The translations under genes were made by a program, and so were the position numbers. DNA of 64,000 nt from Devosia sp. A16 (GTDB taxonomy: Bacteria; Pseudomonadota; Alphaproteobacteria; Rhizobiales; Devosiaceae): contig NZ_CP012945.1 in the NCBI RefSeq assembly GCF_001402915.1, forward strand, positions 248,001 to 312,000, read 5' to 3'. A model generated the notes under the pieces. The model was given only the letters and a program-made list of their open reading frames with translations. It had not been told where the DNA came from and ran no database searches. Below are positions 1 to 64,000 of this stretch, piece by piece. How positions within the stretch are numbered: the stretch's first letter is position 1; each line of letters opens with the position of its first letter.

Positions 1-186
1 ATCGTCGGCGGCAATCCGGCCAAGCCCATTCGCAGGCGCTTCGCCGACGCCGAGATCGCCATGCTGCTCGAAATGAACTGGTGGGACTGGACCGACGAGC
101 ATCTGGCCGGCGCGATGCCGCTGTTCACCTCGAACCGTATCGCGGACCTTCATGCATATTGGCAGTCCACAGTACTGACAAGCTGA
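1..186 (+). CDS. CatB-type O-acetyltransferase, C-terminal fragment
   Basis: The window opens inside a reading frame that ends at TGA 184-186. The visible residues begin IVGGNPAKPIRRRF, the end of the left-handed beta-helix in CatB/VatD-type acetyl-CoA-dependent O-acetyltransferases (xenobiotic acyltransferases). The following helical tail (MLLEMNWWDW) is also typical of this family. These enzymes are cytoplasmic trimers that acetylate hydroxyl groups on antibiotics or other small acceptors. The substrate cannot be read from the 61 residues present, and the catalytic His lies upstream of the window. Confidence 0.75.
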   Translation: MVGGNPAKPIRRRFADAEIAMLLEMNWWDWTDEHLAGAMPLFTSNRIADLHAYWQSTVLTS

Positions 187-253
187 ACATAGGTCTTCTG
201 GACCATGCGACGTTCCACTCCCGATACTATGAAAACCAGCGGGAGGGGACGTC

Positions 254-1051
254 ATGGACCAGAGTGAACTGATCGCGCGGGTCGTCGACAGCTTTGGCGG
301 CGATCCGCGCATCACGGCGCTGTTTCTCTCCGGCAGCTTCGGCCGGGGCACGGCAGATGCCCATAGCGACGTCGACCTGCTCGCCATCGCCGACCCCGCG
401 GACCACGAGGGGCTCGCTGGCGACTGGCGCCCGGCGCTCGAGGCCATTACGCCGATCGTCCACTACGTCCGCCTGCCACACGCGCTGGTGCTCAATGCCG
501 TCACCGACGACTGGCTGCGCATCGACCTCCACATCGCTATCCGCGACCACCTCGCCAACGCGGCGCAGGACAGCCTGAAGCCGCTGGTCGATCGCCACGA
601 CCTTTACGCCACGCTCCGTCCCGAAACGCCCGAGCCGGCACGCAATCCGGGCCGGCTGGGCTGGATGGTCGGCGAGTTCATCCGCATCCTGGGGCTGACG
701 CCGGTCGCGATCGGGCGCGGCGAAGTCGAGCTGATGACCGTGGGCAACGGCTTTCTGCGACGACTACTCACCGATCTGCTGATCATGGAGGTCAACCCCC
801 GGATTCCCGGTGGCATGCTGCACCTGAGCCGCGTGCTCGACCCCGGACGAATGGCGGTGCTCGCCTCGGTGCCTCTGCCCCAGCTCGACTCCAACTCCGC
901 CATCGCGTCGAACCTGGCGCTCGCCCGCACCTTCATGCCGCGCGCCAAGGCGCTCTGCACCACGCTCGGGGTCGAATGGCCGACCGCCTTCGAAGCCGCG
1001 ACCCGGCGCAACCTGCAGCGCGCCCTGCCGGACCGCACCATCGACTGGTAG
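254..1051 (+). CDS. Nucleotidyltransferase-domain protein
   Basis: A 265-residue protein of the DNA polymerase beta-like nucleotidyltransferase superfamily. The signature GSFGRGTADAHSDVDL spans residues 27-42; Gly27-Ser28 bind the NTP, and Asp39 and Asp41 are the metal-binding pair. A third acidic position probably lies in the RIDLHI strand near residue 98. The rest is helical and unassigned, resembling aminoglycoside-nucleotidyltransferase-like proteins of unknown substrate. GGGAGGGG lies seven bases before the ATG and fixes the start. It follows the acetyltransferase on the same strand. Antibiotic modification is possible but cannot be claimed from sequence. Confidence 0.7.
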   Translation: MDQSELIARVVDSFGGDPRITALFLSGSFGRGTADAHSDVDLLAIADPADHEGLAGDWRPALEAITPIVHYVRLPHALVLNAVTDDWLRIDLHIAIRDHLANAAQDSLKPLVDRHDLYATLRPETPEPARNPGRLGWMVGEFIRILGLTPVAIGRGEVELMTVGNGFLRRLLTDLLIMEVNPRIPGGMLHLSRVLDPGRMAVLASVPLPQLDSNSAIASNLALARTFMPRAKALCTTLGVEWPTAFEAATRRNLQRALPDRTIDW

Positions 1052-1093
1052 CGGCAACAGGCGCATAATGGCGACCACACTCGCGGAGCCCCC

Positions 1094-1957
1094 GTGAAAG
1101 TCGCCGCCCTTACCGCCATCGCCATGTTCGCCTTTGCCGCCAATTCGGTGCTGGCGCGCCTGGCCTTCGCGACGGCCGACGCTGAACCACTGACCTACAC
1201 CGGCATCCGCCTCGCCTCGGGCGCGCTGGTTCTCGCGGCGCTACTCCTCCTGCGCCGCGCACCGGGAACATCGATTGCCATCGGTGGCAGCTGGCGCGCC
1301 GCAGCCGCACTGTTCGGCTACGCCCTCGCCTTCTCGATCGCCTACATCCTGCTCGGCGCCGGCACCGGCGCGCTGATCCTGTTTGCCAGCGTGCAGATGG
1401 GCATCCTTGGCTGGGCGGTGTTCAAGGGAGATCGGCCGGGCGGGCTCGAATGGCTGGGCCTTGCGGTGGCGCTCGCCGCGTTCGCCTACCTTGTCTCCCC
1501 CGGCCTCGTCGCGCCCCATCCGCTCGGCACGCTGCTGATGGTCGGCTCCGGCCTTTGCTGGGCCGCCTACACCCTGCTCGGCCGCGGCTCCAAGGCGCCG
1601 CTCATCGATACCGCCGGCAACTTCATTCGCTGCCTGCCTGTGGCCGTGGTGATCGTCATCGCCGGGCTGCTGCTCCATCCGGTCGATCCCGGCGCCGCAG
1701 CCTATGCCGTCGCTTCGGGCGCGCTGGCGTCCGGCCTCGGCTATGCCGTCTGGTACGGCGTGCTGCCGAGCCTTGCGCGCACCCAGGCAGCCGTGGTCCA
1801 GCTCACCGTCCCCGCCATCGCCGCGGCCGGCGGCGTGCTGCTGATCGCCGAGCCGCCTACCCTCCGCCTCGTCATCGCGTCGATCGGCATCCTCGGCGGT
1901 GTCGCGCTCGCCCTCATCGCGGCCGATCGCCGACGTCGCATCAAAGCAGCCAGTTGA
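1094..1957 (+). CDS. EamA-family (DMT) transporter
   Basis: A 287-residue integral membrane protein starting at GTG. It has about ten hydrophobic helices in two EamA repeats, as in drug/metabolite transporters of the RhaT/YdcZ type. The first helix reads AALTAIAMFAFAANSVLARL, and the C-terminal half repeats the pattern (VQLTVPAIAAAGGVLL). The short basic C-terminus (ADRRRRIKAAS) is cytoplasmic by the positive-inside rule. It lies 42 bases after the nucleotidyltransferase and may be cotranscribed. Substrate unknown; members export amino acids, nucleotides or other metabolites. This is the first of three EamA transporters in the window. Confidence 0.8.
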   Translation: MKVAALTAIAMFAFAANSVLARLAFATADAEPLTYTGIRLASGALVLAALLLLRRAPGTSIAIGGSWRAAAALFGYALAFSIAYILLGAGTGALILFASVQMGILGWAVFKGDRPGGLEWLGLAVALAAFAYLVSPGLVAPHPLGTLLMVGSGLCWAAYTLLGRGSKAPLIDTAGNFIRCLPVAVVIVIAGLLLHPVDPGAAAYAVASGALASGLGYAVWYGVLPSLARTQAAVVQLTVPAIAAAGGVLLIAEPPTLRLVIASIGILGGVALALIAADRRRRIKAAS

Positions 1958-2152
1958 CGGGTTGACCTCGCCGCCGCGTCCGCTATGTTCCCGGCATCAT
2001 GATGATGATCCGCAGTTTCGCATCGGTGTTTCTCCTCGCCTGAGGAGCCGTAAGGCAGCACCACCGCGCCTGAGGGCGCCCCGCCCACGCGCATCCGCCA
2101 CGAGTCTGGCTCGTCGGATCGCTTGTGAGCTTATGCGAATTCGGAAACCACA

Positions 2153-2947
2153 ATGCCTGTACATACTCCCGCGCTCTCGGCAGCGCAGCTCGACGCTTTC
2201 GTCACCGACGGCTTCGTCCGCATCGATCACGCCTTCCCAGAGGAGGTCGCCGCTCGCGGTCGCGACATTCTCTGGATGCTGACCGGCCTCGACAAGGATG
2301 ATCCCACTACCTGGACCAAACCGGTGATCCGGCTTGGCGACAATCCGGCCGCGCCGTTCCGCGAGGCGGCCAATACGCCGGTCCTCCAGGCCGCCTTCGA
2401 TCAGTTGGTCGGCCCCGGCCGCTGGCTGCCGCGCGGCAGCCTCGGCACCTTCCCGATCCGCTTTCCCTCGCCGGACGATCCGGGCGACGCCGGCTGGCAC
2501 ATCGATGTGAGCTTCGGCTGGGATGAGAACCCCACCGACTTCATGGCCTGGCGCGCCAATGTCAGCTCGAAAGGGCGGGCCCTGCTGATGTTGTTCCTGT
2601 TCTCCGAGGTCGGCGAACAGGATGCCCCGACGCGGATCCGGGTCGGCTCGCACCTGGACATCGCGCGGCAGCTGGCGCCGGCCGGCGAAGCGGGACTGTC
2701 ACTGCGCGAGCTCGCCGCCAACGGCTTTGCCGAGACGGCTCACCTGCCCGAGGTGCTCGCCACCGGAGGCCCCGGTACGGTCTATCTATGCCATCCGTTC
2801 CTGGTGCACGCCGCGCAGCCACATCACGGCACCCGGCCTCGCTTCATGGCCCAGCCGCCGCTGCTGCCGCGTCAGCCGCTGCAACTCGAACGCGCCGATG
2901 GTGACTATTCGCCGGTAGAGCTGGCTATCCGCCGCGCAATCGGCTGA
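2153..2947 (+). CDS. Phytanoyl-CoA dioxygenase (PhyH)-family protein
   Basis: A 264-residue Fe(II)/2-oxoglutarate-dependent oxygenase of the PhyH type. The metal ligands are visible as WHIDVS (His116, Asp118) and a distal His in FLVHAAQPH (His219). The Arg that binds 2-oxoglutarate is expected in GTRPRF just after. The N-terminal stretch AFVTDGFVRIDHAFP is the usual family opening. Bacterial members hydroxylate diverse small molecules, so the substrate is not predictable. It stands alone on the plus strand, convergent with the methyltransferase behind it. The 195 bases upstream show no clear element. Confidence 0.75.
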   Translation: MPVHTPALSAAQLDAFVTDGFVRIDHAFPEEVAARGRDILWMLTGLDKDDPTTWTKPVIRLGDNPAAPFREAANTPVLQAAFDQLVGPGRWLPRGSLGTFPIRFPSPDDPGDAGWHIDVSFGWDENPTDFMAWRANVSSKGRALLMLFLFSEVGEQDAPTRIRVGSHLDIARQLAPAGEAGLSLRELAANGFAETAHLPEVLATGGPGTVYLCHPFLVHAAQPHHGTRPRFMAQPPLLPRQPLQLERADGDYSPVELAIRRAIG

Positions 2948-2985
2948 TCGATCGGGGCGGTCCGCACACGAGGCGCCCGCCCCCG

Positions 2986-3906
2986 TCACACCCGCTCGGC
3001 GAGGACGATCGCACCCTCGACCGGCAGACCACGCTCCAGGCGGATCGTCGTGGCTTCGACCCTGACGGTCCGCAACCCCACCGCCTGGCAGATGGCCAGG
3101 GTCGGGGTGGTCGCGTGCTGGAACCTCAGGGTCGTGCCCAGCCGCACCGCGTCCGGCCCCGCATGCGTTTCGAGCGAGAACGCCACCAGGCCGCCCGGCC
3201 GCAGCGCATTGCTGGCCGCTGCCAAGGGGCCCTGCAGGTCGCCAACATAGTTGAACACATCCGCCGCCACGATCAGGTCGGCCGTCCCCGGTGCTTCGAG
3301 GAGGAAGGCCACGAGGTCGGCTTTCTGCAGCCGGTCGTACGTGCGCTTGCGACGCGCTTCGGCCAGCATGTTCGCCGACAGATCGACGCCCTCCAGACGA
3401 TCGACCAGGGGCCACAGCCGTTCACCCATCAGCCCGGTTCCGCATCCGAGGTCCAGCGCCCGTTCGAACCGCGTCGCGCCGCGGGCCGCAAGCGTGTCGC
3501 GGATCGCCACCTCGAGCATTTCGGGCGTCCGATAGCCCAGCCGCCCCACCAGAGCGTCTTCGAAGCGCGAGGCATAGTCGTCGAACAACGCCTCGACATA
3601 GGCGGGCGCCGCCTGCGCGGAGCCGCCTGCCCCGTGTGCGGCGAGCTTCAGCGTGGCGCCGAACAGGCCGCGGGCGTCAAGCTGCAGCAGCTGGGTCCAC
3701 GCCGCGACCGCGCCGGCAATGTCGCCGGCCGCCTCGCGATAGGCGCCGAGCAGGTTCCATCCGGCCACCCATTGCGGCACCATCTCGAGTGCCTGTGCCA
3801 TGAGCTCGGCGGCCTCGGCGAAGGCGCGCTCGGCGGCGAGCGCCGCGGCGTAGGACGCACGACGATCGGCGACGAGGTCGCCGGACGAATACTGTATTTC
3901 GCGCAA
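2986..3906 (-). CDS. TPR-containing SAM-dependent methyltransferase
   Basis: A 306-residue protein with an N-terminal helical TPR-like region (about residues 15-90, with AAELMAQALEMVPQWVAGW). A class I methyltransferase fold follows. Motif I, ALDLGCGTGLMGERL, lies near residue 150; motif II/III segments are LEGVDLSANMLAEARRK and DLIVAADVFNYVGDL. It matches the bacterial family described as predicted methyltransferase with TPR repeat. The methyl acceptor is unknown; the TPR part suggests a protein partner. It is transcribed toward the PhyH-like gene with a 38-base gap. Confidence 0.75.
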   Translation of the reverse strand: MREIQYSSGDLVADRRASYAAALAAERAFAEAAELMAQALEMVPQWVAGWNLLGAYREAAGDIAGAVAAWTQLLQLDARGLFGATLKLAAHGAGGSAQAAPAYVEALFDDYASRFEDALVGRLGYRTPEMLEVAIRDTLAARGATRFERALDLGCGTGLMGERLWPLVDRLEGVDLSANMLAEARRKRTYDRLQKADLVAFLLEAPGTADLIVAADVFNYVGDLQGPLAAASNALRPGGLVAFSLETHAGPDAVRLGTTLRFQHATTPTLAICQAVGLRTVRVEATTIRLERGLPVEGAIVLAERV

Positions 3907-4185
3907 GGTTGTTTGGCACCGGGCTGGAGGACACGCATTTAGCGCGCCGGCGCGGCGCGGGGAAGATGGGCATGAGCGGGAATTTCCACTTTGCTGTCAC
4001 ATTGCCGGGGCATAGACTGAACTATGGACGTGCCGTGCGAGTGCGGCCCTGTCCATCGGGTGAGTCGCCCGATATCTCGACGCCTTCGATGCCCCACTCC
4101 CTGGGCGCGAAGGCCTGCTAGTCAGATCGCATTTCAACCCGACGTGCCCCCTGCACGCCGGGCAAAACCAGTTTCCTGCGCCGTA

Positions 4186-4214
4186 TTGATAGGGAGAAAA
4201 TTTCGGTCTACAAG
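4186..4214 (+). promoter_or_regulatory. Candidate promoter and long leader of cspA
   Basis: TTGATA at 4186-4191 and TACAAG at 4209-4214 are separated by exactly 17 bases and resemble a sigma-70 promoter. Transcription from about 4221 would give a leader of roughly 130 bases before the cold shock ORF. Long structured leaders are typical of cspA mRNAs, which they help stabilise and translate in the cold. The rest of the 444-base gap from 3907 to 4350 shows no gene. Confidence 0.4.
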
Positions 4215-4350
4215 TTAATGGTCGAATATTGCGGCCGACACTTCGTGCCTGGCGTCTCAAACGCGCCTGCTGAGGTCATACCAAGAATTCGATTGGCGGA
4301 GTTTCCATTGGGGTGGGAACTGCCACGGCAGACTGCGAAAGGGACTACTT

Positions 4351-4560
4351 ATGGCTACCGGCACTGTGAAATGGTTCAACGGCCAGAAAGGCTACGGCTT
4401 CATTCAGCCCGACGAGGGTGGGGCTGATGTGTTCGTGCATATCTCCGCTGTCCAGCGTTCGGGGCTTTCGGGCCTCGATGAAGGCCAGAAGGTGACGTAC
4501 GAGATCGTCAAGGACAAGCGGACCGGCAAGAACGCCGCCGACAACCTCCAGGCGTCCTGA
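4351..4560 (+). CDS. cspA: Cold shock protein, CspA family
   Basis: A 69-residue single cold-shock domain, the usual length for bacterial CspA. RNP1 (KGYGFIQ) and RNP2 (VFVHIS) supply the aromatic residues that stack on single-stranded RNA or DNA. The opening [17 protein letters not shown] is the alphaproteobacterial consensus. These proteins are cytoplasmic RNA chaperones that melt secondary structure during cold shift or growth. GAAAGGGA lies seven bases before the ATG. The gene is monocistronic, bounded by the terminator at 4654-4685. Which Csp paralogue it is cannot be told here. Confidence 0.95.
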
Positions 4561-4653
4561 CTCCGGTGGGGTGCTTGATGCATCCTGACCGGTAGATGCG
4601 AGGGCATCCCGCTCCGGTCGGATTTAGCAGATCTCGGATTTATCAGATCAAAG

Positions 4654-4685
4654 AGGCGCAGCTTCCGGGCTGCGCCTTTGGTTTT
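4654..4685 (+). terminator. Rho-independent terminator of cspA
   Basis: A perfect 9-bp stem (4654-4662 with 4669-4677) with a 6-base loop is followed by TTGGTTTTT. It ends the cspA transcript. On the other side lies the end of the SnoaL-like gene. Confidence 0.85.
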
Positions 4686-4702
4686 TGGCCTGAGCCACCC
4701 CG

Positions 4703-5128
4703 TTACTTCGGGACCCGCTGTGCCACTCCCAGGAAATCCTCGTAGCAGTCATAGTTCACTTGCCGGACGACCCGCCCGTCGCGGAGCGTGATGACCATGC
4801 AGATATGGGCGACCATCGCATCGCCCGGCTGCAGCGCGCCCAACGACACGTTGACGATCCCCTCCCAGCGCGTCTCGACGATGACAGTGTCGCCGGCTTC
4901 GTATGTGGCCGTGATCGAGTAGCTCTGCTTGCGCAGCACCTTGGCGCCGCGCGGCAGGTCGGCCATCATCTTGTCGTAGCCGCGGGTCTGCCCCTCGGCG
5001 TAGAGCTTGTTCGGGCGCTCGATCTGCACCACGTCTGGGTGCAGCAGGCGCCCTACCGCCTCGACATCGAACCTCTCGATGGCCCCGATATACTCCCGCA
5101 CTATCGCTGCATTGCCGCCTTCGCCCAT
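4703..5128 (-). CDS. SnoaL-like (NTF2-fold) protein
   Basis: A 141-residue alpha+beta barrel of the SnoaL/NTF2 type: an N-terminal helix (NAAIVREYIGAIERFDVEAV) followed by strands with LLHPDVVQIE, VIVETRWEG and MVITLRDGRVVRQVNYDCYE. Such proteins are small-molecule isomerases, hydrolases or binding proteins; no specific function is assignable. The frame extends upstream to a GTG at 5164, but that start would place the N-terminus inside the operators. The ATG at 5128 is preferred because GGTGGCGAGG precedes it. The gene is divergent from the TetR gene and presumably its target. Confidence 0.7.
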   Translation of the reverse strand: MGEGGNAAIVREYIGAIERFDVEAVGRLLHPDVVQIERPNKLYAEGQTRGYDKMMADLPRGAKVLRKQSYSITATYEAGDTVIVETRWEGIVNVSLGALQPGDAMVAHICMVITLRDGRVVRQVNYDCYEDFLGVAQRVPK

Positions 5129-5146
5129 TATCCTCGCCACCGTCTG

Positions 5147-5188
5147 GAACATCGTTCTAGTCACACTATCTCTAGAACGATGTTCTAG
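5147..5188. promoter_or_regulatory. Twin operator between SnoaL-like gene and tetR
   Basis: The 14-base word GAACATCGTTCTAG at 5147-5160 is repeated as its exact reverse complement at 5172-5185. The second copy extends to a 17-bp palindrome (CTAGAAC, GAT, GTTCTAG; 5172-5188). The centres are about 26 bases apart. The arrangement fits binding of two TetR dimers that would control both divergent genes. The second site ends 20 bases before the tetR start. Confidence 0.75.
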
Positions 5189-5207
5189 TTTCGTCTATGC
5201 TTCTTTG

Positions 5208-5789
5208 ATGGCCAATCGACCGCCTTCTGCAGATCGCCGTTCCGAAATCCTCGACGCGGCCCTCGCCTGCTTCCTCGCGCGCGGCTACGCTGCGACAAGC
5301 ATCGCTGACATTCGCAACCGGAGCGCCGCCTCGACGGGGAGCATCTACCACTTCTTCGGCAACAAGGGTTCCCTCGCTCTGGCGCTGGTCGAGCGCGCGG
5401 TGGGCGGATGGTCGGGCTCCTCGGGCGATGCCGCCAACCCCGATGCCGTCGCGGAACTCTCCATCAAGGCTTCGGTGGCCGGATTGGTGCGATGGGGCCT
5501 GGCCAACCCGGCTTCCATGCGCTTTCTCGATGAGGTCCGCACTCTCGCCGCCTCGGACACCAGCCTTGCCGAAGTTTCCACCCTGCTGGCACGGGGCCAT
5601 GAGGCCGCCCGTGCGCGCTACGCTGCCTTTGTGGCACAGGGCGAGGTTCGCGACCTGCCGTGGCCGCTTGCCCACGCCCTGATGCTCGGCCCTGCCTACG
5701 ACTTCCTTCGCCTCGCCACGGCCGATGTCGCCTCCGATGCTGCGGACCTGCTTGCGATCGCAGCCTGGAACGCCGTCCGAGCCTCTTGA
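5208..5789 (+). CDS. TetR/AcrR-family transcriptional regulator
   Basis: A 193-residue one-component repressor. The N-terminal helix-turn-helix is clear: RRSEILDAALACFLARGY, then TSIADIRNRSAASTGSIYHFFGNKGSLALAL (residues about 9-58). The C-terminal ligand-binding domain is family-typical in length and divergent in sequence. The frame is open far upstream, but the ATG at 5208 gives the standard TetR N-terminus and leaves the operators non-coding. It is divergent from the SnoaL-like gene and is likely autoregulated through the 5147-5188 sites. The inducer is unknown. Confidence 0.88.
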   Translation: MANRPPSADRRSEILDAALACFLARGYAATSIADIRNRSAASTGSIYHFFGNKGSLALALVERAVGGWSGSSGDAANPDAVAELSIKASVAGLVRWGLANPASMRFLDEVRTLAASDTSLAEVSTLLARGHEAARARYAAFVAQGEVRDLPWPLAHALMLGPAYDFLRLATADVASDAADLLAIAAWNAVRAS

Positions 5790-5958
5790 CCTGCCCGCCC
5801 ACCACAACGATATGCACCGCTCGCGCAGCGCGGCCTACGCCCCGCTTGACCGATGCCTTCGCCGAAGGCAGTTTACGTGGACGCTCCCCCTCAGGTCAGC
5901 ATGCTGACGACGCCGAATGACTTTGGCAGGGGAGCCTTTCTTTGAGTTGGAGACGGCT

Positions 5959-6432
5959 ATGGACAAGATTCCGATGACACCCAGCGGTCACAAGACCCTG
6001 TCGGAGGAATATCGTCGTCGCACCGCCGAGGACCGCCCCAAGATCATCGCCGACATCGCCGAAGCGCGCGCCCATGGCGACCTCAGCGAAAACGCCGAGT
6101 ACCATGCGGCCAAGGAGCAGCAGAGCCTGAACGAGGGCCGCATCAAGGAGCTCGAATCCTTGCTGGCGCTGGCCGATATCATCGACATCAGCAAGCTGAG
6201 CGGCTCGACCATCAAGTTCGGCGCCACGGTGAAGCTCGTCGACGAGGACACCGAGGCCGAGAAATCCTACCAGATCGTCGGCGATGCGGAAGCGGACCTG
6301 TCGAAGGGCCGCATCTCGATCTCGTCGCCGATCGCCCGCGCCATGATCGGCAAGGAAGCCGGCGATTCGGTCGAGGTCGCTGCCCCCGGCGGCTCCAAGA
6401 CGTACGAAATCCTGGACGTTAAGTTCGTCTAG
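5959..6432 (+). CDS. greA: Transcription elongation factor GreA
   Basis: A 157-residue protein matching the family length of about 158. The N-terminal coiled coil contains the acidic tip region [18 protein letters not shown] (about residues 36-53), which enters the RNA polymerase secondary channel and stimulates cleavage of backtracked RNA. The C-terminal FKBP-like globular domain ends in [13 protein letters not shown]. The ATG at 5959 gives the canonical opening [17 protein letters not shown]. It is a cytoplasmic housekeeping gene standing alone between tetR and trxB. Confidence 0.96.
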
Positions 6433-6575
6433 CTCCCGGTAGGGCGCTTTGCCGCGCCCTCCGCTGTGACTTTTCGGTGAGTCCGCGCGTTCCATCGCCG
6501 CATGGCGATGGTCGTGCCCTTGAAAGGTGCGCGCCGAACCTCCTATTTTGGTCTAGGGCTTAAGTCTCAGTATCA

Positions 6576-7538
6576 GTGGAGCGTAAGGTGCACGCCAAAG
6601 TCGTCATCATCGGATCGGGTCCGGCCGGCTATACGGCGGCCATCTATGCGGCGCGCGCCATGCTCGAGCCGGTCATGATTTCCGGCATCCAGCCGGGTGG
6701 TCAGCTCACCATCACCACCGATGTCGAGAACTATCCCGGCTTCGCCGACGTCATCCAGGGCCCCTGGCTGATGGAGCAGATGAAGGCGCAGGCCGAGCAT
6801 GTCGGCACCCGGATGATCAACGACATCATCGTCGAAGTGGATTTCGACAAGCGGCCATTCGTCCTTATCGGCGACGGCGGCACCCGCTATACCGCCGACT
6901 CCGTGATCATTGCCACCGGCGCCCAGGCGCGCTGGCTGGGGCTCGAGTCCGAGGAGAAATTCCAGGGCTTCGGCGTTTCGGCCTGCGCTACCTGCGACGG
7001 CTTCTTCTATCGCGGCAAGGAAGTGATCGTGGTCGGCGGCGGCAACACCGCCGTGGAGGAAGCGCTGTTCCTCACCAATTTCGCATCAAAGGTCACGGTC
7101 GTGCACCGGCGCGGCGAGTTCCGCGCCGAGCGCATCCTACAGGAACGCCTGTTCAAGAACCCCAAGGTCGAGGTGATCTGGAACGCCGAGATCGAGGAAG
7201 TGTTCGGCCAGAACATGCCGCGCTCGGTTCAGGGGGTGAAGATCCGCGACACCAAGACCGGCCATGTCACTGAGAAAACCGTGGACGGCGTGTTCATCGC
7301 CATCGGCCACTCCCCCGCCACCTCGATCTTCTCGGGCAAGCTCGACATGAAGCCGGGCGGTTACCTGAAGGTCGTGCCGGGCGGCACGGCGACTAATGTG
7401 CCGGGCGTGTTCGCCGCCGGCGACGTCACCGACGACGTCTACCGGCAGGCGGTAACGGCGGCCGGGATGGGGTGCATGGCGGCGCTGGACGCCGAGGAAT
7501 ATCTGGCATCGCTCGAGCTTGCAGAAGCGGCGGAATAG
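6576..7538 (+). CDS. trxB: Thioredoxin-disulfide reductase
   Basis: A 320-residue FAD/NADPH flavoenzyme that reduces thioredoxin. The FAD-binding GSGPAGYTAAIYAARA lies near the N-terminus, the redox pair is CATC at residues 137-140, the NADPH-binding motif is VGGGNTAVEEAL, and the C-terminal FAD motif is GVFAAGDV. The start is either GTG 6576 or GTG 6591, both preceded by weak purine stretches. lsrB follows after three bases, an arrangement also known in Sinorhizobium and other Rhizobiales. This supports a shared redox-stress transcription unit. Confidence 0.95.
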   Translation: MERKVHAKVVIIGSGPAGYTAAIYAARAMLEPVMISGIQPGGQLTITTDVENYPGFADVIQGPWLMEQMKAQAEHVGTRMINDIIVEVDFDKRPFVLIGDGGTRYTADSVIIATGAQARWLGLESEEKFQGFGVSACATCDGFFYRGKEVIVVGGGNTAVEEALFLTNFASKVTVVHRRGEFRAERILQERLFKNPKVEVIWNAEIEEVFGQNMPRSVQGVKIRDTKTGHVTEKTVDGVFIAIGHSPATSIFSGKLDMKPGGYLKVVPGGTATNVPGVFAAGDVTDDVYRQAVTAAGMGCMAALDAEEYLASLELAEAAE

Positions 7539-7541
7539 TCG

Positions 7542-8435
7542 ATGCTGGATTGGGACAAGCTCCGCATCTTCCACACCGCCGCCGAATCCGGGTCGTTCAC
7601 CCACGCCGCTGAAAAGCTCAACATGAGCCAGTCTGCCGTTTCGCGGCAGATTTCGGCGCTGGAAGAGGATCTGGGGCTAAAGCTCTTCATCCGCCACGCC
7701 CGCGGCCTGGTCTTGACCGAGGTGGGCGAGCAGCTGTTCCGCACCGCCCATCGCATGCACTGGGAGTTGCAGCAGGTCGAGACCCAGATGTCCGAGAGCC
7801 AGGAGGTCCCGACCGGCCCCCTGCTCGTTACCACCACGGTGGGTATCGGCTCGACCTGGCTGAGCTCGCGCATCCATGAGTTCCTGATCCTTTATCCGGA
7901 AATCCAGATCGAGATTAAGCTCAACGATGCCGAGCTCGATCTCGCCATGCGCGAGGCCGACGTCGCCATCCGGCTGCACCGGCCGAACCAGTCCGAGATG
8001 ATCCAGCGCAAGCTGTTCACCGTGCACAATCACTTCTACGCCTCGGACAACTACCTCAAGGAATTCGGCTCGCCGCAGGCGGTCGAAGATCTCGACAGCC
8101 ACCGCATCATCTCGTTCGGCGAACCGGTGCCGTCCTATCTGGGCGATATCAACTATCTCGAGCGCCTCGGCCGCCCCGATTCCTCGCCGCGCCGCGCCTC
8201 GATGAAGGTCAACGCCATCTATGGCATGATGCAGGCCGCCCGGGCCGGTATCGGTATCGCCATGCTGCCCGATTATGTCACCGAGGGCGAGAGCAACCTG
8301 GTGCGGGTACTCGAAGGCATCGAGTTGCCGGCCTATGAGGCTTATTTCGTCTATCCCCCGGCGCTGAAGAATTCGAAGCGCGTCGGCGTGTTCCGCGACT
8401 TTCTCGTCGGCAAGGCCCGGGAGTGGTCGTTCTAG
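7542..8435 (+). CDS. lsrB: LysR-family regulator, LsrB/VtlR type
   Basis: A 297-residue LysR regulator. The N-terminal winged HTH (LRIFHTAAESGSFTHAAEKL, SQSAVSRQISALEEDLG, residues about 6-47) is followed by the periplasmic-binding-like effector domain from about residue 93. The start MLDWDKLRIFHTAAESGS and the position three bases after trxB are hallmarks of the LsrB (Sinorhizobium) / VtlR (Agrobacterium, Brucella) group. That group controls redox homeostasis, envelope polysaccharide and small RNAs. The symbol rests on synteny and family resemblance, so the regulon here is inferred. Confidence 0.85.
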   Translation: MLDWDKLRIFHTAAESGSFTHAAEKLNMSQSAVSRQISALEEDLGLKLFIRHARGLVLTEVGEQLFRTAHRMHWELQQVETQMSESQEVPTGPLLVTTTVGIGSTWLSSRIHEFLILYPEIQIEIKLNDAELDLAMREADVAIRLHRPNQSEMIQRKLFTVHNHFYASDNYLKEFGSPQAVEDLDSHRIISFGEPVPSYLGDINYLERLGRPDSSPRRASMKVNAIYGMMQAARAGIGIAMLPDYVTEGESNLVRVLEGIELPAYEAYFVYPPALKNSKRVGVFRDFLVGKAREWSF

Positions 8436-8471
8436 CGGACACGCCTGCTGCAAGCTCTGGTGCTCGCCGCC

Positions 8472-8576
8472 CCGTACCCCTGTCCCCTACCCGTAAGGGA
8501 AAGGGAGACCTCACACCACAATCGCAGTCAGCGTCTCCCTCCCCCTTGCGGGGAGGGATCAAGGGTGGGGGTCAGC
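8472..8576. repeat. Inverted pair of GC-rich palindromic repeats (REP-like)
   Basis: Two copies of a C-run/G-run hairpin (CCCCTACCCGTAAGGG... and CTCCCCCTTGCGGGGAGGG) sit in inverted orientation between lsrB and the GNAT gene. The cores resemble the repeats at 14242, 31505 and 48504. Confidence 0.6.
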
Positions 8577-8597
8577 CCGCGCCGGCGTTTGCGATTC

Positions 8598-9281
8598 TTA
8601 CCCCGGCCGCACCACCGTAAAAGTCAGTTCCCTGCGCACGACGAACCCCAGCTTCTCGTAGAGCGCTATCGCCGCTGCGTTCTCGGTCTTCACGTGCAGG
8701 AACGGCACCCGCCCCTCGGCGGCGATCAACGCCGAGACGTGAGCGACCAGCACCTTGGCCAACCCCCTGCCCCGGAATTCCGGCCAGGTGCAGACGGCGC
8801 TCACTTCGGTGAGCTGTCCGAGCCGCATCCGCTCGCCGGTCATCGCCATCAGGCGCCCATCGGCCGCGCGTAAGCCGAAATAGCGACCCATGCCGAGCGT
8901 GCCGGCCCGAAACGGCCCCGGTTCGGTTGCCGTCGCCAGCTCGAGTGCTTCTGCTGCATCCGACGCCGTCAGCGGCACGGGCATCAGTTCGGGCAGCGCC
9001 GGTGGGGCCTCGCAAACCATCTGGAACACCGGGACCGCCTGCAGCAGTTCCCAGTCGGCGGGCACTTCGACCTGCTGCGCCGACACCAGCCCGACTGCCT
9101 CGTCCGACGCCACCAGCGGGCGCAACTCGGCGAACGCCCCGGCATCGTAGCGCGCGAGACCGCCGATCGGCGACAGCTCGGTCCGGTAGCGCGCGGCGGC
9201 GCCGTTGCGCTGACCGAGCACTGCGTGGTGGGTAGTGAGGGCGTGCCATGCCGGATCGTCGAGCACGGAGAAGTCGGTCAT
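8598..9281 (-). CDS. GNAT-family N-acetyltransferase
   Basis: A 227-residue protein whose C-terminal half is a GNAT fold. Motif A reads EFRGRGLAKVLVAHVSALI (acetyl-CoA pyrophosphate loop R/Q-x-x-G-x-G/A), followed by FLHVKTENAAAIALYEKLGF, the motif B helix with the conserved Tyr. The N-terminal half (TEPGPFRAGTLGMGRYFGLR) may form a second degenerate GNAT-like unit. The frame opens seven codons earlier, but the ATG at 9281 has AAAGGA six bases upstream. Substrate unknown. It is convergent with lsrB across a repeat pair. Confidence 0.8.
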   Translation of the reverse strand: MTDFSVLDDPAWHALTTHHAVLGQRNGAAARYRTELSPIGGLARYDAGAFAELRPLVASDEAVGLVSAQQVEVPADWELLQAVPVFQMVCEAPPALPELMPVPLTASDAAEALELATATEPGPFRAGTLGMGRYFGLRAADGRLMAMTGERMRLGQLTEVSAVCTWPEFRGRGLAKVLVAHVSALIAAEGRVPFLHVKTENAAAIALYEKLGFVVRRELTFTVVRPG

Positions 9282-9399
9282 GGCAAAGTCCTTTGTATTC
9301 ACGGCATGGCTCTAGCACTGGCGCGGCCAAGGCCCAAGCCGCCATTCATCGGGAATTCAGGGGGTGCGGCTAGAAACGGGCAAACCTCGGGGATCCCTC

Positions 9400-9894
9400 A
9401 TGCTTCGCTTTGTCACCGCAGTCGCGCTCTGCCTCGCCGTCACGCCGTCGTTCGCCCAGATGGTCAGCATCAGTCCCGAACAGATCGGCCAGATCTTCTG
9501 CATCTCGCGGCTTGGCAACGACATGGCTCCGGTCGAGGGATTGCTGACCACCGAGCTGCGCGGCGCCATCGCCGAGGCGGAGACACGGAACGCTGCCCTT
9601 CAGCAGGCGCACCCCGACGAGAAGCCGCCGCTGGGCGATGGTATCCCCTGGCAGGCCTTTCCCGATTATGCGGCCGAGTGCAACGTCGGTGCAGTCGCGA
9701 TCGACGCCGACCGCGCTACGGTCGACATCGCCTATGGCTTCCCCGACTATCCAGATGCCAATTTCACCGATCACCTGGAGCTGATCCGCGTGGCGCAGCC
9801 GGACCTTCCCGAACCGCTCTGGCGCATCGAGAACCTCGGCTACGCCACTGAAGGCGACCTGCGCTCGGTGCTCGTCTCGGCCTTCGCCAACTAG
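9400..9894 (+). CDS. Small exported protein of unknown function
   Basis: A 164-residue protein with a clear signal peptide, MLRFVTAVALCLAVTPSFAQ, cleaved after SFA. The mature part is acidic and contains EQIGQIFCISRLGNDMAPVEGLLT and one further Cys in AAECNVGAV, which could form a disulfide. No family is recognised. The ATG at 9400 is chosen because it starts the signal sequence. It stands alone, divergent from the GNAT gene. Export to the periplasm is inferred from the signal only. Confidence 0.6.
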   Translation: MLRFVTAVALCLAVTPSFAQMVSISPEQIGQIFCISRLGNDMAPVEGLLTTELRGAIAEAETRNAALQQAHPDEKPPLGDGIPWQAFPDYAAECNVGAVAIDADRATVDIAYGFPDYPDANFTDHLELIRVAQPDLPEPLWRIENLGYATEGDLRSVLVSAFAN

Positions 9895-10054
9895 TGCCCC
9901 GCCTCTGCGTTCCCTCCCCCTTGACGCCCCGCCCGCAAAGGCGCATTGCGGCTGGTGTGCCGGGCGCTTGCACCCGGACTCTCATCAAGGACTGAAAATG
10001 AACCCCGACAGTCGAAGTCGATCTTCGATCTTGCCGGTGCTCTAGGCTCCCGAA

Positions 10055-10097
10055 GCGAGATCAGGAAAAGTCGCAGACTTTTCCGGTTCGATCTCGC
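10055..10097. repeat. Nested palindrome with GGAAAAGT core
   Basis: The outer arms GCGAGATC (10055-10062) and GATCTCGC (10090-10097) enclose the inner arms GGAAAAGT (10064-10071) and ACTTTTCC (10077-10084). The inner core recurs at 51761-51781. Related GGAAAAGT palindromes are common dispersed repeats in Rhizobiales. It ends 51 bases before the corA start. Confidence 0.7.
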
Positions 10098-10148
10098 CAC
10101 AGCAGGTGGGCCGGGCGCGCCGGCCCGGCTAGCTATTGGAGCCCCGCT

Positions 10149-11135
10149 ATGCTGCGTGCCTATATTCGCGAAGGCGACCGCCTCGTTCCCACCGATTTCG
10201 ATCCCGCCTCCGAGGCCAAGCTTGCGGGCGCCGTCTGGTACAGCCTGACCGACCCGACGCGCGAGGAGGACAAGTTCGTCGAGTCCTGCCTCGGCATCGA
10301 CATTCCCACCCGCCGCGAGATGCAGGACATCGAACCCTCGGCCCGCCTCTACAGCGAAGACGGGGCCGAGTTCATGACCATCACCGCGCTGGTAGAGGAC
10401 GAGGCCGGCCAACCGGTCAAGACGCCGATCACCTTCGTGTTGCGCAACAACCAGCTGGTCACGGTGCGTTACGCCGACCCCAAGCCCTTCCGGCTCTACG
10501 AGCGGCTGGTGTCCCGTCCCACCACCGGCGAGTTCGGCGGCGAGCGGGTGATGATCGGGCTGCTCGAGTCCTTCATCGACCGGCTGGCGCAACTGCTCGA
10601 GAATGCCGGCGACGAGATCGACCAGATCTCGCGCGAGGTGTTCGGCAACAAGGTCAAGAAACCTACCCGCAAGGCGCATGACTTGCAGTCATTGATCGAA
10701 CGCATCGGCAAGAAGGGCGACACCCTGACGCTGGCCCGCGAAAGCCTGGTGTCGATCACCCGTGTCACCAGCTTCCACCAGACGCTCGGTAGCGTCGACA
10801 TCAAGACCACCAAGGAGCTGCGCCAGGGCCTCAAGACCCTGCAGCGCGACGCTGCTGCGCTGAGCGATCACGCCGCGTTCCTTTCGGCCAAGATCAATTT
10901 CCTGCTCGACGCGACGCTGGGGCTGATCAACCTCGAGCAGAACCAGATCATCAAGATCTTCTCGGTGGCCGCAGTGGTGTTCCTGCCGCCGACCCTGGTC
11001 GCGTCCATCTACGGCATGAACTTCCAGTTCATGCCCGAACTGAGCTGGCCGTTCGGCTATCCGTTTGCGCTGGGGCTCATGGTCCTGTCGGCCGTAGTCC
11101 CGTACCTGTTCTTCAAGCGCAGCGGCTGGCTTTGA
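10149..11135 (+). CDS. corA: CorA-family magnesium/metal channel
   Basis: A 328-residue pentameric inner-membrane Mg2+ channel. A long soluble N-terminal domain ends in the stalk helix (about residues 160-270). Two transmembrane helices follow, with the selectivity motif YGMNFQFMPEL at the end of TM1; the family GMN is intact. The C-terminus is the usual basic tail, FFKRSGWL. It may carry Mg2+, Co2+ or Ni2+. It lies alone on the plus strand. The stop codon sits in a small hairpin (11124-11143), followed directly by a 16-bp perfect palindrome (11145-11160) that may help end the transcript. Confidence 0.92.
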   Translation: MLRAYIREGDRLVPTDFDPASEAKLAGAVWYSLTDPTREEDKFVESCLGIDIPTRREMQDIEPSARLYSEDGAEFMTITALVEDEAGQPVKTPITFVLRNNQLVTVRYADPKPFRLYERLVSRPTTGEFGGERVMIGLLESFIDRLAQLLENAGDEIDQISREVFGNKVKKPTRKAHDLQSLIERIGKKGDTLTLARESLVSITRVTSFHQTLGSVDIKTTKELRQGLKTLQRDAAALSDHAAFLSAKINFLLDATLGLINLEQNQIIKIFSVAAVVFLPPTLVASIYGMNFQFMPELSWPFGYPFALGLMVLSAVVPYLFFKRSGWL

Positions 11136-11160
11136 GGCCAGCCGGATTCGGCGCCGAATC
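11124..11160 (+). terminator. Hairpin plus palindrome at the corA 3' end
   Basis: GGCTGGC (11124-11130) pairs with GCCAGCC (11137-11143) across the corA stop codon. GATTCGGCGCCGAATC (11145-11160) is a perfect palindrome. There is no T-run, so intrinsic termination is uncertain. Confidence 0.4.
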
Positions 11161-11310
11161 TGACAAAATACTGTCACAATCAAACACTTGGCGTCGCCGT
11201 CGGCTCGACGTGCGACGCCATGGCGCACGTCGAAAACTCCAATACACGAGCAAACTCATCGACTTAACAGCCATGCAAAAAACGCATGACCCCCATTCAC
11301 CACTGGTCGG

Positions 11311-11339
11311 TTGCTGGGTCGCCGCTCCCGCCATATATC
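11311..11339 (+). promoter_or_regulatory. Candidate promoter of small RNA A
   Basis: TTGCTG at 11311-11316 and TATATC at 11334-11339 have a 17-base spacer. Transcription would start near 11346, just ahead of the first CCUCC-loop hairpin. CCATATAT also fits loosely the -10 of heat-shock sigma (RpoH) promoters. Confidence 0.4.
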
Positions 11340-11345
11340 CCCGCT

Positions 11346-11462
11346 CGACAGCAGCTGAGCGCATCTCCCTCCTCCTCCTCGCGCTCGTTGTTTGTTCCTC
11401 CCTGTAGCCGGCAACGGCTGCTACTCGGCCCCGCTCTCCCCTCGAGCGGGGCCTTGTCTTTT
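11346..11462 (+). ncRNA. Small RNA A with anti-Shine-Dalgarno loop
   Basis: A predicted transcript of about 117 nt. Stem GAGCGC (11357-11362) / GCGCTC (11381-11386) exposes an 18-base loop containing CTCCCTCCTCCTCCT. A second CCTCCC follows in a linker (11397-11402). Next comes a GTAGCCG hairpin with a GCAA tetraloop (11404-11421). It ends in a 10-bp terminator stem (11427-11436 with 11444-11453) and TTGTCTTTT. The CCUCC core equals the anti-Shine-Dalgarno of 16S rRNA. The architecture matches the alphaproteobacterial cuckoo/CcsR class of RNAs with CCUCCUCCC loops. The 5' end is inferred. Confidence 0.75.
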
Positions 11463-11579
11463 CCGCCCCCAACAACCCGTGAACATCCGTCGCGCGCGGA
11501 TCGTATTGACGCATACGTCACGGCAGCATGGCTGACCTTTCCCTGCGCAAACTGCATAGCTGGCATGTGGAAGTCCGTA

Positions 11580-11608
11580 TTGTGGACCAAACGGTCAAAG
11601 TGCATATT
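11580..11608 (+). promoter_or_regulatory. Candidate promoter of small RNA B
   Basis: TTGTGG (11580-11585) and CATATT (11603-11608) are separated by 17 bases. Transcription would start near 11615, before the three repeated hairpins. Confidence 0.35.
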
Positions 11609-11614
11609 GTGAGT

Positions 11615-11808
11615 GTCGATGTGAGCCGCACCGTATCCTCCTCCCTCGGTCCTGCTCTGCGACACCGGTTCGAAGTCGTATCCTCCTCCCTCGACTTAGA
11701 ACCATCGGCAAATGGCGTATCCTCCTCCCTCGTCCATTTGCCACCACTTTCGATTTGGACTTCGGTCCTTGTCATTGGGCCCCATCTTCGGATGGGGCCT
11801 CTTTTTTT
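11615..11808 (+). ncRNA. Small RNA B with three identical CCUCCUCCC loops
   Basis: A predicted transcript of about 194 nt. The 13-base word TATCCTCCTCCCT occurs three times (11634-11646, 11679-11691, 11718-11730), each time as the loop of a different stem. The stems are ACCG/CGGT (11630-11633/11647-11650), AAGTCG/CGACTT (11673-11678/11692-11697) and GGCAAATGG/CCATTTGCC (11707-11715/11734-11742). Loops are conserved while stem sequences differ but still pair, which argues for selected RNA structure. A GGAC-TTCG-GTCC hairpin and a 9-bp UUCG-capped terminator (11778-11799) with seven T residues end it. Function by Shine-Dalgarno titration is inferred. Confidence 0.8.
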
Positions 11809-11875
11809 GCTTTGACTGATCTCTTGTCGCCAGTCGCTTCGCGCTCAGCGCATGGCTGACGTTCCGACTTGGCGA

Positions 11876-11904
11876 TTGTTCGGTTCGCCGCATCGCCCGA
11901 TAGT
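11876..11904 (+). promoter_or_regulatory. Candidate promoter of small RNA C
   Basis: TTGTTC (11876-11881) and GATAGT (11899-11904) have a 17-base spacer. The start would be near 11911, eight bases before the CCUCC-loop stem. Confidence 0.35.
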
Positions 11905-11910
11905 CATCTC

Positions 11911-12020
11911 AACGAATTGCAGCCGCTCCTCCTCCCTGGCTGCGCTTCGATTGGTCGCCCGCTTCGGCGAGCCGGCCTCTGAAGGCTCCGCTCATCCCCT
12001 CGAGCGGAGCCTTTTTCTTT
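11911..12020 (+). ncRNA. Small RNA C with anti-Shine-Dalgarno loop
   Basis: A predicted transcript of about 110 nt. Stem GCAGCC (11919-11924) / GGCTGC (11938-11943) exposes the loop GCTCCTCCTCCCT. A TCGCC/GGCGA hairpin (11955-11970) and a 12-bp terminator (11982-11993 with 12002-12013) followed by TTTTTCTTT complete it. The order of elements is the same as in RNA A. The two terminators share the inner sequence GCTC, a CCCCTC-type loop and GAGCGG, so A and C look like paralogues. Class assignment as for RNA A. Confidence 0.75.
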
Positions 12021-12082
12021 GAGCCTCCGGTTGCCCCTGTCGCCAGTCGGGCTAGTCTGTTCGCTCAACGCGAGGCCGGCTC

Positions 12083-12925
12083 ATGACACTTCCCATCATT
12101 TCTCTCGCCTCTGGCACTTCCGTGCCTGCCCTCGGCCAAGGCACCTGGCGCATGGGCGAAGACCGTCGACGCCACGCCGACGAGGTCACGGCGCTGCGCC
12201 GCGGCATCGAACTGGGCATGACATTGATCGATACCGCCGAGATGTATGGCGATGGCGGCGCCGAGTTGGTGGTCGCCGAGGCGATCAAGGGCCGCCGCAG
12301 CGAGGTGCAACTGGTCAGCAAGGTGCTGCCCGGCAATGCCAGCCGCAACGGCACAATTGCCGCCTGCCAGCGCAGCCTGAAACGGCTCGGCACCGACCAT
12401 ATCGATCTTTACCTCTTGCACTGGCGCGGCCGCCACCCGCTCGCCGAGACCGTCGCGGCCTTCGAAGACTTGCAGCGCGCCGGCGCCATCGGCGCATGGG
12501 GTGTCTCCAATTTCGATGTCGACGACATGGAAGAGTTACTGGCGCTCCCGGGCGGCGAGGCCTGCGCCGCCAACCAGGTGCTCTACAACCTTGCCGCCCG
12601 CGGCATCGAGTACGACCTGCTCGACTGGTCGGCTACACGCCAGATGCCAATCATGGCCTATTCCCCGCTCGGCAACGACAACCGCATGCTGCGCCACCCC
12701 GAACTGCAGCGCATCGCCAGGGCTCGAAACGCGACCGCCGCGCAGGTCGCCCTCGCCTTCGTGCTGGCCCGCCCGGGCATCATTGCCATCCCCAAGGCCA
12801 CCGGCCTCGAGCACGTCGCCGAGAACCGCATGGCGGCTGACCTGAGGCTGACCGCCGATGAGCACGCCGCGCTGGATGCGGCCTTTCCGCCGCCACGCCG
12901 CAAGCAGCAGTTGGAGATGATCTAA
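12083..12925 (+). CDS. Aldo/keto reductase
   Basis: A 280-residue NADPH-dependent (beta/alpha)8 oxidoreductase. The catalytic Asp and Tyr lie in [15 protein letters not shown] (about residues 48-62), the Lys in VQLVSKVLP, and the His in [10 protein letters not shown]. The cofactor end reads [16 protein letters not shown]. It resembles the 2,5-diketo-gluconate reductase-like branch that acts on small carbonyl compounds; the substrate is not predictable. The start codon lies 62 bases after the terminator of small RNA C, so it has its own transcription signals. Confidence 0.88.
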
Positions 12926-12940
12926 GCGCCGAGCTCTCCC

Positions 12941-12971
12941 TGATCCTCCCCCGCGTGGTGGGGGAGGATCA
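12941..12971. repeat. 12-bp inverted repeat after the aldo/keto reductase gene
   Basis: TGATCCTCCCCC (12941-12952) pairs perfectly with GGGGGAGGATCA (12960-12971). There is no T-run, so it is either a repeat core or a weak transcript-end hairpin. Confidence 0.55.
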
Positions 12972-13117
12972 TCGCACCGCCGGCGCCTCCCCACAGCAAA
13001 CCCTACCCGGCATTTCCTGCCGGCTTCCCGTTTTCGCCCTACCACAACGCCCGGATTCCCGGCCCTCCGCGGTGGCACGCCGCCTGCATGGTGAACAGCG
13101 ACCGCCCGGAGGCACTC

Positions 13118-14212
13118 ATGACCAGCGTTGGCACCGCGACCGGCACCAGTTCCCTCAGCTACGCGCAGATCATCGCCAATGCGCAGAAGGCGCAGCAGCA
13201 GGCGCTGACCAACCCGCCGCCCAGCAATTCGAGCGACTCCAGCGCCACCAACGTCACGCTGTCGGATGCCGCCAAGGCGGCGCTCACCACCGTCAAGGAC
13301 TTCGCCACCGTCACCAGTGAGGCGCGCGCCACGCTCGACAAGCTGCTGGCGGACGCCGAGCTCACCAGCCCGCTCAAGGACGGCAAACTCGCCCTCGACC
13401 TCAGCAAGGTCGATCGCCGCGAGCTCTACGCGATGAGCATAAACGCCAACCAGCAGTTCAGCGTCGACGAGCAGAAGGCCGCGGCCATCGAACTGCAGAA
13501 CCGCTTCGACCAGGCGATGGCGGGCCCTACCGCGGTCGGCCGTGTCACCGGCAGCGTCAAGGGCCTCTATGTCGCCGCCCTCGCCTATTTCGACGCCATG
13601 GGTCCCGAGGAGAAGGCCTCGGCCGCCTATGCCGATCAGCGCGGCGCGCTCGAGGAGATGCTGAAGCAGATCGAGGCCAAACCCTCCACCCTGCCCGGCG
13701 CCGTGCCCAACGATCCGGTCAACGCTTACATGGAGCGCCTCGCCGGCGGCGAGACCGGCAAGCCGCGCGACATCAAGGATGTTGCCGGCGATGCCCGCAC
13801 TACCCTTGACGCGCAATACAAGGCCACCGGCAGCTCCAAGCCCGACTATTCCGAGTTCGACAGCCGCTCGCTCGCCTCCGTGGCACTCAACTCCAACGGC
13901 AGGTTCTCGGCCACTGAAGTGCGCGCTGCCTCGATGGAGATGCGTTCCCGCTCCGGCGCGGCGCTGCTGCAGGGCCTCAAATCCGCCGGGTCAGGCAATG
14001 CGGCCGGCTTCGCCCAGAACGTCATTTCGCTCTATGGCGCCATGAGCGCCGAGGAACGCGCTGCCGCCGGCTGGTCGGAAAACCTCTACGCCGCCGCGGT
14101 CGCCAACTATCAGACCGCCAGCAAGCTCGGCTCGCTGTTGAACCAGGCCACCGGGTCGGCGGCGTTTGGCGACAGCGAGGGTGGGTCGATGAGTTTGATG
14201 GATTATCTGTAG
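13118..14212 (+). CDS. Unknown protein with an internal tandem duplication
   Basis: A 364-residue protein without signal peptide or membrane segment and of no recognised family. The N-terminus is low-complexity, Ser/Thr/Gln-rich. Two related halves follow. In the first, ARATLDKLLADAE leads to ELYAMSINANQQFSVDEQKAA and YFDAMGPEEKASAAY. In the second, ARTTLDAQYKATG leads to SLASVALNSNGRFSATEVRAA and YGAMSAEERAAAGW. So one module of about 110 residues was duplicated. GGAGGC lies before the ATG at 13118 and fixes that start over an upstream ATG. Ser-rich linkers and lack of Cys resemble cell-surface or flagellar-type proteins, but nothing firm can be said. Confidence 0.65.
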   Translation: MTSVGTATGTSSLSYAQIIANAQKAQQQALTNPPPSNSSDSSATNVTLSDAAKAALTTVKDFATVTSEARATLDKLLADAELTSPLKDGKLALDLSKVDRRELYAMSINANQQFSVDEQKAAAIELQNRFDQAMAGPTAVGRVTGSVKGLYVAALAYFDAMGPEEKASAAYADQRGALEEMLKQIEAKPSTLPGAVPNDPVNAYMERLAGGETGKPRDIKDVAGDARTTLDAQYKATGSSKPDYSEFDSRSLASVALNSNGRFSATEVRAASMEMRSRSGAALLQGLKSAGSGNAAGFAQNVISLYGAMSAEERAAAGWSENLYAAAVANYQTASKLGSLLNQATGSAAFGDSEGGSMSLMDYL

Positions 14213-14241
14213 GCTAATCCATGTGAATGAGTCCGATCCGT

Positions 14242-14312
14242 GCAGTCGGGAGTCCTCTCCCGCTTGCGGGGGAGGGGGACCACGCATAGCGTGGTGGAGG
14301 GGGGAGCCCCAC
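14242..14312 (+). repeat. Left repeat of the DUF559 cassette
   Basis: 71 bases from GCAGTCGGGAG to GAGCCCCAC, with an internal CTCCCGCTTGCGGGGGAG hairpin. It is nearly the reverse complement of 14716-14787 and belongs to the same family as 48504-48577 and 48663-48736. Confidence 0.8.
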
Positions 14313-14326
14313 GAGCGGAGCTTGCG

Positions 14327-14671
14327 TTGCGGTCACCCGACTTCATTCGCTGGCGGGCAAAAGACTTGCGCCGCGTGATGACGCAGCCCGAAAGAACGCT
14401 GTGGGCGCTGCTTCGCCGCAATCAGCTCGGCTGGCACTTTCGCCGCCAGCACCCTGTTGGCCCCTATGTCCTCGACTTCTATTGTGCTGCGGTGAAACTG
14501 GCCGTTGAAGTCGATGGCCCGGTGCATCAGGAGCAGGCCGATCGGGATCAGCGCCGAACGGTCTGGCTGGAGAAGGAAGGGATCAGGTTGCTTCGCTTCT
14601 CGACAGCGGAAATCGACGCACGGCCCGCTGCGGTGATGGCGGCCATCGCGCGAGCTTCAGGCTCTTCCTAA
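14327..14671 (+). CDS. DUF559 endonuclease-like protein (Vsr/REase fold)
   Basis: About 114 residues if translation begins at TTG 14327; an internal ATG at 14378 would give 97. The DUF559 core is intact: LRRVMTQPERTLWALLRRNQ, WHFRRQHPVGPYVLDFYC, then VEVDGPVHQEQADRDQRRT and GIRLLRFSTAEI. The D-x-E/V-x-D pattern (VLDFYC, VEVDG) is the predicted nuclease active site. Function in DNA cleavage or repair is inferred from fold. The frame continues upstream into the repeat, so the start is uncertain. The gene is enclosed by an inverted repeat pair, with 14 bases on the left and 44 on the right. Confidence 0.7.
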   Translation: MRSPDFIRWRAKDLRRVMTQPERTLWALLRRNQLGWHFRRQHPVGPYVLDFYCAAVKLAVEVDGPVHQEQADRDQRRTVWLEKEGIRLLRFSTAEIDARPAAVMAAIARASGSS

Positions 14672-14715
14672 GAGAAGTGGTAGAGACCATAGATCGCTGC
14701 AGGCACAGCCGGTGT

Positions 14716-14787
14716 GTGGGGCTCCCCCCTCCACCAGCCTGTCGGCTGGTCCCCCTCCCCCGCAAGCGGGAGAGGAGTCCCGACTGC
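14716..14787 (-). repeat. Right repeat of the DUF559 cassette
   Basis: 72 bases from GTGGGGCTCC to CGACTGC, the inverted copy of 14242-14312. The differences are confined mostly to the small hairpin loop (CAGCCTGTCGGCTG versus CACGCATAGCGTG), where pairing is kept. Confidence 0.8.
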
Positions 14788-14802
14788 CGCCGTCGGCACT
14801 TC

Positions 14803-15770
14803 TCACTCAATGGTCCGTGGTAAGCCAGCAAACCCATCCAGCGCCGCGGTGATCGCCTCGGGCATGCCGGCATCGCCGGCCGAGTGCCCTGCCCCATCGA
14901 CCACCACCAGTTTCACCTCGGGCCAGGCGCGCGCCAGCTCCCATGCCGTGAGCAGCGGCCCCTGCAGGTCGAGCCGCCCCTGCACCAGCACGCCCGGAAT
15001 CCCTCGCAAGCGATGGGCATTGGCCAGCAGCTGGCCCTCTTCCAGCCACGCTGCATGGCGGAAGAAATGCGTAACGATCCGGCTACGCGCCAGCAGCTGT
15101 CTGGAATCCTTGCCGTCCGAAGGTCGGCCGACCTGCGCGACCGCCGAGGCCGAAGCATTGTCCCAATCGTGAAAATCCCGCGCCGCCTTGTCGCGCACGG
15201 CGGCATCTGCATCGAACAGCAGTTCGTTGTAGGCGGCGACCAGCCCCTCCTCGGGAGTGCCTTGAGGCGCGCCGGCGACGAACCGCTCCCATTCCTCGGG
15301 ATAGAGCGGCGCCAGGCCGCGATAGAGCCAGTCGATCTCGCGCTGCCGCGTCGTCGTCACCCCGCCGAACCCCATGGCCGCAACATGCCCCGGATGCGCC
15401 TCGGCATAGGCGAGCCCCAGCGTCGCGCCCCACGAGCCGCCATAGATCACCCATCTGTCGACGCCGAAATGCGTCCGCAGCCGTTCGATGTCGGCGATCA
15501 GATGCGCCGTGGTGATCACCGAGAAGTCGACGCCCTCGTCCGAAGCGTGCGGCGTGCTCCTGCCGCAACCGCGCTGGTCGAAGCCGATGATCCGGTAGCG
15601 CTGCGGATCGAAGAACCGCCGCGTCGAAGCCGAAAATCCCGAGCCCGGCCCCCCATGCAGGATTAGCGCCGGCACCCCCTGCGGATTGCCCGCCTCTTCC
15701 CACCAGATCTGGTTGCCGTCGCCGACCGCCAGTCAGCCGCTCGCGAACGACTCGGTGACCGGATGGGGCA

Positions 15771-15771
<1 letters not shown>
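14803..15771 (-). pseudogene. pip: Prolyl aminopeptidase with in-frame TGA at codon 13
   Basis: The alpha/beta-hydrolase body is complete: the oxyanion motif LILHGGPGSG, DQRGCGRSTPH, the nucleophile elbow YGGSWGATLGLAYA, Asp in GRLDLQGP and His in GAGHSAGD. The enzyme removes N-terminal proline from peptides. The natural start is ATG 15771, which overlaps the aspC stop (TGATG). That frame reads MPHPVTESFASG and then TGA at 15735-15733, followed immediately by LAVGDGNQIWWEEAGNPQG, the normal family N-terminus. Either the gene is inactivated, the stop is a sequencing error, or translation restarts at GTG 15675 and loses the first strand. Confidence 0.75.
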
Positions 15772-17012
<1,241 letters not shown>

Positions 17013-17072
17013 TCAGCCTCGCGCGCACAACCGGGTCATTGGTCGCCCCCGTAGGCAAGCAGCGTCGGACAC

Positions 17073-17231
17073 TCAGACCGGACGCGCCGGGACCACAGCG
17101 CCCGTCGGCAGTACGATCGGCTTGCCGTCAGCCCGCACGGTGCTCGTTCCGCTCCCCCTCGCCGGTTCGCCGTCGGGCATCAGGCTGACGAGAATGGCTG
17201 CGAGAACGGCGGAGAGGACGAAGACCTTCAA
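17073..17231 (-). CDS. Possible 52-residue membrane or secreted peptide
   Basis: A small frame starting at TTG 17231: a hydrophobic N-terminus (KVFVLSAVLAAILVSLMP) followed by a polar tail ending VVPARPV. The hydrophobic part looks like a signal anchor. AGG eight bases upstream is a weak ribosome site. It is upstream of aspC on the same strand and could be its leader gene. No homologue is recognised. Otherwise the gap 16980-17326 shows nothing clear. Confidence 0.3.
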   Translation of the reverse strand: MKVFVLSAVLAAILVSLMPDGEPARGSGTSTVRADGKPIVLPTGAVVPARPV

Positions 17232-17326
17232 GAGAACACCTGGATCACACGCTTGACGATGCCAGTTATGCGGTCACGGCCTTGAACCCGGGCTGATGCC
17301 CCCGTTCATCCTCGGCTCAGCAAGGC

Positions 17327-17782
17327 TCAGATGCCGACCCCGGCGTGTCTTGCGAGTTGCACCCCCTGCGCCCGCCAGCCATTGGCCTCCTCGGCCAGCA
17401 TGTAGATCGCCTCGTAGAGCCCCTGGTCGTTGCCCAGCAGCTTCACTTCCTGCACCACGGTCTTGTCGCCAAGCTTCTCGAACCTGCCAAAGCTGTGCGA
17501 GCGCGACTCCATGATCGGTGCATAGCCCGATCCGACAATGGCGTCGAAGAACGCCTCGGCGCTGGGAAAGCCGGTGTGGAAGGCGGCCGAAGCCCACTGG
17601 AAGGCGCCTGGCGCGTCCTTGGCGCGGAACGCCGCGATCTGGCTGTCAATCACGCTCTGCCACGGCTCGGCCACGCCGGACGGGCTCGCCGGTTCCTCCG
17701 CTACAACTGCGCCGCCAAGCAGCGTCAGGGCCATCAGCAGGCCGATGGCCCACGCCATTGTCTCACTCGCCAGTCGCCGCAT
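17327..17782 (-). CDS. DUF4864-like exported protein
   Basis: A 151-residue protein with an N-terminal hydrophobic signal (MAWAIGLLMALTLLGGAVVA). The mature part matches the DUF4864 pattern: QSVIDSQIAAFRAKDAPGAFQWAS, then FPSAEAFFDAIVGSGYAPI and YEAIYMLAEEANGWRAQGVQL. Members are periplasmic or lipoprotein-like and uncharacterised, with an NTF2-like fold suggested. The start could be the internal Met9 that directly opens the signal. It is monocistronic. Confidence 0.65.
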   Translation of the reverse strand: MRRLASETMAWAIGLLMALTLLGGAVVAEEPASPSGVAEPWQSVIDSQIAAFRAKDAPGAFQWASAAFHTGFPSAEAFFDAIVGSGYAPIMESRSHSFGRFEKLGDKTVVQEVKLLGNDQGLYEAIYMLAEEANGWRAQGVQLARHAGVGI

Positions 17783-17920
17783 CGTCGACTCCCACCTTCC
17801 CGCCAGGCCACGGTCACACGATTGCCTTCAAATCGTACCGGCTTGACCGCTTTAGCAACGAAACATCCGCGCATTCGGTGGGCCTTATCACCGCGTTGTG
17901 AACTGAGTCAGCGAGTCCTC

Positions 17921-18259
17921 ATGTCTCCCACCAAGCTCCCCCAGTCGAAGCGACCGTCCTGGCGGTTGCCCCGACCGTTGTTTCGCAACGCCCTGAGCGC
18001 GGCCACCGCCATATCGTTCTCGCTCACCTTTGTCGTAGCAGGCATTGCACTGCTGCTCGGGATCATCCCGCCCCGCGCCATCATCGGTGGCGGCGACGTG
18101 GACACCGCTGTCGTCCTGCTGTTCGTGCCGCTCTGCGCCCTCATCCTCGCCATCCTCGTGGAGGTGGTTCGTTCCATCCTGCGGGAGGGGCTGCAAAGCC
18201 CCAAGGCACGCGAATCCAATCCTCTGTCCGGCTGGAAGCCCGGCCACGGCGAAGGCTGA
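17921..18259 (+). CDS. Small two-helix membrane protein, unknown
   Basis: 112 residues. A basic N-terminus (MSPTKLPQSKRPSWRLPRP) is followed by two hydrophobic segments, TAISFSLTFVVAGIALLLGIIP and TAVVLLFVPLCALILAILVEVV, then a polar tail. The positive-inside rule puts both ends in the cytoplasm. No family is recognised. The ATG at 17921 is chosen because the preceding frame runs antisense through the DUF4864 gene. Confidence 0.5.
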   Translation: MSPTKLPQSKRPSWRLPRPLFRNALSAATAISFSLTFVVAGIALLLGIIPPRAIIGGGDVDTAVVLLFVPLCALILAILVEVVRSILREGLQSPKARESNPLSGWKPGHGEG

Positions 18260-18428
18260 CCGGCACATTTTCGGCGCGTTTTCGCGTTGCCCCGTTCATC
18301 TTCCCGTTAGCTAGGATAGTCTAGAAGCCGGTAACGCTCGCTTCGGGCCGCCCCGCGCCGTATCCCCTGCTCCACCCAAGGCGAGCATGGGCTGCGGCGT
18401 CTCATGATTTTCGACTGAGGAAACCGAC

Positions 18429-20321
18429 ATGACCCGCACCGCCTTTGCCCCGCTCGGCCGCCGCCTGCGTCCGATGCGCGCCTTCCTGCTCGGCACCGTG
18501 TTCGCCGGCATCGCCGTCACCGGCGCGTCTGCCGAAACCCTCAGCGTCACCGGCATCACCCAGGGCGCCGCTGACGGCCCCTATGAACTCTCGGTCCCCA
18601 GTGTCGAAGTGGTCGACGGCAACCTCAATGAGGGCGCGGTGCGCGGGCTGTTCACCGGCACCCCGGGCGCATTCGATGCGCTGGCCACCCTCAATGCCAA
18701 ATCGGTCACCATCCCCGAGATCAAGGTCAGCTACCCGAGCTATGTCGAAGGCGCCGGCCCATCGGTGATCACCTATCGCGACGTCACCCTGACCGACGTC
18801 GCCAACGGCGTTGCCGCCGCCGCCCATGTCGGCAGTGCCGATTTCAGCGGTGCCGAGGACGTTACCGGCAGCTTCGGCGAAATGTCGGTCGGCCGTTTCG
18901 ATCTGGGAGCGCTGCTCGGCTTCTATGGCCTGAGCGCTGCCCCGGCCGCTGGCACCGAGATGAAGGAGGTCTATGCCGACTTCAAGTTCTCCGGCGGTTC
19001 GCTGAAAGGCGGCGACGCCTTCAGCTGCACGTTCGGCACCGGCGAGCTGGGCGGCTTCAGCGCCCGGCCGCTGAAGCAGAACTTCACCGAGATCAACAAT
19101 CTCGTCATGGAGGCCGAAGCCGCCCAGAAGGCCGGCACCGAGGTTGCGCCCGAGACGGTCGACAAGCTGGTCCGCTTCTACGCCGACATGTTCACCGCCT
19201 TCTCCTCGACCCCGATGACCTTCACCGGCTTCGACTGCTCCGGCAAGGACGAGAAGGGCAACCCGCTCACCGTGGCCTCGGGCCCGATCACCGTCGGCGG
19301 CTTCGAACCGGCAGTCTATCCGGCCATTTCGCTCGATGACTTCGACATGACAGTCGAGAATGACGGCTTCCTGAAGTTCGGCAACTTCACCTGGAAGAAG
19401 ATGGATTTCACCGCAGCCGTGGCGGCGATCGAAGCCGCGACCAAGCTCGATGAAGCCTACTTCACCGCCAATTGGCGCAAGCTGGTCCCGGCGCTCGACG
19501 GCATGAGCCTCGCCGACCTCTCGATCGACGTGCCCGATCCCGAAGCCTCCGGCAAGCGCATTACCGGCACGCTCGGTGCCTTCGACGCCACGCTCGGCAA
19601 CTACGTCAACGGGATCCCGGCCAGCATCGGGCTGAGTCTCTCCAATTTCATCCTGCCGATCACCGCCGAGATGACCGACCTGCCGGTGGCGGATCTGCTC
19701 GCCCGCGGCGTCGACAAGCTCGACATCTCGCTCGGCACCAAACTCGCCTGGGACCAGGCCTCGTCGACCATCAAGGTGGACGATGTGCTGATCGATATGG
19801 GCGCCCTCGGCCGCATCAACCTCTCGGGTACGTTCGGCAACGCTACAGAGGCGCTGTTCGCCGACAATACCGACGAGGCCACGATGGCGGCCATGCTGCT
19901 CACCCTGCAGGACGTGACCATCGAGGTCGAGGACCGCGGCATCGGTTCGCTCGCCTTCGCCGCCGGCGCCAAGGAAGCCGGCCAGTCCGAGGCGTCGTTC
20001 CGCACCGCCGTTGCCGGCATGGCCCAGGGCATGACCCTCGCCTTCCTCGGCAACACCAGCGAGGCACTCACCGCCGCCCAGCAGCTCGGCACCTTCCTCA
20101 ATGGCGCGTCGCACCTTAAGCTGACCATCACCAGCAAGGACGCAGCCGGCATCGGCCTCGCGGACCTCGCTGCCGCCGAGACCAACCCGGCGGCGCTGGC
20201 CGGCAAGCTCAACGTCGTCGCCGAAGCCAGCGGCGAGCCGGTCGAACTTCCGGTGCTCGACGCCCCGGTCCCGTCGACCCAGGACGAAAAGCGCGACCTC
20301 AAGGCCCCGGCCGCGCAGTAG
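18429..20321 (+). CDS. Large exported protein of unknown function
   Basis: 630 residues with a signal peptide near residues 12-38 (RAFLLGTVFAGIAVTG, cleavage after ASA). The mature protein is Gly/Ala/Asp-rich with repeating amphipathic strand-like stretches, for example VKVDDVLIDMGALGRINLSGTF-type segments near residues 450-465 and LKLTITSKDAAGIGLADLAA near 560. This suggests a beta-rich periplasmic or surface protein. Two Cys (SCTFGTGE, FDCSGKDE) might form a disulfide. It ends in a Lys/Pro/Ala-rich tail. No known domain is recognised. It is monocistronic and followed by a repeat pair. Confidence 0.7.
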   Translation: MTRTAFAPLGRRLRPMRAFLLGTVFAGIAVTGASAETLSVTGITQGAADGPYELSVPSVEVVDGNLNEGAVRGLFTGTPGAFDALATLNAKSVTIPEIKVSYPSYVEGAGPSVITYRDVTLTDVANGVAAAAHVGSADFSGAEDVTGSFGEMSVGRFDLGALLGFYGLSAAPAAGTEMKEVYADFKFSGGSLKGGDAFSCTFGTGELGGFSARPLKQNFTEINNLVMEAEAAQKAGTEVAPETVDKLVRFYADMFTAFSSTPMTFTGFDCSGKDEKGNPLTVASGPITVGGFEPAVYPAISLDDFDMTVENDGFLKFGNFTWKKMDFTAAVAAIEAATKLDEAYFTANWRKLVPALDGMSLADLSIDVPDPEASGKRITGTLGAFDATLGNYVNGIPASIGLSLSNFILPITAEMTDLPVADLLARGVDKLDISLGTKLAWDQASSTIKVDDVLIDMGALGRINLSGTFGNATEALFADNTDEATMAAMLLTLQDVTIEVEDRGIGSLAFAAGAKEAGQSEASFRTAVAGMAQGMTLAFLGNTSEALTAAQQLGTFLNGASHLKLTITSKDAAGIGLADLAAAETNPAALAGKLNVVAEASGEPVELPVLDAPVPSTQDEKRDLKAPAAQ

Positions 20322-20344
20322 CACCGGTCTGTCCGCCGCCACCG

Positions 20345-20510
20345 GCCGACACCTCCCCCCGTGTGGGGGAGGCTGGGAGGGGGGCGGCCACAAACACCGA
20401 GCGTGGCTGTCACCCGCCATCGCGCCTGTAGCCCCACCCCCTCGGAGCTGCGCTAGGTCGCTTCGCTCCCAAGCTTCGCTTGCCTCCCCCATCAAGGGGG
20501 AGGTGTTGGG
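20345..20510. repeat. Inverted pair of class C repeats
   Basis: CACCTCCCCCCGTGTGGGGG near 20350 and, inverted, CCTCCCCCATCAAGGGGGAGG near 20482 with the adjoining GGAGCTGCGCTAGGTCGCTT. The same unit recurs at 28578, 33228, 37279, 37581, 37850 and 61270. The gap 20322-20636 holds only this. Confidence 0.7.
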
Positions 20511-20636
20511 CCTGCGGATCTGGCTGAATGGTGCCTCGCCCCTCCCCCAAAGCGCCGCGGTAACGGTTGGCCCACTCAGACTCTTGTCCCCTCTTCCCCT
20601 TTGGCGCACTATGGCCATCTGAGAGGAGGACTGACG

Positions 20637-21065
20637 ATGCAAGTCGAGACTATCCTTCAATCCAAGGGCTACACCGTCCACACGGTGGAAGCCGGCGCGC
20701 CGCTCTCTGAAGCGGTGCGGATCCTGAACAGCAAGAAGATCGGTGCCGTGGTCGTCGTCGACGCCAAGGGCAAGGTCGCGGGCATCCTCAGCGAGCGCGA
20801 CGTCGTGCGTCATCTCGAACAGGACCCCGTTGCGATCCTGGCCGGCCCGGTCCGCAACGTCATGACCAGCAAGGTCATCACCTGCACCCCGGCCAGCACG
20901 GTGTCGGACCTCATGGAAACCATGACCCGCCACCGCATCCGCCACATCCCCATTGTCGAAGCCGGCAAGCTGACCGGCATCGTCTCGATCGGCGACGTGG
21001 TGAAGCGCAAGATCGAAGAGGCCGAACAGGAAGCCTTGGCGCTCAAGGAATATATCGCGTCGTAG
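20637..21065 (+). CDS. CBS-domain protein
   Basis: 142 residues made of a CBS pair. The first domain has TVEAGAPLSEAVRILNSKKIGAVVVVD and GILSERDVVRHL; the second has VMTSKVITCTPASTVSDLMETM and HIPIVEAGKLTGIVSIGDVVK. CBS pairs (Bateman modules) bind adenosine nucleotides and act as energy or redox sensors. Stand-alone versions like this one are common in alphaproteobacteria and lack a known target. GAGGAGGACTG precedes the ATG at 20637. Confidence 0.88.
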   Translation: MQVETILQSKGYTVHTVEAGAPLSEAVRILNSKKIGAVVVVDAKGKVAGILSERDVVRHLEQDPVAILAGPVRNVMTSKVITCTPASTVSDLMETMTRHRIRHIPIVEAGKLTGIVSIGDVVKRKIEEAEQEALALKEYIAS

Positions 21066-21134
21066 CGCTCTCGCCGACTCGGCGACCACTCGAGACCCGC
21101 GCAGGCGATCGCCGTACCGTGGCGGCAGCAACAA

Positions 21135-21162
21135 AAAGGCCCCGGACGCATCCGGGGCCTTT
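21135..21162. terminator. Bidirectional terminator
   Basis: AAAGGCCCCGGA (21135-21146) pairs with TCCGGGGCCTTT (21151-21162), with A and T runs on both flanks. It serves both the CBS gene (plus) and the outer-membrane gene (minus). Confidence 0.88.
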
Positions 21163-21180
21163 GATTTCTCGAACGTCGGA

Positions 21181-21912
21181 TCAGAACGAGTAGTTCAGGC
21201 CGACCTTGACGGTGTGCAGCTTGAAGGTCGCATCGGCGGTGTCGCCCTCGACGTCGACGAGCTCCTCGGTACCGAAGTCATAGTACTGGTACTCGGCCTT
21301 CACCGACCAGTTGTCGTCCAGCGCCAGCTCGGCGCCCAGACCGACCGTCCAACCGCCCTTCGCTCCCGAGAACGTTCCGGTGCTGTCCGGATCTTCATCC
21401 GACGAGCCATCGACGATGTCGCCGAAGGTCGTGTCGATCTGCGCTACGGCAAGGCCGCCCTTGAGATAGAACAGCGCGTTGTCCGCGGCGAAGCCGAGAC
21501 GCGCCGTCACATCGGCATAGGCGCCGAAATCGACACGCCCGAAATTGTCCGGATCTTCCAGCACCGCATCATCGCCGCTGATCCCCAGCCAGCCCACCTG
21601 GCCCTCGATGCCCAGAACCACCGAGTCCATCTGCCAGTTCACGCCTGCCTGCAGCCCGGCGAGGAACCCGCTGGCATCGACGGCGAAGGCTTCTCCAGTG
21701 TCCTCGTCGAAGAATCCACCGCCCGGATCGGTGTCGGTCGCTTCGACAGTGCCCCAGCCATAGCCGATATGCGCACCGATATAGCCACCGGACCAATCGT
21801 GCCCGGCCGCTACGACCGGGACCGCAGCCGGCTCTTCAATAATCAGATCCGCCGCCATAGCAGAACTCGCTGCCATGAGGAGAGCCACAACACTTGCTGC
21901 CGTACGAAGCAT
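21181..21912 (-). CDS. Outer-membrane beta-barrel protein (Omp25/31-like)
   Basis: 243 residues. The signal peptide MLRTAASVVALLMAASSAMA is followed by the short proline-rich linker typical of this family. The eight-stranded barrel then starts at WSGGYIGAHIGYGWG and ends LHTVKVGLNYSF, with the terminal Phe required by the BAM machinery. Intermediate strands show alternating patterns (YADVTARLGFA, WSVKAEYQYYDFG). Members are abundant small porins or structural proteins of Rhizobiales. The 314-base gap upstream to 22226 shows no further gene and presumably holds its promoter. Confidence 0.88.
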   Translation of the reverse strand: MLRTAASVVALLMAASSAMAADLIIEEPAAVPVVAAGHDWSGGYIGAHIGYGWGTVEATDTDPGGGFFDEDTGEAFAVDASGFLAGLQAGVNWQMDSVVLGIEGQVGWLGISGDDAVLEDPDNFGRVDFGAYADVTARLGFAADNALFYLKGGLAVAQIDTTFGDIVDGSSDEDPDSTGTFSGAKGGWTVGLGAELALDDNWSVKAEYQYYDFGTEELVDVEGDTADATFKLHTVKVGLNYSF

Positions 21913-22226
21913 TTTTTAGGGAACCCCCTGTGTCACATTGCCGGAATCGACAATGACACCGTTTCGCCGTACGTCAACTTTCCTTCCGATTTCGAACATA
22001 GTTTGACTGAAAAGTGTGACCGAGACGACGCAGTAATATGCCAGATCGTCTTGGCATCGACTGAAAAGCAACGATTTTTCGTCGTTCATCAACTTGGCGG
22101 CAAAGCGACCTCGCGAGGCGAGCCGCACCTTTCCAACCTTGCCACGATTTCACCTCGCCGCAACGCCCCGGCAAGCCGACGCAGGCCATCTTTCCCTCGT
22201 TGCCACCAAATCGATGGGAGACCCCG

Positions 22227-22799
22227 ATGACCCCGACCCGCGCCACCATCCTCGCCGCCCTCGTAGCCGCCCTCGGCCTCACCGCCATGAGCCCGGTCTT
22301 CGCCGCCGGTCCCGAGCGTCCGCGCAGTGACAGCCGCACCCTCGAGTTTCGCCGCGATGCCGGCGGCGCTTTCCGCTTCGTCGATTTCTCCTGCAACAGC
22401 CGTGCGGCCGACCGGCTGGAGCGTCGCCTCGATCGCATGGCCGGCAAGCTGAAGCTGAGCAAGGACCAGGAAAAACTGTTCGAGGACTTCCGCACCTCGG
22501 CGCTGACCGCGCAGACCGATTTCGCCGACCGGTGCGACACCATCCGGCCCGGCACCGCCACCAACGACAGGCAGCGCCCCGACCTGATCCAGCGGCTTGA
22601 ACAACGCCTGAAGTTCGATGAAGCGCGTGTCGCGGCGATGACCGAACTGCTGCCGCAGTTCAGGAGCTTCTACGAGAGCCTCACCGACAACCAGAAGCGC
22701 GAACTCGCGCCGCGCCGCCACATGCAGGGCAAAATGCTGCACCCCGGCCAGGCACGGCCCCATCACTCCGCCCCGGCGGCCCCCGGTTTGGACGGCTGA
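22227..22799 (+). CDS. LTXXQ/Spy-like periplasmic protein
   Basis: 190 residues with a signal peptide (ATILAALVAALGLTAMSPVFA). The mature helical part has an LTXXQ-related motif, LKLSKDQEKLFEDFRTSA, and a long helix LIQRLEQRLKFDEARVAAM followed by FYESLTDNQKRELA (second LTxxQ). That is the layout of Spy/CpxP periplasmic chaperones and stress-response proteins. The C-terminus is His/Pro-rich (PHHSAPAAP). GGGAGACC before the ATG at 22227 fixes the start. Confidence 0.75.
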   Translation: MTPTRATILAALVAALGLTAMSPVFAAGPERPRSDSRTLEFRRDAGGAFRFVDFSCNSRAADRLERRLDRMAGKLKLSKDQEKLFEDFRTSALTAQTDFADRCDTIRPGTATNDRQRPDLIQRLEQRLKFDEARVAAMTELLPQFRSFYESLTDNQKRELAPRRHMQGKMLHPGQARPHHSAPAAPGLDG

Positions 22800-22855
22800 T
22801 CCCAGTCCCCGCCGGTCCGCAGCCCCAACGCGACCGGTCGCGACGCCGTCCCAGA

Positions 22856-22886
22856 GAAGCCCCGGCGCCCCTCCCGCCGGGGCTTC
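22856..22886 (+). terminator. Hairpin after the LTXXQ gene
   Basis: GAAGCCCCGGC (22856-22866) pairs with GCCGGGGCTTC (22876-22886). It lacks a T-run. It probably ends or stabilises the LTXXQ transcript. Confidence 0.5.
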
Positions 22887-22903
22887 GAACCGTCCCGAAG
22901 GGC

Positions 22904-22960
22904 AAATCGCTCCAGTGAAGCGATTGAGATGAGAAGGCCATGAGAGCTACGCTCGAATGG
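22904..22960 (+). repeat. Dispersed palindromic element, copy 1
   Basis: The imperfect palindrome AATCGCT...AGCGATT (22905-22925) is followed by the conserved tail GAGAAGGCCATGAGAGCT and CGCTCGAATGG. The same order is found inverted at 37443-37501. Sequence similarity stops right after GAATGG in both. Confidence 0.7.
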
Positions 22961-23096
22961 CATCGAAGGCGCCGCACGTACTGTCCCTTCGGCACACCAC
23001 TCCGCCTCCCAGCATCGCCCCCTTATCCACACGCCGCATTGCCCCGGTCACATGGCTCCGCTAACCATCGGGCATCTGATCTCCCGAGCGCCATTC

Positions 23097-24329
23097 ATGA
23101 CCGCCCTGCCCCTCGACACCGACCTGATCCGCGCCGAGTTCCCGGCGTTCCGCGAGCCGAGCCTCGAGGGCTGGGCCTTCTTCGAGAATGCCGGCGGCTC
23201 CTATACCAGCCAGCAGGTGCTCGGCCGGCTCGACCACTTTTATCGCGCCACCAAGGTGCAGCCCTATGGCTTCTACCCGGCCTCGCGCGAGGCCGGCGCC
23301 GCCATGGACCTGGCGCACCGGCGTATGGCACAGGCGCTCAATGTCGGCATGGACTGGATACATTTCGGCCCCTCGACCTCGGGCAATACCTATACGCTCG
23401 GCAACGCCTTTGCCGGCTGGTTGAAGCCGGGCGACGCGGTGGTGGTCACCAACCAGGATCACGAGGCCAATGGCGGTGCCTGGCGCCGGCTGGCGGATCG
23501 CGGCATCGTCATTCGCGAGTGGCAGGTCGACCCGGTGACCGGCCATCTCGACCCGGCGGGGCTCGACCAGCTGCTCGATTCGAAGGTCCGCGCCGTCTGC
23601 TTTCCGCACGCCTCCAACATCGTGGGCGAGATCAACCCGGTGCACGAGATCGTCCAGAAGGCCAAAAGCTACGGCGCGGTCACCGTGGTCGATGGCGTCT
23701 CCTACGCTCCGCATGGCCTGCCCGACCTGCTCGAGCTGGGCTGCGACATCTACCTGTTCTCCGCCTACAAGGTGTACGGCCCGCACCAGGGGGTGATGGC
23801 AGTCCGCCCCTCGCTGGCGTCGGAATTGCCGAACCAGGGCCATTTCTTCAACGACACCCAGCCGCGCAAGCGCCTCGTCCCGGCCGGCCCCGACCACGCG
23901 CAGATCGCCGCCACCGCCGGCGTCGCCGACTATCTCGAACGGGTCGCCGAGCTCGCCGGCGATCGGGTCGAAGGCGCCAATGCCTTCCGCAAGGCGCATG
24001 CCGCCATGCGTCTGCAGGAGGAGATCCTGCTCGCGCCGCTGATGGAGTTCCTGCGCCAGAAGAACAATGTCCGGCTGATCGGCCCCACCGACCCGAGCAA
24101 GCGCGCACCAACCGTCTCGCTGGCGCTGGGCGAACTCGCCGTGGAGGCCGCCGATCGCCTGGCCCGCCGCAAAATCATGGCGTCGGGCGGCCATTTCTAT
24201 GCCTACCGCCTGCTCGAGGCCCTCGGCCTCAACCCCGGCCACGGTGTGCTGCGCGTCTCGTTCACCCACTACACCTCGCCTGCCGAAGTGCAGCGCCTGA
24301 TCGAGGCGCTGGATGCCGAGCTGAAATAG
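23097..24329 (+). CDS. Class V aminotransferase (cysteine desulfurase-like)
   Basis: 410 residues from ATG 23097; an in-frame Met 15 codons upstream is possible. The PLP-enzyme features are FGPSTSGNTYTL, the Asp/His pair in VTNQDHEANGGAW, VVDGVSYAPHGLPD (Asp contacting PLP nitrogen), and the Schiff-base Lys in LFSAYKVYGPHQG (about residue 228). The family includes cysteine desulfurases, kynureninases and isopenicillin-epimerase-like enzymes. The absence of a C-terminal Cys-rich loop argues against an Fe-S-supplying desulfurase. It is monocistronic; substrate unknown. Confidence 0.82.
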   Translation: MTALPLDTDLIRAEFPAFREPSLEGWAFFENAGGSYTSQQVLGRLDHFYRATKVQPYGFYPASREAGAAMDLAHRRMAQALNVGMDWIHFGPSTSGNTYTLGNAFAGWLKPGDAVVVTNQDHEANGGAWRRLADRGIVIREWQVDPVTGHLDPAGLDQLLDSKVRAVCFPHASNIVGEINPVHEIVQKAKSYGAVTVVDGVSYAPHGLPDLLELGCDIYLFSAYKVYGPHQGVMAVRPSLASELPNQGHFFNDTQPRKRLVPAGPDHAQIAATAGVADYLERVAELAGDRVEGANAFRKAHAAMRLQEEILLAPLMEFLRQKNNVRLIGPTDPSKRAPTVSLALGELAVEAADRLARRKIMASGGHFYAYRLLEALGLNPGHGVLRVSFTHYTSPAEVQRLIEALDAELK

Positions 24330-24383
24330 GCTCGCAGCAGGCCCGGTCACCGGGCCCACTGCTTCGCGGCAGGTGGCGGAAAC

Positions 24384-25097
24384 CTACCGCGCCGCGTTGA
24401 GGCTGAGCTCGCCGTTACTGAGGAACCAGCTCTTGCTGAACAGCGTGAGGTCGAGCGGGTTGGGCAGCCGAACGTCACCCAGGTCGGGATGCGGCTTGTC
24501 GGCCGGGTCGTACGAGCGGTCGATCTGCGAGATGAAGACGATCACCAGCCCGCGCGCTTCGGCGAACCCCTTCAGCGCCCGGACCTGTTCGGCCACCGGC
24601 GGGTTGTCGCGCCGCTGGTCCAGCAGTTGCAGATAGTCGACGACGATCACCGTGCCGCGCGATGCCTCGGCCATCTTCTCGATGATATAGGCGGCCGAGA
24701 TGCGGTCCGAGCAATCGAAGCCGAAGCGATCGCCCAGTTCGGCCGGCTCCCGGCCGATCGCCCGCAACCGTTCCAGCACGTCCCTGTCGGTATATTCGAG
24801 CGTGAAGAACATGCCCCGGCCGCCGGCTTTCGCCGCTTCGGCGGCCAGCTCGAGCGCCAGCAGGGTCTTGCCCTGCCCGGGGCGGGCCCCGACCAGCACC
24901 AGTTCGCCGGGTTGCAGGCGTCCATAGAGCCTCGTCGCCGGAGAACTCTCGGCATAACGAGCGGCCAGCAGGCTCCACCCGGAAAATCCCTCTGCCGCCG
25001 CGACGCGATCGAGCGCTGCGCTCAGGGGAATCTTCTCCTCACGCGACAGCCGCCTGGCCTCACGCTTTAACTGATAGATCGGAACAGACAGTTTCAT
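24384..25097 (-). CDS. DnaB-like RecA-fold ATPase (short helicase-like)
   Basis: 237 residues. Walker A is GARPGQGKTLLALELA (about residues 70-85) and Walker B is VIVVDYLQLLDQRRDN. The latter is the exact signature of the replicative helicase DnaB C-terminal domain, and ISQIDRSYD corresponds to motif H4. The DnaB N-terminal domain is missing. Instead there is a helical segment, YQLKREARRLSREEKIPLSAALDRVA. Short solo copies like this occur in many Rhizobiales and have no assigned role. They may be phage-derived or act in mobile-element replication. Confidence 0.7.
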   Translation of the reverse strand: MKLSVPIYQLKREARRLSREEKIPLSAALDRVAAAEGFSGWSLLAARYAESSPATRLYGRLQPGELVLVGARPGQGKTLLALELAAEAAKAGGRGMFFTLEYTDRDVLERLRAIGREPAELGDRFGFDCSDRISAAYIIEKMAEASRGTVIVVDYLQLLDQRRDNPPVAEQVRALKGFAEARGLVIVFISQIDRSYDPADKPHPDLGDVRLPNPLDLTLFSKSWFLSNGELSLNAAR

Positions 25098-25277
25098 GCG
25101 AAAACCTCCTGGTTCGGGTCCAGCAGCAATCCCTCCTTTTGCCTTCGCCCGATCAGTCGGTTCGGTTTTCAGTCAGCCCTGTATGCGGTCTACTTTCCCG
25201 TCGGAGGGGGGAGGCGCGGGCCGCGCGCCGAACCCCGATGCTAGCCGATTCCTCCGCCACCCTCCATCGTCCCACTC

Positions 25278-25631
25278 TCAGACGGCGCCGTCGTAGCAGG
25301 CGACCGAGCGGCAGACCTTGCCGGCCGAGTCGAACTCGACCGTCTCGGCAACCAGTTGCCCGCGCTGGTTGCGGTAGAGGATGGTCAGGCACTGGTGACC
25401 GGACAGCACCGCTTCGAGCGTAAATCGCAGGTCCGGGATCGCCGCCAGCGCGGCGCTCCAGTACTCGCGCAGCGCCGCAATTCCATTGACCCGACCATCG
25501 CCCAGCCGTCTCGCCGCCACCGGCGACAGAAAGACGATATCGGCTGCGTAGTGATCCAGTATCCGTTCCAGGTCGCGCGCGTTCCACGCCTCGACCCACG
25601 CTTCGGCGAAACTCCGGCTCTCGATGCTCAT
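25278..25631 (-). CDS. SnoaL-like (NTF2-fold) protein
   Basis: 117 residues with the SnoaL pattern: FAEAWVEAWNARDLERILDHYAADIVFLSP, then GIAALREYWSAALAAIPDLRF and strands to the end. Such proteins are often steroid-isomerase-like or polyketide-cyclase-like, or simply small ligand-binding. The ATG at 25631 is preferred over the upstream Met because GGAGGAAG precedes it. A 21-bp palindrome lies 29 bases upstream and probably controls it. It is not obviously paralogous to the SnoaL protein at 4.7 kb. Confidence 0.72.
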   Translation of the reverse strand: MSIESRSFAEAWVEAWNARDLERILDHYAADIVFLSPVAARRLGDGRVNGIAALREYWSAALAAIPDLRFTLEAVLSGHQCLTILYRNQRGQLVAETVEFDSAGKVCRSVACYDGAV

Positions 25632-25659
25632 GACCACTTCCTCCATGTGTCCCGCATAT

Positions 25660-25680
25660 TATGTCAGCATTGCTGACATA
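25660..25680. promoter_or_regulatory. 21-bp palindromic operator upstream of the SnoaL-like gene
   Basis: TATGTCAGCA and TGCTGACATA flank a single central T, making a perfect palindrome 29 bases upstream of the SnoaL start. No regulator gene adjoins it, so the binding protein must be encoded elsewhere. Confidence 0.65.
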
Positions 25681-25793
25681 ACTCCAGTGCCATCCCACAA
25701 TGTGTCCGGAGCGCCCCGCCCATCACGCGGGCTGATCGACGCCATTGCCAAAATCCGTTCGACGCCCCTCGCGGCTCCGGCTAAACAGCGCCG

Positions 25794-26693
25794 ATGTCCC
25801 GCCCGTTCGCCGTCCTGCTGCTGCTCATCGCCACCGCCATCTGGGGTCTCGCCTTCGTCGCGCAGAAGGCGGCGATGGCGCATATGGGGCCGTTGACCTT
25901 CAGCGGCACGCGCTTCCTGCTGGGCGGCGTGGCGCTGCTGCCCTTCGCGCTCGTCGAGCTGCGACGCAAGGCGGTGCGCCCCAGCCAGTTCAGCCCGCGC
26001 CTCTGGCTGCAGATCGCCGTGCTGTGCACCGCGTTTTTCGCCGGCTCGATCCTGCAGCAATACGGTCTCGCCCAGACCAGCGTCACCAATTCCGGCTTCC
26101 TCACCGCACTTTACGTGCTGTTCGTGCCGCTGATCGCCTTCGCGGTGATCCGGGCGAAACCACACCCGATCATCTATCTGGGCGCGCCGCTGGCGCTGGT
26201 CGGCATTTTCTACCTCAATGGCGGACGGCTCGAGGCCTTCAACTTCGGCGACATGCTGGTGGTGACGAGCGCCCTGTTCTGGGGCGGCCACGTCTTCATG
26301 CTCGGCCTGCTGAGCCGCCAGACCGGCCTGCCGGTGGTGCTCTCGGCCATCACCTTCATCAGCGTCGGCCTTGTCTGCCTGGTGCTTGCCTTCGGCTTCG
26401 AGGTCCCCGATGTCGCCGACATCGCTGCCGGTTGGGTGCAGATCCTCTATGTCGGACTGATGTCGACTGCACTCGCCTTCACCCTGCAGGCGATCGCGCA
26501 GCAGCACGTGCCGGCGGCCAATGCGGCGATCGTACTCTCCGCCGAAAGCCTGTTCGCGGCGCTCGGCGGCGCGCTGCTACTGGGCGAGCGTCTGCCCGCC
26601 GTCGGCTATGCCGGCGCGGCGCTGATCTTTTTCGCCATCATCCTGGTGGAAGCGGTCCCGGCGCTGCGCCAGCGCCGGGGCGCAGCCGCATAG
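25794..26693 (+). CDS. EamA-family (DMT) transporter
   Basis: 299 residues with ten hydrophobic helices in two EamA repeats. The opening FAVLLLLIATAIWGLAFVAQKAAM with W-G-x-x-F is the family hallmark. A second repeat begins LVVTSALFWGGHVFMLGLLS. The loop RAKPHPIIYLGAPLALVG and the end GERLPAVGYAGAALIFFAIIL are typical of YdcZ/RhaT-type permeases. It is divergent from the SnoaL-like gene and convergent with the DUF2147 gene. Substrate unknown. Confidence 0.85.
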   Translation: MSRPFAVLLLLIATAIWGLAFVAQKAAMAHMGPLTFSGTRFLLGGVALLPFALVELRRKAVRPSQFSPRLWLQIAVLCTAFFAGSILQQYGLAQTSVTNSGFLTALYVLFVPLIAFAVIRAKPHPIIYLGAPLALVGIFYLNGGRLEAFNFGDMLVVTSALFWGGHVFMLGLLSRQTGLPVVLSAITFISVGLVCLVLAFGFEVPDVADIAAGWVQILYVGLMSTALAFTLQAIAQQHVPAANAAIVLSAESLFAALGGALLLGERLPAVGYAGAALIFFAIILVEAVPALRQRRGAAA

Positions 26694-26696
26694 GGT

Positions 26697-27092
26697 CTAC
26701 TGCACGCGGGTCAGGGTGATCTCGCGGCAGACCACGACATAGGCGCAGGCCTTGACGTTCATGGTGTTGGCACCCTTGAGCGTCAACGTCGCGTCTCCGG
26801 TCTGGCCGAACAGGGTGAGCTTGCCCTTCCAGCGCCCTGCTCCACTCGGCTTCGCCTTATCGATCAGGTAGGTGTCGAGATAGGGCCGGTTCTTGTCGGT
26901 ATCCATCTTGCCGCGCAGCGCCACGACCTTGATGCAGAGCTGGGCATTGTCTTTGCCGCACATGCTCATCTCGTAGTCGGAGTTCTGGTCCGGCCGCCAC
27001 ATGCCGGTCACATCGACGCCCTGCGCCAGGCTCGGCGCGGCCATCGCCGCCGTCATCGCCAAACCCAATCCAGCCTTCCAGAAGGTCTTCAT
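26697..27092 (-). CDS. DUF2147-family exported protein
   Basis: 131 residues with a signal peptide (KAGLGLAMTAAMAAPSLAQG). The mature part begins GVDVTGMWRPDQNSDYEMSMCG and shows the DUF2147 layout: a lipocalin-like beta structure with ALRGKMDTDKN, WKGKLTLFGQTGD, VKACAYVVVCREITLTRV. Members are periplasmic and of unknown function. The frame is open upstream through the tdk region, but the ATG at 27092 starts the signal peptide. It is convergent with EamA (3-base gap). Confidence 0.82.
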   Translation of the reverse strand: MKTFWKAGLGLAMTAAMAAPSLAQGVDVTGMWRPDQNSDYEMSMCGKDNAQLCIKVVALRGKMDTDKNRPYLDTYLIDKAKPSGAGRWKGKLTLFGQTGDATLTLKGANTMNVKACAYVVVCREITLTRVQ

Positions 27093-27237
27093 TAGCCTCT
27101 CCAGCAGCCCTGCCCGCAGCACTCCGCTACGGCGCGATAATGTCGCCAATATGAAACCGGTCGTCATCTGCTTGTCACGTGTCCTCAATAGCTTGCGGGT
27201 GTTCCGGGGCGCTATCCCCATTGCCCCCGGCCTAGAC

Positions 27238-27366
27238 CCGGCTGCACCCGCCAGTATGGCAGCCGGACGCCTGTTATGAGCAGGGCATCGCCGACAACAC
27301 GAATGTCCTGCGCCGAGCCCCAATCGGCATTCTGATCGGCCGCCCCCGCCAGGCGGCCGATTTTTT
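27238..27366 (+). ncRNA. Candidate small RNA ending in an orphan terminator
   Basis: A strong terminator (ATCGGCCGCC 27335-27344 with GGCGGCCGAT 27352-27361, then six T) lies on the plus strand with no plus-strand protein gene before it in this 330-base gap. Upstream are the hairpin arms CGGCTGC / GGCAGCCG (about 27238-27270) and a CCTG/CAGG hairpin. It may be a small RNA or the leader of tdk. No promoter is evident. Confidence 0.35.
27335..27366 (+). terminator. Rho-independent terminator before tdk
   Basis: A 10-bp stem with a 7-base loop and a six-T tail, 57 bases upstream of the tdk start. It belongs to the candidate RNA at 27238 or acts as a tdk attenuator. Confidence 0.75.
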
Positions 27367-27422
27367 GTTGAGAGCAGCCGATTGATCTCGCCGCCGCTCT
27401 CCGCCTGCGGCATGAACGGCGC

Positions 27423-28022
27423 ATGGCCAAGCTCTACTTCTCCTATTCGGCGATGAACGCCGGCAAGTCGACCCTGCTGCTGCAGGCCTCGTACAACTAT
27501 GTCGAGCGCGGCATGCGCACCCTGCTGTTCACCTCCTCGCTCTATGCCGAGGGCGATGTCGGCCGCATCACCTCTCGGCTCGGCATCTCCGCCGATGCCG
27601 AGATGTTCGACGGCGAGGACGACCTGTTCCAGCGCGTCAACGATCACATCCAGGAATCCAAGGTCGATTGCGTCTTCGTCGACGAGGCGCAGTTCCTCAC
27701 CGCCGACCAGGTGTGGCAGCTCGCCCGCGTCGCCGACCGGCTCGACGTGCCGGTAATGTGCTATGGCCTGAGGACCGATTTCCAGGGCAAGCTCTTCCCG
27801 GGCTCGTCCGAGCTGCTGGCCGTGGCCGACGAGTTGCGCGAAGTGCGCACCATCTGCTTCTGCGGCCGCAAGGCCACCATGGTGGTGCGCCGCGACACCG
27901 AAGGCGGCGCCCTCACCGAGGGCAACCAGGTATCGATCGAGAAATCGGTCTATGTCTCGCTCTGCCGCCGTCACTGGGAAGAAGAGATCGGCCGCTGGCC
28001 GCCGAAAGGACCTCGCGCATGA
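27423..28022 (+). CDS. tdk: Thymidine kinase
   Basis: A 199-residue type II thymidine kinase for pyrimidine salvage, phosphorylating thymidine with ATP. The P-loop SAMNAGKST is at residues 9-17. The Walker B-type DEAQFL is near residue 87. The lasso and zinc site is in FCGRKATMVVRR, with a second Cys in SLCRRHW at the C-terminus. Family length is 190-200 residues. The stop overlaps the next start by four bases (ATGA), so it is cotranscribed with the thioesterase. Confidence 0.94.
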   Translation: MAKLYFSYSAMNAGKSTLLLQASYNYVERGMRTLLFTSSLYAEGDVGRITSRLGISADAEMFDGEDDLFQRVNDHIQESKVDCVFVDEAQFLTADQVWQLARVADRLDVPVMCYGLRTDFQGKLFPGSSELLAVADELREVRTICFCGRKATMVVRRDTEGGALTEGNQVSIEKSVYVSLCRRHWEEEIGRWPPKGPRA

Positions 28023-28411
28023 CCACCGAAACCTCCAGCGCCGAGCCCAAAGGCGCCCTCACCATTCGCACGCTCGCCATGCCGGCCGACACCAATCCGG
28101 CGGGCGACATCTTTGGCGGCTGGGTGCTGAGCCAGATGGATATTGCCGGCTCGATCTGCGCGGTCGAGCGCGTGCTGGGCCGCGTCGCCACCGTCGCCGT
28201 CGAGGCGATGACGTTCATCGCTCCGGTCAAGGTCGGCGACGTGCTGTGCGTCTACACCTCGATCGAGCGGGTCGGGAACACCTCGATCACCATTGCCATG
28301 GAGGCCTGGGCCCGCCGCAATCGCCTCGCCGATCGGGTGAAGGTCACCGAGGGCCGCTTCGTCTACGTGGCGCTCGACGAGCATGGGCAAAAGCGCATCA
28401 TACCGCGCTGA
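28019..28411 (+). CDS. Acyl-CoA thioesterase, YciA type
   Basis: A 130-residue single hotdog domain. The core LAMPADTNPAGDIFGGWVLSQMDIAGSI carries the catalytic Asn/Asp region of the YciA/acyl-CoA hydrolase group; VAVEAMTFIAPVKVGDVL is the central helix and strand. It hydrolyses acyl-CoA esters in the cytoplasm. It overlaps tdk by four bases, indicating translational coupling with a functionally unrelated gene. Confidence 0.88.
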   Translation: MTTETSSAEPKGALTIRTLAMPADTNPAGDIFGGWVLSQMDIAGSICAVERVLGRVATVAVEAMTFIAPVKVGDVLCVYTSIERVGNTSITIAMEAWARRNRLADRVKVTEGRFVYVALDEHGQKRIIPR

Positions 28412-28577
28412 ATCCCCTCGCCCGGCTGAGCGATCGGTTCAGCCGCCGTTCAGGCCGGCAGGCGCATCTGTCTGCTCCATCACGTCCCGGGCTGGGTGGC
28501 CTCTTCCCGGGACGTCGGGGAGGCGCTGCGCGAAACCTCGCGCGGCGCCTTTCGCCGTTTTGGCGCCACACGCTCGA

Positions 28578-28655
28578 TGCCCACCTCCCCCTCGACGGGG
28601 GACGCAAGCGGACCTTGGGAGCGTCAGCGACCTGGCGTAGCTCGGTGGGGTGCGA
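28578..28655 (+). repeat. Class C repeat
   Basis: ACCTCCCCCTCGACGGGGGA followed by GGGAGCGTCAGCGACCTGG and CTCGGTGGGG. The same arrangement is found at 37279 and 37581. It is the only distinct structure in the gap 28412-28779. Confidence 0.7.
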
Positions 28656-28779
28656 GCGCGGCTCGATGCCTCGGCCGGACCGCGCTGAGAACTTTCCCCA
28701 CCCTGTTGCCGCGACGCCCTTCCAACCGTCATGCACCGGCGCTAGGCTCCGATCGATTACCTGGTACGGGGCATTTTCG

Positions 28780-29349
28780 ATGAAGCAGTTGCTTGCCTGC
28801 CTGTCTGCACTGGCGATGCTCGCCTTTGGGGCCGTCGCCGCCACCGCGGCTCCGGTGGGAACGCCGGCCTGGTCGGTGCATCCCCTGGTGCTCTACGAAG
28901 GGCCGGGCAAGGCCTATGACGTCACCGGCGAAATCGACGCCGCGGTGCGCATCTATGTCGACCGCTGCTCCAAGCAATGGTGCCACGTCCGCAGCGGCCG
29001 CCAGGCCGGCTGGGCCAAGCTCTACGATATCGCCTTCGGCAAGGTGCTCCGCCATCCCTGGCAGCTCGCCCCCATCCCCTACAAGTGGGGCGGCCCCGGC
29101 ATGGTCTGCCTGTACGAAGGCCACAACTTCACCGGCGGCTCGTTCTGCGCCAAGGCCGGCGCCAGCGTGCGCGATTTCCTGCTGCTCGACGCCGACAACC
29201 GCTATTCGTCGGTGCGCATCGAAGGCAACGTCTCGGTCGACCTGTGCCGCGATCGCGACTTCCACAGCTATTGCGAGCGCGTCAACGACAGCCAGCGGGC
29301 ACTCAACGGCTTTCTCGACAACAATGTGAGCTCGATGCGGGTCTATTGA
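28780..29349 (+). CDS. Secreted SH3b plus beta/gamma-crystallin-like protein
   Basis: 189 residues with a signal peptide (LLACLSALAMLAFGAVAATAA). An SH3b-like domain follows (LYEGPGKAYDVTGEI to WCHVRSGRQAGWAKLYDI, about residues 35-85). Then comes a crystallin-type Greek-key region, MVCLYEGHNFTGGSFCAKAGASVRDF to NNVSSMRVY, with the YEx-x-F-x-G motif of beta/gamma-crystallins. Six or more Cys suggest disulfides in the periplasm or outside. It is probably a cell-wall or envelope protein and has the same two-domain order as the next gene. Confidence 0.75.
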   Translation: MKQLLACLSALAMLAFGAVAATAAPVGTPAWSVHPLVLYEGPGKAYDVTGEIDAAVRIYVDRCSKQWCHVRSGRQAGWAKLYDIAFGKVLRHPWQLAPIPYKWGGPGMVCLYEGHNFTGGSFCAKAGASVRDFLLLDADNRYSSVRIEGNVSVDLCRDRDFHSYCERVNDSQRALNGFLDNNVSSMRVY

Positions 29350-29402
29350 CCGCCGCGCGGTCGTCGCACGTACACCGACCATTCATCATAGCTCAACTGC
29401 GC

Positions 29403-29434
29403 ACGCCGCCCTCACCGGGCGGCGTTGCATTTTC
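29403..29434 (+). terminator. Terminator after the first SH3b/crystallin gene
   Basis: ACGCCGCCC (29403-29411) pairs with GGGCGGCGT (29417-29425), followed by TGCATTTTC. Confidence 0.7.
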
Positions 29435-29542
29435 AGCATAATCGAAACGGCCGCATGGAACTGCATTGCAGCGCAGCCGTTTCGGCTCTGCGGCGAAAAC
29501 CGACCCGAAAAAACCCGTAGCGTCACAAAGAGAGGATTTCCC

Positions 29543-30205
29543 ATGAACCCCATCAAACTGGCTGGAGCCGCCGCCGTCCTGGTCGGCTCGCTGTTCGTGG
29601 CCAATGCGGCCAGCGCGGCGGTAGCCACCAGCACGGTCAATGTCCGCGCCGCGCCGGTCAATGGCGCCGTCGTCGACGTGCTCCGCGCCGGCCAGGAGGT
29701 CGAGATCGACCGCTGCACCGGCGGCTGGTGCTACGTAATCAAGCCCGGTCCGGATGGCTGGGTTTCGGCCAACTATCTTTCCGACGACGATTCCGGCGAC
29801 GTCGACACCCGCGTCATCGTTCCCGACCGGCCCGGTCCGGTGCGCCCCACTCCCGGCCGTCCCGACGTCGACGTGAGCATCGGCTTCAACGTCCCCGGCT
29901 TCAGCTTCCAGATCGGTTCGGGCGGCTTCGACATCCGGCCCGGTCGTCCGGGCGGCAACCGCGATCGCGTCTGCTTCTACGAGGACACCAACTTCCGCGG
30001 CGACAGCTTCTGCGCCCGTCCGGGTGAGCGCCTGGCCCGCCTCGGCCGCTGGGACGATACGATCCGCTCGATCGAAGTGCGCGGCGATGCACAGGCCCTG
30101 GTCTGCGAGCGCGCCAACTTCAACGGCCGCTGCATCGTGATCTCGCGCAGCGTCGGAAACCTGCGCGGCGCCAACGACAACATCAGCTCGATCCGCGTCC
30201 GCTAA
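29543..30205 (+). CDS. Secreted SH3b plus beta/gamma-crystallin-like protein
   Basis: 220 residues. Signal peptide AAAVLVGSLFVANAASA; SH3b domain from STVNVRAAPVNGAVVDVL to GWCYVIKPGPDGWVSANYL (about residues 30-82); a Pro/Asp-rich linker (PGPVRPTPGRPDVDV); then a crystallin-like region from VCFYEDTNFRGDSFC to NDNISSIRVR. SH3b domains bind peptidoglycan peptides, and crystallin domains often bind calcium. It is paralogous to the preceding gene. Its own terminator follows. Envelope location is inferred from the signal. Confidence 0.8.
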   Translation: MNPIKLAGAAAVLVGSLFVANAASAAVATSTVNVRAAPVNGAVVDVLRAGQEVEIDRCTGGWCYVIKPGPDGWVSANYLSDDDSGDVDTRVIVPDRPGPVRPTPGRPDVDVSIGFNVPGFSFQIGSGGFDIRPGRPGGNRDRVCFYEDTNFRGDSFCARPGERLARLGRWDDTIRSIEVRGDAQALVCERANFNGRCIVISRSVGNLRGANDNISSIRVR

Positions 30206-30225
30206 CCGGACCGGTCGAACTTCCG

Positions 30226-30262
30226 AACGCCGCCTCGGGACATCCCGGGGCGGCGTTTGGTT
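30226..30262 (+). terminator. Terminator of the second SH3b/crystallin gene
   Basis: AACGCCGCC-T-CGGG (30226-30239) pairs with CCCG-G-GGCGGCGTT (30244-30257), followed by TGGTTT. The rest of the gap to 30631 holds no gene, only the arsR promoter region at its end. Confidence 0.75.
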
Positions 30263-30571
30263 TATGAACGGTTTCTGCAACCGGCATTCAGCCGCTTGTC
30301 AGCCGCACTGTGCTCCACTGTCACCACGCTGCGGAAGCAGCACTGAGGGGGCGTTCTCAGGTCATTTCACCCATCGAGCTGCGACGCTCGATACCGCGTG
30401 AGGCGGGGCGCCTCCCCTCCCTCACCACGCGGACCCGGCCCGCCGCAACTCGAGCCGGGTCCGCGACCCGCCCTGCCCCGCTCGGGCACCCAAAATCGCA
30501 ACATCTCGGTTACAGCTCCGTGAGGGGTTACCCGGCGCGCGCTCTCCGCCGCATCAGCCGGCTCCCGGCGC

Positions 30572-30628
30572 TTGACAGCCTGGCGATCGACGCCTAATCA
30601 ACATATGTGTTGATCAACATGGATGTTG
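30572..30628 (+). promoter_or_regulatory. Promoter and twin operator of arsR module 1
   Basis: TTGACA (30572-30577) and TAATCA (30595-30600) with a 17-base spacer form a near-consensus promoter. Two identical palindromes CAACA-N4-TGTTG follow at 30599-30612 and 30615-30628, overlapping the -10 and the expected start site near 30607. This fits negative autoregulation by the ArsR protein encoded next. Confidence 0.8.
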
Positions 30629-30631
30629 AAT

Positions 30632-30982
30632 ATGCAGACCGCCGACCCCCTCAGCGCCACGCTCTCGGCCCTGGCCGATCCGACGCGCCGCGCCCTGCTG
30701 GCCCGGCTCAGCGAAGGCGAGGCGACGGTCAACGAACTGGCCGAACCCTTCGACATCACCCTGCAGGCGGTCTCGCGCCACCTCAAGGTGCTCGAGGCGG
30801 CCGGACTGATCAGCCGCGGCCGTGAGGCGCAGTGGCGCCCCTGCCGGCTCGAAACCGCGCCGCTGCAGCAGGTCGATGGCTGGCTGGCCCGTTACCGCGT
30901 GTTCTGGGAGGGCAGCTTCGACAAGATGGGCGCCTATCTCGCCGAAATCACCAAAGGGGACGACAATGGCCGCAAGAACTGA
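30632..30982 (+). CDS. ArsR-family transcriptional repressor
   Basis: 116 residues from ATG 30632 (an in-frame ATG at 30623 would overlap the operator). The winged helix-turn-helix reads LSALADPTRRALLARLSEGEATVNELAEPFDITLQAVSRHLKVLEAAGLI; PTRRALL and SRHLKVL are ArsR hallmarks. No CxC metal motif is present, so it is of the non-metal group that pairs with SRPBCC proteins. Its 3' end overlaps the SRPBCC gene by 17 bases. Confidence 0.88.
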   Translation: MQTADPLSATLSALADPTRRALLARLSEGEATVNELAEPFDITLQAVSRHLKVLEAAGLISRGREAQWRPCRLETAPLQQVDGWLARYRVFWEGSFDKMGAYLAEITKGDDNGRKN

Positions 30983-31484
30983 TGGCCGCCTTCAGCCGGG
31001 TCCCGACCCGCTGAAGCTGCGCGACGACGAGCTGTTCATCACCCGCAGCTTCGATGCGCCGCTCGCCATCGTCTGGCGCATGTGGCAGGACCCCGAGCAC
31101 ATGATCCGCTGGTGGGGCCCCGAAGGTTTCACCGTCACCGACCTCAGCTCGGACTTCCGCCCCGGCGGCGCCTGGCGGGTCGGCATGACCTCCGCGACAT
31201 ATCCCAAGAGCTGGTCGAGTGGGAGCTACCTCGAGATCGAACCGCACAAGCGCATCGTCCTCAGCTTTGCCTGGGACGAGGGCGCCGGCGACACCCTGCC
31301 CACCACCATCACCGTGCAGTTCGAAGAGCGCGCCGGACGCACCACCCAGCATTTCCACCAGGCGCCGTTCAGCTCGGTCGCCTCGCGCGACAGCCATGTC
31401 GGCGGCTGGAACTCGCTGTTCAACAAGGAAGAGCAATACGCGGCGGCTTTGGCCAAGGGCGTGCAGTTGCCGCAGTTGACCTGA
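30966..31484 (+). CDS. SRPBCC (AHSA1-like) protein
   Basis: A 172-residue START/Bet v1-like ligand-binding fold of the AHSA1 type. The pattern FITRSFDAPLAIVWRMWQDPEHMIRWWGPEGF at the N-terminus and GGWNSLFNKEEQYAAAL at the C-terminal helix are typical. Members bind hydrophobic ligands; their role with ArsR partners is unproven. The start lies inside the arsR 3' end, so translation is probably coupled. The pair is repeated in organisation at 34972-35777. Confidence 0.85.
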   Translation: MAARTDGRLQPGPDPLKLRDDELFITRSFDAPLAIVWRMWQDPEHMIRWWGPEGFTVTDLSSDFRPGGAWRVGMTSATYPKSWSSGSYLEIEPHKRIVLSFAWDEGAGDTLPTTITVQFEERAGRTTQHFHQAPFSSVASRDSHVGGWNSLFNKEEQYAAALAKGVQLPQLT

Positions 31485-31504
31485 CTCACATCAGCCTCCG
31501 GTGC

Positions 31505-31560
31505 ATGTTGCCCCCGACCCCTGTCCCCTCCCCGCAACGGGGGAGGGAGCTCCTCACACA
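31505..31560 (+). repeat. Palindromic repeat after the SRPBCC gene
   Basis: CCCCTGTCCCCTCCCCGCAA and CGGGGGAGGGAGCTCCTCAC form a hairpin of the same type as at 8472. Confidence 0.6.
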
Positions 31561-31703
31561 ATCATCAAGGCGCAGCTAAGTCCTTGGTTTTCGCAAGCGA
31601 TGGGGTCGCCGCAGCCTCCGGGCTCGCTTGCAGCGGAGGCCGGGGCTGGCCACTCGTTGCCTCCTTCGTGCTAGCCTCCGCCTGCAACTCACGGAGCCCT
31701 CTC

Positions 31704-32132
31704 ATTCCCGACTCCCTCCATATCGGCGGCGCCGTGCATCTCCCTCTGTCGGAGATCTCGATCGACTATATCCGCAGCCCCGGCCCGGGCGGGCAGAACG
31801 TCAACAAGGTGTCGAGCGCCGCTCAGCTGCGCTTCGACCTGCTGGGATCCCCGTCGCTGCCCGAACCGGTCAAGCAGCGCGCCGCCGCCCTCGCCGGCAG
31901 CCGGCTGACCACCGAGGGCGTCATCGTCATCACCGCCAATCGCCTGCGCAGCCAGCCACTCAACCGCGACGATGCCATCGACCGCCTGGTCGCCATGCTG
32001 CGCGAAGCGCTGGTGCCGCCGAAACCGCGCCGCCCGACCCGCCCGACGCTCGGCTCCAAACAGCGCCGCCTCGACGGCAAGAGCCAGCGCGGCGCCACCA
32101 AGAAGCTCCGCAGTTCGAAAAACTGGGACTGA
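31704..32132 (+). CDS. arfB: Ribosome-rescue peptidyl-tRNA hydrolase ArfB
   Basis: A class-I release-factor-like protein that frees stalled ribosomes by hydrolysing peptidyl-tRNA. The GGQ motif is in RSPGPGGQNVNKVSSAAQLRFD, and the C-terminal basic tail (TLGSKQRRLDGKSQRGATKKLRSSKNW) inserts in the mRNA channel. No ATG or TTG fits. An ATT at 31704 with ACGGAG seven bases upstream gives 142 residues, matching the roughly 140 of E. coli ArfB. GTG 31734 would shorten it, and upstream ATG 31584 adds 40 non-family residues. Confidence 0.85.
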   Translation: MPDSLHIGGAVHLPLSEISIDYIRSPGPGGQNVNKVSSAAQLRFDLLGSPSLPEPVKQRAAALAGSRLTTEGVIVITANRLRSQPLNRDDAIDRLVAMLREALVPPKPRRPTRPTLGSKQRRLDGKSQRGATKKLRSSKNWD

Positions 32133-32216
32133 CCGCCAACTCAAAGGTAACGCAGCAGTTACGCTTTCGGCGACCCGAACCCGGCCACAGACAAGCCGCA
32201 ATTTGCAGTCCAATCT

Positions 32217-32233
32217 GGTTTGCATCACAAACC
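32217..32233. promoter_or_regulatory. Palindrome upstream of the membrane protein/HTH pair
   Basis: GGTTTG (32217-32222) and CAAACC (32228-32233) with a 5-base spacer lie 15 bases before the start codon. It is a plausible operator for the winged-helix regulator encoded second in the operon. Confidence 0.5.
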
Positions 32234-32247
32234 TGAGTCTGGGGCCT

Positions 32248-32856
32248 ATGCCGGATCTCGATAAAGCCCTCGCCGACATCGTCGAAATCAAGTCGCGCCT
32301 CGCTCAGTCGAGCCAGTTCCTCGGGCTCGGTCCGGCTGCTCTCGCCGCCTCCGGCGTGCTGGCCTTCGCCGTCGCGGCGGTGCAGTCGGTGCTGCCGGGC
32401 GCCGCCGAGCCGATGGCCTATTTCACCGGCTGGGTGCTCACCGCCATCGTTGCCGTCGGCCTGATCGGCGCCGAGATGCTGCGGCGCGCCCATCGCCACC
32501 ATGCCGGGCTGGCCGACCAGATGATCCGCGAGGCGGTGCTGAACTTCGTGCCGGCGGGTGTTGCCGGCGCGGCGCTGCTTGCCTTCTTCGCCCGCTTCGC
32601 GCCGGCACAGCTCTGGCTGGTTCCGGGGCTGTGGCTGATCCTCGTCAGCCTCGGCATCTTCGCCGCCGCCCGCTCCCTGCCCCGGGCCATCGCCCTGGCC
32701 GGCGCCTGGTACCTGCTCAGTGGCTTCACCGTGCTGCTGTCCGCCGACGGCGACCAAAGCCTCTCGCCCTGGCATATGGGCCTGCCCTTCGCCATCGGCC
32801 AGTTGCTCGTCGCGGCCATCGTCCATCGCGCCTCGGAGGCCCGCAATGTCCGCTGA
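32248..32856 (+). CDS. Integral membrane protein of unknown function
   Basis: 202 residues with about six hydrophobic helices (FLGLGPAALAASGVLAFAVAAV, WVLTAIVAVGLIGAEML, FVPAGVAGAALLAFFA and others). The conserved opening LDKALADIVEIKSRLAQSSQFLGLGP is shared with a family usually found beside a winged-helix regulator. The 3' end overlaps that regulator by 11 bases. No transport or enzymatic motif is seen. The pair probably senses and responds to membrane or small-molecule stress, by inference only. Confidence 0.65.
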   Translation: MPDLDKALADIVEIKSRLAQSSQFLGLGPAALAASGVLAFAVAAVQSVLPGAAEPMAYFTGWVLTAIVAVGLIGAEMLRRAHRHHAGLADQMIREAVLNFVPAGVAGAALLAFFARFAPAQLWLVPGLWLILVSLGIFAAARSLPRAIALAGAWYLLSGFTVLLSADGDQSLSPWHMGLPFAIGQLLVAAIVHRASEARNVR

Positions 32857-33208
32857 GTCCGACGCCCCCTTCGCCTATGACGGGCTCGACCGCGTCATCC
32901 ACGAAAAGGCCCGCCTCGGCATCCTCACCTCGCTGGCCGGCCGCCCCGACGGCCTCGCCTTCAACGATCTGCTGCGCCTTTGCGGCCTGACCCAGGGCAA
33001 TCTCAGCCGCCACCTGGCTGTGCTGCAGGAAGCCGGCCTGATCGACATCCACAAGGGCTATACCGGTAACCGTCCGCTGACCGAAATCCGCCTCACCGCC
33101 GCCGGCCGCCAGCGCTTCCTCGACTATTTGTCGGTGCTGGAACGCGTGGTGCGCGATGCCTCGGCCCGGGCGGAGCAGGTTGGGCCGGGCAAGGCGCAGC
33201 CCGCGTGA
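32846..33208 (+). CDS. Winged-helix transcriptional regulator (HTH_34-like)
   Basis: 120 residues. ILTSLAGRPDGLAFNDLLRLCGLTQGNLSRHLAVLQEAGLIDIHKGY is a winged helix of the ArsR/MarR-related HTH_34 group, and PLTEIRLTAAGRQRFLDYLSVLERVV closes the domain. It overlaps the membrane-protein gene, so both are made from one mRNA. It likely represses its own operon through the palindrome at 32217-32233. Confidence 0.8.
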   Translation: MSAESDAPFAYDGLDRVIHEKARLGILTSLAGRPDGLAFNDLLRLCGLTQGNLSRHLAVLQEAGLIDIHKGYTGNRPLTEIRLTAAGRQRFLDYLSVLERVVRDASARAEQVGPGKAQPA

Positions 33209-33227
33209 TGGTGCTGACTGCAGCAGA

Positions 33228-33350
33228 CGACCCCCTCCCGGCCTCCCCCACGAGGGGGGAGGTGAAGAGTCGAGGCCCTGTCCTCCATCGTGCCAAGCGC
33301 ACTGGCGGAACACCTCCCCCTTTATGGGGGAGGCCGGGAGGGGGCCGTCT
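33228..33350. repeat. Inverted pair of class C repeats
   Basis: CCTCCCCCACGAGGGGGGAGG near 33241 and CACCTCCCCCTTTATGGGGG near 33312 face each other between the HTH_34 gene and the UppS-like gene. Confidence 0.65.
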
Positions 33351-33428
33351 CTCTCGGTTGACCACTTTTAACTCGTAACCAAAGACTGACCGATACCGAC
33401 CGGCCGCATCACATTCTCGAGGTTTACA

Positions 33429-34118
33429 ATGCAAACCACTCTTGATCACAAACTCCACGTCGCCATCATCATGGACGGCAACGGCCGCTGGGCCGGGGCC
33501 CGTGGCCTGCCGCGGCCGGCCGGTCACCAGGTCGGCGCGGACGCCGTCCGGGCCATTGTCCGCGCCGCCATCGCCCACGATATCGGCGCGCTGTCGCTCT
33601 ATGCCTTCTCCACCTATAACTGGCGCCGTTCCGAGACCGAGGTGGCCGGGCTGATGGCGTTGCTCCGCCATTTCCTGCTGGTCGAAGCCCGCCAGTTGCG
33701 CGACGCCAATGTGCGCGTCTCCATTCTCGGCCGGCGCGACCGGCTGCCGCTCGGGCTGGTGAAGGCCATCGCTGCCGCCGAGCGCAGCACCGCCGCCTGC
33801 ACCGGTCTGCACCTGCGCATCGCCATCGACTATTCCGCCCGCGACGCCATTCTCGCCGCTGCGGCGCGCGGCGCCTCCTCCGAGGCTATCGCCGCGGGGC
33901 TGGGCACCGAAGATGTGGATTTCCTCATCCGCACCGGCGGCGACCAGCGGTTGTCCGATTTCATGTTGTGGGAATGCGCCCAGGCCGAGCTCTATTTCAC
34001 CTCGGTGAAGTGGCCCGATTTCGGCCCGGCGGAGTTCGATGCGGCGCTGGCGGATTATGGCACGCGGGTGCGCAGTTTCGGCGGCGTGCCAGAACCTATC
34101 AGGGCGATGGCCGGGTAG
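33429..34118 (+). CDS. Cis-prenyltransferase, UppS-like
   Basis: 229 residues of the undecaprenyl diphosphate synthase family. IIMDGNGRWA holds the Mg-binding Asp and P-loop-like residues. Next come SLYAFSTYNWRRSETEV, then DFLIRTGGDQRLSDFMLWECAQAELYF with the conserved R-x-G/S-D/G-x-R-x-S region. It condenses isoprenyl units in cis to make the lipid carrier for peptidoglycan. The canonical uppS normally sits near frr-cdsA; this copy stands alone and is rather divergent (TGGDQRLSD), so it may be a paralogue with another product length. Confidence 0.8.
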   Translation: MQTTLDHKLHVAIIMDGNGRWAGARGLPRPAGHQVGADAVRAIVRAAIAHDIGALSLYAFSTYNWRRSETEVAGLMALLRHFLLVEARQLRDANVRVSILGRRDRLPLGLVKAIAAAERSTAACTGLHLRIAIDYSARDAILAAAARGASSEAIAAGLGTEDVDFLIRTGGDQRLSDFMLWECAQAELYFTSVKWPDFGPAEFDAALADYGTRVRSFGGVPEPIRAMAG

Positions 34119-34162
34119 TGCTTCGTGAGAAAGGACCCACGGCCTCACCTCCCCACCGGCTG

Positions 34163-34190
34163 TCATCCCAGCTTTCGCTGGGATGACACC
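34163..34190. repeat. Class D repeat
   Basis: GTCATCCCAGC-TTTC-GCTGGGATGAC is an 11-bp hairpin. The same word occurs at 45674, 45755, 46050 and 46104. Confidence 0.8.
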
Positions 34191-34228
34191 GAGTTGGTGG
34201 ACAAATACTGCCACCCAACTCGCAAACC

Positions 34229-34843
34229 CTAAGGCCGCTGGAACGTTCCGTATTCCGCCTCGCCCACCCGTTCGAACACCTGCACGTTCAGCCCGCCGGG
34301 CGTCGTCTCGTTGCGCACCGCCCGCATCGCCGTGGCCGCATCGCTGTGCTTGAACAGCCGGTGCCCCGCACCGACGATCACCGGCGCCACCACCAGCCGC
34401 AGCTCGTCGACCAGCCCCGCCGCCAGCAAAGATCCCGCCAGGCTGCCGCTGCCATGCACCTGCAGTTCCCGGCCCGGCCGCGCCTTCAGGGCCTCGATTT
34501 CCTGCAGCACCGCGCCGCGCAACAGGGTCGCCGGTCCCCAGGGGGTTGCCGCGAGCGTCGCCGACGCCACGTATTTGGGCAGCCGGTTCATCATCAGCCC
34601 GATGGCATCGTCAGGCTTGTTCATCTCCGGCCAGTCGCGCCCAAAACTCTCATAGGTCCGCCGGCCGAGCAGCAGGCCATCGGCCTGCTCCAGCCAGCGC
34701 CGCGCCTGGTCCATAAAACCCTGCTCGATATAGGGCACGAACCAGCCACCCCGCGCGAAACCGTCGCTGCGGTCCTCGTCCGGGCTGCCCGGCCCCTGAT
34801 AGACTCCATCTAGCGAGACGAAGGTCGTGGTCACCAGCTTCAT
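34229..34843 (-). CDS. Dihydrofolate reductase / RibD C-terminal-like protein
   Basis: 204 residues of the bacterial DHFR-like (RibD_C) family: LVTTTFVSLDGVYQGPGSPDED at the start, LLLGRRTYESF, KYVASATLAATPWGPATLLRG, and VHGSGSLAGSLLAAGLVDELRLVVAPVIVGAGHRLF. It probably uses NADPH, but the substrate is unknown. Such genes are commonly found beside ArsR/SRPBCC modules. The ATG at 34843 is preferred over GTG 34852 because GGAG lies eight bases before it. It is divergent from arsR module 2. Confidence 0.85.
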   Translation of the reverse strand: MKLVTTTFVSLDGVYQGPGSPDEDRSDGFARGGWFVPYIEQGFMDQARRWLEQADGLLLGRRTYESFGRDWPEMNKPDDAIGLMMNRLPKYVASATLAATPWGPATLLRGAVLQEIEALKARPGRELQVHGSGSLAGSLLAAGLVDELRLVVAPVIVGAGHRLFKHSDAATAMRAVRNETTPGGLNVQVFERVGEAEYGTFQRP

Positions 34844-34890
34844 TGCTTGCACTCCTATGCTTTGCCTTTCGGCTAACTATCAATGCAAAA

Positions 34891-34948
34891 CACTTAGCAC
34901 AATGGCTAAGTGATAGGCACGCGCAACACTTAGCCATTGCGCTAAGCA
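34891..34948. promoter_or_regulatory. Twin operator between RibD-like gene and arsR module 2
   Basis: CACTTAGC-N6-GCTAAGTG (34891-34912) and CACTTAGC-N6-GCTAAGCA (34927-34948) are two matching palindromes 36 bases apart in a 128-base divergent region. They likely bind the ArsR protein and could control both directions. Confidence 0.78.
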
Positions 34949-34971
34949 TCAACCGGTGCTAGGCGTCGCGC

Positions 34972-35301
34972 ATGCAGGCGGACAGCGCGCAACTCGATGG
35001 AATTTTCCAGGCTCTTGCCGATCCGACGCGGCGGGCCATCCTGACGCAGCTCGGCCACGGGCCGGCCGCCGTCGGCGAACTGGCGAAGCCGTTCGACATG
35101 GCCCTGCCCTCGTTCATGAAGCATGTCGCAGCGCTCGAGCAGAGCGGCCTGATCCGCACCTCGAAATCCGGCCGGGTGCGCACCTGCACCCTCGAGCGCG
35201 GGACTTTCGCGCTGGTCGACCGCTGGCTCGGCCAGCAGCGCCGGCTGTGGAGCGAGCGCACTGACCGGCTCGAGGCGTTCGTGACAAGGGGTGACACATG
35301 A
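34972..35301 (+). CDS. ArsR-family transcriptional repressor
   Basis: 109 residues with the same HTH as module 1: IFQALADPTRRAILTQLGHGPAAVGELAKPFDMALPSFMKHVAALEQSGLI, then VRTCTLERGTFALVDRWL. No metal-binding Cys pair is present. It probably binds the 34891-34948 palindromes. The stop overlaps the SRPBCC start by four bases (ATGA), as expected for a coupled pair. Confidence 0.9.
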   Translation: MQADSAQLDGIFQALADPTRRAILTQLGHGPAAVGELAKPFDMALPSFMKHVAALEQSGLIRTSKSGRVRTCTLERGTFALVDRWLGQQRRLWSERTDRLEAFVTRGDT

Positions 35302-35777
35302 CCCAGAGCTTCGACCCCGAGCGCGACCTCAGCATCGAGCGCTTCATCCGCGCCCCGCGCGCCGCGGTGTGGACTGCCTGGACCGATCCGCGGCAGTTCG
35401 AGCAATGGTGGGTGCCGGCGCCGGCCCAGTGCCGCGCCGTCCGCTTCGACGCGGTTCCTGGCGGCCCGCTGGTCACCGAGATCAGCGAAGCCGGAAGCCC
35501 TTTCGCTCCGCACATGGATGCCTGCTTCATCCTGGTCGAGCCGCAGCGCCGGCTGATCTTCACCGACGCGCTGCTCGCCGGCTACCGCCCGGCGCCCACG
35601 AGCTTCATCACCGCCGAGATCACCCTCGCCGAGGCCGACGGCGGCACGCAATACACCGCCCGCGTGATGCACGCCGACCGCGCTGCCCGCGACCGCCACG
35701 CCGAACTCGGCTTCTACGACGGCTGGGGCACGGTGATCGGCCAGCTGGCGCGGTTTGTCGAGGCGCCGAGCAACTGA
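35298..35777 (+). CDS. SRPBCC (AHSA1-like) protein
   Basis: 159 residues: LSIERFIRAPRAAVWTAWTDPRQFEQWWVPAP at the N-terminus is the AHSA1 signature, and HAELGFYDGWGTVIGQLARFVEA is the C-terminal helix lining the cavity. It is partner of the ArsR protein directly upstream. Ligand and role are unknown. It is paralogous to the SRPBCC gene at 30966, which has a longer N-terminal extension. Confidence 0.88.
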   Translation: MTQSFDPERDLSIERFIRAPRAAVWTAWTDPRQFEQWWVPAPAQCRAVRFDAVPGGPLVTEISEAGSPFAPHMDACFILVEPQRRLIFTDALLAGYRPAPTSFITAEITLAEADGGTQYTARVMHADRAARDRHAELGFYDGWGTVIGQLARFVEAPSN

Positions 35778-35809
35778 GCGGCCTTGTTGCACCGCTGGTG
35801 CCACAACGC

Positions 35810-35975
35810 CCCCTCGCCCCTCTGGGGAGAGGGTCGGGGTGAGGGGCAGCCAAGCACACCGGCCCTGCCGCTACCCCTGCACCACATGATCCGGCGCACT
35901 TGGCGCCCCTCACCCCGCGGTACGGCCTTCGGCCGCATCGCCGCCCTCTCCCCAGAGGGGCGAGGGGGCGCTGTT
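35810..35975. repeat. Inverted pair of class B repeats
   Basis: CGCCCCTCTGGGGAGAGGGT at about 35815 and, inverted, CCCTCTCCCCAGAGGGGCGA at about 35944, with a CGGCCTTCGGCCG hairpin between. The same pair occurs at 52078-52292. Confidence 0.78.
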
Positions 35976-36013
35976 GGCGCCGCCAGTGCAACACTAACGG
36001 CCCTGGGTCCCGA

Positions 36014-37186
36014 TCACTCCTCGTCATCCCGCCGCTCGCCATGCCCCATCGGCACCGAGCGCCACACCAGCAGCGCCAGCGCCACCAGCGGCGCGCCGAT
36101 CAGCGGCAGCGCCGTGGCGCCCCAGCTGTCCAGCACGATGCCGCCCAGCGCTGCCGCCACCGCCATGCCGATCATGAAGGCCGACATGTTGAGCGAGATG
36201 GCGACCGGCACCGCGCCCGGGGCGATCTGCGCCATGTGGCTCGCCACCGCGATGGAATAGGTCCGGCCGACGAACCCCTGCGCCCCCACCGTCAGCATCA
36301 GCGCCGGCAGCGCGAAGGCCGGCGGCAGGTAGCTGAGGCCGAAGAACACCAGCATCACCACGATCACCGCCAGTCCGGCAATGGTCGCGGTCCGCCCGCT
36401 GCCCAGCCGGTCCGACATGCGCCCGGCAGTGGCGCTGCACGCCACCGCGCCGATGCCGCCGGCCAGCAGCACCAGCGGCAGCGCCTCGTAGCCGACGCCC
36501 ACCGCCGACATCAGCGCGCCGATATAGACGATCAGCGGCGACGAGCCGATCATGAACAAGAGGGTCGAGAGCAGCGCCCGGCCGACGCCCGGGTTGCGCA
36601 GCACCTTGAGCCGATCGCGAATGCTCAGCGTATCGCCCAGCATGCCGCGCGGCAGCCGCAGATAAAGCGCGGTCGCCGCCAGCCCGGCCATGATCGCCAG
36701 CATCACATAGACGACGCGCCAGCCGAACTGCGCTGCGATCCAGGCGCCGAGCGGCACCCCGGCGAGGGCCGCGATCGCCTGGCCCATGCTGATCACCTGC
36801 ATGTAGCGGCCGCGCTTGCCATAGGGCGCGATCATCGCCGCCGTCGCCATGGCGGTGCCGGTATAGGTGCCGGCCACCACCGCCAGCGCCGTCCGCACCA
36901 CGACCAGCGCTTCGAAGGTGGTGGAGAGCACGATGAGCAGCGCGCAGAGCGCAAAGCCGAATTCCGAACCGGCGAGGATCCGCCGCCGCCCCACTCCGCC
37001 CAGCAGCAACGCCAGCAGCGGCGGGCCGAAGGCATAGGCCAGCGAATAGAACAGCACCACGAGGCCCGCCTGCCCCAGGCTCACCCGCAGGTCGGCGCCG
37101 ATCAGCGGCAGCAACCCGGCAATCAGCCCACCCTCGATGGCCCCGACAAATGCCGCCAGCGCCAGCCAATACAGCCGCGAATCCAT
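36014..37186 (-). CDS. MFS transporter
   Basis: 390 residues with twelve predicted helices, beginning MDSRLYWLALAAFVGAIEGGLIAGLLPLIGADL. The motif-A-like loop is modified (LLLGGVGRRRILAGSE). The layout resembles arabinose-efflux/YdhP-type drug exporters (VGVPLGAWIAAQFGWRVVY-like segment near residue 145). The ATG at 37186 has GAGGGAG five bases before it. It ends beside a repeat pair; no regulator adjoins. Substrate unknown. Confidence 0.85.
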   Translation of the reverse strand: MDSRLYWLALAAFVGAIEGGLIAGLLPLIGADLRVSLGQAGLVVLFYSLAYAFGPPLLALLLGGVGRRRILAGSEFGFALCALLIVLSTTFEALVVVRTALAVVAGTYTGTAMATAAMIAPYGKRGRYMQVISMGQAIAALAGVPLGAWIAAQFGWRVVYVMLAIMAGLAATALYLRLPRGMLGDTLSIRDRLKVLRNPGVGRALLSTLLFMIGSSPLIVYIGALMSAVGVGYEALPLVLLAGGIGAVACSATAGRMSDRLGSGRTATIAGLAVIVVMLVFFGLSYLPPAFALPALMLTVGAQGFVGRTYSIAVASHMAQIAPGAVPVAISLNMSAFMIGMAVAAALGGIVLDSWGATALPLIGAPLVALALLVWRSVPMGHGERRDDEE

Positions 37187-37278
37187 ATTTCTCCCTCGGC
37201 AGTATTCTTGTCGGCGCAAACCGGCCGGGGAAAGGGCTAATTGCCGGCGCCGCCCCATCCAATGGTAGCGGTCGCGCC

Positions 37279-37355
37279 CCCCACCTCCCCCTAGACGGGG
37301 GAGGCAAGCGAAGCTTGGGAGCGTCAGCGACCTAGCGCAGCTCGGAGGGGGTGCG
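37279..37355 (+). repeat. Class C repeat
   Basis: ACCTCCCCCTAGACGGGGGA, then GGGAGCGTCAGCGACCTAGC and GGAGGGGGTG. This is the first unit of the repeat field 37187-37960, a 923-base gene-free region. Confidence 0.75.
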
Positions 37356-37442
37356 CGGCGGGCTGGGTGTCTGCGGCCGGCCACTCTATGGCCGGGCGAC
37401 CAAAGCCCCACCGAGCCCATCGCACACCCCACCCCATCCCGG

Positions 37443-37501
37443 CCATTCGAGCATAGCTCTCATGGCCTTCTCCCCTAAAATCACTCCACTGGAGTGATTT
37501 T
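37443..37501 (-). repeat. Dispersed palindromic element, copy 2
   Basis: AAAATCACTCCA (37477-37488) and TGGAGTGATTTT (37490-37501) make a perfect 25-bp palindrome. On the minus strand it is followed by GAGAAGGCCATGAGAGCT and TGCTCGAATGG, as in copy 1 at 22904-22960. Compensatory changes (AATCGCT in copy 1, AATCACT here) keep pairing. Confidence 0.78.
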
Positions 37502-37580
37502 GCCTGCGGCCGGCTCGAAGCCCGTCAAGGGGAGGGTGTCCGGCCGGCGTCTCTGGCCCGATCCCGCCCACAACACCGGC

Positions 37581-37660
37581 CCCACCTCCCCCTTGACGGG
37601 GGAGGCAAGCAAAGCTTGGGAGCGTCAGCGACCTAGCGAAGCTCGGTGGGGGTGTGCGGC
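37581..37660 (+). repeat. Class C repeat
   Basis: CACCTCCCCCTTGACGGGGG followed by GAGCGTCAGCGACCTAGCG and CTCGGTGGGGGT, nearly identical to 37279-37355. Confidence 0.75.
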
Positions 37661-37689
37661 GACCGCAGCACTATCGGCGTCCCGCCGTG

Positions 37690-37925
37690 CGCGCCCCCAG
37701 CCTCCCCTCTCCCTCTGGGGGAGAGGGTCAGGGTGAGGGGGCCTTGCCGCACACGCCGAACCTGGAGCAAGGCCCCCTCACCCGGCGCTGCGCGCCGACC
37801 TCTCCCCCCAGGGAGAGGTGAACGCCGCCTCCGCCAACAGTGCGCCTTGCCCACCCCCTCCGAGCTCCGCTAGCTCGCTTCGCTCACAAGCTCCGCTTGC
37901 CTCCCCCGTCAGGGGGGAGGTGATC
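37690..37925. repeat. Composite of class B and class C repeats
   Basis: CTCCCCTCTCCCTCTGGGGG (37702) and CTCTCCCCCCAGGGAGAGGT (37800) form an inverted class B pair. A class C unit, CTCCCCCGTCAGGGGGGAGG (37903), follows directly. No gene is present. Confidence 0.7.
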
Positions 37926-37960
37926 GCGGCTGTGGCTCGGCCGTGCCCTCCACGCCCCCC

Positions 37961-37990
37961 GTTCACATTCCGTTCGCCACACCCTATATT
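37961..37990 (+). promoter_or_regulatory. LexA (SOS) box overlapping the uvrB promoter
   Basis: GTTC (37961-37964), N7, GTTC (37972-37975) is the alphaproteobacterial LexA box. It overlaps the -35 TTCACA (37962-37967), and the -10 TATATT (37985-37990) follows after 17 bases. LexA binding would block RNA polymerase, so uvrB should be induced by DNA damage. Confidence 0.78.
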
Positions 37991-38109
37991 GCTGTCGAAC
38001 CACGACAACACTGACAGATTCTGACAGCACGCCTATCTATGGTGCTTGCTGCGCACTGCCCGCGCTGCTGTCGCCGGGCGCCAACAGATCGAACCGCCGA
38101 GAGTCCGCC

Positions 38110-40785
38110 ATGCCCCCGAAAAAGCCGGTTTCCGACTTCTCCATCGACGACTTCATCGGCGAGATCGAAAAGGCCGAGGCCGAGCAGTTGAACAAGCGGC
38201 TGCCGCAGGAGCGGCTGAAGAACAAGCGCGCCCTCGACAATGCCGCGCGCCGCGCCGCCGAAGCCGCCGGCACCGGCATCCAGCCGCTGAAGCCGCAACC
38301 GGTGCGCAGCAACGACGATTTCGATGCGCCGCGCATCAAGAAGGCCGACGGCCCCTTGGCGCAGGAGAAGCCGAAGAAGACCGCCCGCTCCGCCGCCACC
38401 GGCATGCAGCTCAAGGCGCCAAAATCCAAGGCCAACTCGGTCGACCGTCCGGATTTCGGCGGCATGGGCGAGTCGGACCAGGCCGGCTTCGGCCATCTGC
38501 CCTCAGGTCGGGTGACGGCCCGCGATATCTCGCGCCAGGCGGCGAAAGACCCCGAGGTGATGGAGCAGCTGCGCGAAGCGCTCGAGACCTCGAAGAAGAA
38601 GGTCAAGGCCAAGAACATGCCGGGCCAGTCGCTGGCCGGCGCCCAGACCGTCGGCATCTCGGCGACGGTGAAGGCGCTCGAGGACATCATCCTGCACGGC
38701 CGCAAGGAGGTGGAGGGCAATACCGAGTGGAAGCCGCACCGCCCTGCCCCGCGCGAAAAATCCGAAGGCGGCGTGCCGTTCAAGCTGGTCACCCAGTATG
38801 AGCCGCGCGGCGACCAGCCCACCGCCATCGCCGACCTGGTGGAAGGCGTCGAGAACGGCGAGACCGATCAGGTGCTGCTCGGCGTCACCGGCTCGGGCAA
38901 GACTTTCACCGCAGCGCAGACCATCATGCGCACCCAGCGCCCGGCGCTGATCCTCGCGCCCAACAAGACGCTGGCGGCGCAGCTCTATGGCGAGATGAAG
39001 TCGTTCTTCCCCGACAACGCCGTCGAGTATTTCGTCTCCTACTACGACTACTACCAGCCCGAGGCCTATGTGCCGCGGACCGACACCTATATCGAGAAGG
39101 AATCGACCATCAACGAGCAGATCGACCGCATGCGCCACTCGGCGACGCGCGCCCTGCTCGAACGCGACGACGTCATCATCGTCGCCTCGGTCTCCTGCAT
39201 CTACGGTATCGGCTCGGTGGAAGACTACACCGCCATGACCTTCGACCTGAGGAAGGGCCAGAAGGTCGACCACCAGGAGCTGCTGCGCTCGCTCGCCCAG
39301 CTGCAATACAAGCGGGGCGATGCCGGCTTCACCCGCGGCACCTTCCGGGTGCGCGGCGACACGGTCGAACTGTTCCCCGCCCACTACGAGGATGCCGCCT
39401 GGCGCATCACCCTGTTCGGCAACGAGATCGAGTCGATCTCCGAGTTCGATCCGCTGACCGGCAAGAAGTCGTCCGACCTGCTGTCGATCCGCATCTTCGC
39501 CAACAGCCACTATGTGACGCCGCGCGCCACCCTCACCGGCGCCATCAAGGAGATCAGGAAGGAACTCGCCGCCCGCCTGCAGGAGCTGAACGGCGCCGGC
39601 CGCTTCCTCGAAGCGCAGCGCCTGGAGCAGCGCACCCTGTTCGATCTCGAGATGATGGAAGCCACCGGCTCCTGCGCCGGCATCGAGAACTATTCGCGCT
39701 ACTTCTCCGGGCGCAAGCCGGGCGAGCCGCCGCCGACCCTGTTCGAATACCTGCCCGACAACGCCCTGGTGTTCATCGACGAAAGCCACGTCACCGTCGG
39801 CCAGCTCGGCGCCATGTATCGCGGCGACCTGCGCCGCAAGGCCACCCTCGCCGAATACGGCTTCCGCCTGCCCTCGGCCATGGACAACCGCCCGCTCCGC
39901 TTCGAGGAGTGGAACGCCATGCGCCCGCAGACCATCTATGTCTCGGCCACCCCCGGCGCCTGGGAACTGGAGCAGTCCGGCGGCGTGTTCGCCGAGCAGG
40001 TGATCCGCCCCACCGGCCTGATCGACCCGCCGGTCGAGATCCGTCCCGCCAAGACCCAGGTCGACGACGTGGTCGACGAGATCCGCCAGGTGACCAAGGC
40101 CGGCTACCGCACCCTGGTCACCGTGCTGACCAAACGCATGGCCGAGGATCTCACCGAATACATGCACGAGCAGGGCATTCGCGTCCGCTACATGCACTCC
40201 GATATCGACACCATCGAGCGCATCGAGATCATCCGCGATCTCCGCCTCGGCGCCTTCGACGTGCTGGTCGGCATCAACCTCTTGCGCGAAGGCCTCGACA
40301 TCCCCGAATGCGCCCTCGTCGCCATTCTCGATGCCGACAAGGAAGGGTTCCTGCGCTCGGAGACCTCACTGATCCAGACCATCGGCCGCGCCGCCCGTAA
40401 CGTCGACGGCAAGGTCATCCTCTACGCCGACAACATCACCGGCTCCATGGAACGCGCCATGGCCGAAACCAACCGCCGCCGCGAAAAGCAGCAGGCCTAT
40501 AACGAAGCCAACGGCATCACCCCGCAATCGGTGAAATCCAACATCAAGGAAATCGTCGACAGCATCTACGAACAGGACCACGTCACCGTCTCGATCGGCA
40601 AGGACAAGAGCGGCAAGGAGAAGGTGCAGGCTGGGGCCAACCTCGCCGCGGTCATCAAGGACCTGGAACGCGAGATGCGCGAGGCGGCGACGAATCTGGA
40701 GTTTGAACGCGCGGCACGGCTGCGGGATGAGGTGAAACGGTTGCGGGAGATGGAGTTGGATGTGTTGGAGGGGAGTGCGGACTAG
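38110..40785 (+). CDS. uvrB: Excinuclease ABC subunit B
   Basis: 891 residues. UvrB is the damage-verifying helicase of nucleotide excision repair, loaded by UvrA and cut by UvrC. Walker A is [10 protein letters not shown] (from residue 258), the beta-hairpin region is [14 protein letters not shown], motif II is VFIDESH, motif VI is QTIGRAARN, and the C-terminal UVR domain binds UvrC ([27 protein letters not shown]). The N-terminal 220 residues are an extra Lys/Ala-rich extension absent from E. coli UvrB, where Walker A begins near residue 39. Such extensions are known in Rhizobiales. Expression is likely SOS-controlled. Confidence 0.95.
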
Positions 40786-40962
40786 GGCGTTCAAGCTCAC
40801 GAAGTTGAGTTCGAGGGTCGGGCCGCTCCTTTAAAGCCGCACGCCGAAAATCAGGGTGTGTTGGAAGGATAGCACTTGGCGGGTAACTCGTGCGCTTCGA
40901 ATGATGACTGCGTACATTACAGGTATCGAATCAATCTGCATGGGGCTCCACCGGGTTCGGTT

Positions 40963-42060
40963 ATGGCGAAGAAGATCAAATCTAACATTACTGCAGAACA
41001 GATTGCCAAGGCCGAAGAGGCGATATCGGCCGTGTCCCGCCAAGTACGATTTACGATTGTCGAGTACCCCATATCAGTCTATGTGAGCAGGTTTGGAAAC
41101 GACACGGACGACCGCTATTTTGTTCCGGAGTATCAACGCAACGCCGCTTGGAACGACGAACAAAAGTCCCAGTTTATTGAATCACTTCTCGTCGGATTGC
41201 CGATACCATTTATGTTCTTCTACCAGACCCCCGTTGGAAGAATGGAGATAGTGGACGGATCGCAAAGAATGCGTGCGATGCGATCGTTCATAAAAGAGAG
41301 CCTGCGACTTAAGGAGCTCGTTCTCGTTCCTGAGTTAAATGGCTTCCGCTTTGGTGACCTCCCTCAGGAACGGCGAAACAAGCTAGAAGACTTCACGATC
41401 CGAACTATTGTTTTAGATACAGACACAGATCCCTCGACTCGTGCGGAGATGTTTGCCCGGATCAATCGCGCAGGAACGGCAGCCAATGAAGCGGAGATCC
41501 GGCGCGGCTCGTTACCTGGCCCGATGACTGATCTGATCAAAGAGCTGGCAGAGTCGGCAGAGTTTGCGGCGGCAACGCCGATATCCGACAAGGCAGTAGA
41601 TCAGCGCGAGCGCGAAGAACTCGTAACGCGTTTCTTTGCCTACACCGATACTTCCGACGCCCCTGACGGAAGGTTCCTAGGTTATCGGGACCGACCGAAG
41701 AAGTTCCTTTACGACTACCTAAAGGGAGCGAACGAGCGTGCCAAACAGGACGCCAGCATCATCGAACAGAAGCGAGCTGAATTTTTCCGAGTACTGGATT
41801 TTGTCGCCAATACGTTCCCACTAGGGTTCCGCAGAAATGGCAGTGGCCCCCCAGTACCTCGAGTCCGCTTCGAGGCAATCGCGGTCGGTTCTGCCCTCGC
41901 GCTACGTCAAATGCCCAACCTTCATGTGGAGAAGGAAACCGTGGCCCGTCGAATGACCGAGAGTGGTTTTGACAAGATCGTCGTCTCCGACGGGGCCAAT
42001 GTTCGCGCAAAACTAGAAGGACGTATCGACCTCGCAAAAAATATTCTGCTTCAGCAATGA
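40963..42060 (+). CDS. DUF262 protein (GmrS/ParB-like N-terminal domain)
   Basis: 365 residues. The DUF262 core is VPEYQRNAAWNDEQKSQFIESLLVGLPIP (about residues 55-85), then EIVDGSQRMRAMRSFI (Asp98-Gly99-x-Gln-Arg102, the nucleotide-binding DGQQR-type motif) and AEMFARINRAGTAANEAEIRRG. This domain is the NTP-dependent nuclease or sensor part of GmrSD-type restriction enzymes and of other defence proteins. No C-terminal DUF1524 HNH domain is visible. It is the first gene of a three-gene operon (4-base overlap with the next) in a stretch of lower GC, suggesting horizontal transfer. Confidence 0.85.
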   Translation: MAKKIKSNITAEQIAKAEEAISAVSRQVRFTIVEYPISVYVSRFGNDTDDRYFVPEYQRNAAWNDEQKSQFIESLLVGLPIPFMFFYQTPVGRMEIVDGSQRMRAMRSFIKESLRLKELVLVPELNGFRFGDLPQERRNKLEDFTIRTIVLDTDTDPSTRAEMFARINRAGTAANEAEIRRGSLPGPMTDLIKELAESAEFAAATPISDKAVDQREREELVTRFFAYTDTSDAPDGRFLGYRDRPKKFLYDYLKGANERAKQDASIIEQKRAEFFRVLDFVANTFPLGFRRNGSGPPVPRVRFEAIAVGSALALRQMPNLHVEKETVARRMTESGFDKIVVSDGANVRAKLEGRIDLAKNILLQQ

Positions 42061-42767
42061 GTGAGTTGGCGACCTCTCTAAGCGACCGGCGGGAAGAGTT
42101 CGAAACTCACTTTGCCGTAGCAGTGGCCGTCGAAGAGAGAATCTTCGCGGGCGATGACATCTCGATCGGCGGAATCAAGCTTTCGGCACGATATCTCCTA
42201 ACGATGAAGTCGGGCCTGCTGGTGCATCTCTACAACATCGTTGAGTCCACCATGACACGTGCTAGCAACCTGGTGGGCGGCGCATTTGGAAGCGTCACAC
42301 CTAGGCAGTGGACGGAGAAGGCACTTCGCGAGTGGCTACGCGAAAACGCCGTCGCACGTATCGATGGTAACGAAGACACTCGATTAAATACGGTGCACCG
42401 TTTCTCGGCGCTGCTGGTAGAAGGCGCTCCGCTCGGCCCGCAGATGCTCAAGAAGCCATCTGGCACATGGACCGACAAGAGCATTGTGGAGTTCGCTAGG
42501 CGACTCGGCGTAAGATTTCGATTGAATCGTGTGCTGGCGGCAGCCATCGCAGAGCGACCAGAGTTCGGGGATCAAAGCCCGCTCGAATTCCTAGCTGAGC
42601 GACGAAACGCGTTAGCACACGGTCGGCGATCCTTTGAGGAAGGAGCGAATGATCTGACGCTCAGCCAAATTCGCGGCCTTGCCGATGCCGTATTCATCTA
42701 TCTCGAGGCAACGGCAGGCGCTTTCCAGCTGTACGTTGACGAGAGCCACTACTTGGTTACCCAATGA
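42057..42767 (+). CDS. HEPN-domain protein (MAE_28990-like)
   Basis: 236 residues, helical. RRNALAHGRRSFEEG near residue 184 contains R-x4-H, the catalytic signature of HEPN RNases. The first part (YLLTMKSGLLVHLYNIVESTM) is the HEPN four-helix core. The overall pattern matches the MAE_28990/MAE_18760 HEPN-like family found with DUF262 proteins. It overlaps both neighbours by four bases (ATGA), so all three are coupled. RNase toxicity controlled by the DUF262 protein is an attractive but untested reading. Confidence 0.8.
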   Translation: MSELATSLSDRREEFETHFAVAVAVEERIFAGDDISIGGIKLSARYLLTMKSGLLVHLYNIVESTMTRASNLVGGAFGSVTPRQWTEKALREWLRENAVARIDGNEDTRLNTVHRFSALLVEGAPLGPQMLKKPSGTWTDKSIVEFARRLGVRFRLNRVLAAAIAERPEFGDQSPLEFLAERRNALAHGRRSFEEGANDLTLSQIRGLADAVFIYLEATAGAFQLYVDESHYLVTQ

Positions 42768-43864
42768 CCAATCGCCCAAAAATCGCCGCCGTTGACCTGT
42801 TCTGCGGAGTTGGTGGGCTTACCTATGGCCTTGAATCTGCTGGGATTGATGTGCGGCTGGGTGTCGACATCGACCCTGAGTGCGAATATCCGATAAGCGA
42901 AAATACTGGAGCACGCTTCGAGAAGGCCGACGTCGGAGCAATGAAGGTCGAGGTGTTGGAAGACGCGCTGCGCGGAGGCGCAGTTCGGCTACTAGCGGGG
43001 TGCGCGCCCTGTCAGCCATTCTCAACCTACGCTCAATCGGCCAAAGAGGCGGTTGCGAACGACGAGGACCGAGAGGCCCGCGACGATTGGAAACTGGTTG
43101 GACGCTTCGGTGATTTCGTAAAGGCCCTGCAACCCGACCTGGTCACGATGGAGAACGTGCCTCCGCTTGCTAGGCAGCCCGTCTTTAGAAAACTGCTGAG
43201 CGATCTCGAAGGCTACTCGGTCGACTACCGCGTAGTGGAATGCCGAACGATCGGTCTACCTCAGCGCCGCAAGCGACTTGTGCTTGTGGCATCGAAACTG
43301 GGTCCCATTAGCATCCCAGAGTTCGAGTTTCCTGAGAAGTCAGTTCGCAAGGTTATTGGCGACCTGCCAAAGCTGGAGGCCGGCCAAGTAGACGTAACTG
43401 ATCGCCTGCACCGCGCCAGCAGTCTCAGCAAGCTCAATCTCGATCGCATCCGGGCATCTATCCCGGGAGGCACGTGGAGAGATTGGCCTGAAGAACTACG
43501 GGCAGCATGCCATGTCCGAGAGAGCGGCGGAACTTATCCTTCGGTCTACGGCCGTATGGAGTGGGATGAACCAGCTCCTACCATAACCACACAGTGTTTT
43601 GGCTATGGCAACGGCCGATTCGGCCATCCTGAGCAAGACCGAGCCATCAGTCTACGAGAAGCAGCAATGCTACAAGGATTTCCAAGAGACTATGCGTTCA
43701 TCCCAAGTGATGAGCCAGTCAGCTTCGCGAAATTGGGGCGGCTTATCGGTAATGCGGTTCCCGTCACCCTTGGCGAAATGATTGGGAAGTTGCTGGTAGA
43801 GCACGTTCAGCGACTAGGCGACGCCACCCCTCAAGCCAACGAACTCGCTCGGGCGCGGGGGTAG
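42764..43864 (+). CDS. DNA (cytosine-5) methyltransferase
   Basis: 366 residues with the ten-motif C5-methyltransferase order. Motif I is VDLFCGVGGLTYGLE, motif IV is GCAPCQPFS (catalytic Cys83), motif VI is TMENVPPL, motif VIII is GLPQRRKRL, and motifs IX-X are ISLREAAMLQGFP to LIGNAVPVTLGEMIG. It transfers methyl from SAM to C5 of cytosine in a specific site; the target cannot be read. The short variable region (about residues 190-265) is the recognition domain. It is last in the DUF262-HEPN operon and overlaps the convergent vsr gene by 34 bases. Confidence 0.93.
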   Translation: MTNRPKIAAVDLFCGVGGLTYGLESAGIDVRLGVDIDPECEYPISENTGARFEKADVGAMKVEVLEDALRGGAVRLLAGCAPCQPFSTYAQSAKEAVANDEDREARDDWKLVGRFGDFVKALQPDLVTMENVPPLARQPVFRKLLSDLEGYSVDYRVVECRTIGLPQRRKRLVLVASKLGPISIPEFEFPEKSVRKVIGDLPKLEAGQVDVTDRLHRASSLSKLNLDRIRASIPGGTWRDWPEELRAACHVRESGGTYPSVYGRMEWDEPAPTITTQCFGYGNGRFGHPEQDRAISLREAAMLQGFPRDYAFIPSDEPVSFAKLGRLIGNAVPVTLGEMIGKLLVEHVQRLGDATPQANELARARG

Positions 43865-44328
43865 TCAGTTAGTAACTGCAGTAGCTTAGCTTCCAGCCGT
43901 TGCTCGTCACGCGTCTCGCACTCCCAGATCACCTCTGTCTTCCATCCCAATGCCTGGAGTTCCCTAACTTTGCGATCGTCTCGTCTCCGGTTTGCCTCTG
44001 ATTTTTCCATCCAGAATTCTTGGTTGGCACTTGGCCGTCGCCCAGCGCGGCACTCATGAGCATGCCAAAAGCAACCATGGACGAATATTGCAAGCTTCCG
44101 GGATGGCATCACGATATCTGGACGTCCCGGTAGGTTAGCCTTGTGCAGGCGAAAGCGACCTCCTAGACGATGTAGTATCCTTCGAACCACCAACTCTGGA
44201 AGCGTGTTTTTGTTTTTGACGCGGCTCATCAGCCAACTGCGGTGCTGCTTAGTCAGATTGTCCATCTGAGCCAACTTACGCTCGTTTGAGACGATTGTGG
44301 GGCGCCCAGCCCCCGTAAATCGGCTCAT
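43831..44328 (-). CDS. vsr: Very short patch repair endonuclease Vsr
   Basis: 165 residues (143 if ATG 44265 is used). Recognisable parts are SWLMSRVKNKNTLPELVVRRILHRLG, the catalytic Asp in LPGRPDIVMPSRKLAIFVHGCFWHAHEC with the zinc-site His/Cys, FWMEKSEANRRRDDRKVRELQALGW and VIWECE. It nicks next to the T of T:G mismatches created by deamination of 5-methylcytosine. A Vsr beside a C5-methyltransferase is the classic arrangement. It is convergent with the methyltransferase, and their ends overlap. Confidence 0.93.
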   Translation of the reverse strand: MSRFTGAGRPTIVSNERKLAQMDNLTKQHRSWLMSRVKNKNTLPELVVRRILHRLGGRFRLHKANLPGRPDIVMPSRKLAIFVHGCFWHAHECRAGRRPSANQEFWMEKSEANRRRDDRKVRELQALGWKTEVIWECETRDEQRLEAKLLQLLTDYPRARASSLA

Positions 44329-44354
44329 CCTTCATCATATGACTTTCATGTTCG

Positions 44355-44379
44355 CCCCGTTGCATTCCGCAACGCGGGG
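44355..44379. terminator. Hairpin at the edge of the lower-GC island
   Basis: CCCCGTTGC (44355-44363) pairs with GCAACG-C-GGGG (44369-44379) with one bulged base. There is no T-run. The gap 44329-44766 holds this plus repeat fragments and no gene. Confidence 0.4.
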
Positions 44380-44766
44380 TAAAACATCAAATCCTGCCAA
44401 AGCTTAGCGTCGCGGTCCTGGCCGTTGCGGCCGCCGTTGTGAGTGCCCCATTACAGAGTTTCCCGGAGATCACCGCGGTGCGCGCCACCGACCTGCTACG
44501 GGCGCGCCACCCGATGGTCAGCCGATCACCGCCATCAAGGGCGAGCGGCTGCGGTTGCACGAATGCGTGGGCAAGCCGACTTTGTGCCGGCCGGGCAGCT
44601 CGCCAGCCGCAGCCCTTCAACGGCTGGTCCCGGCCGATGCGCTCGATGGCGCCGTCTCCGCCAGATGATCGGTTCGGCCGGCGTAGCTGCGCGCCGACCC
44701 ATCCTCCCCGCACCGCAAAGTCATCTCGCCCCAGTTGACGCCTCGAGCACCACCCACCAGAACAGA

Positions 44767-45120
44767 ATGGGAACGCCATCGAGTCCGCCTATGCCGCCGC
44801 CCGGCCACCTCCAGAAGAAGTATCCCGGTAAGACCCACCTCTTGAAGCATGCCGCCGAGTGGGGCCAGCTGGTGATCGTCCGCTGCAATGGCTGCCGCCG
44901 CAGCGCTACCTATCTCGCCGCCGACCTCGTCGAACTGCTCGATCCCGAGCGACCGGCGCTTTGGCCGCCCTTCCCCTGCCCGCGCTGCAAGACTGACGAA
45001 TATATCCGCGTCACCCTCAACTCGCCCTATGGCGAGGATTACGGCCGCATGCTGATCCGCCGCCCCGGCCCGGTGCGGGTAACGCAGACCTGGCGCACGG
45101 TGAAGCTGGGCGATCCGTGA
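44767..45120 (+). CDS. Small zinc-ribbon-like protein
   Basis: 117 residues (109 from ATG 44791). Two CxxC pairs, VRCNGCRRSA and PCPRCKTDEY, 36 residues apart are arranged like a zinc ribbon. The middle, YLAADLVELLDPERPALWPPF, is a helix and loop. No enzymatic motif. The pattern occurs as hypothetical proteins in many Rhizobiales. DNA or protein binding is possible but inferred. Confidence 0.6.
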   Translation: MGTPSSPPMPPPGHLQKKYPGKTHLLKHAAEWGQLVIVRCNGCRRSATYLAADLVELLDPERPALWPPFPCPRCKTDEYIRVTLNSPYGEDYGRMLIRRPGPVRVTQTWRTVKLGDP

Positions 45121-45203
45121 GCCTGTTATCGGTCTTCGGGCGCGTGATCCCTCGACGGCCATGCCAGGCCCCGATAACGTCACACCATTCTTGGGGGATT
45201 TTC

Positions 45204-45580
45204 ATGCACATCGCATTTCGCGCCGCGTTTGCCGGCCTCCTCGCCTGCTCCATCCTGCCGGCGGCCGCCGCCGAGCACGCCTTCACCCTGCACAACAACC
45301 TCACCAAGCCGATCACCGGCTTCAAGGTGAAGGGCGGCGTGCGGAGCGGCCTGCGGCCGCCCGCGAGGTAAGCGGCTTCAAGACCATCGGGGCGGGGAAG
45401 CGCATCACCTTCACCGTGACGGTACCCGGCAGCGACTGCGCCGCCGCAGTCAGCGCCCGGGTCGGCGAGAGCCGGCGCGATGGGCGGGTCAATCTCTGCG
45501 ACACGGGCGGCTACGTTCTTACGCCGGCGGAAGGCGGCACGAAGTTCCTGCCGCTGTCGCAGGTGATGCTGGTTCGGTAG
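45204..45580 (+). pseudogene. Exported small protein, frameshifted
   Basis: The first frame from ATG 45204 encodes a signal peptide (FRAAFAGLLACSILPAAAA) and HAFTLHNNLTKPITGFKVKGG, then stops at 45369-45371. The second frame continues the same protein with REVSGFKTIGAGKRITFTVTV, DCAAAVSARVGES and RVNLCDTGGYVL to 45580, matching the C-terminal half expected of such proteins. The shift lies between about 45340 and 45370 in a GC-rich stretch. It is either a pseudogene or a sequencing error. Confidence 0.65.
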
Positions 45581-45672
45581 GGCGGTTCATTGACGAGCTG
45601 ACGCGCTGCAATCACCTACTTGCTCTTATGCGCTCCGTCGGTTCGCTCGCCATCCGACAGCACCTCAAACTC

Positions 45673-45930
45673 GGTGTCATCCCAGCGAAAGCTAGGACCC
45701 ATGTCTCCGTTAGTGCGGGCTGGGAGCGGACGAGGGCAAGAGCCCTCGCCGCGGGGTCCCAGCTTTCGCTGGGATGACAGCCGGTGGGTGCATCTGGGAT
45801 CGATGCTAATCACTGCCTCCTGCCCCACCCACCAGCGTCATTCCCGCGAAGGCCGGAGCCTGGTGGGATACTGCGGCGCTTGTGGGGGCTGAGAGATCGC
45901 ACTGGGTCCCCGCCTTCGCGGGGATCACAT
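45673..45930. repeat. Cluster of class D and class E repeats
   Basis: Class D hairpin words (GTCATCCCAGCGAAAGCT and its complement) occur at 45674-45700 and 45755-45781. Class E words (CATTCCCGCGAAGGCC and CCGCCTTCGCGGGGATCAC) occur at 45838-45857 and 45909-45930. With 46049-46132 they fill the 680-base gap 45581-46260. Confidence 0.78.
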
Positions 45931-46048
45931 CGCGTTTGGGGCAGGTTTGGTGACAACCGATGAATGGGTCAGCGTCGTGCGCCGCCGCTAGACGGGCAGA
46001 GATCCAGGGGCAACCGAAGGTGACCCACTGCAATCACCCCATACTCGG

Positions 46049-46132
46049 TGTCATCCCAGCGAAAGCTGGGACCCAACTATCGGCTGGCGCGGGCTGCGAG
46101 ATGGGTCCCAGCTTTCGCTGGGATGACAGCCG
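46049..46132. repeat. Inverted pair of class D repeats
   Basis: GTGTCATCCCAGCGAAAGCT (46049) and CCCAGCTTTCGCTGGGATGA (46106) face each other. Confidence 0.8.
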
Positions 46133-46260
46133 GTGGGTGGGCAAGATCGTAGCTTGGCAACATGACCGACCGTTTGCACCGGCGCAGCTCAATTTTGCCC
46201 CCCTGTCGAAATCGCCTCCCCTCGCCCGACATGGTCTCAGGCAAGCGAAAGGAGCCGATC

Positions 46261-46539
46261 ATGGCAGCGAACCTCCCCACCAGCTTCGAGGCCACCCTGC
46301 TCCAGAGTCCCGCCAAAGGCGGCTGGACCTACCTGGTCTGGCCGCACTCCGTCGCCTTCTTCGGCACGCGTGGCCTGGTGAAGGTCGCCGGCACCATGGA
46401 GGGGCGGCCGTTCCGCTCGAGCTTCATGGCGCTCGGCGACGGCACGCACAAGCTGCCGGTGGCCGCAGAGCTCCGCCAGCAGCTCGGCAAGCGCGTCGGC
46501 GAGACTATCGCCGTGACGCTGACCGAAAGGCTCAACTGA
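46261..46539 (+). CDS. DUF1905-domain protein
   Basis: 92 residues forming one DUF1905 beta-barrel: [64 protein letters not shown]. The family is small, cytoplasmic and uncharacterised, often next to DUF1801 or bacteriocin-protection-like genes. AAAGGAG lies six bases before the ATG. It stands alone, convergent with the next small gene. Confidence 0.85.
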
Positions 46540-46543
46540 GGCC

Positions 46544-46741
46544 TCACCCCTGCTCGATGGTGAGCGTGCCATGCGTCCGGTCCTCGATGGTCTGCAGCGG
46601 CAGGCTGAGGCGGAACTCGTCGCCGGCGGGGTGGTAGATGGCGAAGCGAAAGCCCTTCTGCAGCAGCGCTTCCACCTCGTCCTGGGTGAATTTCGGGTGC
46701 CGCGTGGTGCGGCCGTTGAGCGGAATGGTGTGTCTGGGCAT
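46544..46741 (-). CDS. Small conserved-looking protein, unknown
   Basis: 65 residues: RHTIPLNGRTTRHPKFTQDEVEALLQKGFRFAIYHPAGDEFRLSLPLQTIEDRTHGTLTIE. It has no signal or membrane segment and looks like a compact alpha+beta domain. CGGAG eight bases before ATG 46741 supports the start. It is convergent with the DUF1905 gene with a 4-base gap. No family is recognised. Confidence 0.55.
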   Translation of the reverse strand: MPRHTIPLNGRTTRHPKFTQDEVEALLQKGFRFAIYHPAGDEFRLSLPLQTIEDRTHGTLTIEQG

Positions 46742-46885
46742 GGGTCGGCTCCGGCATATGTTCGCGATTTGTTCTAGTGATGAGGCTTTGGCGGAGTCCA
46801 CTGGCATTTGCTGGAAAGTCACTGTCGGACGGAACGCAGCGCTGTCGGCAGACCGGTTCGGCATGCCTTGCCGTTGGCAATGAGG

Positions 46886-46940
46886 AAGGCCCCCTCACCC
46901 GGCGCTGCGCGCCGACCTCTCCCCCAAAGGGAGAGGTGAA
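46886..46940. repeat. Class B repeat
   Basis: CCCCCTCACCCGGCGCTGCG, then GACCTCTCCCCCAAAGGGAG. The GGCGCTGCGCGCC core also occurs at 37782. Confidence 0.65.
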
Positions 46941-47039
46941 GCTGCCCGCGCCAACGTGACATGACCGTATCGCACAACCGCGCTATCCTGATCGGGCGGA
47001 GCGCGGGGCTCCGGCTCGAATCTGGGGGATTCTTCGACC

Positions 47040-47483
47040 ATGGCCAACCTCTTGGCGCTCACCAATGCCTACCCGACGCTCAGCCTCGCGCGCGGCGAAG
47101 CGCTGATCGAGACGGGCGAGGCGCTCGGGGAGCTCTATGTGCTGGTGTCGGGCCGCCTGGTGGTGGAGCGCGACGGCATCGAGATCGCCCGCATCACCGA
47201 GCCCGGCACCCTGGTGGGCGAGATGAGCGTGCTGCTCGGCACCGACCATTCGGCGACGGTCACCGCCCTCACCCCGGTCGAGGTGCGCCATATCGAGGAT
47301 GGCATCCGCTGGCTCGAGCAAAGCCCCATCGCCGCGCTGCATGTAGCCACCCTCGCCTGCCAGCGGCTCGATGCCACCAGCGCGCTGCTGGTGCAACTGC
47401 GCAAGGAAGCCAACGGCAACCGCGAGCATGGCCTGCTCGAACGGCTGTTCGGCGCCGTCACCGGAGCCGAAACCCGCGCCTGA
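47040..47483 (+). CDS. Cyclic nucleotide-binding-domain protein
   Basis: 147 residues with one cNMP-binding beta-roll: SLARGEALIETGEALGELYVLVSGRLVVERDGIEIARITEPGTLVGEMSVLLGTDHSATVTAL, covering residues about 15-80. The phosphate-binding cassette normally reads G-E-x-[AS]-x-[LM]; here GEMSVLLGTDHSATV lacks the usual Arg, so nucleotide binding may be lost. The C-terminus is helical without an HTH, so it is not a Crp-type regulator. It is followed by two genes on the same strand. Confidence 0.78.
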   Translation: MANLLALTNAYPTLSLARGEALIETGEALGELYVLVSGRLVVERDGIEIARITEPGTLVGEMSVLLGTDHSATVTALTPVEVRHIEDGIRWLEQSPIAALHVATLACQRLDATSALLVQLRKEANGNREHGLLERLFGAVTGAETRA

Positions 47484-47558
47484 TCCATCCGTGGCGTTGA
47501 TGGCTGCCATAACGCCGGCTGCCTTGATCTTGCGGCCGGCCTGCCGGAACATGCCGGC

Positions 47559-47879
47559 ATGCTCAAACGCCAGGCCATCGACGAAACCGAAGCTCCCGCC
47601 GCGCCGCTCTCCAATGGCGGCCCGCCGCTCGACGATTCCCCGCGCCCCTGGGGCGACAACGGCATCGGCAACTATTTCGAGTGGAAGGCGGCGAGCGAGA
47701 AGGCCTTCAACGACGTGCCCTACGATATCGCGGTGATGCGGGCCCGGCGCGCCGAGGCGATGGGTTTGACCTATCGCGAGTACACGCTCGAAATCCTCGA
47801 GCGCGGCCGCTATCTCAGCGCCGAGGCCGATGCCGAGCGCATCGCCGAGATCAAGCGGCGGCGCCCGATCCGCTACTGA
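47559..47879 (+). CDS. Hypothetical protein
   Basis: 106 residues, hydrophilic. A Pro-rich N-terminus (APAAPLSNGGPPLDDSPRPWGDNG) is followed by a helical part, YDIAVMRARRAEAMGLTYREYTLEILERGRYL and AERIAEIKRRR. This looks like a short DNA- or protein-binding helix bundle. It has no known family. Codon use is like the neighbours, and it lies 75 bases after the cNMP-domain gene. Confidence 0.5.
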   Translation: MLKRQAIDETEAPAAPLSNGGPPLDDSPRPWGDNGIGNYFEWKAASEKAFNDVPYDIAVMRARRAEAMGLTYREYTLEILERGRYLSAEADAERIAEIKRRRPIRY

Positions 47880-47953
47880 TCACTTCGCCGCCAACCGGCA
47901 ACCCTCGCCCCGCTTCGTCCGTTGCCCACCCACCGCAACGACAGGAGCCGACC

Positions 47954-48496
47954 ATGGCCAACGAAGAACACCGCCTGACGCCCGCCGAACTCGCCGACAA
48001 GGCGTGGCACCTGGCGGAGAAGATCCGCATTGCCCTTCTCACCTCGTGGGATGGCGAGCAGCAGCGCATCCGGCCGCTCTCGGCCACTGTCGATCGCGAC
48101 GCCGACGCCATCCAGTTCCTGATCGGCGCGCATGGCGGCACCACGCTGGCCGAGGCCACCGGCGCGCCGGCGCTGACGCTGGTGCAGCAGGTGGAGAAGT
48201 TCCCCACCGTGACGCTGGCTTTCGCCGACCACGGCTCGCACGACTATGTCACCATCACCGGCCAGGCCGTGGTCAGCAACGATCGCGCCCGCATCAAGGA
48301 GCTGTGGACGCCGTTCGCCAAGGCCTGGTGGGACAGCGCCGACGACCCGGAAATCCGCCTGCTGACGGTGACGCCGGAGAATGCCGAGATCTGGGAAGGC
48401 CCCAACCAGCTGGTCGCCACCGCCATCATGCTCACCGCCGCCGTCACCGGTGCCAAACCCGCCGTGGGCGATCACGGCGCAGTGCGGTTGGGCTGA
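47954..48496 (+). CDS. Pyridoxamine 5'-phosphate oxidase-like (general stress) protein
   Basis: A 180-residue split-barrel flavin-binding fold of the PNPOx-like general stress group: LAEKIRIALLTSWDGEQQRIRPLSATVDRD, IQFLIGAHGGTTLAEAT, FPTVTLAFADHGSHDYVTITGQAVV, KELWTPFAKAWWDSADDPEIRLLTVTPENAEIWEG. The W-x-P-F-x-x-x-W segment is a hallmark. Members bind FMN, FAD or heme and are stress-linked. GGAGCCGACC precedes the ATG. Confidence 0.85.
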   Translation: MANEEHRLTPAELADKAWHLAEKIRIALLTSWDGEQQRIRPLSATVDRDADAIQFLIGAHGGTTLAEATGAPALTLVQQVEKFPTVTLAFADHGSHDYVTITGQAVVSNDRARIKELWTPFAKAWWDSADDPEIRLLTVTPENAEIWEGPNQLVATAIMLTAAVTGAKPAVGDHGAVRLG

Positions 48497-48503
48497 GGAA
48501 CCC

Positions 48504-48577
48504 GCAGTCGGCGTCCCTCTCCCGTTTACGGGGGAGGGGGGACCGGCCGAAGGGCCGGTGGGTGGGGGGAGCCCCAC
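48504..48577 (+). repeat. Left repeat of a gene-less pair
   Basis: 74 bases from GCAGTCGGCG to GAGCCCCAC, of the same family as 14242-14312, with a CCGGCCGAAGGGCCGG hairpin inside. Confidence 0.78.
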
Positions 48578-48662
48578 GATCGGGCCTCTCCACAGCCACA
48601 CACGATTGACACGTGGGGCATTGCCGACTGCAACAACGGGGGCGTCAGCCCGCGATTAGCGC

Positions 48663-48736
48663 GTGGGCTCCCCCGTCCCACCACGCTTTCGCGTGGTCCC
48701 CCCTCCCCCGCAGGCGGGAGAGGGTGCGCCGACTGC
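48663..48736 (-). repeat. Right repeat of a gene-less pair
   Basis: 74 bases from GTGGGCTCCC to GACTGC, the inverted counterpart of 48504-48577. The 85 bases between contain no gene. The 326-base gap 48497-48822 holds only this pair. Confidence 0.78.
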
Positions 48737-48822
48737 AAGCCCTTGCGCCCCGCCCCGATTTTGCCCGCTTTTGCGGCGTTGCTGCGTGGCAGCAAGAACA
48801 ACAACACGCCCGGAGTCCGTCG

Positions 48823-49194
48823 ATGCGCACTGCCCTTCTCGCCGTAACTCTCGTCGCCGCCAGCCTCGTGGCGCTGCCTGCCGAGGCCGCGTCGCGCGGT
48901 ACGGCGCGGGCCTCGGCCGATATCCCGGTGCGCAGCGGCCCCGGCGCCGGCTACCAGACCATCGGCACGCTGCCCAAGGGCGCCGAAGTGCGCCTGCAGC
49001 GCTGCACGCGCAACTCCAACTGGTGCCTGTTCCTCAATGCCAAGGGCCGGCCGGCCGGCTGGGTGCGTGGCTCCTATCTCGTCGGCTCTGGCGCCAAGCT
49101 CGAGGTGACGCCCTACAAGTTCGAAGGTTTCGATCCGCTCGACCCGATCCGCACCTGCGACGATGACGATCACACCAGCATGTTCTGCTGGTAA
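48823..49194 (+). CDS. Secreted SH3b protein 1 of the cluster
   Basis: 123 residues. Signal peptide LLAVTLVAASLVALPAEA; SH3b domain ARASADIPVRSGPGAGYQTIGTLPKGAEVRLQRCTRNSNWCLFLNAKGRPAGWVRGSYLVG. The C-terminal tail is acidic and ends DDDDHTSMFCW. Bacterial SH3b domains bind peptidoglycan cross-bridges or cell-surface peptides. It lacks an enzymatic partner domain. It is the first of five such genes in tandem. Confidence 0.8.
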   Translation: MRTALLAVTLVAASLVALPAEAASRGTARASADIPVRSGPGAGYQTIGTLPKGAEVRLQRCTRNSNWCLFLNAKGRPAGWVRGSYLVGSGAKLEVTPYKFEGFDPLDPIRTCDDDDHTSMFCW

Positions 49195-49346
49195 GTCCTC
49201 GGGCGGCTCCGCCACAAAGATGAACGGATGTCGCGCCGGGCGCGAATCATTCTACCTTAACAACGGTTTCAGCTTCAGTTCAGGCACGTCCTTCTAACTT
49301 CACGGTCAAGGCACACGTGCCAACCCTGAAACGAAGGAAACCGAAA

Positions 49347-49706
49347 ATGTCTTTCCGTGCTCTCAAGACCGCCGCTCTCGCCACTCTCGTCGTCGTCGCC
49401 ACTGCCGGCGCCTCGATGGCGGCCCAGTATGCCTGGGTCGACAACAACGCCAAGGTGAAGCAGTTCCACAAGCAGAACTCGGCCAGCGTCAACTGGGTCC
49501 AGGCCGGCCAGAAGGTCAAGGTCATCGGCCAGTGGAACAACTGGTACAAGCTGCAGATCCCGGGCCCCGATGGCTGGGTGAAGGGCAATGTGCTGAGCTT
49601 CGGGCCGCAGTTCCCGGGCCCGTTCCCCGGCTACGGCTATGGCTATGGCGGCTCGTTCTGCATCAACGGCCAGAGCGCCTCGTTCTGCCTGAGCGGCGGT
49701 TACTAG
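49347..49706 (+). CDS. Secreted SH3b protein 2 of the cluster
   Basis: 119 residues with a signal peptide (ALATLVVVATAGASMAA). The SH3b domain reads AWVDNNAKVKQFHKQNSASVNWVQAGQKVKVIGQWNNWYKLQIPGPDGWVKGNVL. A Gly/Tyr/Pro-rich stretch then leads to a Cys-paired tail, GGSFCINGQSASFCLSGGY. GAAGGAAA precedes the ATG. It is the closest paralogue of the next gene, sharing KVIGQWNNWYK and the tail pattern. Confidence 0.82.
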   Translation: MSFRALKTAALATLVVVATAGASMAAQYAWVDNNAKVKQFHKQNSASVNWVQAGQKVKVIGQWNNWYKLQIPGPDGWVKGNVLSFGPQFPGPFPGYGYGYGGSFCINGQSASFCLSGGY

Positions 49707-49708
49707 GG

Positions 49709-49823
49709 TCGGCTTCGCCGAAGGCGAAACGATCCCGATGGCGGCCCCGGGCGGCTTCGTCGCGCAAGCGGCGAAACGCTCCGGCCCCCCGGTCGGCTTC
49801 GCCGGAACGGCGAAACGATCCGG
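49709..49823. repeat. Three hairpin repeat units after SH3b gene 2
   Basis: Units of the form CGGCTTCG-(spacer)-CGAAACGATCC at 49709-49735, 49752-49783 and 49791-49823. Each folds because GGCTTCGCC-type arms pair with GGCGAAAC. Confidence 0.7.
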
Positions 49824-49857
49824 CAGTTGCCCCCAGTCGACAGAACTCCCACCATCG

Positions 49858-49891
49858 CGCCTCCGGGACCTCCCTCCCGGAGGCGTTTTCA
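49858..49891 (+). terminator. Terminator of SH3b gene 2
   Basis: CGCCTCCGGGA (49858-49868) pairs with TCCCGGAGGCG (49875-49885), followed by TTTTC. The loop is CCTCCC. Confidence 0.8.
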
Positions 49892-50017
49892 ATTTCACGG
49901 TTTATCCCAGATTTACGGGGCTTTCAGCCTGCGTTCAGATTGGGCCTGCTACATCTCATGACAAGGCAGTGATGCCACCCGGCACTCACGCAAACGACTC
50001 CACAGAAGGACCCGATC

Positions 50018-50392
50018 ATGTTCATCACCAGCATCAAGACTGCGGCGCTCGCCACCGCTATCGTTCTCGCCACCGCCGGCGCCTCGATGGCCGCCACCTG
50101 GGCCTATGTCGACCAGGACGCCAATGTGCGCAAGAACCACAGCAACGGCTCGCAGCCCATCAACACCGTCTACGAGGGCGACAAGGTCAAGGTCATCGGC
50201 CAGTGGAACAACTGGTACAAGGTGCAGATCCCCGGCCCCGACGGCTGGGTGAAGGCCGGCGTGCTGGATTTCGACTATTACGACGACGGCCCGTCCTACC
50301 CGGTCTACCCGTCCAAGCCCGGCATCGGCTTCGGCAGCAGCTTCTGCGTCGACGGCAAGAACGCCCAGTTCTGCCTCGGCACCAGCTACTAA
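50018..50392 (+). CDS. Secreted SH3b protein 3 of the cluster
   Basis: 124 residues. Signal peptide ALATAIVLATAGASMAA; SH3b domain WAYVDQDANVRKNHSNGSQPINTVYEGDKVKVIGQWNNWYKVQIPGPDGWVKAGVLDF; an acidic, Tyr-rich linker; and the tail GSSFCVDGKNAQFCLGTSY. It is a near-duplicate of gene 2. AGAAGGACC precedes the ATG. Probably envelope-located. Confidence 0.82.
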   Translation: MFITSIKTAALATAIVLATAGASMAATWAYVDQDANVRKNHSNGSQPINTVYEGDKVKVIGQWNNWYKVQIPGPDGWVKAGVLDFDYYDDGPSYPVYPSKPGIGFGSSFCVDGKNAQFCLGTSY

Positions 50393-50400
50393 CTCAGGGG

Positions 50401-50524
50401 CGGCTTCGCCGCAGGCGAAACGCTCCCCGGTCGGCTTCACTGCGCAGCGGTGAAACGATCCGGCTCCCCGGTCGGCTTCACTGCGCAGCGGTGAAACGAT
50501 CCGGCAGCAGGCGAAACGCTCCGG
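50401..50524. repeat. Tandem 41-bp hairpin repeats after SH3b gene 3
   Basis: Two identical 40-base copies (50425-50464 and 50466-50505) have a period of 41. Each contains GGCTTCACTGCGCAGCGGTG, which is near-palindromic. They are flanked by variant units at 50401-50426 and 50508-50524. They are related to the units at 49709-49823. Confidence 0.78.
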
Positions 50525-50543
50525 GCAACTCAGCCCCATCCTC

Positions 50544-50583
50544 GAAACGCTCCCGGGCCCTCCCCCGGGAGCGTTTCTCATTT
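50544..50583 (+). terminator. Terminator of SH3b gene 3
   Basis: GAAACGCTCCCGGG (50544-50557) pairs with CCCGGGAGCGTTTC (50564-50577), followed by TCATTT. The stem shares GAAACGCTCC with the repeat units just upstream. Confidence 0.8.
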
Positions 50584-50672
50584 ACCCGCCGTTAACAGCG
50601 CCAGCGCCCACCGCGCAGCGTTCCGGCCCGTTCCGCGTTAGCTGTGCTGCTTGGGAAACAAGAGTGCCGATC

Positions 50673-51128
50673 ATGTCGCCTGTCCGCCTTCTGCTTTGTG
50701 CCCTCGGCCTGCTGACCGCCGGTCTCGCCGCTGCGCCGGCCTTGGCCGGGGGGACCGTCGCCTCGGGTTTCGTCAATGTCCGCGCCGGTCCGGGCGGCAG
50801 CTATCCTGTCGTGGCGGTGCTCGCGCCGGGCGAGCGAGTCAGGATCGACCACTGCCGCGGCCCCTGGTGCCTGGTCCGCCAGGCGGGGCCCGACGGCTGG
50901 GTCGACGCCAACTACCTGACCACGCCGCGCCACTATCGGAAACACGGCTTCGTCCGCAACGTCCCGCACGACAGCGGCAGCTATGCCGGCGGCTATTATG
51001 GCGGCGAGCGGTTCTACGACGACTACGCTTTTCTGGAGCGGCCACACCAGCGCTACCGGACTTATGATTTCTACGGCGACATCATCTGCATCAGGGGCGA
51101 CTACGCCCAGGCCTGCCCGCGCCGCTGA
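50673..51128 (+). CDS. Secreted SH3b protein 4 of the cluster
   Basis: 151 residues from ATG 50673. Signal peptide LLLCALGLLTAGLAAAPALA; SH3b domain GFVNVRAGPGGSYPVVAVLAPGERVRIDHCRGPWCLVRQAGPDGWVDANYL, the classic N-V-R-x-G-P form. The tail is rich in Tyr/Gly/Asp and ends IICIRGDYAQACPRR, again with two Cys. It is more like the next gene than like genes 2 and 3. Confidence 0.82.
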   Translation: MSPVRLLLCALGLLTAGLAAAPALAGGTVASGFVNVRAGPGGSYPVVAVLAPGERVRIDHCRGPWCLVRQAGPDGWVDANYLTTPRHYRKHGFVRNVPHDSGSYAGGYYGGERFYDDYAFLERPHQRYRTYDFYGDIICIRGDYAQACPRR

Positions 51129-51286
51129 GGGGCGCCGCCGATGAACCCATCGCGCGGTCGCAGCGTTTAGGTCGGCAGCAGCGCCCGAAGCGCCACCGTT
51201 CAGTTTCGGTTCAGGAAACCCGGAGCAGTTTGGCCGCGTTTGGGGAACACTGCCGACAAGTTTACCTCCTGAAAGGAGCCCCCATC

Positions 51287-51712
51287 ATGTCGCTTCGCCG
51301 TTTCGTACTCGGCTTTGCCGGCGCCGTCGCCCTCCTGACCGCCGGCATCGGCGCCGCCAGCGCCGCCACTGCCTATGCCAATTCCACCGTCAACGTCCGT
51401 GCCGGCGCCGGCACCAGCTATGCCGTAGTCGGCGTACTGCGCCCCGGCCAGCGCGTCGAGATCGATTATTGCCGCGGTGCCTGGTGCCTGATCCAGCAGC
51501 GTGGCCCGGATGGCTGGGTCAACGCCAACTACCTGGATTCCGGCCGATCCTACGATCGCGGTCGCTACGACCGTTACGATCGCTATGACGACTACTACGA
51601 TGACGGCTTCTACCTGGAGCGCCCGCGCTACCGGTACCGCTATCCCTATCCGTTCTACCGCAGCCAGGCGTGCTTCGGCCGTCCCAACGTGTCGTTCTGC
51701 TTCAGCAACTGA
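51287..51712 (+). CDS. Secreted SH3b protein 5 of the cluster
   Basis: 141 residues. Signal peptide VLGFAGAVALLTAGIGAASA; SH3b domain STVNVRAGAGTSYAVVGVLRPGQRVEIDYCRGAWCLIQQRGPDGWVNANYLDS; a repetitive RYDRYDRYDDYYDD and RYRYRYPYPF linker; and the tail SQACFGRPNVSFCFSN. AAAGGAGCC lies before ATG 51287. It ends the cluster. The alternating Arg/Tyr/Asp linker may be disordered. Confidence 0.82.
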   Translation: MSLRRFVLGFAGAVALLTAGIGAASAATAYANSTVNVRAGAGTSYAVVGVLRPGQRVEIDYCRGAWCLIQQRGPDGWVNANYLDSGRSYDRGRYDRYDRYDDYYDDGFYLERPRYRYRYPYPFYRSQACFGRPNVSFCFSN

Positions 51713-51760
51713 TCGACTTGCCGGGTGCTGTGACGAGGCCTATCTAAAGGAGCGCTTTCA

Positions 51761-51781
51761 GGAAAAGTCGCAGGCTTTTCC
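51761..51781. repeat. GGAAAAG palindrome, second copy
   Basis: GGAAAAG (51761-51767) and CTTTTCC (51775-51781) with the same TCGCAG loop as at 10064-10084. Confidence 0.7.
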
Positions 51782-51832
51782 GCCTTCGAATGCGCGACGA
51801 AGTTCAGGTCTCCCACAGCGCCCGGATGCCTC

Positions 51833-52054
51833 ATGGCCGCACAGCAGATGAAGCCTTACGTGAAGCTCGCTTCCACGCTCGCCAGCGTGGGGCTCGGCAT
51901 CTTCTTCATCGAGCGCTTCGGGCTTTCCGAGCTGCAGAAGAACGGCAGCATCCATCTCGACGGCACGCTCCTGTCCATCATGGTGATCGCCCCGGTGCTG
52001 CTGGTGCTTGCCGGCGCAGTGGTGTTCATGGTGGGCAAGATGCGGCGGCTTTAG
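51833..52054 (+). CDS. Small two-helix membrane protein
   Basis: 73 residues: LASTLASVGLGIFFIERFGL and LLSIMVIAPVLLVLAGAVVFMVGKM are hydrophobic, with a short polar loop between and the basic end KMRRL. No family is recognised. It may form a hairpin in the inner membrane. It lies between the SH3b cluster and a repeat pair. Confidence 0.55.
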   Translation: MAAQQMKPYVKLASTLASVGLGIFFIERFGLSELQKNGSIHLDGTLLSIMVIAPVLLVLAGAVVFMVGKMRRL

Positions 52055-52077
52055 GCCACTGACAGCGCCTCATGCGT

Positions 52078-52292
52078 CCCCTCGCCCCTCTGGGGAGAGG
52101 GTCAGGGTGAGGGGTGGCCAAGCACACCGCGTGCGCAATCGTCGTATCGTGCACACCGCGTGCGCAATCGTCTTATCGTGGCAGCCCGCCTCAGACCGTG
52201 AGTTCCACGCGCTTGGCGCCCCTCACCCCGCGAATGAGGCCTTCGGCCTCATCCGCCACCCTCTCCCCAGAGGGGCGAGGGGGCGCTGTGGC
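52078..52292. repeat. Inverted pair of class B repeats
   Basis: CGCCCCTCTGGGGAGAGGGT at 52083 and the inverted copy CCCTCTCCCCAGAGGGGCGA at 52260. A short direct repeat (ACACCGCGTGCGCAATCGTC) occurs at 52124 and 52151. It occupies the gap 52055-52307. Confidence 0.78.
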
Positions 52293-52307
52293 ACCGCCGG
52301 TAGTCCC

Positions 52308-52745
52308 CTACTCCACCCGCAACCGCTCGACGTCGATGCCGCGCGCCACCAGCGGCTCGCGCATGCGGCGGCCCATGAACTCGTTGATGCCGTAGAGGGC
52401 CAGCGCCGCCACCAGCAGCACGATGCCGAAGCCGCGCGTGCCCTCGGCCGTACCGATGGCGATCGCCGCCAGCACCGCGGCGGCGGCGCCGCCGATCAGG
52501 ATGTACCAGCGCCGCTCGGCCTGCACCCGCAGGTTGCGGGCGCTCGACAGCAGCAGGTCCCTGAGCTCGAGATCGCCCATGGCGGCCAGCTCGGTGCCGC
52601 CCTCGCGCCGGATCGTCTGCATATAGGCCTCGACCCGCCGCTCGATCACTTCCTGCCGCTCGGCATCGCGCCGCCCGCGGAAGAAGTAACTGCCGACCAG
52701 GCCGACGAGCCCCAGCACCAGCGCAATTTCCAGCAGCACGACCAT
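52308..52745 (-). CDS. Membrane protein of unknown function
   Basis: 145 residues. An N-terminal helix (LLEIALVLGLVGLVGSYFF), a charged amphipathic central helix (RRDAERQEVIERRVEAYMQTIRREGG) and two C-terminal helices (WYILIGGAAAAVLAAIAIG, GFGIVLLVAALALYGI). No known domain. It is followed on the same strand, 117 bases upstream, by the EamA gene across the heptamer hairpin. Confidence 0.6.
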   Translation of the reverse strand: MVVLLEIALVLGLVGLVGSYFFRGRRDAERQEVIERRVEAYMQTIRREGGTELAAMGDLELRDLLLSSARNLRVQAERRWYILIGGAAAAVLAAIAIGTAEGTRGFGIVLLVAALALYGINEFMGRRMREPLVARGIDVERLRVE

Positions 52746-52820
52746 CGGCTTGTCCCTTTCTCAGGCGTCAGCACCCGTTGCTCATGAGATGTCCCTGATG
52801 GGGCGGGGATTCAAGGGAAG

Positions 52821-52902
52821 CGGCAGTCGGCAGTCGGCAGTCGGCAGTCGAAGCAAATGTCTCTTTCTACTTCGACTGCCGACTGCCGACTGCCGATTGC
52901 CG
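52821..52902. repeat. Inverted tandem-heptamer hairpin
   Basis: Left arm 52821-52853 is four copies of CGGCAGT plus CGAAG. Right arm 52870-52902 is its reverse complement with one mismatch. Loop of 16 bases. The 33-bp stem is built from heptamer repeats. Confidence 0.85.
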
Positions 52903-52914
52903 ACTGCAGCCCCC

Positions 52915-53862
52915 TCAATGCGGCAGCGTCTCTTCCTCTGCGGCGGTCGCCGCCTCCCGGCGGCCGGCCCGGCTCAGCTGGCGTTCGCGCGCCATCACCA
53001 CGAGGCCGGCGCCGACGATGATGCCGCCGCCGATCAGCGCCACCGGGTCGATCAGGTGGCCGAAGAACTGGTAGCTGAGGAAAATCCCCCAGGGCAGCGC
53101 GAAATAGTTGAAGGGCTGCAGCGTGCTGGCCGGCGCGCGCGACAGCGCTACCATCATCAGCCCATGCGAGGCGGTCGAGGTGACCATCACCAGCCCGATC
53201 TGCAGCATGGCGCCAAGATCCATCGGTTGCCAGAAAAACACCCCCGTCACGGTGGTCAGCAGCAGCCCGCCGACCCCGACATAGACCATGCTGGTGGCCG
53301 TCGAATCCGCGCTCGACACTTTGCGGGTCAGCGCGATGTAGAGGGCGTAGCTCGCCGCCGAAAGGATGGCGAAGATCACGCCGCCATCGATCGGCAGGCC
53401 GCCCGGCCGGACGATCACCAGCGCCCCGCAGAAGCCGACGAACACTGCCACCAGGCGGAACAATCCGACCTTTTCGCCGAGGATCGGGATCGCTACCAGC
53501 GTCGCCATCAGCGGATAGACCAGCACCACCGCCTGCAGCTCGGCCAGCGGCACGGTCTTCAGCGCCATGGCGAAGAACCAGATATCGACCACCAGCAGGA
53601 TCGCCCTGAGCCCTTGCAGCCACGGATAGCGCGAGCGGAACGCCTGCTTCAGCGGCCCCTGCCGGCTCACCAGCACCAGCGAGAACGCGGCGAAGGCCCA
53701 GAAGCGCAGCATGGCGATCTGGAATGGCGAGTGCGTCTGCACCAGCGATTTCGAAACCGCGTCCTGGATGCCGAAGATCACGATGGCAAGGAGGGTGAGA
53801 CCGATGCCGAGCGCAACGTTGTCGGCCCGGCGGCGAGGTTGCCCGGTCTGGGGCTCGGTCAT
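52915..53862 (-). CDS. EamA-family (DMT) transporter
   Basis: 315 residues from ATG 53862 (53868 also possible). Ten hydrophobic helices with two EamA repeats; GIGLTLLAIVIFGIQDAVSKSLV opens the first, and VIFAILSAASYALYIALTRKV the second. It resembles the rhizobial S-adenosylmethionine- or riboflavin-type EamA permeases, but the substrate is unproven. The C-terminus is basic with Glu-rich end. AGAG lies eight bases before the start. Confidence 0.84.
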   Translation of the reverse strand: MTEPQTGQPRRRADNVALGIGLTLLAIVIFGIQDAVSKSLVQTHSPFQIAMLRFWAFAAFSLVLVSRQGPLKQAFRSRYPWLQGLRAILLVVDIWFFAMALKTVPLAELQAVVLVYPLMATLVAIPILGEKVGLFRLVAVFVGFCGALVIVRPGGLPIDGGVIFAILSAASYALYIALTRKVSSADSTATSMVYVGVGGLLLTTVTGVFFWQPMDLGAMLQIGLVMVTSTASHGLMMVALSRAPASTLQPFNYFALPWGIFLSYQFFGHLIDPVALIGGGIIVGAGLVVMARERQLSRAGRREAATAAEEETLPH

Positions 53863-53960
53863 GGACATACTCTGGAAAGTCGAACGCCCCGGGCAAGCCG
53901 CCCGGGGCAACTAACGAAACCAGGTCGCGTTCGTCAAAACCCGACCTGCGCAGGCGTCGA

Positions 53961-54284
53961 TCAGCTGCTCTTTACCGTAGCGTTCTTGATCAGGCCGGCG
54001 ATGGTGGTCAAGAGGCCACCGCCGACGAGGCCGGTCAGGCCCTGCCCGGCGAGTGCGCCGATATCGAGGCCACCCGCCGTGCCGGCTGCCGCCGCGGCAC
54101 TGCCGACCAGCCCGGAGAGGCCCGGGATCATGCTGGCCAGCCAGGTGCCCAGCCAGCCGCCGATGGCCCCGGCGATGGTGTTGCCCACCGGACCGAGATT
54201 GACCTGCTTGAGGACGGCCGCGATGCCGTTGCCCCCGACGCCGCCGCCAATCAGTTGAACCAGAATCGGAATAATTGCTTCCAT
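53961..54284 (-). CDS. Small Gly/Ala-rich protein, probably membrane-associated
   Basis: 107 residues from ATG 54284, with GAGGAG before it. Sequence IIPILVQLIGGGVGGNGIAAVLKQVNLGPVGNTIAGAIGGWLG and IGALAGQGLTGLVGGGLLTTIAGLI shows glycine-zipper-like GxxxG repeats. No classical signal. Such proteins insert in membranes or form oligomers. No function is known. Confidence 0.6.
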   Translation of the reverse strand: MEAIIPILVQLIGGGVGGNGIAAVLKQVNLGPVGNTIAGAIGGWLGTWLASMIPGLSGLVGSAAAAAGTAGGLDIGALAGQGLTGLVGGGLLTTIAGLIKNATVKSS

Positions 54285-54555
54285 TGGACGCTCCTCAGAT
54301 CCAGCTTGTGGGAAGCCGAGTGGCCCCCAGCTCGCAACTGCGACGTTACGCCCGATTGCAGAGAGTCGGTAGTCCGAAGCTTGCACGTACTTGAAGCAGC
54401 GGGGGAAACCCGGACAACCGGCAATAATTGCCGATAGACGAACCGCGCTTCTGCTTGAAAAGCGCTGCATCGGGCAGCGCAAAACTTGACGCGCGCGGCA
54501 CACGGCGCCGTCAATTGAACCCCCAAGCGCGAAGCCCTATCTTCCGCCTCGACTC

Positions 54556-55347
54556 ATGACATCCGCACCCGAACATCTCCCGGCCGATTCCAGCCGTGTC
54601 GCCCTCATCACCGGCGCTGCCGACCGCGTCGGCGCCGCCATTGCCCGCCGGCTCGCCGGCGAGGGCTGGGCCGTGGTCATTCACTACCGCGCCTCGGCCG
54701 AGAAGGCCGAAGCCCTGGCGGCCGAAATCGGCGCCGCCGGCGGCATGGCCGCGACCGTTGCCGCCGACCTCGCGGACCGCCCGCAGCGCGCCCGGCTCAT
54801 CGCCGAGGCTGCAAAGCCGTTCGGCCCGCTGACCCTGCTCGTCAACAATGCCTCGCTGTTCGAGCGCGATGCCGTCGCCGATCTCGACGAGACGCTGTGG
54901 GACGCGCATTTCGCGGTGCATGCCGAAGCGCCGGCTTTCCTCGCCCGTGATTTGGCCGCGCAGCTGCCGGCCGTTGCCAGAGGCAATATCGTCAACATCA
55001 TCGACGAGCGCGTGCTCGACCTGTCGCCGGCCTATTTCAGCTACACCCTCAGCAAGTCCGTGCTGTGGACCATGACGCGCACCCTGGCGCAATCGCTGGC
55101 GCCGCGCATCCGCGTCAACGCCATCGGCCCCGGCCCGACCGTGCCGCCGCCGCATGTTTCAGCCGAGGCGCATGCCCGCCGCCTCCTCGAGCTGCCGCTC
55201 GGCCGCAGCGCCGATGCCGATGGCATTGCCGATGGTGTCGTCGCCATTCTCGGCCTCGACGCGATGACCGGCCAGATGATCGTCCTCGACGGCGGCGAGC
55301 ATATCGAATGGCCCGCCCGCCGCGGCCCTACCCCGAGGCGCAGATGA
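54556..55347 (+). CDS. SDR-family oxidoreductase (FolM-like)
   Basis: 263 residues of the short-chain dehydrogenase/reductase fold. The cofactor site is [28 protein letters not shown] marks strand 4, and the catalytic Tyr-x3-Lys is in [13 protein letters not shown] with the preceding IDERVLDL. The Ser of the triad is replaced by Asp/Glu-containing IIDERV, as in pteridine reductase/FolM-type enzymes. It overlaps uvrC by four bases, giving a two-gene operon. Confidence 0.85.
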
Positions 55348-57236
55348 GCGACACGCCTCATATCTCAGGTTCTCAGATCTCGGGCGCCGAGGTCATCAGG
55401 GCCTTTGTCAAGACCCTGCCCACTTCGCCCGGCGTCTATCGCATGTTCGACGAGGCCGGCGAGGTGGTCTATGTCGGCAAGGCGCGCAACCTCAAGGCGC
55501 GCGTCACCAACTATACCCGTCCCGAAGGCCTCGATATCCGCATCCGCCGGATGATCGAAGCGACGCGCAACATGGAGTTCGTGCGCACCGAGACGGAAGC
55601 CGAAGCGCTGCTGCTCGAAGCCAACCTGATCAAGCGCCTGAAGCCGCGCTTCAACGTGCTGCTGCGCGACGACAAGAGCTTCCCCTACATCCTGATCGCC
55701 ACCGAGCACGAAGCCGCCGAGCTGAAGAAGCATCGCGGCACGCGGCGCATCAAGGGCCACTATTTCGGCCCCTTCGCCTCGGCCCTGGCAGTCAAGCGCA
55801 CCATCACCGCGCTGCAGCGCGCCTTCCTGCTCCGCACCTGTTCGGACAGTTTCTACAAGGCCCGCACCCGGCCCTGCATGCTGCACCAGATCAAGCGCTG
55901 CTCGGCTCCCTGCACCGGGGAGATTTCGATCACCGACTATAACGAGCTGGTCGAGGAAGCCCGCCAGTTCCTCTCGGGCAAGTCGAAATCGGTGCAGGAT
56001 CACCTCGCCGCCGACATGAATGTCGCCGCCGAGAACCTCGATTTCGAGCGCGCCGCGCTGCTGCGCGACCGCCTGAGCGCCCTCGCCCTGGTGCAGTCGC
56101 AGGGCGATGTCGCCGCCAAGACCGTTGAAGAAGCCGACGTCTTCGCCATCGGCCATGAGGCCGGGCAGTTCTGCGTGCAGGTGTTCTTCTTCCGGGCCTA
56201 CCAGAACTGGGGCAACCACGCTTTCCGGCCACGCGCCGACGCGTCGCTGAGCGATGCCGAAGTGCTCGAGGCCTTCATCAGCCAGTTCTATGAGGATCGC
56301 ACGCCGCCGCGGCAGATCCTGCTCTCGCACGAGCTCAGCGAGAAGGAGCTGATGGAAGAGGCGCTGTCCGCCCGCGCCGGGCACAAGGTGTCGATCCAGA
56401 CGCCACAGCGCGGCGAGAAGAAGGATCTGGTGCAGCACGCGCTCAACAATGCGCGCGAGGCGCTGGGCCGCCAGCTGGCGGAAGGCGCCACGCAGAAGAC
56501 CCTGCTCGAGGGCGTCGCCACCCTGTTCGGGCTCGACGAGCCGCCGCGCCGCATCGAGGTCTACGACAACTCGCATATCTCCGGCACCAACGCGGTCGGC
56601 GCCATGATCGTCGCCGGCGAAGAGGGCTTGAACAAGAAATACTACCGCACCTTCAACATCCGCTCGACCGACATCACCCCGGGTGACGATTTCGGCATGA
56701 TGCGCGAAGTGCTGACCCGCCGCTTCACCCGCCTCGCCAATGAGAGCACCCCGGAAGCCGAGGACGAGAATACCGGCATGCCGGACTGGCCCGACGTGGT
56801 GTTCATCGACGGCGGCGCCGGGCAGCTCAATGCGGTGCGCGAGGTCATCGCCCAGCTGAACCTGCCCAAGGAAGTGATCTTCATCGGCATCGCCAAGGGC
56901 GAAGAGCGCGATGCCGGCCGCGAGAAATTCTTCATGGAGGGCCGCGAGGCCTTCATGCTGCCGCACCGCGACCCGGTCCTCTACTACGTGCAGCGGCTGC
57001 GCGACGAAGCCCACCGCTTCGCCATCGGCACGCATCGCGCCAAGCGCCGGAAGGACGTGATCCGGAACCCGCTCGACGAGATCGACGGCATCGGGCCGAC
57101 ACGAAAACGTGCGTTGCTGCAACGCTTTGGCTCGGCAAAGGCAGTTGGCCGGGCGGCGCTGGCGGACCTCGCCTCCGTGCCGGGCGTGTCGACCCAGCTG
57201 GCGCAGCAGATCTACGACCATTTCAACGGGAGTTAG
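55344..57236 (+). CDS. uvrC: Excinuclease ABC subunit C
   Basis: 630 residues. The GIY-YIG nuclease domain (about residues 27-105) contains [30 protein letters not shown] and makes the 3' incision. The UVR domain ([20 protein letters not shown], about 225-250) contacts UvrB. The RNase H-like half with ENDS-type acidic residues ([26 protein letters not shown]) makes the 5' incision. The helix-hairpin-helix pair closes it ([37 protein letters not shown]). It is coupled to the SDR gene, and no LexA box is seen in front of the operon. Confidence 0.96.
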
Positions 57237-57328
57237 CCGCGTTTCTCTCTGATCCTCCCCTCGCGTCGACCACCCAAGGGGTGGCGGAGGGAACGATCTC
57301 CACCCCGATTACCCTCAAGGACATTGCT

Positions 57329-57931
57329 ATGAAGATCATCGTCATTGGTGCCACCGGCACCATCGGCAAGGCCGTCGTCGCCGCCCTGTCGCCCCGCCAC
57401 GAGGTGATTTCCGCCTCGCGCAACGGCACGCACAAGGCCGACCTCCAGGACACGGCCAGTCTTGAAGCGCTGCTCAAGGCCGTCGGCCCGGTCGACGCCA
57501 TCGTCAGCGCCGCCGGCGGCGCCGCTTACAAGCCGCTCGCCGACCTGACGCCGGCCGATTTCCAGATGAGCTTCGACTACAAGCTGATGGGCCAGATCAA
57601 CCTCGCCCGCCTCGCGCCGGCCCATCTGCGCGACAATGGCTCGATCACCCTCACCGCCGGCTGGTGGGCGCGTGAACCGGTCCCCAATGTCGCCGCCATC
57701 GCCACGGTCAATGCCGGCCTCGAGGGCTTCACTCGTGCCGCGGCGATCGAACTGCCGCGCGGTATCCGCATCAACCTGGTGAGTCCGCCGCTGGTCGGCG
57801 CACCCGAGTGGAACGGCGACAAGGTTGCCCGCATGACCCCCGAGGATACCGCCAAGGGCTACCTCGAAGCCATCGAAGGCACCGCCACCGGCCAGGTCAT
57901 CGACACCCGCCCCTACGCCAAGGCCGCCTAG
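57329..57931 (+). CDS. Short-chain dehydrogenase
   Basis: 200 residues, a compact SDR. The dinucleotide site is IIVIGATGTIGKAVVAAL, SAAGGAAYKPLADLT holds the strand-4 region, and GWWAREPVPNVAAIATVNAGLEGFTRAAAIELPRGIRINLVSPP includes the region where Tyr-x3-Lys would be; the canonical Tyr is not evident (AAIATVNAGLE). This suggests a divergent or atypical catalytic site, as in the CsgA/short SDRs of unknown substrate. It is monocistronic, 92 bases after uvrC. Confidence 0.8.
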   Translation: MKIIVIGATGTIGKAVVAALSPRHEVISASRNGTHKADLQDTASLEALLKAVGPVDAIVSAAGGAAYKPLADLTPADFQMSFDYKLMGQINLARLAPAHLRDNGSITLTAGWWAREPVPNVAAIATVNAGLEGFTRAAAIELPRGIRINLVSPPLVGAPEWNGDKVARMTPEDTAKGYLEAIEGTATGQVIDTRPYAKAA

Positions 57932-58056
57932 ACACTGCCGTCGGCTGGTCCTCCCGAGTAGTGGGGGACCAGCAACGCCGGTGAAGCTGCGGCCACAGCC
58001 GAGCTTTCGCTGGCGGAAATATCAATCGATGCGGCGGGAAGCAGAACCTTGCGCCC

Positions 58057-58086
58057 CAAAAACAAAAGGCGCCCACCGGGCGCCTT
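58057..58086 (-). terminator. Terminator of the DUF1127 gene
   Basis: On the minus strand AAGGCGCCC (58086-58078) pairs with GGGCGCCTT (58074-58066) followed by TTGTTTTT. Confidence 0.85.
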
Positions 58087-58113
58087 CGTTCATCTCATCG
58101 CTGAGTAAGCTGC

Positions 58114-58257
58114 TTAGTTGACCGCAGTACGGGCGACCGACTTGATGTCGTCGCGGGTGATGCCGAGGTCGCGAAGCTGGGTGTTGCTCAGCTGCGAGAG
58201 CTCACGGACGGTGCGGTTGTAGGCGGCGAACTGCGAGAGTTTCTGGCGGATGTTCAT
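58114..58257 (-). CDS. DUF1127-family small protein (YjiS-like)
   Basis: 47 residues from ATG 58257: MNIRQKLSQFAAYNRTVREL and SQLSNTQLRDLGITRDDIKSVARTAVN. The C-terminal L-x-D-I/L-G-I-x-R-x-D-I is the DUF1127 signature. These Arg-rich proteins bind RNA and affect RNA turnover and growth transition in alphaproteobacteria. In Rhodobacter a DUF1127 gene (ccaF1) is cotranscribed with CCUCCUCCC-loop RNAs. Here the gene has its own terminator, and no such loop follows it. AGAAGGGG precedes the start. Confidence 0.9.
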   Translation of the reverse strand: MNIRQKLSQFAAYNRTVRELSQLSNTQLRDLGITRDDIKSVARTAVN

Positions 58258-58576
58258 TTGGTTTCCCCTTCTGTTTGATGACGCTGATATAGAGCTGTCA
58301 ACCCGACCCAACCAGTAGGGTATTGCGCACCCGAGCTATGCACCAGATGCATGCTCCGCGCGTCCGCGTTGGGTTTTCGTTCAGAATTACAGCGCCAGCG
58401 AGCCGCACCGCAGCGCGAGCCATGCGTTTTCGTTCATAATGCATTCATATCCGCGGCAAGGTCGCGGCGAACTTGCGGCTAACCCTTGGTGCCGCCCCAA
58501 CAGCGAGATGGCCTCGGTCGCTGGCGGAATCGCGCTAACAGGCTACCGGCCTCGAGCTCCCCTCGCCATTGAGGCA

Positions 58577-58805
58577 GGGCAATCGCACATGAAGCACCGA
58601 CAGTAGTTGGAGTGCCTTCTCCCCTTGTGGGAGAAGAAGGTGGCCGAAGGCCGGATGAGGGGTTCTCTCCGCATACTCAATCGCCCCTCGCTACGCTCGG
58701 GTCGCGCTACACTTCGTTGCGCGGACCCCTCATCCGCCCTTCGGGCACCTTCTCCCACAAGGGGAGAAGGTAAGAGGTGCCCTCCAAAGCTATATGCGAT
58801 TGCCC
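58577..58805. repeat. Nested inverted repeat with class F core
   Basis: Outer arms GGGCAATCGCA (58577-58587) and TGCGATTGCCC (58795-58805) enclose two class F units, GTGCCTTCTCCCCTTGTGGG (58612) and inverted CCCACAAGGGGAGAAGG (58754). The gap 58258-58826 holds only this element. Confidence 0.78.
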
Positions 58806-58826
58806 TCACTCCTAAGGGGAGCTGCC

Positions 58827-60521
58827 TCAGGCTGCCTGCTCGACCGCATCAACCATCCGCTCCGGCGCCTTGCCGCCGGCCGAGCCGCCCAGCCACGAGG
58901 CCAGCGCCGCAAGAAGGTAGAGCATCAGCGAGATGGTGAAGGCGATCTTGATTCCCACCATGAACGGCGCCGCCAGGAGGTGCGGGAAGAACTCCTTGCC
59001 GGTGATCACCGCCTGCTGCGCCGCGCTCAGCGCATGCAGCGCCCCCGCCGGGATCAACTCGCCCATCGGGTTGTAGCCGAGGAACGCCGCGAACAGGCTC
59101 GCCACCGGCGGCGCCGCGGCGACCTGCGCCGCGATGTCGGCGCTCGGGCCTTCGGCCACGAGATTGCTCTGCATGCTCTGCGGCAGGCTCAGCGACAGCC
59201 CGACAATCATCAGGGTGAAGAAGATGCCGATCGACAGCACCTGTCCGGCATTCATCGCCGTGGCGCGGATGCCCGCCGCCTGCCCGCGTTCGGCGGCCGG
59301 CACGGCATTCATCGTCTGCGTGGCGTTGGGTGCCGAGAACAGCCCTGAGGCGACGCCGTTCAAAAACAGCAGCGTCGCGAAGATCGGGTAGTCGAAGTCG
59401 GCGTTGAGCAGCATCAGCCCGAGAAAGGTCGCGGCGCCCAGCAGCATGCCGAGGCTGGCGAAGGCACGTTGTCCGAACCGATCCGCCAGCATGCCGGCCA
59501 CCGGCCCGGCGATCAGCACGCCCAGCGTCAGCGGCACCATGAAGATGCCGGCCCAGAGCGGCGTCGATTCGAAGCTGTAGCCATGCAGCGGCAGCCAGAT
59601 GCCCTGCAGCCAGATGATCAGCATGAACTGCAGCCCGCCGCGCCCGATCGAGGTCATCAGGTTGGCCGAGATGCCGGCAAAGAACGGCTTGATGCGGAAC
59701 AGCTTCAGATCGATCATCGGCGGCTTCGCCCTGGTTTCGATGAAGAAAAAGAACGCCAGGAACACCAGCCCCAGTCCGAGCTCTGCCAGCACCTGCGGGC
59801 TGCCCCAGGCCATCAGGTCGTTATGGTAGGGCTGGATGCCGTCATTGACGCCGATCAGCAACAGCACCAGGCCGACCGCGAAGGTGATGTTGCCCCACCA
59901 GTCGATCTTCGAATGCCGGGTCGGCACATAGTCCTTCATGCTGACATAGGCCCAGATGGTGCCCACCAGCCCGATGGGGACGTTGATCCAGAAGATCCAG
60001 CGCCAGTCGATATCGGCGAGCAGACCACCGAGGATCAGCCCGATGAACTGCCCTGCGATCGCCGCCATGGTGTTGATGCCGAGCGCCAGCCCGCGCTGCC
60101 GGGTCGGGAATACGTCGATCAGGATGGCCGTGGCGGTGGAGGTCAGCATCGCCCCGCCGATGCCCTGCACGATCCTGAGCCCGACGAGGTAATAGGCCGC
60201 GCCGTCGCCGGTCGGCATGAAGCTCAAGGCGATCGAGGCGAGCGTGAAGATGAGAAAGCCCAGGTTGTACACCTTGGCCCGCCCGAACATGTCTCCGAGC
60301 TTGCCGAAGGTCACCACCAGCACCGAAGTCACCACCATGTAGCCCATGATGGTCCAGAGCAGGACGTTGGTGTTGCCGGGGTCGAGCGGCTTCAGGCCGA
60401 TGCCGCGGAAGATCGCCGGCAGGCTGATCAAGACGATCGAAGCGTTGATCGTGGCGGCGAGCATCCCCAGCGTGGTGTTGCTCAGCACCATCCATTTGTG
60501 GTTGTTCGGTTGCGAACTCAT
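58827..60521 (-). CDS. MFS transporter, DHA2/EmrB-QacA type
   Basis: 564 residues with fourteen predicted helices. ATINASIVLISLPAIFRGIG is helix 1 with motif D. VTFGKLGDMFGRAKVYNLGFLIF is the motif-A loop. GGAMLTSTATAILIDVFPTRQRGLALGINTMAAIAGQFIGLILGG is helix 5 with motif C, which marks drug:H+ antiporters. ADRFGQRAF is the second motif A. It probably exports drugs or other toxic compounds. It is divergent from the MarR gene, which likely represses it. ATG 60521 gives the clean start. Confidence 0.92.
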   Translation of the reverse strand: MSSQPNNHKWMVLSNTTLGMLAATINASIVLISLPAIFRGIGLKPLDPGNTNVLLWTIMGYMVVTSVLVVTFGKLGDMFGRAKVYNLGFLIFTLASIALSFMPTGDGAAYYLVGLRIVQGIGGAMLTSTATAILIDVFPTRQRGLALGINTMAAIAGQFIGLILGGLLADIDWRWIFWINVPIGLVGTIWAYVSMKDYVPTRHSKIDWWGNITFAVGLVLLLIGVNDGIQPYHNDLMAWGSPQVLAELGLGLVFLAFFFFIETRAKPPMIDLKLFRIKPFFAGISANLMTSIGRGGLQFMLIIWLQGIWLPLHGYSFESTPLWAGIFMVPLTLGVLIAGPVAGMLADRFGQRAFASLGMLLGAATFLGLMLLNADFDYPIFATLLFLNGVASGLFSAPNATQTMNAVPAAERGQAAGIRATAMNAGQVLSIGIFFTLMIVGLSLSLPQSMQSNLVAEGPSADIAAQVAAAPPVASLFAAFLGYNPMGELIPAGALHALSAAQQAVITGKEFFPHLLAAPFMVGIKIAFTISLMLYLLAALASWLGGSAGGKAPERMVDAVEQAA

Positions 60522-60588
60522 TCGTTGCGTCCTCGGGGCCCTGCCCCGGCGGCGCAGGCCGACACCGGAGCTATACAATTTGGCTTCG

Positions 60589-60610
60589 TATAATTAGGAT
60601 ACTAACTAAT
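60589..60610. promoter_or_regulatory. Candidate -10 and operator between emrB-like gene and marR
   Basis: TATAAT (60589-60594) lies fifteen bases before the marR ATG. ATTAG (60593-60597) and CTAAT (60606-60610) form an interrupted palindrome around it that overlaps the start codon. MarR binding here would shut down both genes. Confidence 0.5.
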
Positions 60611-61064
60611 GGCAACTAGCGATCCTGCACACCTGATGCGCGATCTGACGCGGGACCTGCTCCTCACCGGCCGGCTGTGGCGGAAGATGGCGCGGGCCGT
60701 GGCCGCCAAGCACGGCGTGTCGGAAGCCGCCTCGGCGCCGCTCATCTGGATCGACCGGCTGGGCGAGAACGTGCGCCAGAACACGCTCGCCGACGCCATC
60801 GGCATCGAAGGCGCCTCGCTGGTGCGCCTTATCGACGAACTGCAGGCCTCAGGCCTCGTCACCCGCGAGCCCGATCCCACCGACCGCCGCGCCAATGTCG
60901 TGTCGCTCACCGTGCGCGGCCGCGAGGTCGTTGCCGAGGTGAACGAAGACGTGATGGCGCTCCGCCGCCAGGTGTTCGCCGGGCTCGATCCCCATGACTT
61001 CGAGGCCGCCCTGCGCGTCTTCGCCGCCATCAAGACGGCAGCCGCGAGGGATGGCGAGGAGTAG
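60609..61064 (+). CDS. MarR-family transcriptional regulator
   Basis: 151 residues of the winged-helix MarR type: AAKHGVSEAASAPLIWIDRLGENVRQNTLADAIGIEGASLVRLIDELQASGLVTREPDPTDRRANVVSLTVRGREV, with the DRR wing motif. The N-terminal helix mediates dimerisation. A near-leaderless start at 60609 is supported by a -10 TATAAT just upstream. It is divergent from the EmrB-type exporter, the usual partner. Confidence 0.9.
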   Translation: MATSDPAHLMRDLTRDLLLTGRLWRKMARAVAAKHGVSEAASAPLIWIDRLGENVRQNTLADAIGIEGASLVRLIDELQASGLVTREPDPTDRRANVVSLTVRGREVVAEVNEDVMALRRQVFAGLDPHDFEAALRVFAAIKTAAARDGEE

Positions 61065-61096
61065 TTCGCTGACGCGTATTTCGCTGGAGCGGAGCT

Positions 61097-61345
61097 CGCG
61101 CACTCCGCTTGCCTCCCCCGTCAAAGGGGAGATGGTCATTGACCGTTCGGCTGGATCAAGCAAGGGCCACCGGCCGGACGCCCTGCCCGTGACGGGGAGG
61201 GATGGGGTGGGGTGCGCGGCAAACTCGATGTAGATTGAGGTCTCGGGCGGGCTAGACGTGCCGAGCTCGCTGCACACCCCCTCCGAGCTGCGCTAGGTCG
61301 CAGACGCTCCCAAGCTTCGCGTGCCCCCCCGTCAAGGGGGAGGTG
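61097..61345. repeat. Class C repeats
   Basis: CTCCCCCGTCAAAGGGGAG at 61112 and GGAGCTGCGCTAGGTCGCA with CCCCCGTCAAGGGGGAGGTG at 61282-61344. Together they fill most of the gap 61065-61485. Confidence 0.72.
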
Positions 61346-61485
61346 GCGCCGGTGCTCATAGCAAAACGGCGCCAAGGATACCGGAGGGCATCCTCCCGTC
61401 ATCGGTCGACGCTCCAAAGAGTATTCGACGAACGGATGAAGCAAGCCCCGTGACAAGTCGGCAAAGCTCGGCTACAAACCCGCCC

Positions 61486-61560
61486 ATGAACCTTCGCGCC
61501 GCCTATTCGTATTGGTATTTTACCACCGGAAGCCGCTGGCAGCCGAAGGGGCGCGTTTGA
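61486..61560 (+). CDS. Aromatic leader peptide of the DAHP synthase gene
   Basis: A 24-residue peptide, MNLRAAYSYWYFTTGSRW then QPKGRV, that contains the run YSYWYF (three Tyr, one Trp, one Phe) and a further Trp. Immediately downstream is a strong terminator and then the DAHP synthase gene. Ribosome stalling at the aromatic codons when charged Tyr/Trp/Phe-tRNA is scarce would favour an antiterminator: CTGGC (61536-61540) can pair with GCCAG in the terminator arm. CGCGCC (61495-61500) can pair with GGCGCG (61550-61555) around the codons. This is the classic attenuation layout. Function is inferred. Confidence 0.75.
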   Translation: MNLRAAYSYWYFTTGSRWQPKGRV

Positions 61561-61586
61561 CGTAAAACACCAAACCGAAAATACCC

Positions 61587-61618
61587 AAAAAGCCGCCAGA
61601 TCACCTGGCGGCTTTTTT
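61587..61618 (+). terminator. Attenuator terminator before DAHP synthase
   Basis: AAAAAGCCGCCAG (61587-61599) pairs with CTGGCGGCTTTTT (61605-61617), giving a 13-bp stem with a T-run, 35 bases before the aroG start. Confidence 0.9.
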
Positions 61619-61652
61619 GTCGCCGGTGCCTAGAACAGAGGAACCGACGAAA

Positions 61653-62729
61653 ATGCTGAAATCCACCGACGACCTGCGCATCAAACAGATCCGCGAACTC
61701 CGAACCCCCGAAGAGGTGATCCGCGAGTTCCCGCGCACTGATGCGGCGACCCGCACCGTGATCAGCTCGCGCCACGCGCTGCACAATATCCTGCATGGCA
61801 GCGACGATCGTCTTGCCGTCGTGGTCGGCCCCTGCTCCATCCACGATCCGAAGGCGGCGCTCGACTATGCCCGCCGCCTCGCCTCGGTCCGGGAGCGCCT
61901 TGCCGGCAGCCTCGAGATCGTCATGCGCGTCTATTTCGAGAAGCCCCGAACCACCGTCGGCTGGAAGGGCCTGATCAACGATCCCAACCTCGATGGCAGC
62001 TTCGACATCGACAACGGGCTGCGGCTCGCCCGTTCGCTGCTGCTCGAGATCAACAATCTCGGCCTGCCCGCCGGTTCCGAATTCCTCGACATGACCACGC
62101 CCCAGTATTTCGCCGACCTGGTGTCATGGGGCGCCATCGGCGCGCGCACCACCGAGAGCCAGGTGCATCGCGAGCTCGCCTCCGGGCTGAGCTGCCCGGT
62201 CGGCTTCAAGAACGGCACCGACGGCAATGTCCGCATCGCGCTGGACGCAGTGAAATCGGCGAGCCAGCCGCACCATTTCCTGGCCGTGACCAAATCCGGC
62301 CACTCCGCCATCGCGGCAACCACCGGCAATGACGATTGCCACATCATCCTGCGCGGTGGCAGCAAGGCGACCAACTACGACGCGCAGAGCGTCGATGCCG
62401 CCTGTAAGGAGGCAGAGAAGTCCGGCATCCGTCCGGCCGTGATGATCGACGCCAGCCACGCCAACTCGTCCAAGAAGCCCGAGAACCAGCCGCTGGTGCT
62501 GGCCGAAGTCGGCGCCCAGATCGCCGCCGGCGACATGCGGATCATCGGCGTGATGGCCGAATCCAACCTCGTGGCCGGTCGCCAGGATCTCATGCCGGGC
62601 AAGGAACTGGTCTACGGCCAGTCGATCACCGACGGCTGCATCGACTGGGACTCGACCGTCGAAGTGCTGGAAAAGCTAGCCGAGGCGGTGGAAGAGCGTC
62701 GGCGGGTAACCGGCCAACTGGTGGCCTGA
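61653..62729 (+). CDS. aroG: 3-deoxy-7-phosphoheptulonate (DAHP) synthase, class I (AroF/AroG type)
   Basis: 358 residues, matching E. coli AroG (350). It condenses phosphoenolpyruvate and erythrose 4-phosphate, the first step to Phe, Tyr and Trp. The core is AVVVGPCSIHDPKAALDYA, VMRVYFEKPRTTVGWKGLINDP, GFKNGTDGNVRIALDAVKSA and MIDASHANSSKKPENQ (metal His). The N-terminal extension LRIKQIRELRTPEEVIREFP is the allosteric part. ATG 61653 follows GAGGAACC. It is preceded by the aromatic leader-attenuator and followed by its own terminator. Which amino acid inhibits it cannot be told. Confidence 0.94.
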   Translation: MLKSTDDLRIKQIRELRTPEEVIREFPRTDAATRTVISSRHALHNILHGSDDRLAVVVGPCSIHDPKAALDYARRLASVRERLAGSLEIVMRVYFEKPRTTVGWKGLINDPNLDGSFDIDNGLRLARSLLLEINNLGLPAGSEFLDMTTPQYFADLVSWGAIGARTTESQVHRELASGLSCPVGFKNGTDGNVRIALDAVKSASQPHHFLAVTKSGHSAIAATTGNDDCHIILRGGSKATNYDAQSVDAACKEAEKSGIRPAVMIDASHANSSKKPENQPLVLAEVGAQIAAGDMRIIGVMAESNLVAGRQDLMPGKELVYGQSITDGCIDWDSTVEVLEKLAEAVEERRRVTGQLVA

Positions 62730-62737
62730 AAAATAGA

Positions 62738-62782
62738 CCCTGCAGCCAGCGTTCCGCCGTCGGGAGGGAGCTGGCTGCAGGG
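62738..62782 (+). terminator. Hairpin at the end of the aroG transcript
   Basis: CCCTGCAGCCAGC (62738-62750) pairs with GCTGGCTGCAGGG (62770-62782), a 13-bp stem without a T-run. Confidence 0.6.
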
Positions 62783-62789
62783 GTTCGCT

Positions 62790-63700
<911 letters not shown>

Positions 63701-63704
<4 letters not shown>

Positions 63705-63952
63705 AGATCCGCTATTTCGCCTGGCTGCGCGAACGCCTCAACCGCAGTGAGGAAGACGTGTCTCCTCCGCCCGAGGTGGTCACTGTCGGCGACCTGATTC
63801 AATGGCTGAGGGATCGCGACGAAGCCGCTGACCTGGCGATGCAAAAGCCCAATCTGATCAAGGCGGCGCTCGACACCGAAATCGTCCCGCACTCGACGCC
63901 CATCGGCGGTGCCAAGGTCATCGCCCTGTTCCCGCCGATGACCGGCGGCTGA
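63701..63952 (+). CDS. moaD: Molybdopterin synthase sulfur-carrier subunit MoaD
   Basis: An 83-residue ubiquitin-like protein. The N-terminal strand is KIRYFAWLRERLNRSEEDV, the helix is VGDLIQWLRDRDEAADLAM, and it ends in IALFPPMTGG with the obligatory Gly-Gly that carries the thiocarboxylate. It donates sulfur to precursor Z in the molybdenum-cofactor pathway together with MoaE, which begins three bases later. It overlaps pgsA. Confidence 0.95.
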
Positions 63953-63955
63953 CCG

Positions 63956-64000
63956 ATGTCGGTCCGCCTGCAGGAGGCATCCTTCGATCCCGGCGCCGAA
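63956..64000 (+). CDS. moaE: Molybdopterin synthase catalytic subunit MoaE, N-terminal fragment
   Basis: The window ends 15 codons into a frame that starts at ATG 63956: MSVRLQEASFDPGAE. This is the usual N-terminus of alphaproteobacterial MoaE, and the gene follows moaD directly. The rest of the gene is outside the window. Confidence 0.7.
   Translation, partial: MSVRLQEASFDPGAE

Follow-up and report, generated by a model that had tools for sequence, protein, structure and literature searches.

Predicted anti-Shine-Dalgarno small RNA units with LsrB-type boxes form a tandem array in the lsrB neighborhood of Devosia

The window analyzed here, a stretch of 64,000 nucleotides from a Devosia soil bacterium, contains a tandem array of three stand-alone units whose hairpins display open anti-Shine-Dalgarno loops. 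On the plus strand, the units are flanked by corA (10149-11135) on one side and an aldo/keto reductase gene (12083-12925) on the other; a trxB-lsrB gene pair precedes them at a distance of 2.9 kb. We consider it likely that the array specifies three independently transcribed trans-acting small RNAs, each activated by LsrB, whose open loops block ribosome-binding sites, and that mRNAs of ABC transporters are among the targets. The distinctive point is place, not the presence of three loops: an LsrB-boxed, alpha-r14-like array occupies the lsrB neighborhood of this family, where other families have AbcR. That neighborhood and the LsrB boxes are context absent from an earlier note on this DNA. 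The RNA class is a known one, and the arrangement may bring together two RNA families hitherto treated as distinct.

Unit 1 (11345-11462) has an AbcR-like layout consisting of a hairpin whose loop reads CCUCCUCCUCC, a single-stranded GUUCCUCCCUG, a second hairpin, and a terminator. Unit 2 (11614-11808) is alpha-r14-like and carries three identical 13-base loops ahead of its terminator. Unit 3 (11910-12020), the best ar14 match in the array, comprises a CCUCCUCCC hairpin, a second hairpin, and a terminator. Folding z-scores are -6.61, -6.85, and -5.68 for units 1, 2, and 3, respectively, and for each unit none of 200 shuffles folds as well. The earlier note had counted five hairpin loops with CCTCC cores in three units, and that number is right: five loops (1+3+1) bear CCUCCUCC, and their CCUCC cores have unpaired probabilities of 0.998-1.0. 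Specifically, the C/U-rich open loops are AUCUCCCUCCUCCUCCUC in unit 1 (11363-11380), UAUCCUCCUCCCU three times in unit 2 (11634-11646, 11679-11691, and 11718-11730), and CUCCUCCUCCC in unit 3 (11926-11936). Unit 1 has one further CCUCC, at 11397 within GUUCCUCCCUG, single-stranded between the hairpins (mean unpaired probability 0.965). In the 5.03-Mb genome, the array holds the only three copies of the 13-base loop TATCCTCCTCCCT, and the reversed control is absent. The bare motif CCTCCTCC is not rare on its own (seven copies in the window, a number reached in 8 of 100 shuffles); thus, clustering, stems, and conservation carry the weight. A T-tailed terminator per unit had also been claimed, and we find three intrinsic terminators, all on the plus strand (11427-11453, 11777-11800, and 11981-12014; 1.4 +/- 1.1 in shuffles of the region), with the loops UCCCCUC, UUCG, and AUCCCCUC in units 1, 2, and 3.

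Promoter-like pairs with 17-base spacers can be read by eye upstream of all three units when the alphaproteobacterial form CTTGAC-N17-CTATAT, given in a part of PMC8844928, is used. The putative pairs lie at 11310-11338 for unit 1 (elements at 11310 and 11333), at 11579-11607 for unit 2 (11579 and 11602, based on sequence and conservation), and at 11875-11903 for unit 3 (11875 and 11898). The claim of 17-bp-spaced pairs thereby survives in the alphaproteobacterial form, weakly for the third, while a strict E. coli-type (sigma-70) scan of the region returned no promoter. Parts of PMC7486931, PMC8844928, and PMC10746234 give GCAT-N3-TG-N3-T as the VtlR/LsrB box, which spans -61 to -49 in PabcR1; the PnfeR1 form is TGCA-N6-GCAT. 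Unit 2 has two boxes of the first form within 11526-11566, GCATGGCTGACCT at 11526-11538 and GCATAGCTGGCAT at 11554-11566, the second of which is present in 24 of 25 unit-2 promoters; unit 3 has GCATGGCTGACGT at 11850-11862. The box region of unit 1 (11274-11296) combines TGCA-N6-GCAT at 11274-11287 (TGCAAAAAACGCAT) with a degenerate GCAT-N9 box at 11284-11296, in the same register as in units 2 and 3, but with CC replacing the TG of the box. The LsrB-type box of NfeR1 comprises TGCA-N6-GCAT and T-N11-A; when tested for, TGCA-N6-GCAT was found before unit 2 as well, at 11553. The boxes of the three units fall at approximately -60 to -48 from the predicted starts, the register published for PabcR1.

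A matrix built from the 25 unit-2 boxes extends this pattern across the family. Scores of at least 8 bits were obtained for 59 of 71 units in 34 family genomes, versus 17 of 1090 control windows taken from the same loci; with the 25 training units set aside, 34 of 46 reach 8 bits and 12 fall below. Calling of units was automatic, and stray CTCCTCCC sites probably account for some of the misses. The 71 do not include the window's own unit 1 because its loop lacks CTCCTCCC. In most units the box lies 77-88 bases before the first loop. The pattern GCATRGCTGRCRT occurs five times in the genome (twice when reversed), and two of the five are in the array. Box-like sites outside the array were set aside: two are inside coding-looking DNA, and one precedes a gene judged by eye to be MASE1-like. 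This third site, G000:C1:4876605-4876617 (L098), is a perfect GCATGGCTGGCAT box on the minus strand before a gene for what looks, by eye, like a MASE1-type membrane signaling protein, possibly a further LsrB target. Finally, a box followed after 50-80 bases by CTCCTCC is present in 13 of 150 genomes of the order, namely, all five of the family and 8 of 145 others, with none for the reversed control; several of the eight outside matches may be due to chance or to coding sequence.

The proposed activator is encoded by a LysR regulator gene of the lsrB/vtlR type (7542-8435, plus strand; LysR domains), adjoined by trxB (6576-7538, plus strand), which encodes thioredoxin-disulfide reductase (TIGR01292 above cut-off). 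We take the LysR gene to be LsrB/VtlR on synteny with genome G058 and Sinorhizobium meliloti rather than by comparison with a named sequence. G058, a member of another family, has an orthologue that is 55% identical, followed at 0.2-0.5 kb 3' by two ar15 (AbcR) matches of 127 and 119 bits; in S. meliloti, abcR1/abcR2 (alpha-r15) adjoin lsrB, as parts of PMC8844928 and PMC3712013 describe. An orthologue was found in 56 of 61 genomes, and trxB is beside it in 36 of 40 fetched loci. Three ORFs separate lsrB from the array in the window: an acetyltransferase gene (8598-9302, minus strand), an ORF without a family match (9364-9894), and corA. Wherever both share a contig (22 of 22 Devosiaceae genomes), the unit-2 match follows lsrB on its 3' side and on the same strand, at a distance of 197-4198 bases that is within 640 bases in five of them; this count leaves out 4 of the 26 unit-2 genomes, one (G014) giving no lsrB hit and three (G008, G013, G017) having the two on different contigs. 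Eleven family genomes have no unit-2 match. Eight of these (G019, G021, G022, G023, G029, G030, G034, G036) carry CCTCCTCC 3' of lsrB; G027 has lsrB and no CCTCCTCC sites in the 8 kb 3' of it, the contig of G025 ends after 134 bases, and G026 gave no lsrB hit.

Selection on structure is evident in the sequences of relatives. Unit 2 gave DNA matches in 26 of 61 genomes: all 19 of the genus (the window's own included), 7 of 18 other family members, and none of 24 from other families. In the 27 aligned copies (two genomes contribute two each), loop bases are invariant or nearly so, and 24 of 38 stem pairs have one or more double changes. Pairing is retained in 94.1% of cells and falls to 47.8-49.1% when partners are shifted by one base; 101 cells hold double changes, compared with a shuffled mean of 31.6. 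Because this same alignment yielded the structure, and relatedness is not preserved in the shuffles, the figures are strong, not exact. Double changes affect 11 of 30 pairs in unit 3 (9 sequences) and 2 of 32 in unit 1 (10 close sequences), and the 5' stem of unit 1 is lost in a wider 16-sequence alignment. Compensatory change in relatives, named beforehand as a check, is therefore present in units 2 and 3, while unit 1 hardly varies; that the identical 13-base loops of unit 2 sit on differing, paired stems, as had been described, is borne out by folding and double changes alike. The exact pattern of the third hairpin was found in 18 stretches: 14 from Devosia, 1 from Arsenicitalea aurantiaca, 2 from Hyphomicrobiales MAGs, and 1 from a MAG labeled Bacillota. 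The last contig (L037, WQTL01000340.1), with its Devosia-type hairpin pattern, is probably mis-binned.

The notion is that LsrB (VtlR), encoded 2.9 kb upstream, would bind the box about 60 to 48 bases before each start and activate the unit in the manner seen at PabcR1 and PnfeR1. The hairpins would hold short C/U-rich anti-Shine-Dalgarno sequences open in their loops, and these would block translation by pairing with ribosome-binding sites of the AGGGAGGAG type; the silenced messages likely include mRNAs of ABC-type nutrient transporters. Transcription, LsrB binding, targets, and silencing are all presumed by analogy with NfeR1 and AbcR1/2 of Sinorhizobium. In S. meliloti, LsrB senses reactive oxygen species, according to a part of PMC8844928.

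The pattern GGGAGGAG-N3-9-ATG occurs 12 times in the genome, versus twice for the reversed pattern. Nine of the 12 sites give ORFs of at least 80 aa, although for two of these (L148 and L150) the ATG used is probably not the real start. Five of the nine, four of them by Pfam, look like ABC-transporter parts: the substrate-binding proteins L142, L143, L144, and L145 (the last by a weak NCBIfam match) and the permease L149. By comparison, 64 SBP_bac_1 matches in the genome pass the cut-off. Among 15 matches to the control AAAGGAGA, 11 give ORFs, of which 1 is an ABC-transporter part (7 were Pfam-scanned and 4 judged by eye). The difference, 5 of 9 versus 1 of 11, yields a Fisher p of 0.05 in what is a small test. 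Three other genomes contain 63 matches (reversed, 15); the 30 examined give 23 ORFs, 6 of them ABC-transporter parts, and pooling over four genomes gives 11 of 32 (p = 0.14). The ORF L164 of G001 closely resembles the L144 binding protein in its first residues, and the site is common to both. The candidate targets thus agree, short of proof, with the practice of NfeR1 and AbcR.

Other readings of the array must be weighed against this one. The strong repetition of the loops, up to four in one unit of G033, and their near invariance on freely varying stems would also suit general decoys, in which many open anti-Shine-Dalgarno loops per cell titrate ribosomes or Shine-Dalgarno sites in general, slowing translation during stress instead of silencing particular mRNAs. 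We consider that unlikely: the loop UCCUCCUCCCU appears longer than the 16S core, and, as parts of PMC10746234 and PMC8844928 report, NfeR1 and AbcR pair with mRNA ribosome sites and lose particular targets when their loops are mutated. The earlier note had raised sponging of RNA-binding proteins, and a sponge for, e.g., a CcaF1-type DUF1127 protein is compatible with the structure data. In Rhodobacter, CcsR RNAs are made and matured with CcaF1 (PMC10253847, in part), and in G042, small ORFs that are DUF1127-like by eye are each followed by such hairpins. However, a DUF1127-like motif (a sequence motif, not a profile) is absent from the six frames of 11131-12085 and of the window, the present data lend sponging no support, and tested relatives pair with mRNA ribosome sites; we regard it as improbable.

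The position of the array between corA and the reductase gene, with everything in one direction, could instead point to cis-acting leader or attenuator elements of the reductase or corA transcripts. Against this, each unit has its own terminator, the anti-Shine-Dalgarno sites stay with lsrB in the family, and corA was detected in four and the reductase in one of the 40 lsrB loci fetched (21 from the family), the fetched stretches being sometimes too short; we judge a cis-acting role very improbable. An ORF at 11528-11815 runs in frame through the three unit 2 loops and reads VSSSL three times, as might be expected of a protein-coding repeat, or else of mobile palindromic repeats, rather than RNA genes. 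Yet the ORF has no Pfam or NCBIfam match, and loop spacing keeps the VSSSL frame in 8 of 31 loop triples from 26 loci (some loci give more than one triple), so unit 2 is RNA rather than protein; the covariation, together with the confinement of the 13-base loop to one place in the window's own genome, leaves a coding or mobile repeat next to no likelihood. The coding reading of 11528-11815 was accordingly discarded, in keeping with the earlier view that the region has no credible protein gene.

In loci from other families of the order, the strict box pattern lies 3' of lsrB in 8 of 19, and 12 of 16 inspected by eye have a hairpin with a CCUCCC-type loop there, preceded in most cases by a GCAT/ATGC palindrome and followed in about seven by a UUCCCCUC-type stretch. 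G052, G054, and G057 have no such hairpin in the first 400 bases 3' of lsrB, and that of G045 lies beyond the stretch inspected. Sixteen Devosiaceae unit-1 sequences were made into a covariance model, which gave seven matches at E up to 1 over 184 kb of the 19 other-family loci: first the abcR pair of G058 (22.0 and 17.9 bits), followed by sites in G047, G045, G056, G055 (a 20-base partial match), and G041. Coordinates place all seven on the lsrB strand, 3' of that gene, and no match came from 184.6 kb of control loci. Within the window the model matches unit 3 at 39.9 bits and unit 2 at 29.9 bits, so that kinship among all three units appears likely. The model lacks the 5' stem because distant members align poorly; consequently, its hits in other families derive from sequence plus the second hairpin and terminator, and the E-values (0.009 to 0.13 for five of the seven) are rough. 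It also scores ar14-type loci (L099 of G058 at 16.4 bits, L100 of G050 at 11.7, and L102 of G052 at 11.1) and so does not cleanly separate the ar14 and ar15 families. At L140 (G054) it scores both strands (19.5 and 18.9 bits), which suggests that a large part of the score can come from terminator-like hairpins by themselves. The ar15 model, in return, does not recognize the Devosia units. Unit 1 appears to lean to AbcR and the later units to NfeR1.

We speculate that alpha-r14 (NfeR1/cuckoo) and alpha-r15 (AbcR), described as two families, are the ends of one LsrB-driven lineage. In Devosiaceae, an ancestral lsrB-abcR locus would have grown by tandem duplication, with the first unit AbcR-like and the later ones alpha-r14-like, and the number of loops per unit (one to four) and of units would vary between genera as a control on anti-Shine-Dalgarno dose. 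We offer this tentatively, giving it somewhat less than an even chance. The array also suggests a way, open to testing, in which AbcR1 and NfeR1, both LsrB-activated in Sinorhizobium, could have arisen from one locus. The linkage of the regulator gene with LsrB-boxed anti-Shine-Dalgarno RNA units runs through a family other than the Rhizobiaceae and Brucellaceae, the families given for alpha-r15 in a part of PMC3712013, and the natural variation from one to four loops per RNA provides material for measuring the effect of loop number. As a separate observation, the first 100-500 bases 3' of lsrB in L066-L083 hold AbcR-like units in several Hyphomicrobiales families, missed by or below the cut-off of the Rfam ar15 model, which appears too narrow.

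Rfam at gathering thresholds returned no match over the window, and no unit there reaches any cut-off (58.8 bits for ar14, RF02344; 65.3 bits for CcsR1, RF02791). At relaxed thresholds, ar14 scores unit 3 at 45.0 bits (E 7.5e-7), unit 2 at 35.7, and unit 1 at 17.4, all below the cut-off; the best CcsR score in the array is 26.1 bits, for unit 2 against CcsR1; and ar15 (RF02345) has no match in 11130-12090 at E up to 5. One of 20 family and other loci scanned at cut-off passes, the sister array of G033 (Devosiaceae; ar14, 62.2 bits). Over 61 genomes, ar14 matches 42 at E up to 0.1, 3 of them over the cut-off, and ar15 matches 7, with G058 alone over the cut-off; each search also matches, below cut-off, in 1 of 14 control genomes. 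The densest array among the loci examined is that of L029 (G033:C2, 863-1560), with one four-loop unit, including a CCTCCTCCCC loop in the terminator hairpin, plus neighboring units. A third ar14 match in the window's own genome, C1:950177-950306 (32.0 bits), was rejected since it consists of intergenic stem-loops in an ABC-transporter operon without CCUCCUCCC. There, in L129 (G000:C1:949000-951500), positions 1178-1307 hold paired stem-loops between the substrate-binding-protein and permease genes, and similar sites are visible by eye in three other genomes of the genus (L130, L131, and L132). The earlier assignment to a cuckoo/CcsR-like anti-Shine-Dalgarno class was sound, and units 2 and 3 more precisely resemble alpha-r14 (NfeR1). 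Reinkensmeier and Giegerich reportedly described cuckoo RNA in 2015. Concerning Devosia, none of the literature matches listed deals with AbcR- or NfeR1-type RNAs, and one Devosia paper (PMC10799531) mentions sRNA once.

The CcsR1-4 RNAs of Rhodobacter sphaeroides (RF02791) are like the array in their tandem CCUCCUCCC hairpins and in forming several RNAs in a row. A DUF1127 gene at the head of the transcript is the hallmark of the CcsR (CIN1) locus. The CcsR RNAs are processed out of a single RpoH-driven transcript that also includes the DUF1127 gene ccaF1 (PMC10253847, in part), whereas the array has separate promoter-like pairs and terminators and no DUF1127-like motif. A locus in another family of the order, L135 (G042:C130:30500-34000), has at about 1000-2300 three tandem small ORFs, DUF1127-like by eye, with a GCAT/ATGC-rich stretch upstream; each is followed by a CCTCCTCC hairpin and a CTCCC-loop terminator, which looks like the DUF1127-CcsR (CIN1) arrangement. 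With alpha-r14/NfeR1 (cuckoo RNA family; SmelA075/SmelA099), the array shares CCUCCUCCC loops on differing stems, a promoter-like pair for each unit, an upstream LsrB-type box, and a layout as independent transcription units. Parts of PMC10746234 describe alpha-r14 with three CCUCCUCCC loops on different stems, and parts of PMC3927594 report that three-loop and four-loop models were proposed as one family in 2011. Unit 2, with three hairpins, identical unpaired CCUCCUCCC, and divergent stems, has this trait, and units 1 and 3 have one such hairpin each; three loops being normal for alpha-r14 and four-loop members being known, unit 2 is not the unusual member it had been thought to be. The array differs from alpha-r14 in scoring below the Rfam cut-off and in having three units in tandem. 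Moreover, the terminator hairpin of the ar14 model carries the third CCUCC, whereas in unit 2 the third loop has its own hairpin and the terminator loop has no CCUCC. The array is also near lsrB, while the over-cut-off ar14 matches of G058 and G050 are on contigs other than that of lsrB. From alpha-r15/AbcR1-AbcR2 (RF02345), the array differs in lacking an ar15 match, in having three units rather than two, of which units 2 and 3 are ar14-like, and in its distance of 2.9 kb and three ORFs from lsrB. AbcR RNAs have a 5' hairpin with aSD1, an unpaired aSD2, an A/U stretch for Hfq binding, and a terminator; judged by eye, unit 1 seems to follow that layout, with an anti-Shine-Dalgarno loop, a second hairpin after single-stranded UUCC, and a terminator. 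The array further resembles alpha-r15 in being a tandem set of predicted small RNA genes near lsrB with the LsrB box at the same register, and in the ABC-transporter mRNAs that are its predicted targets.
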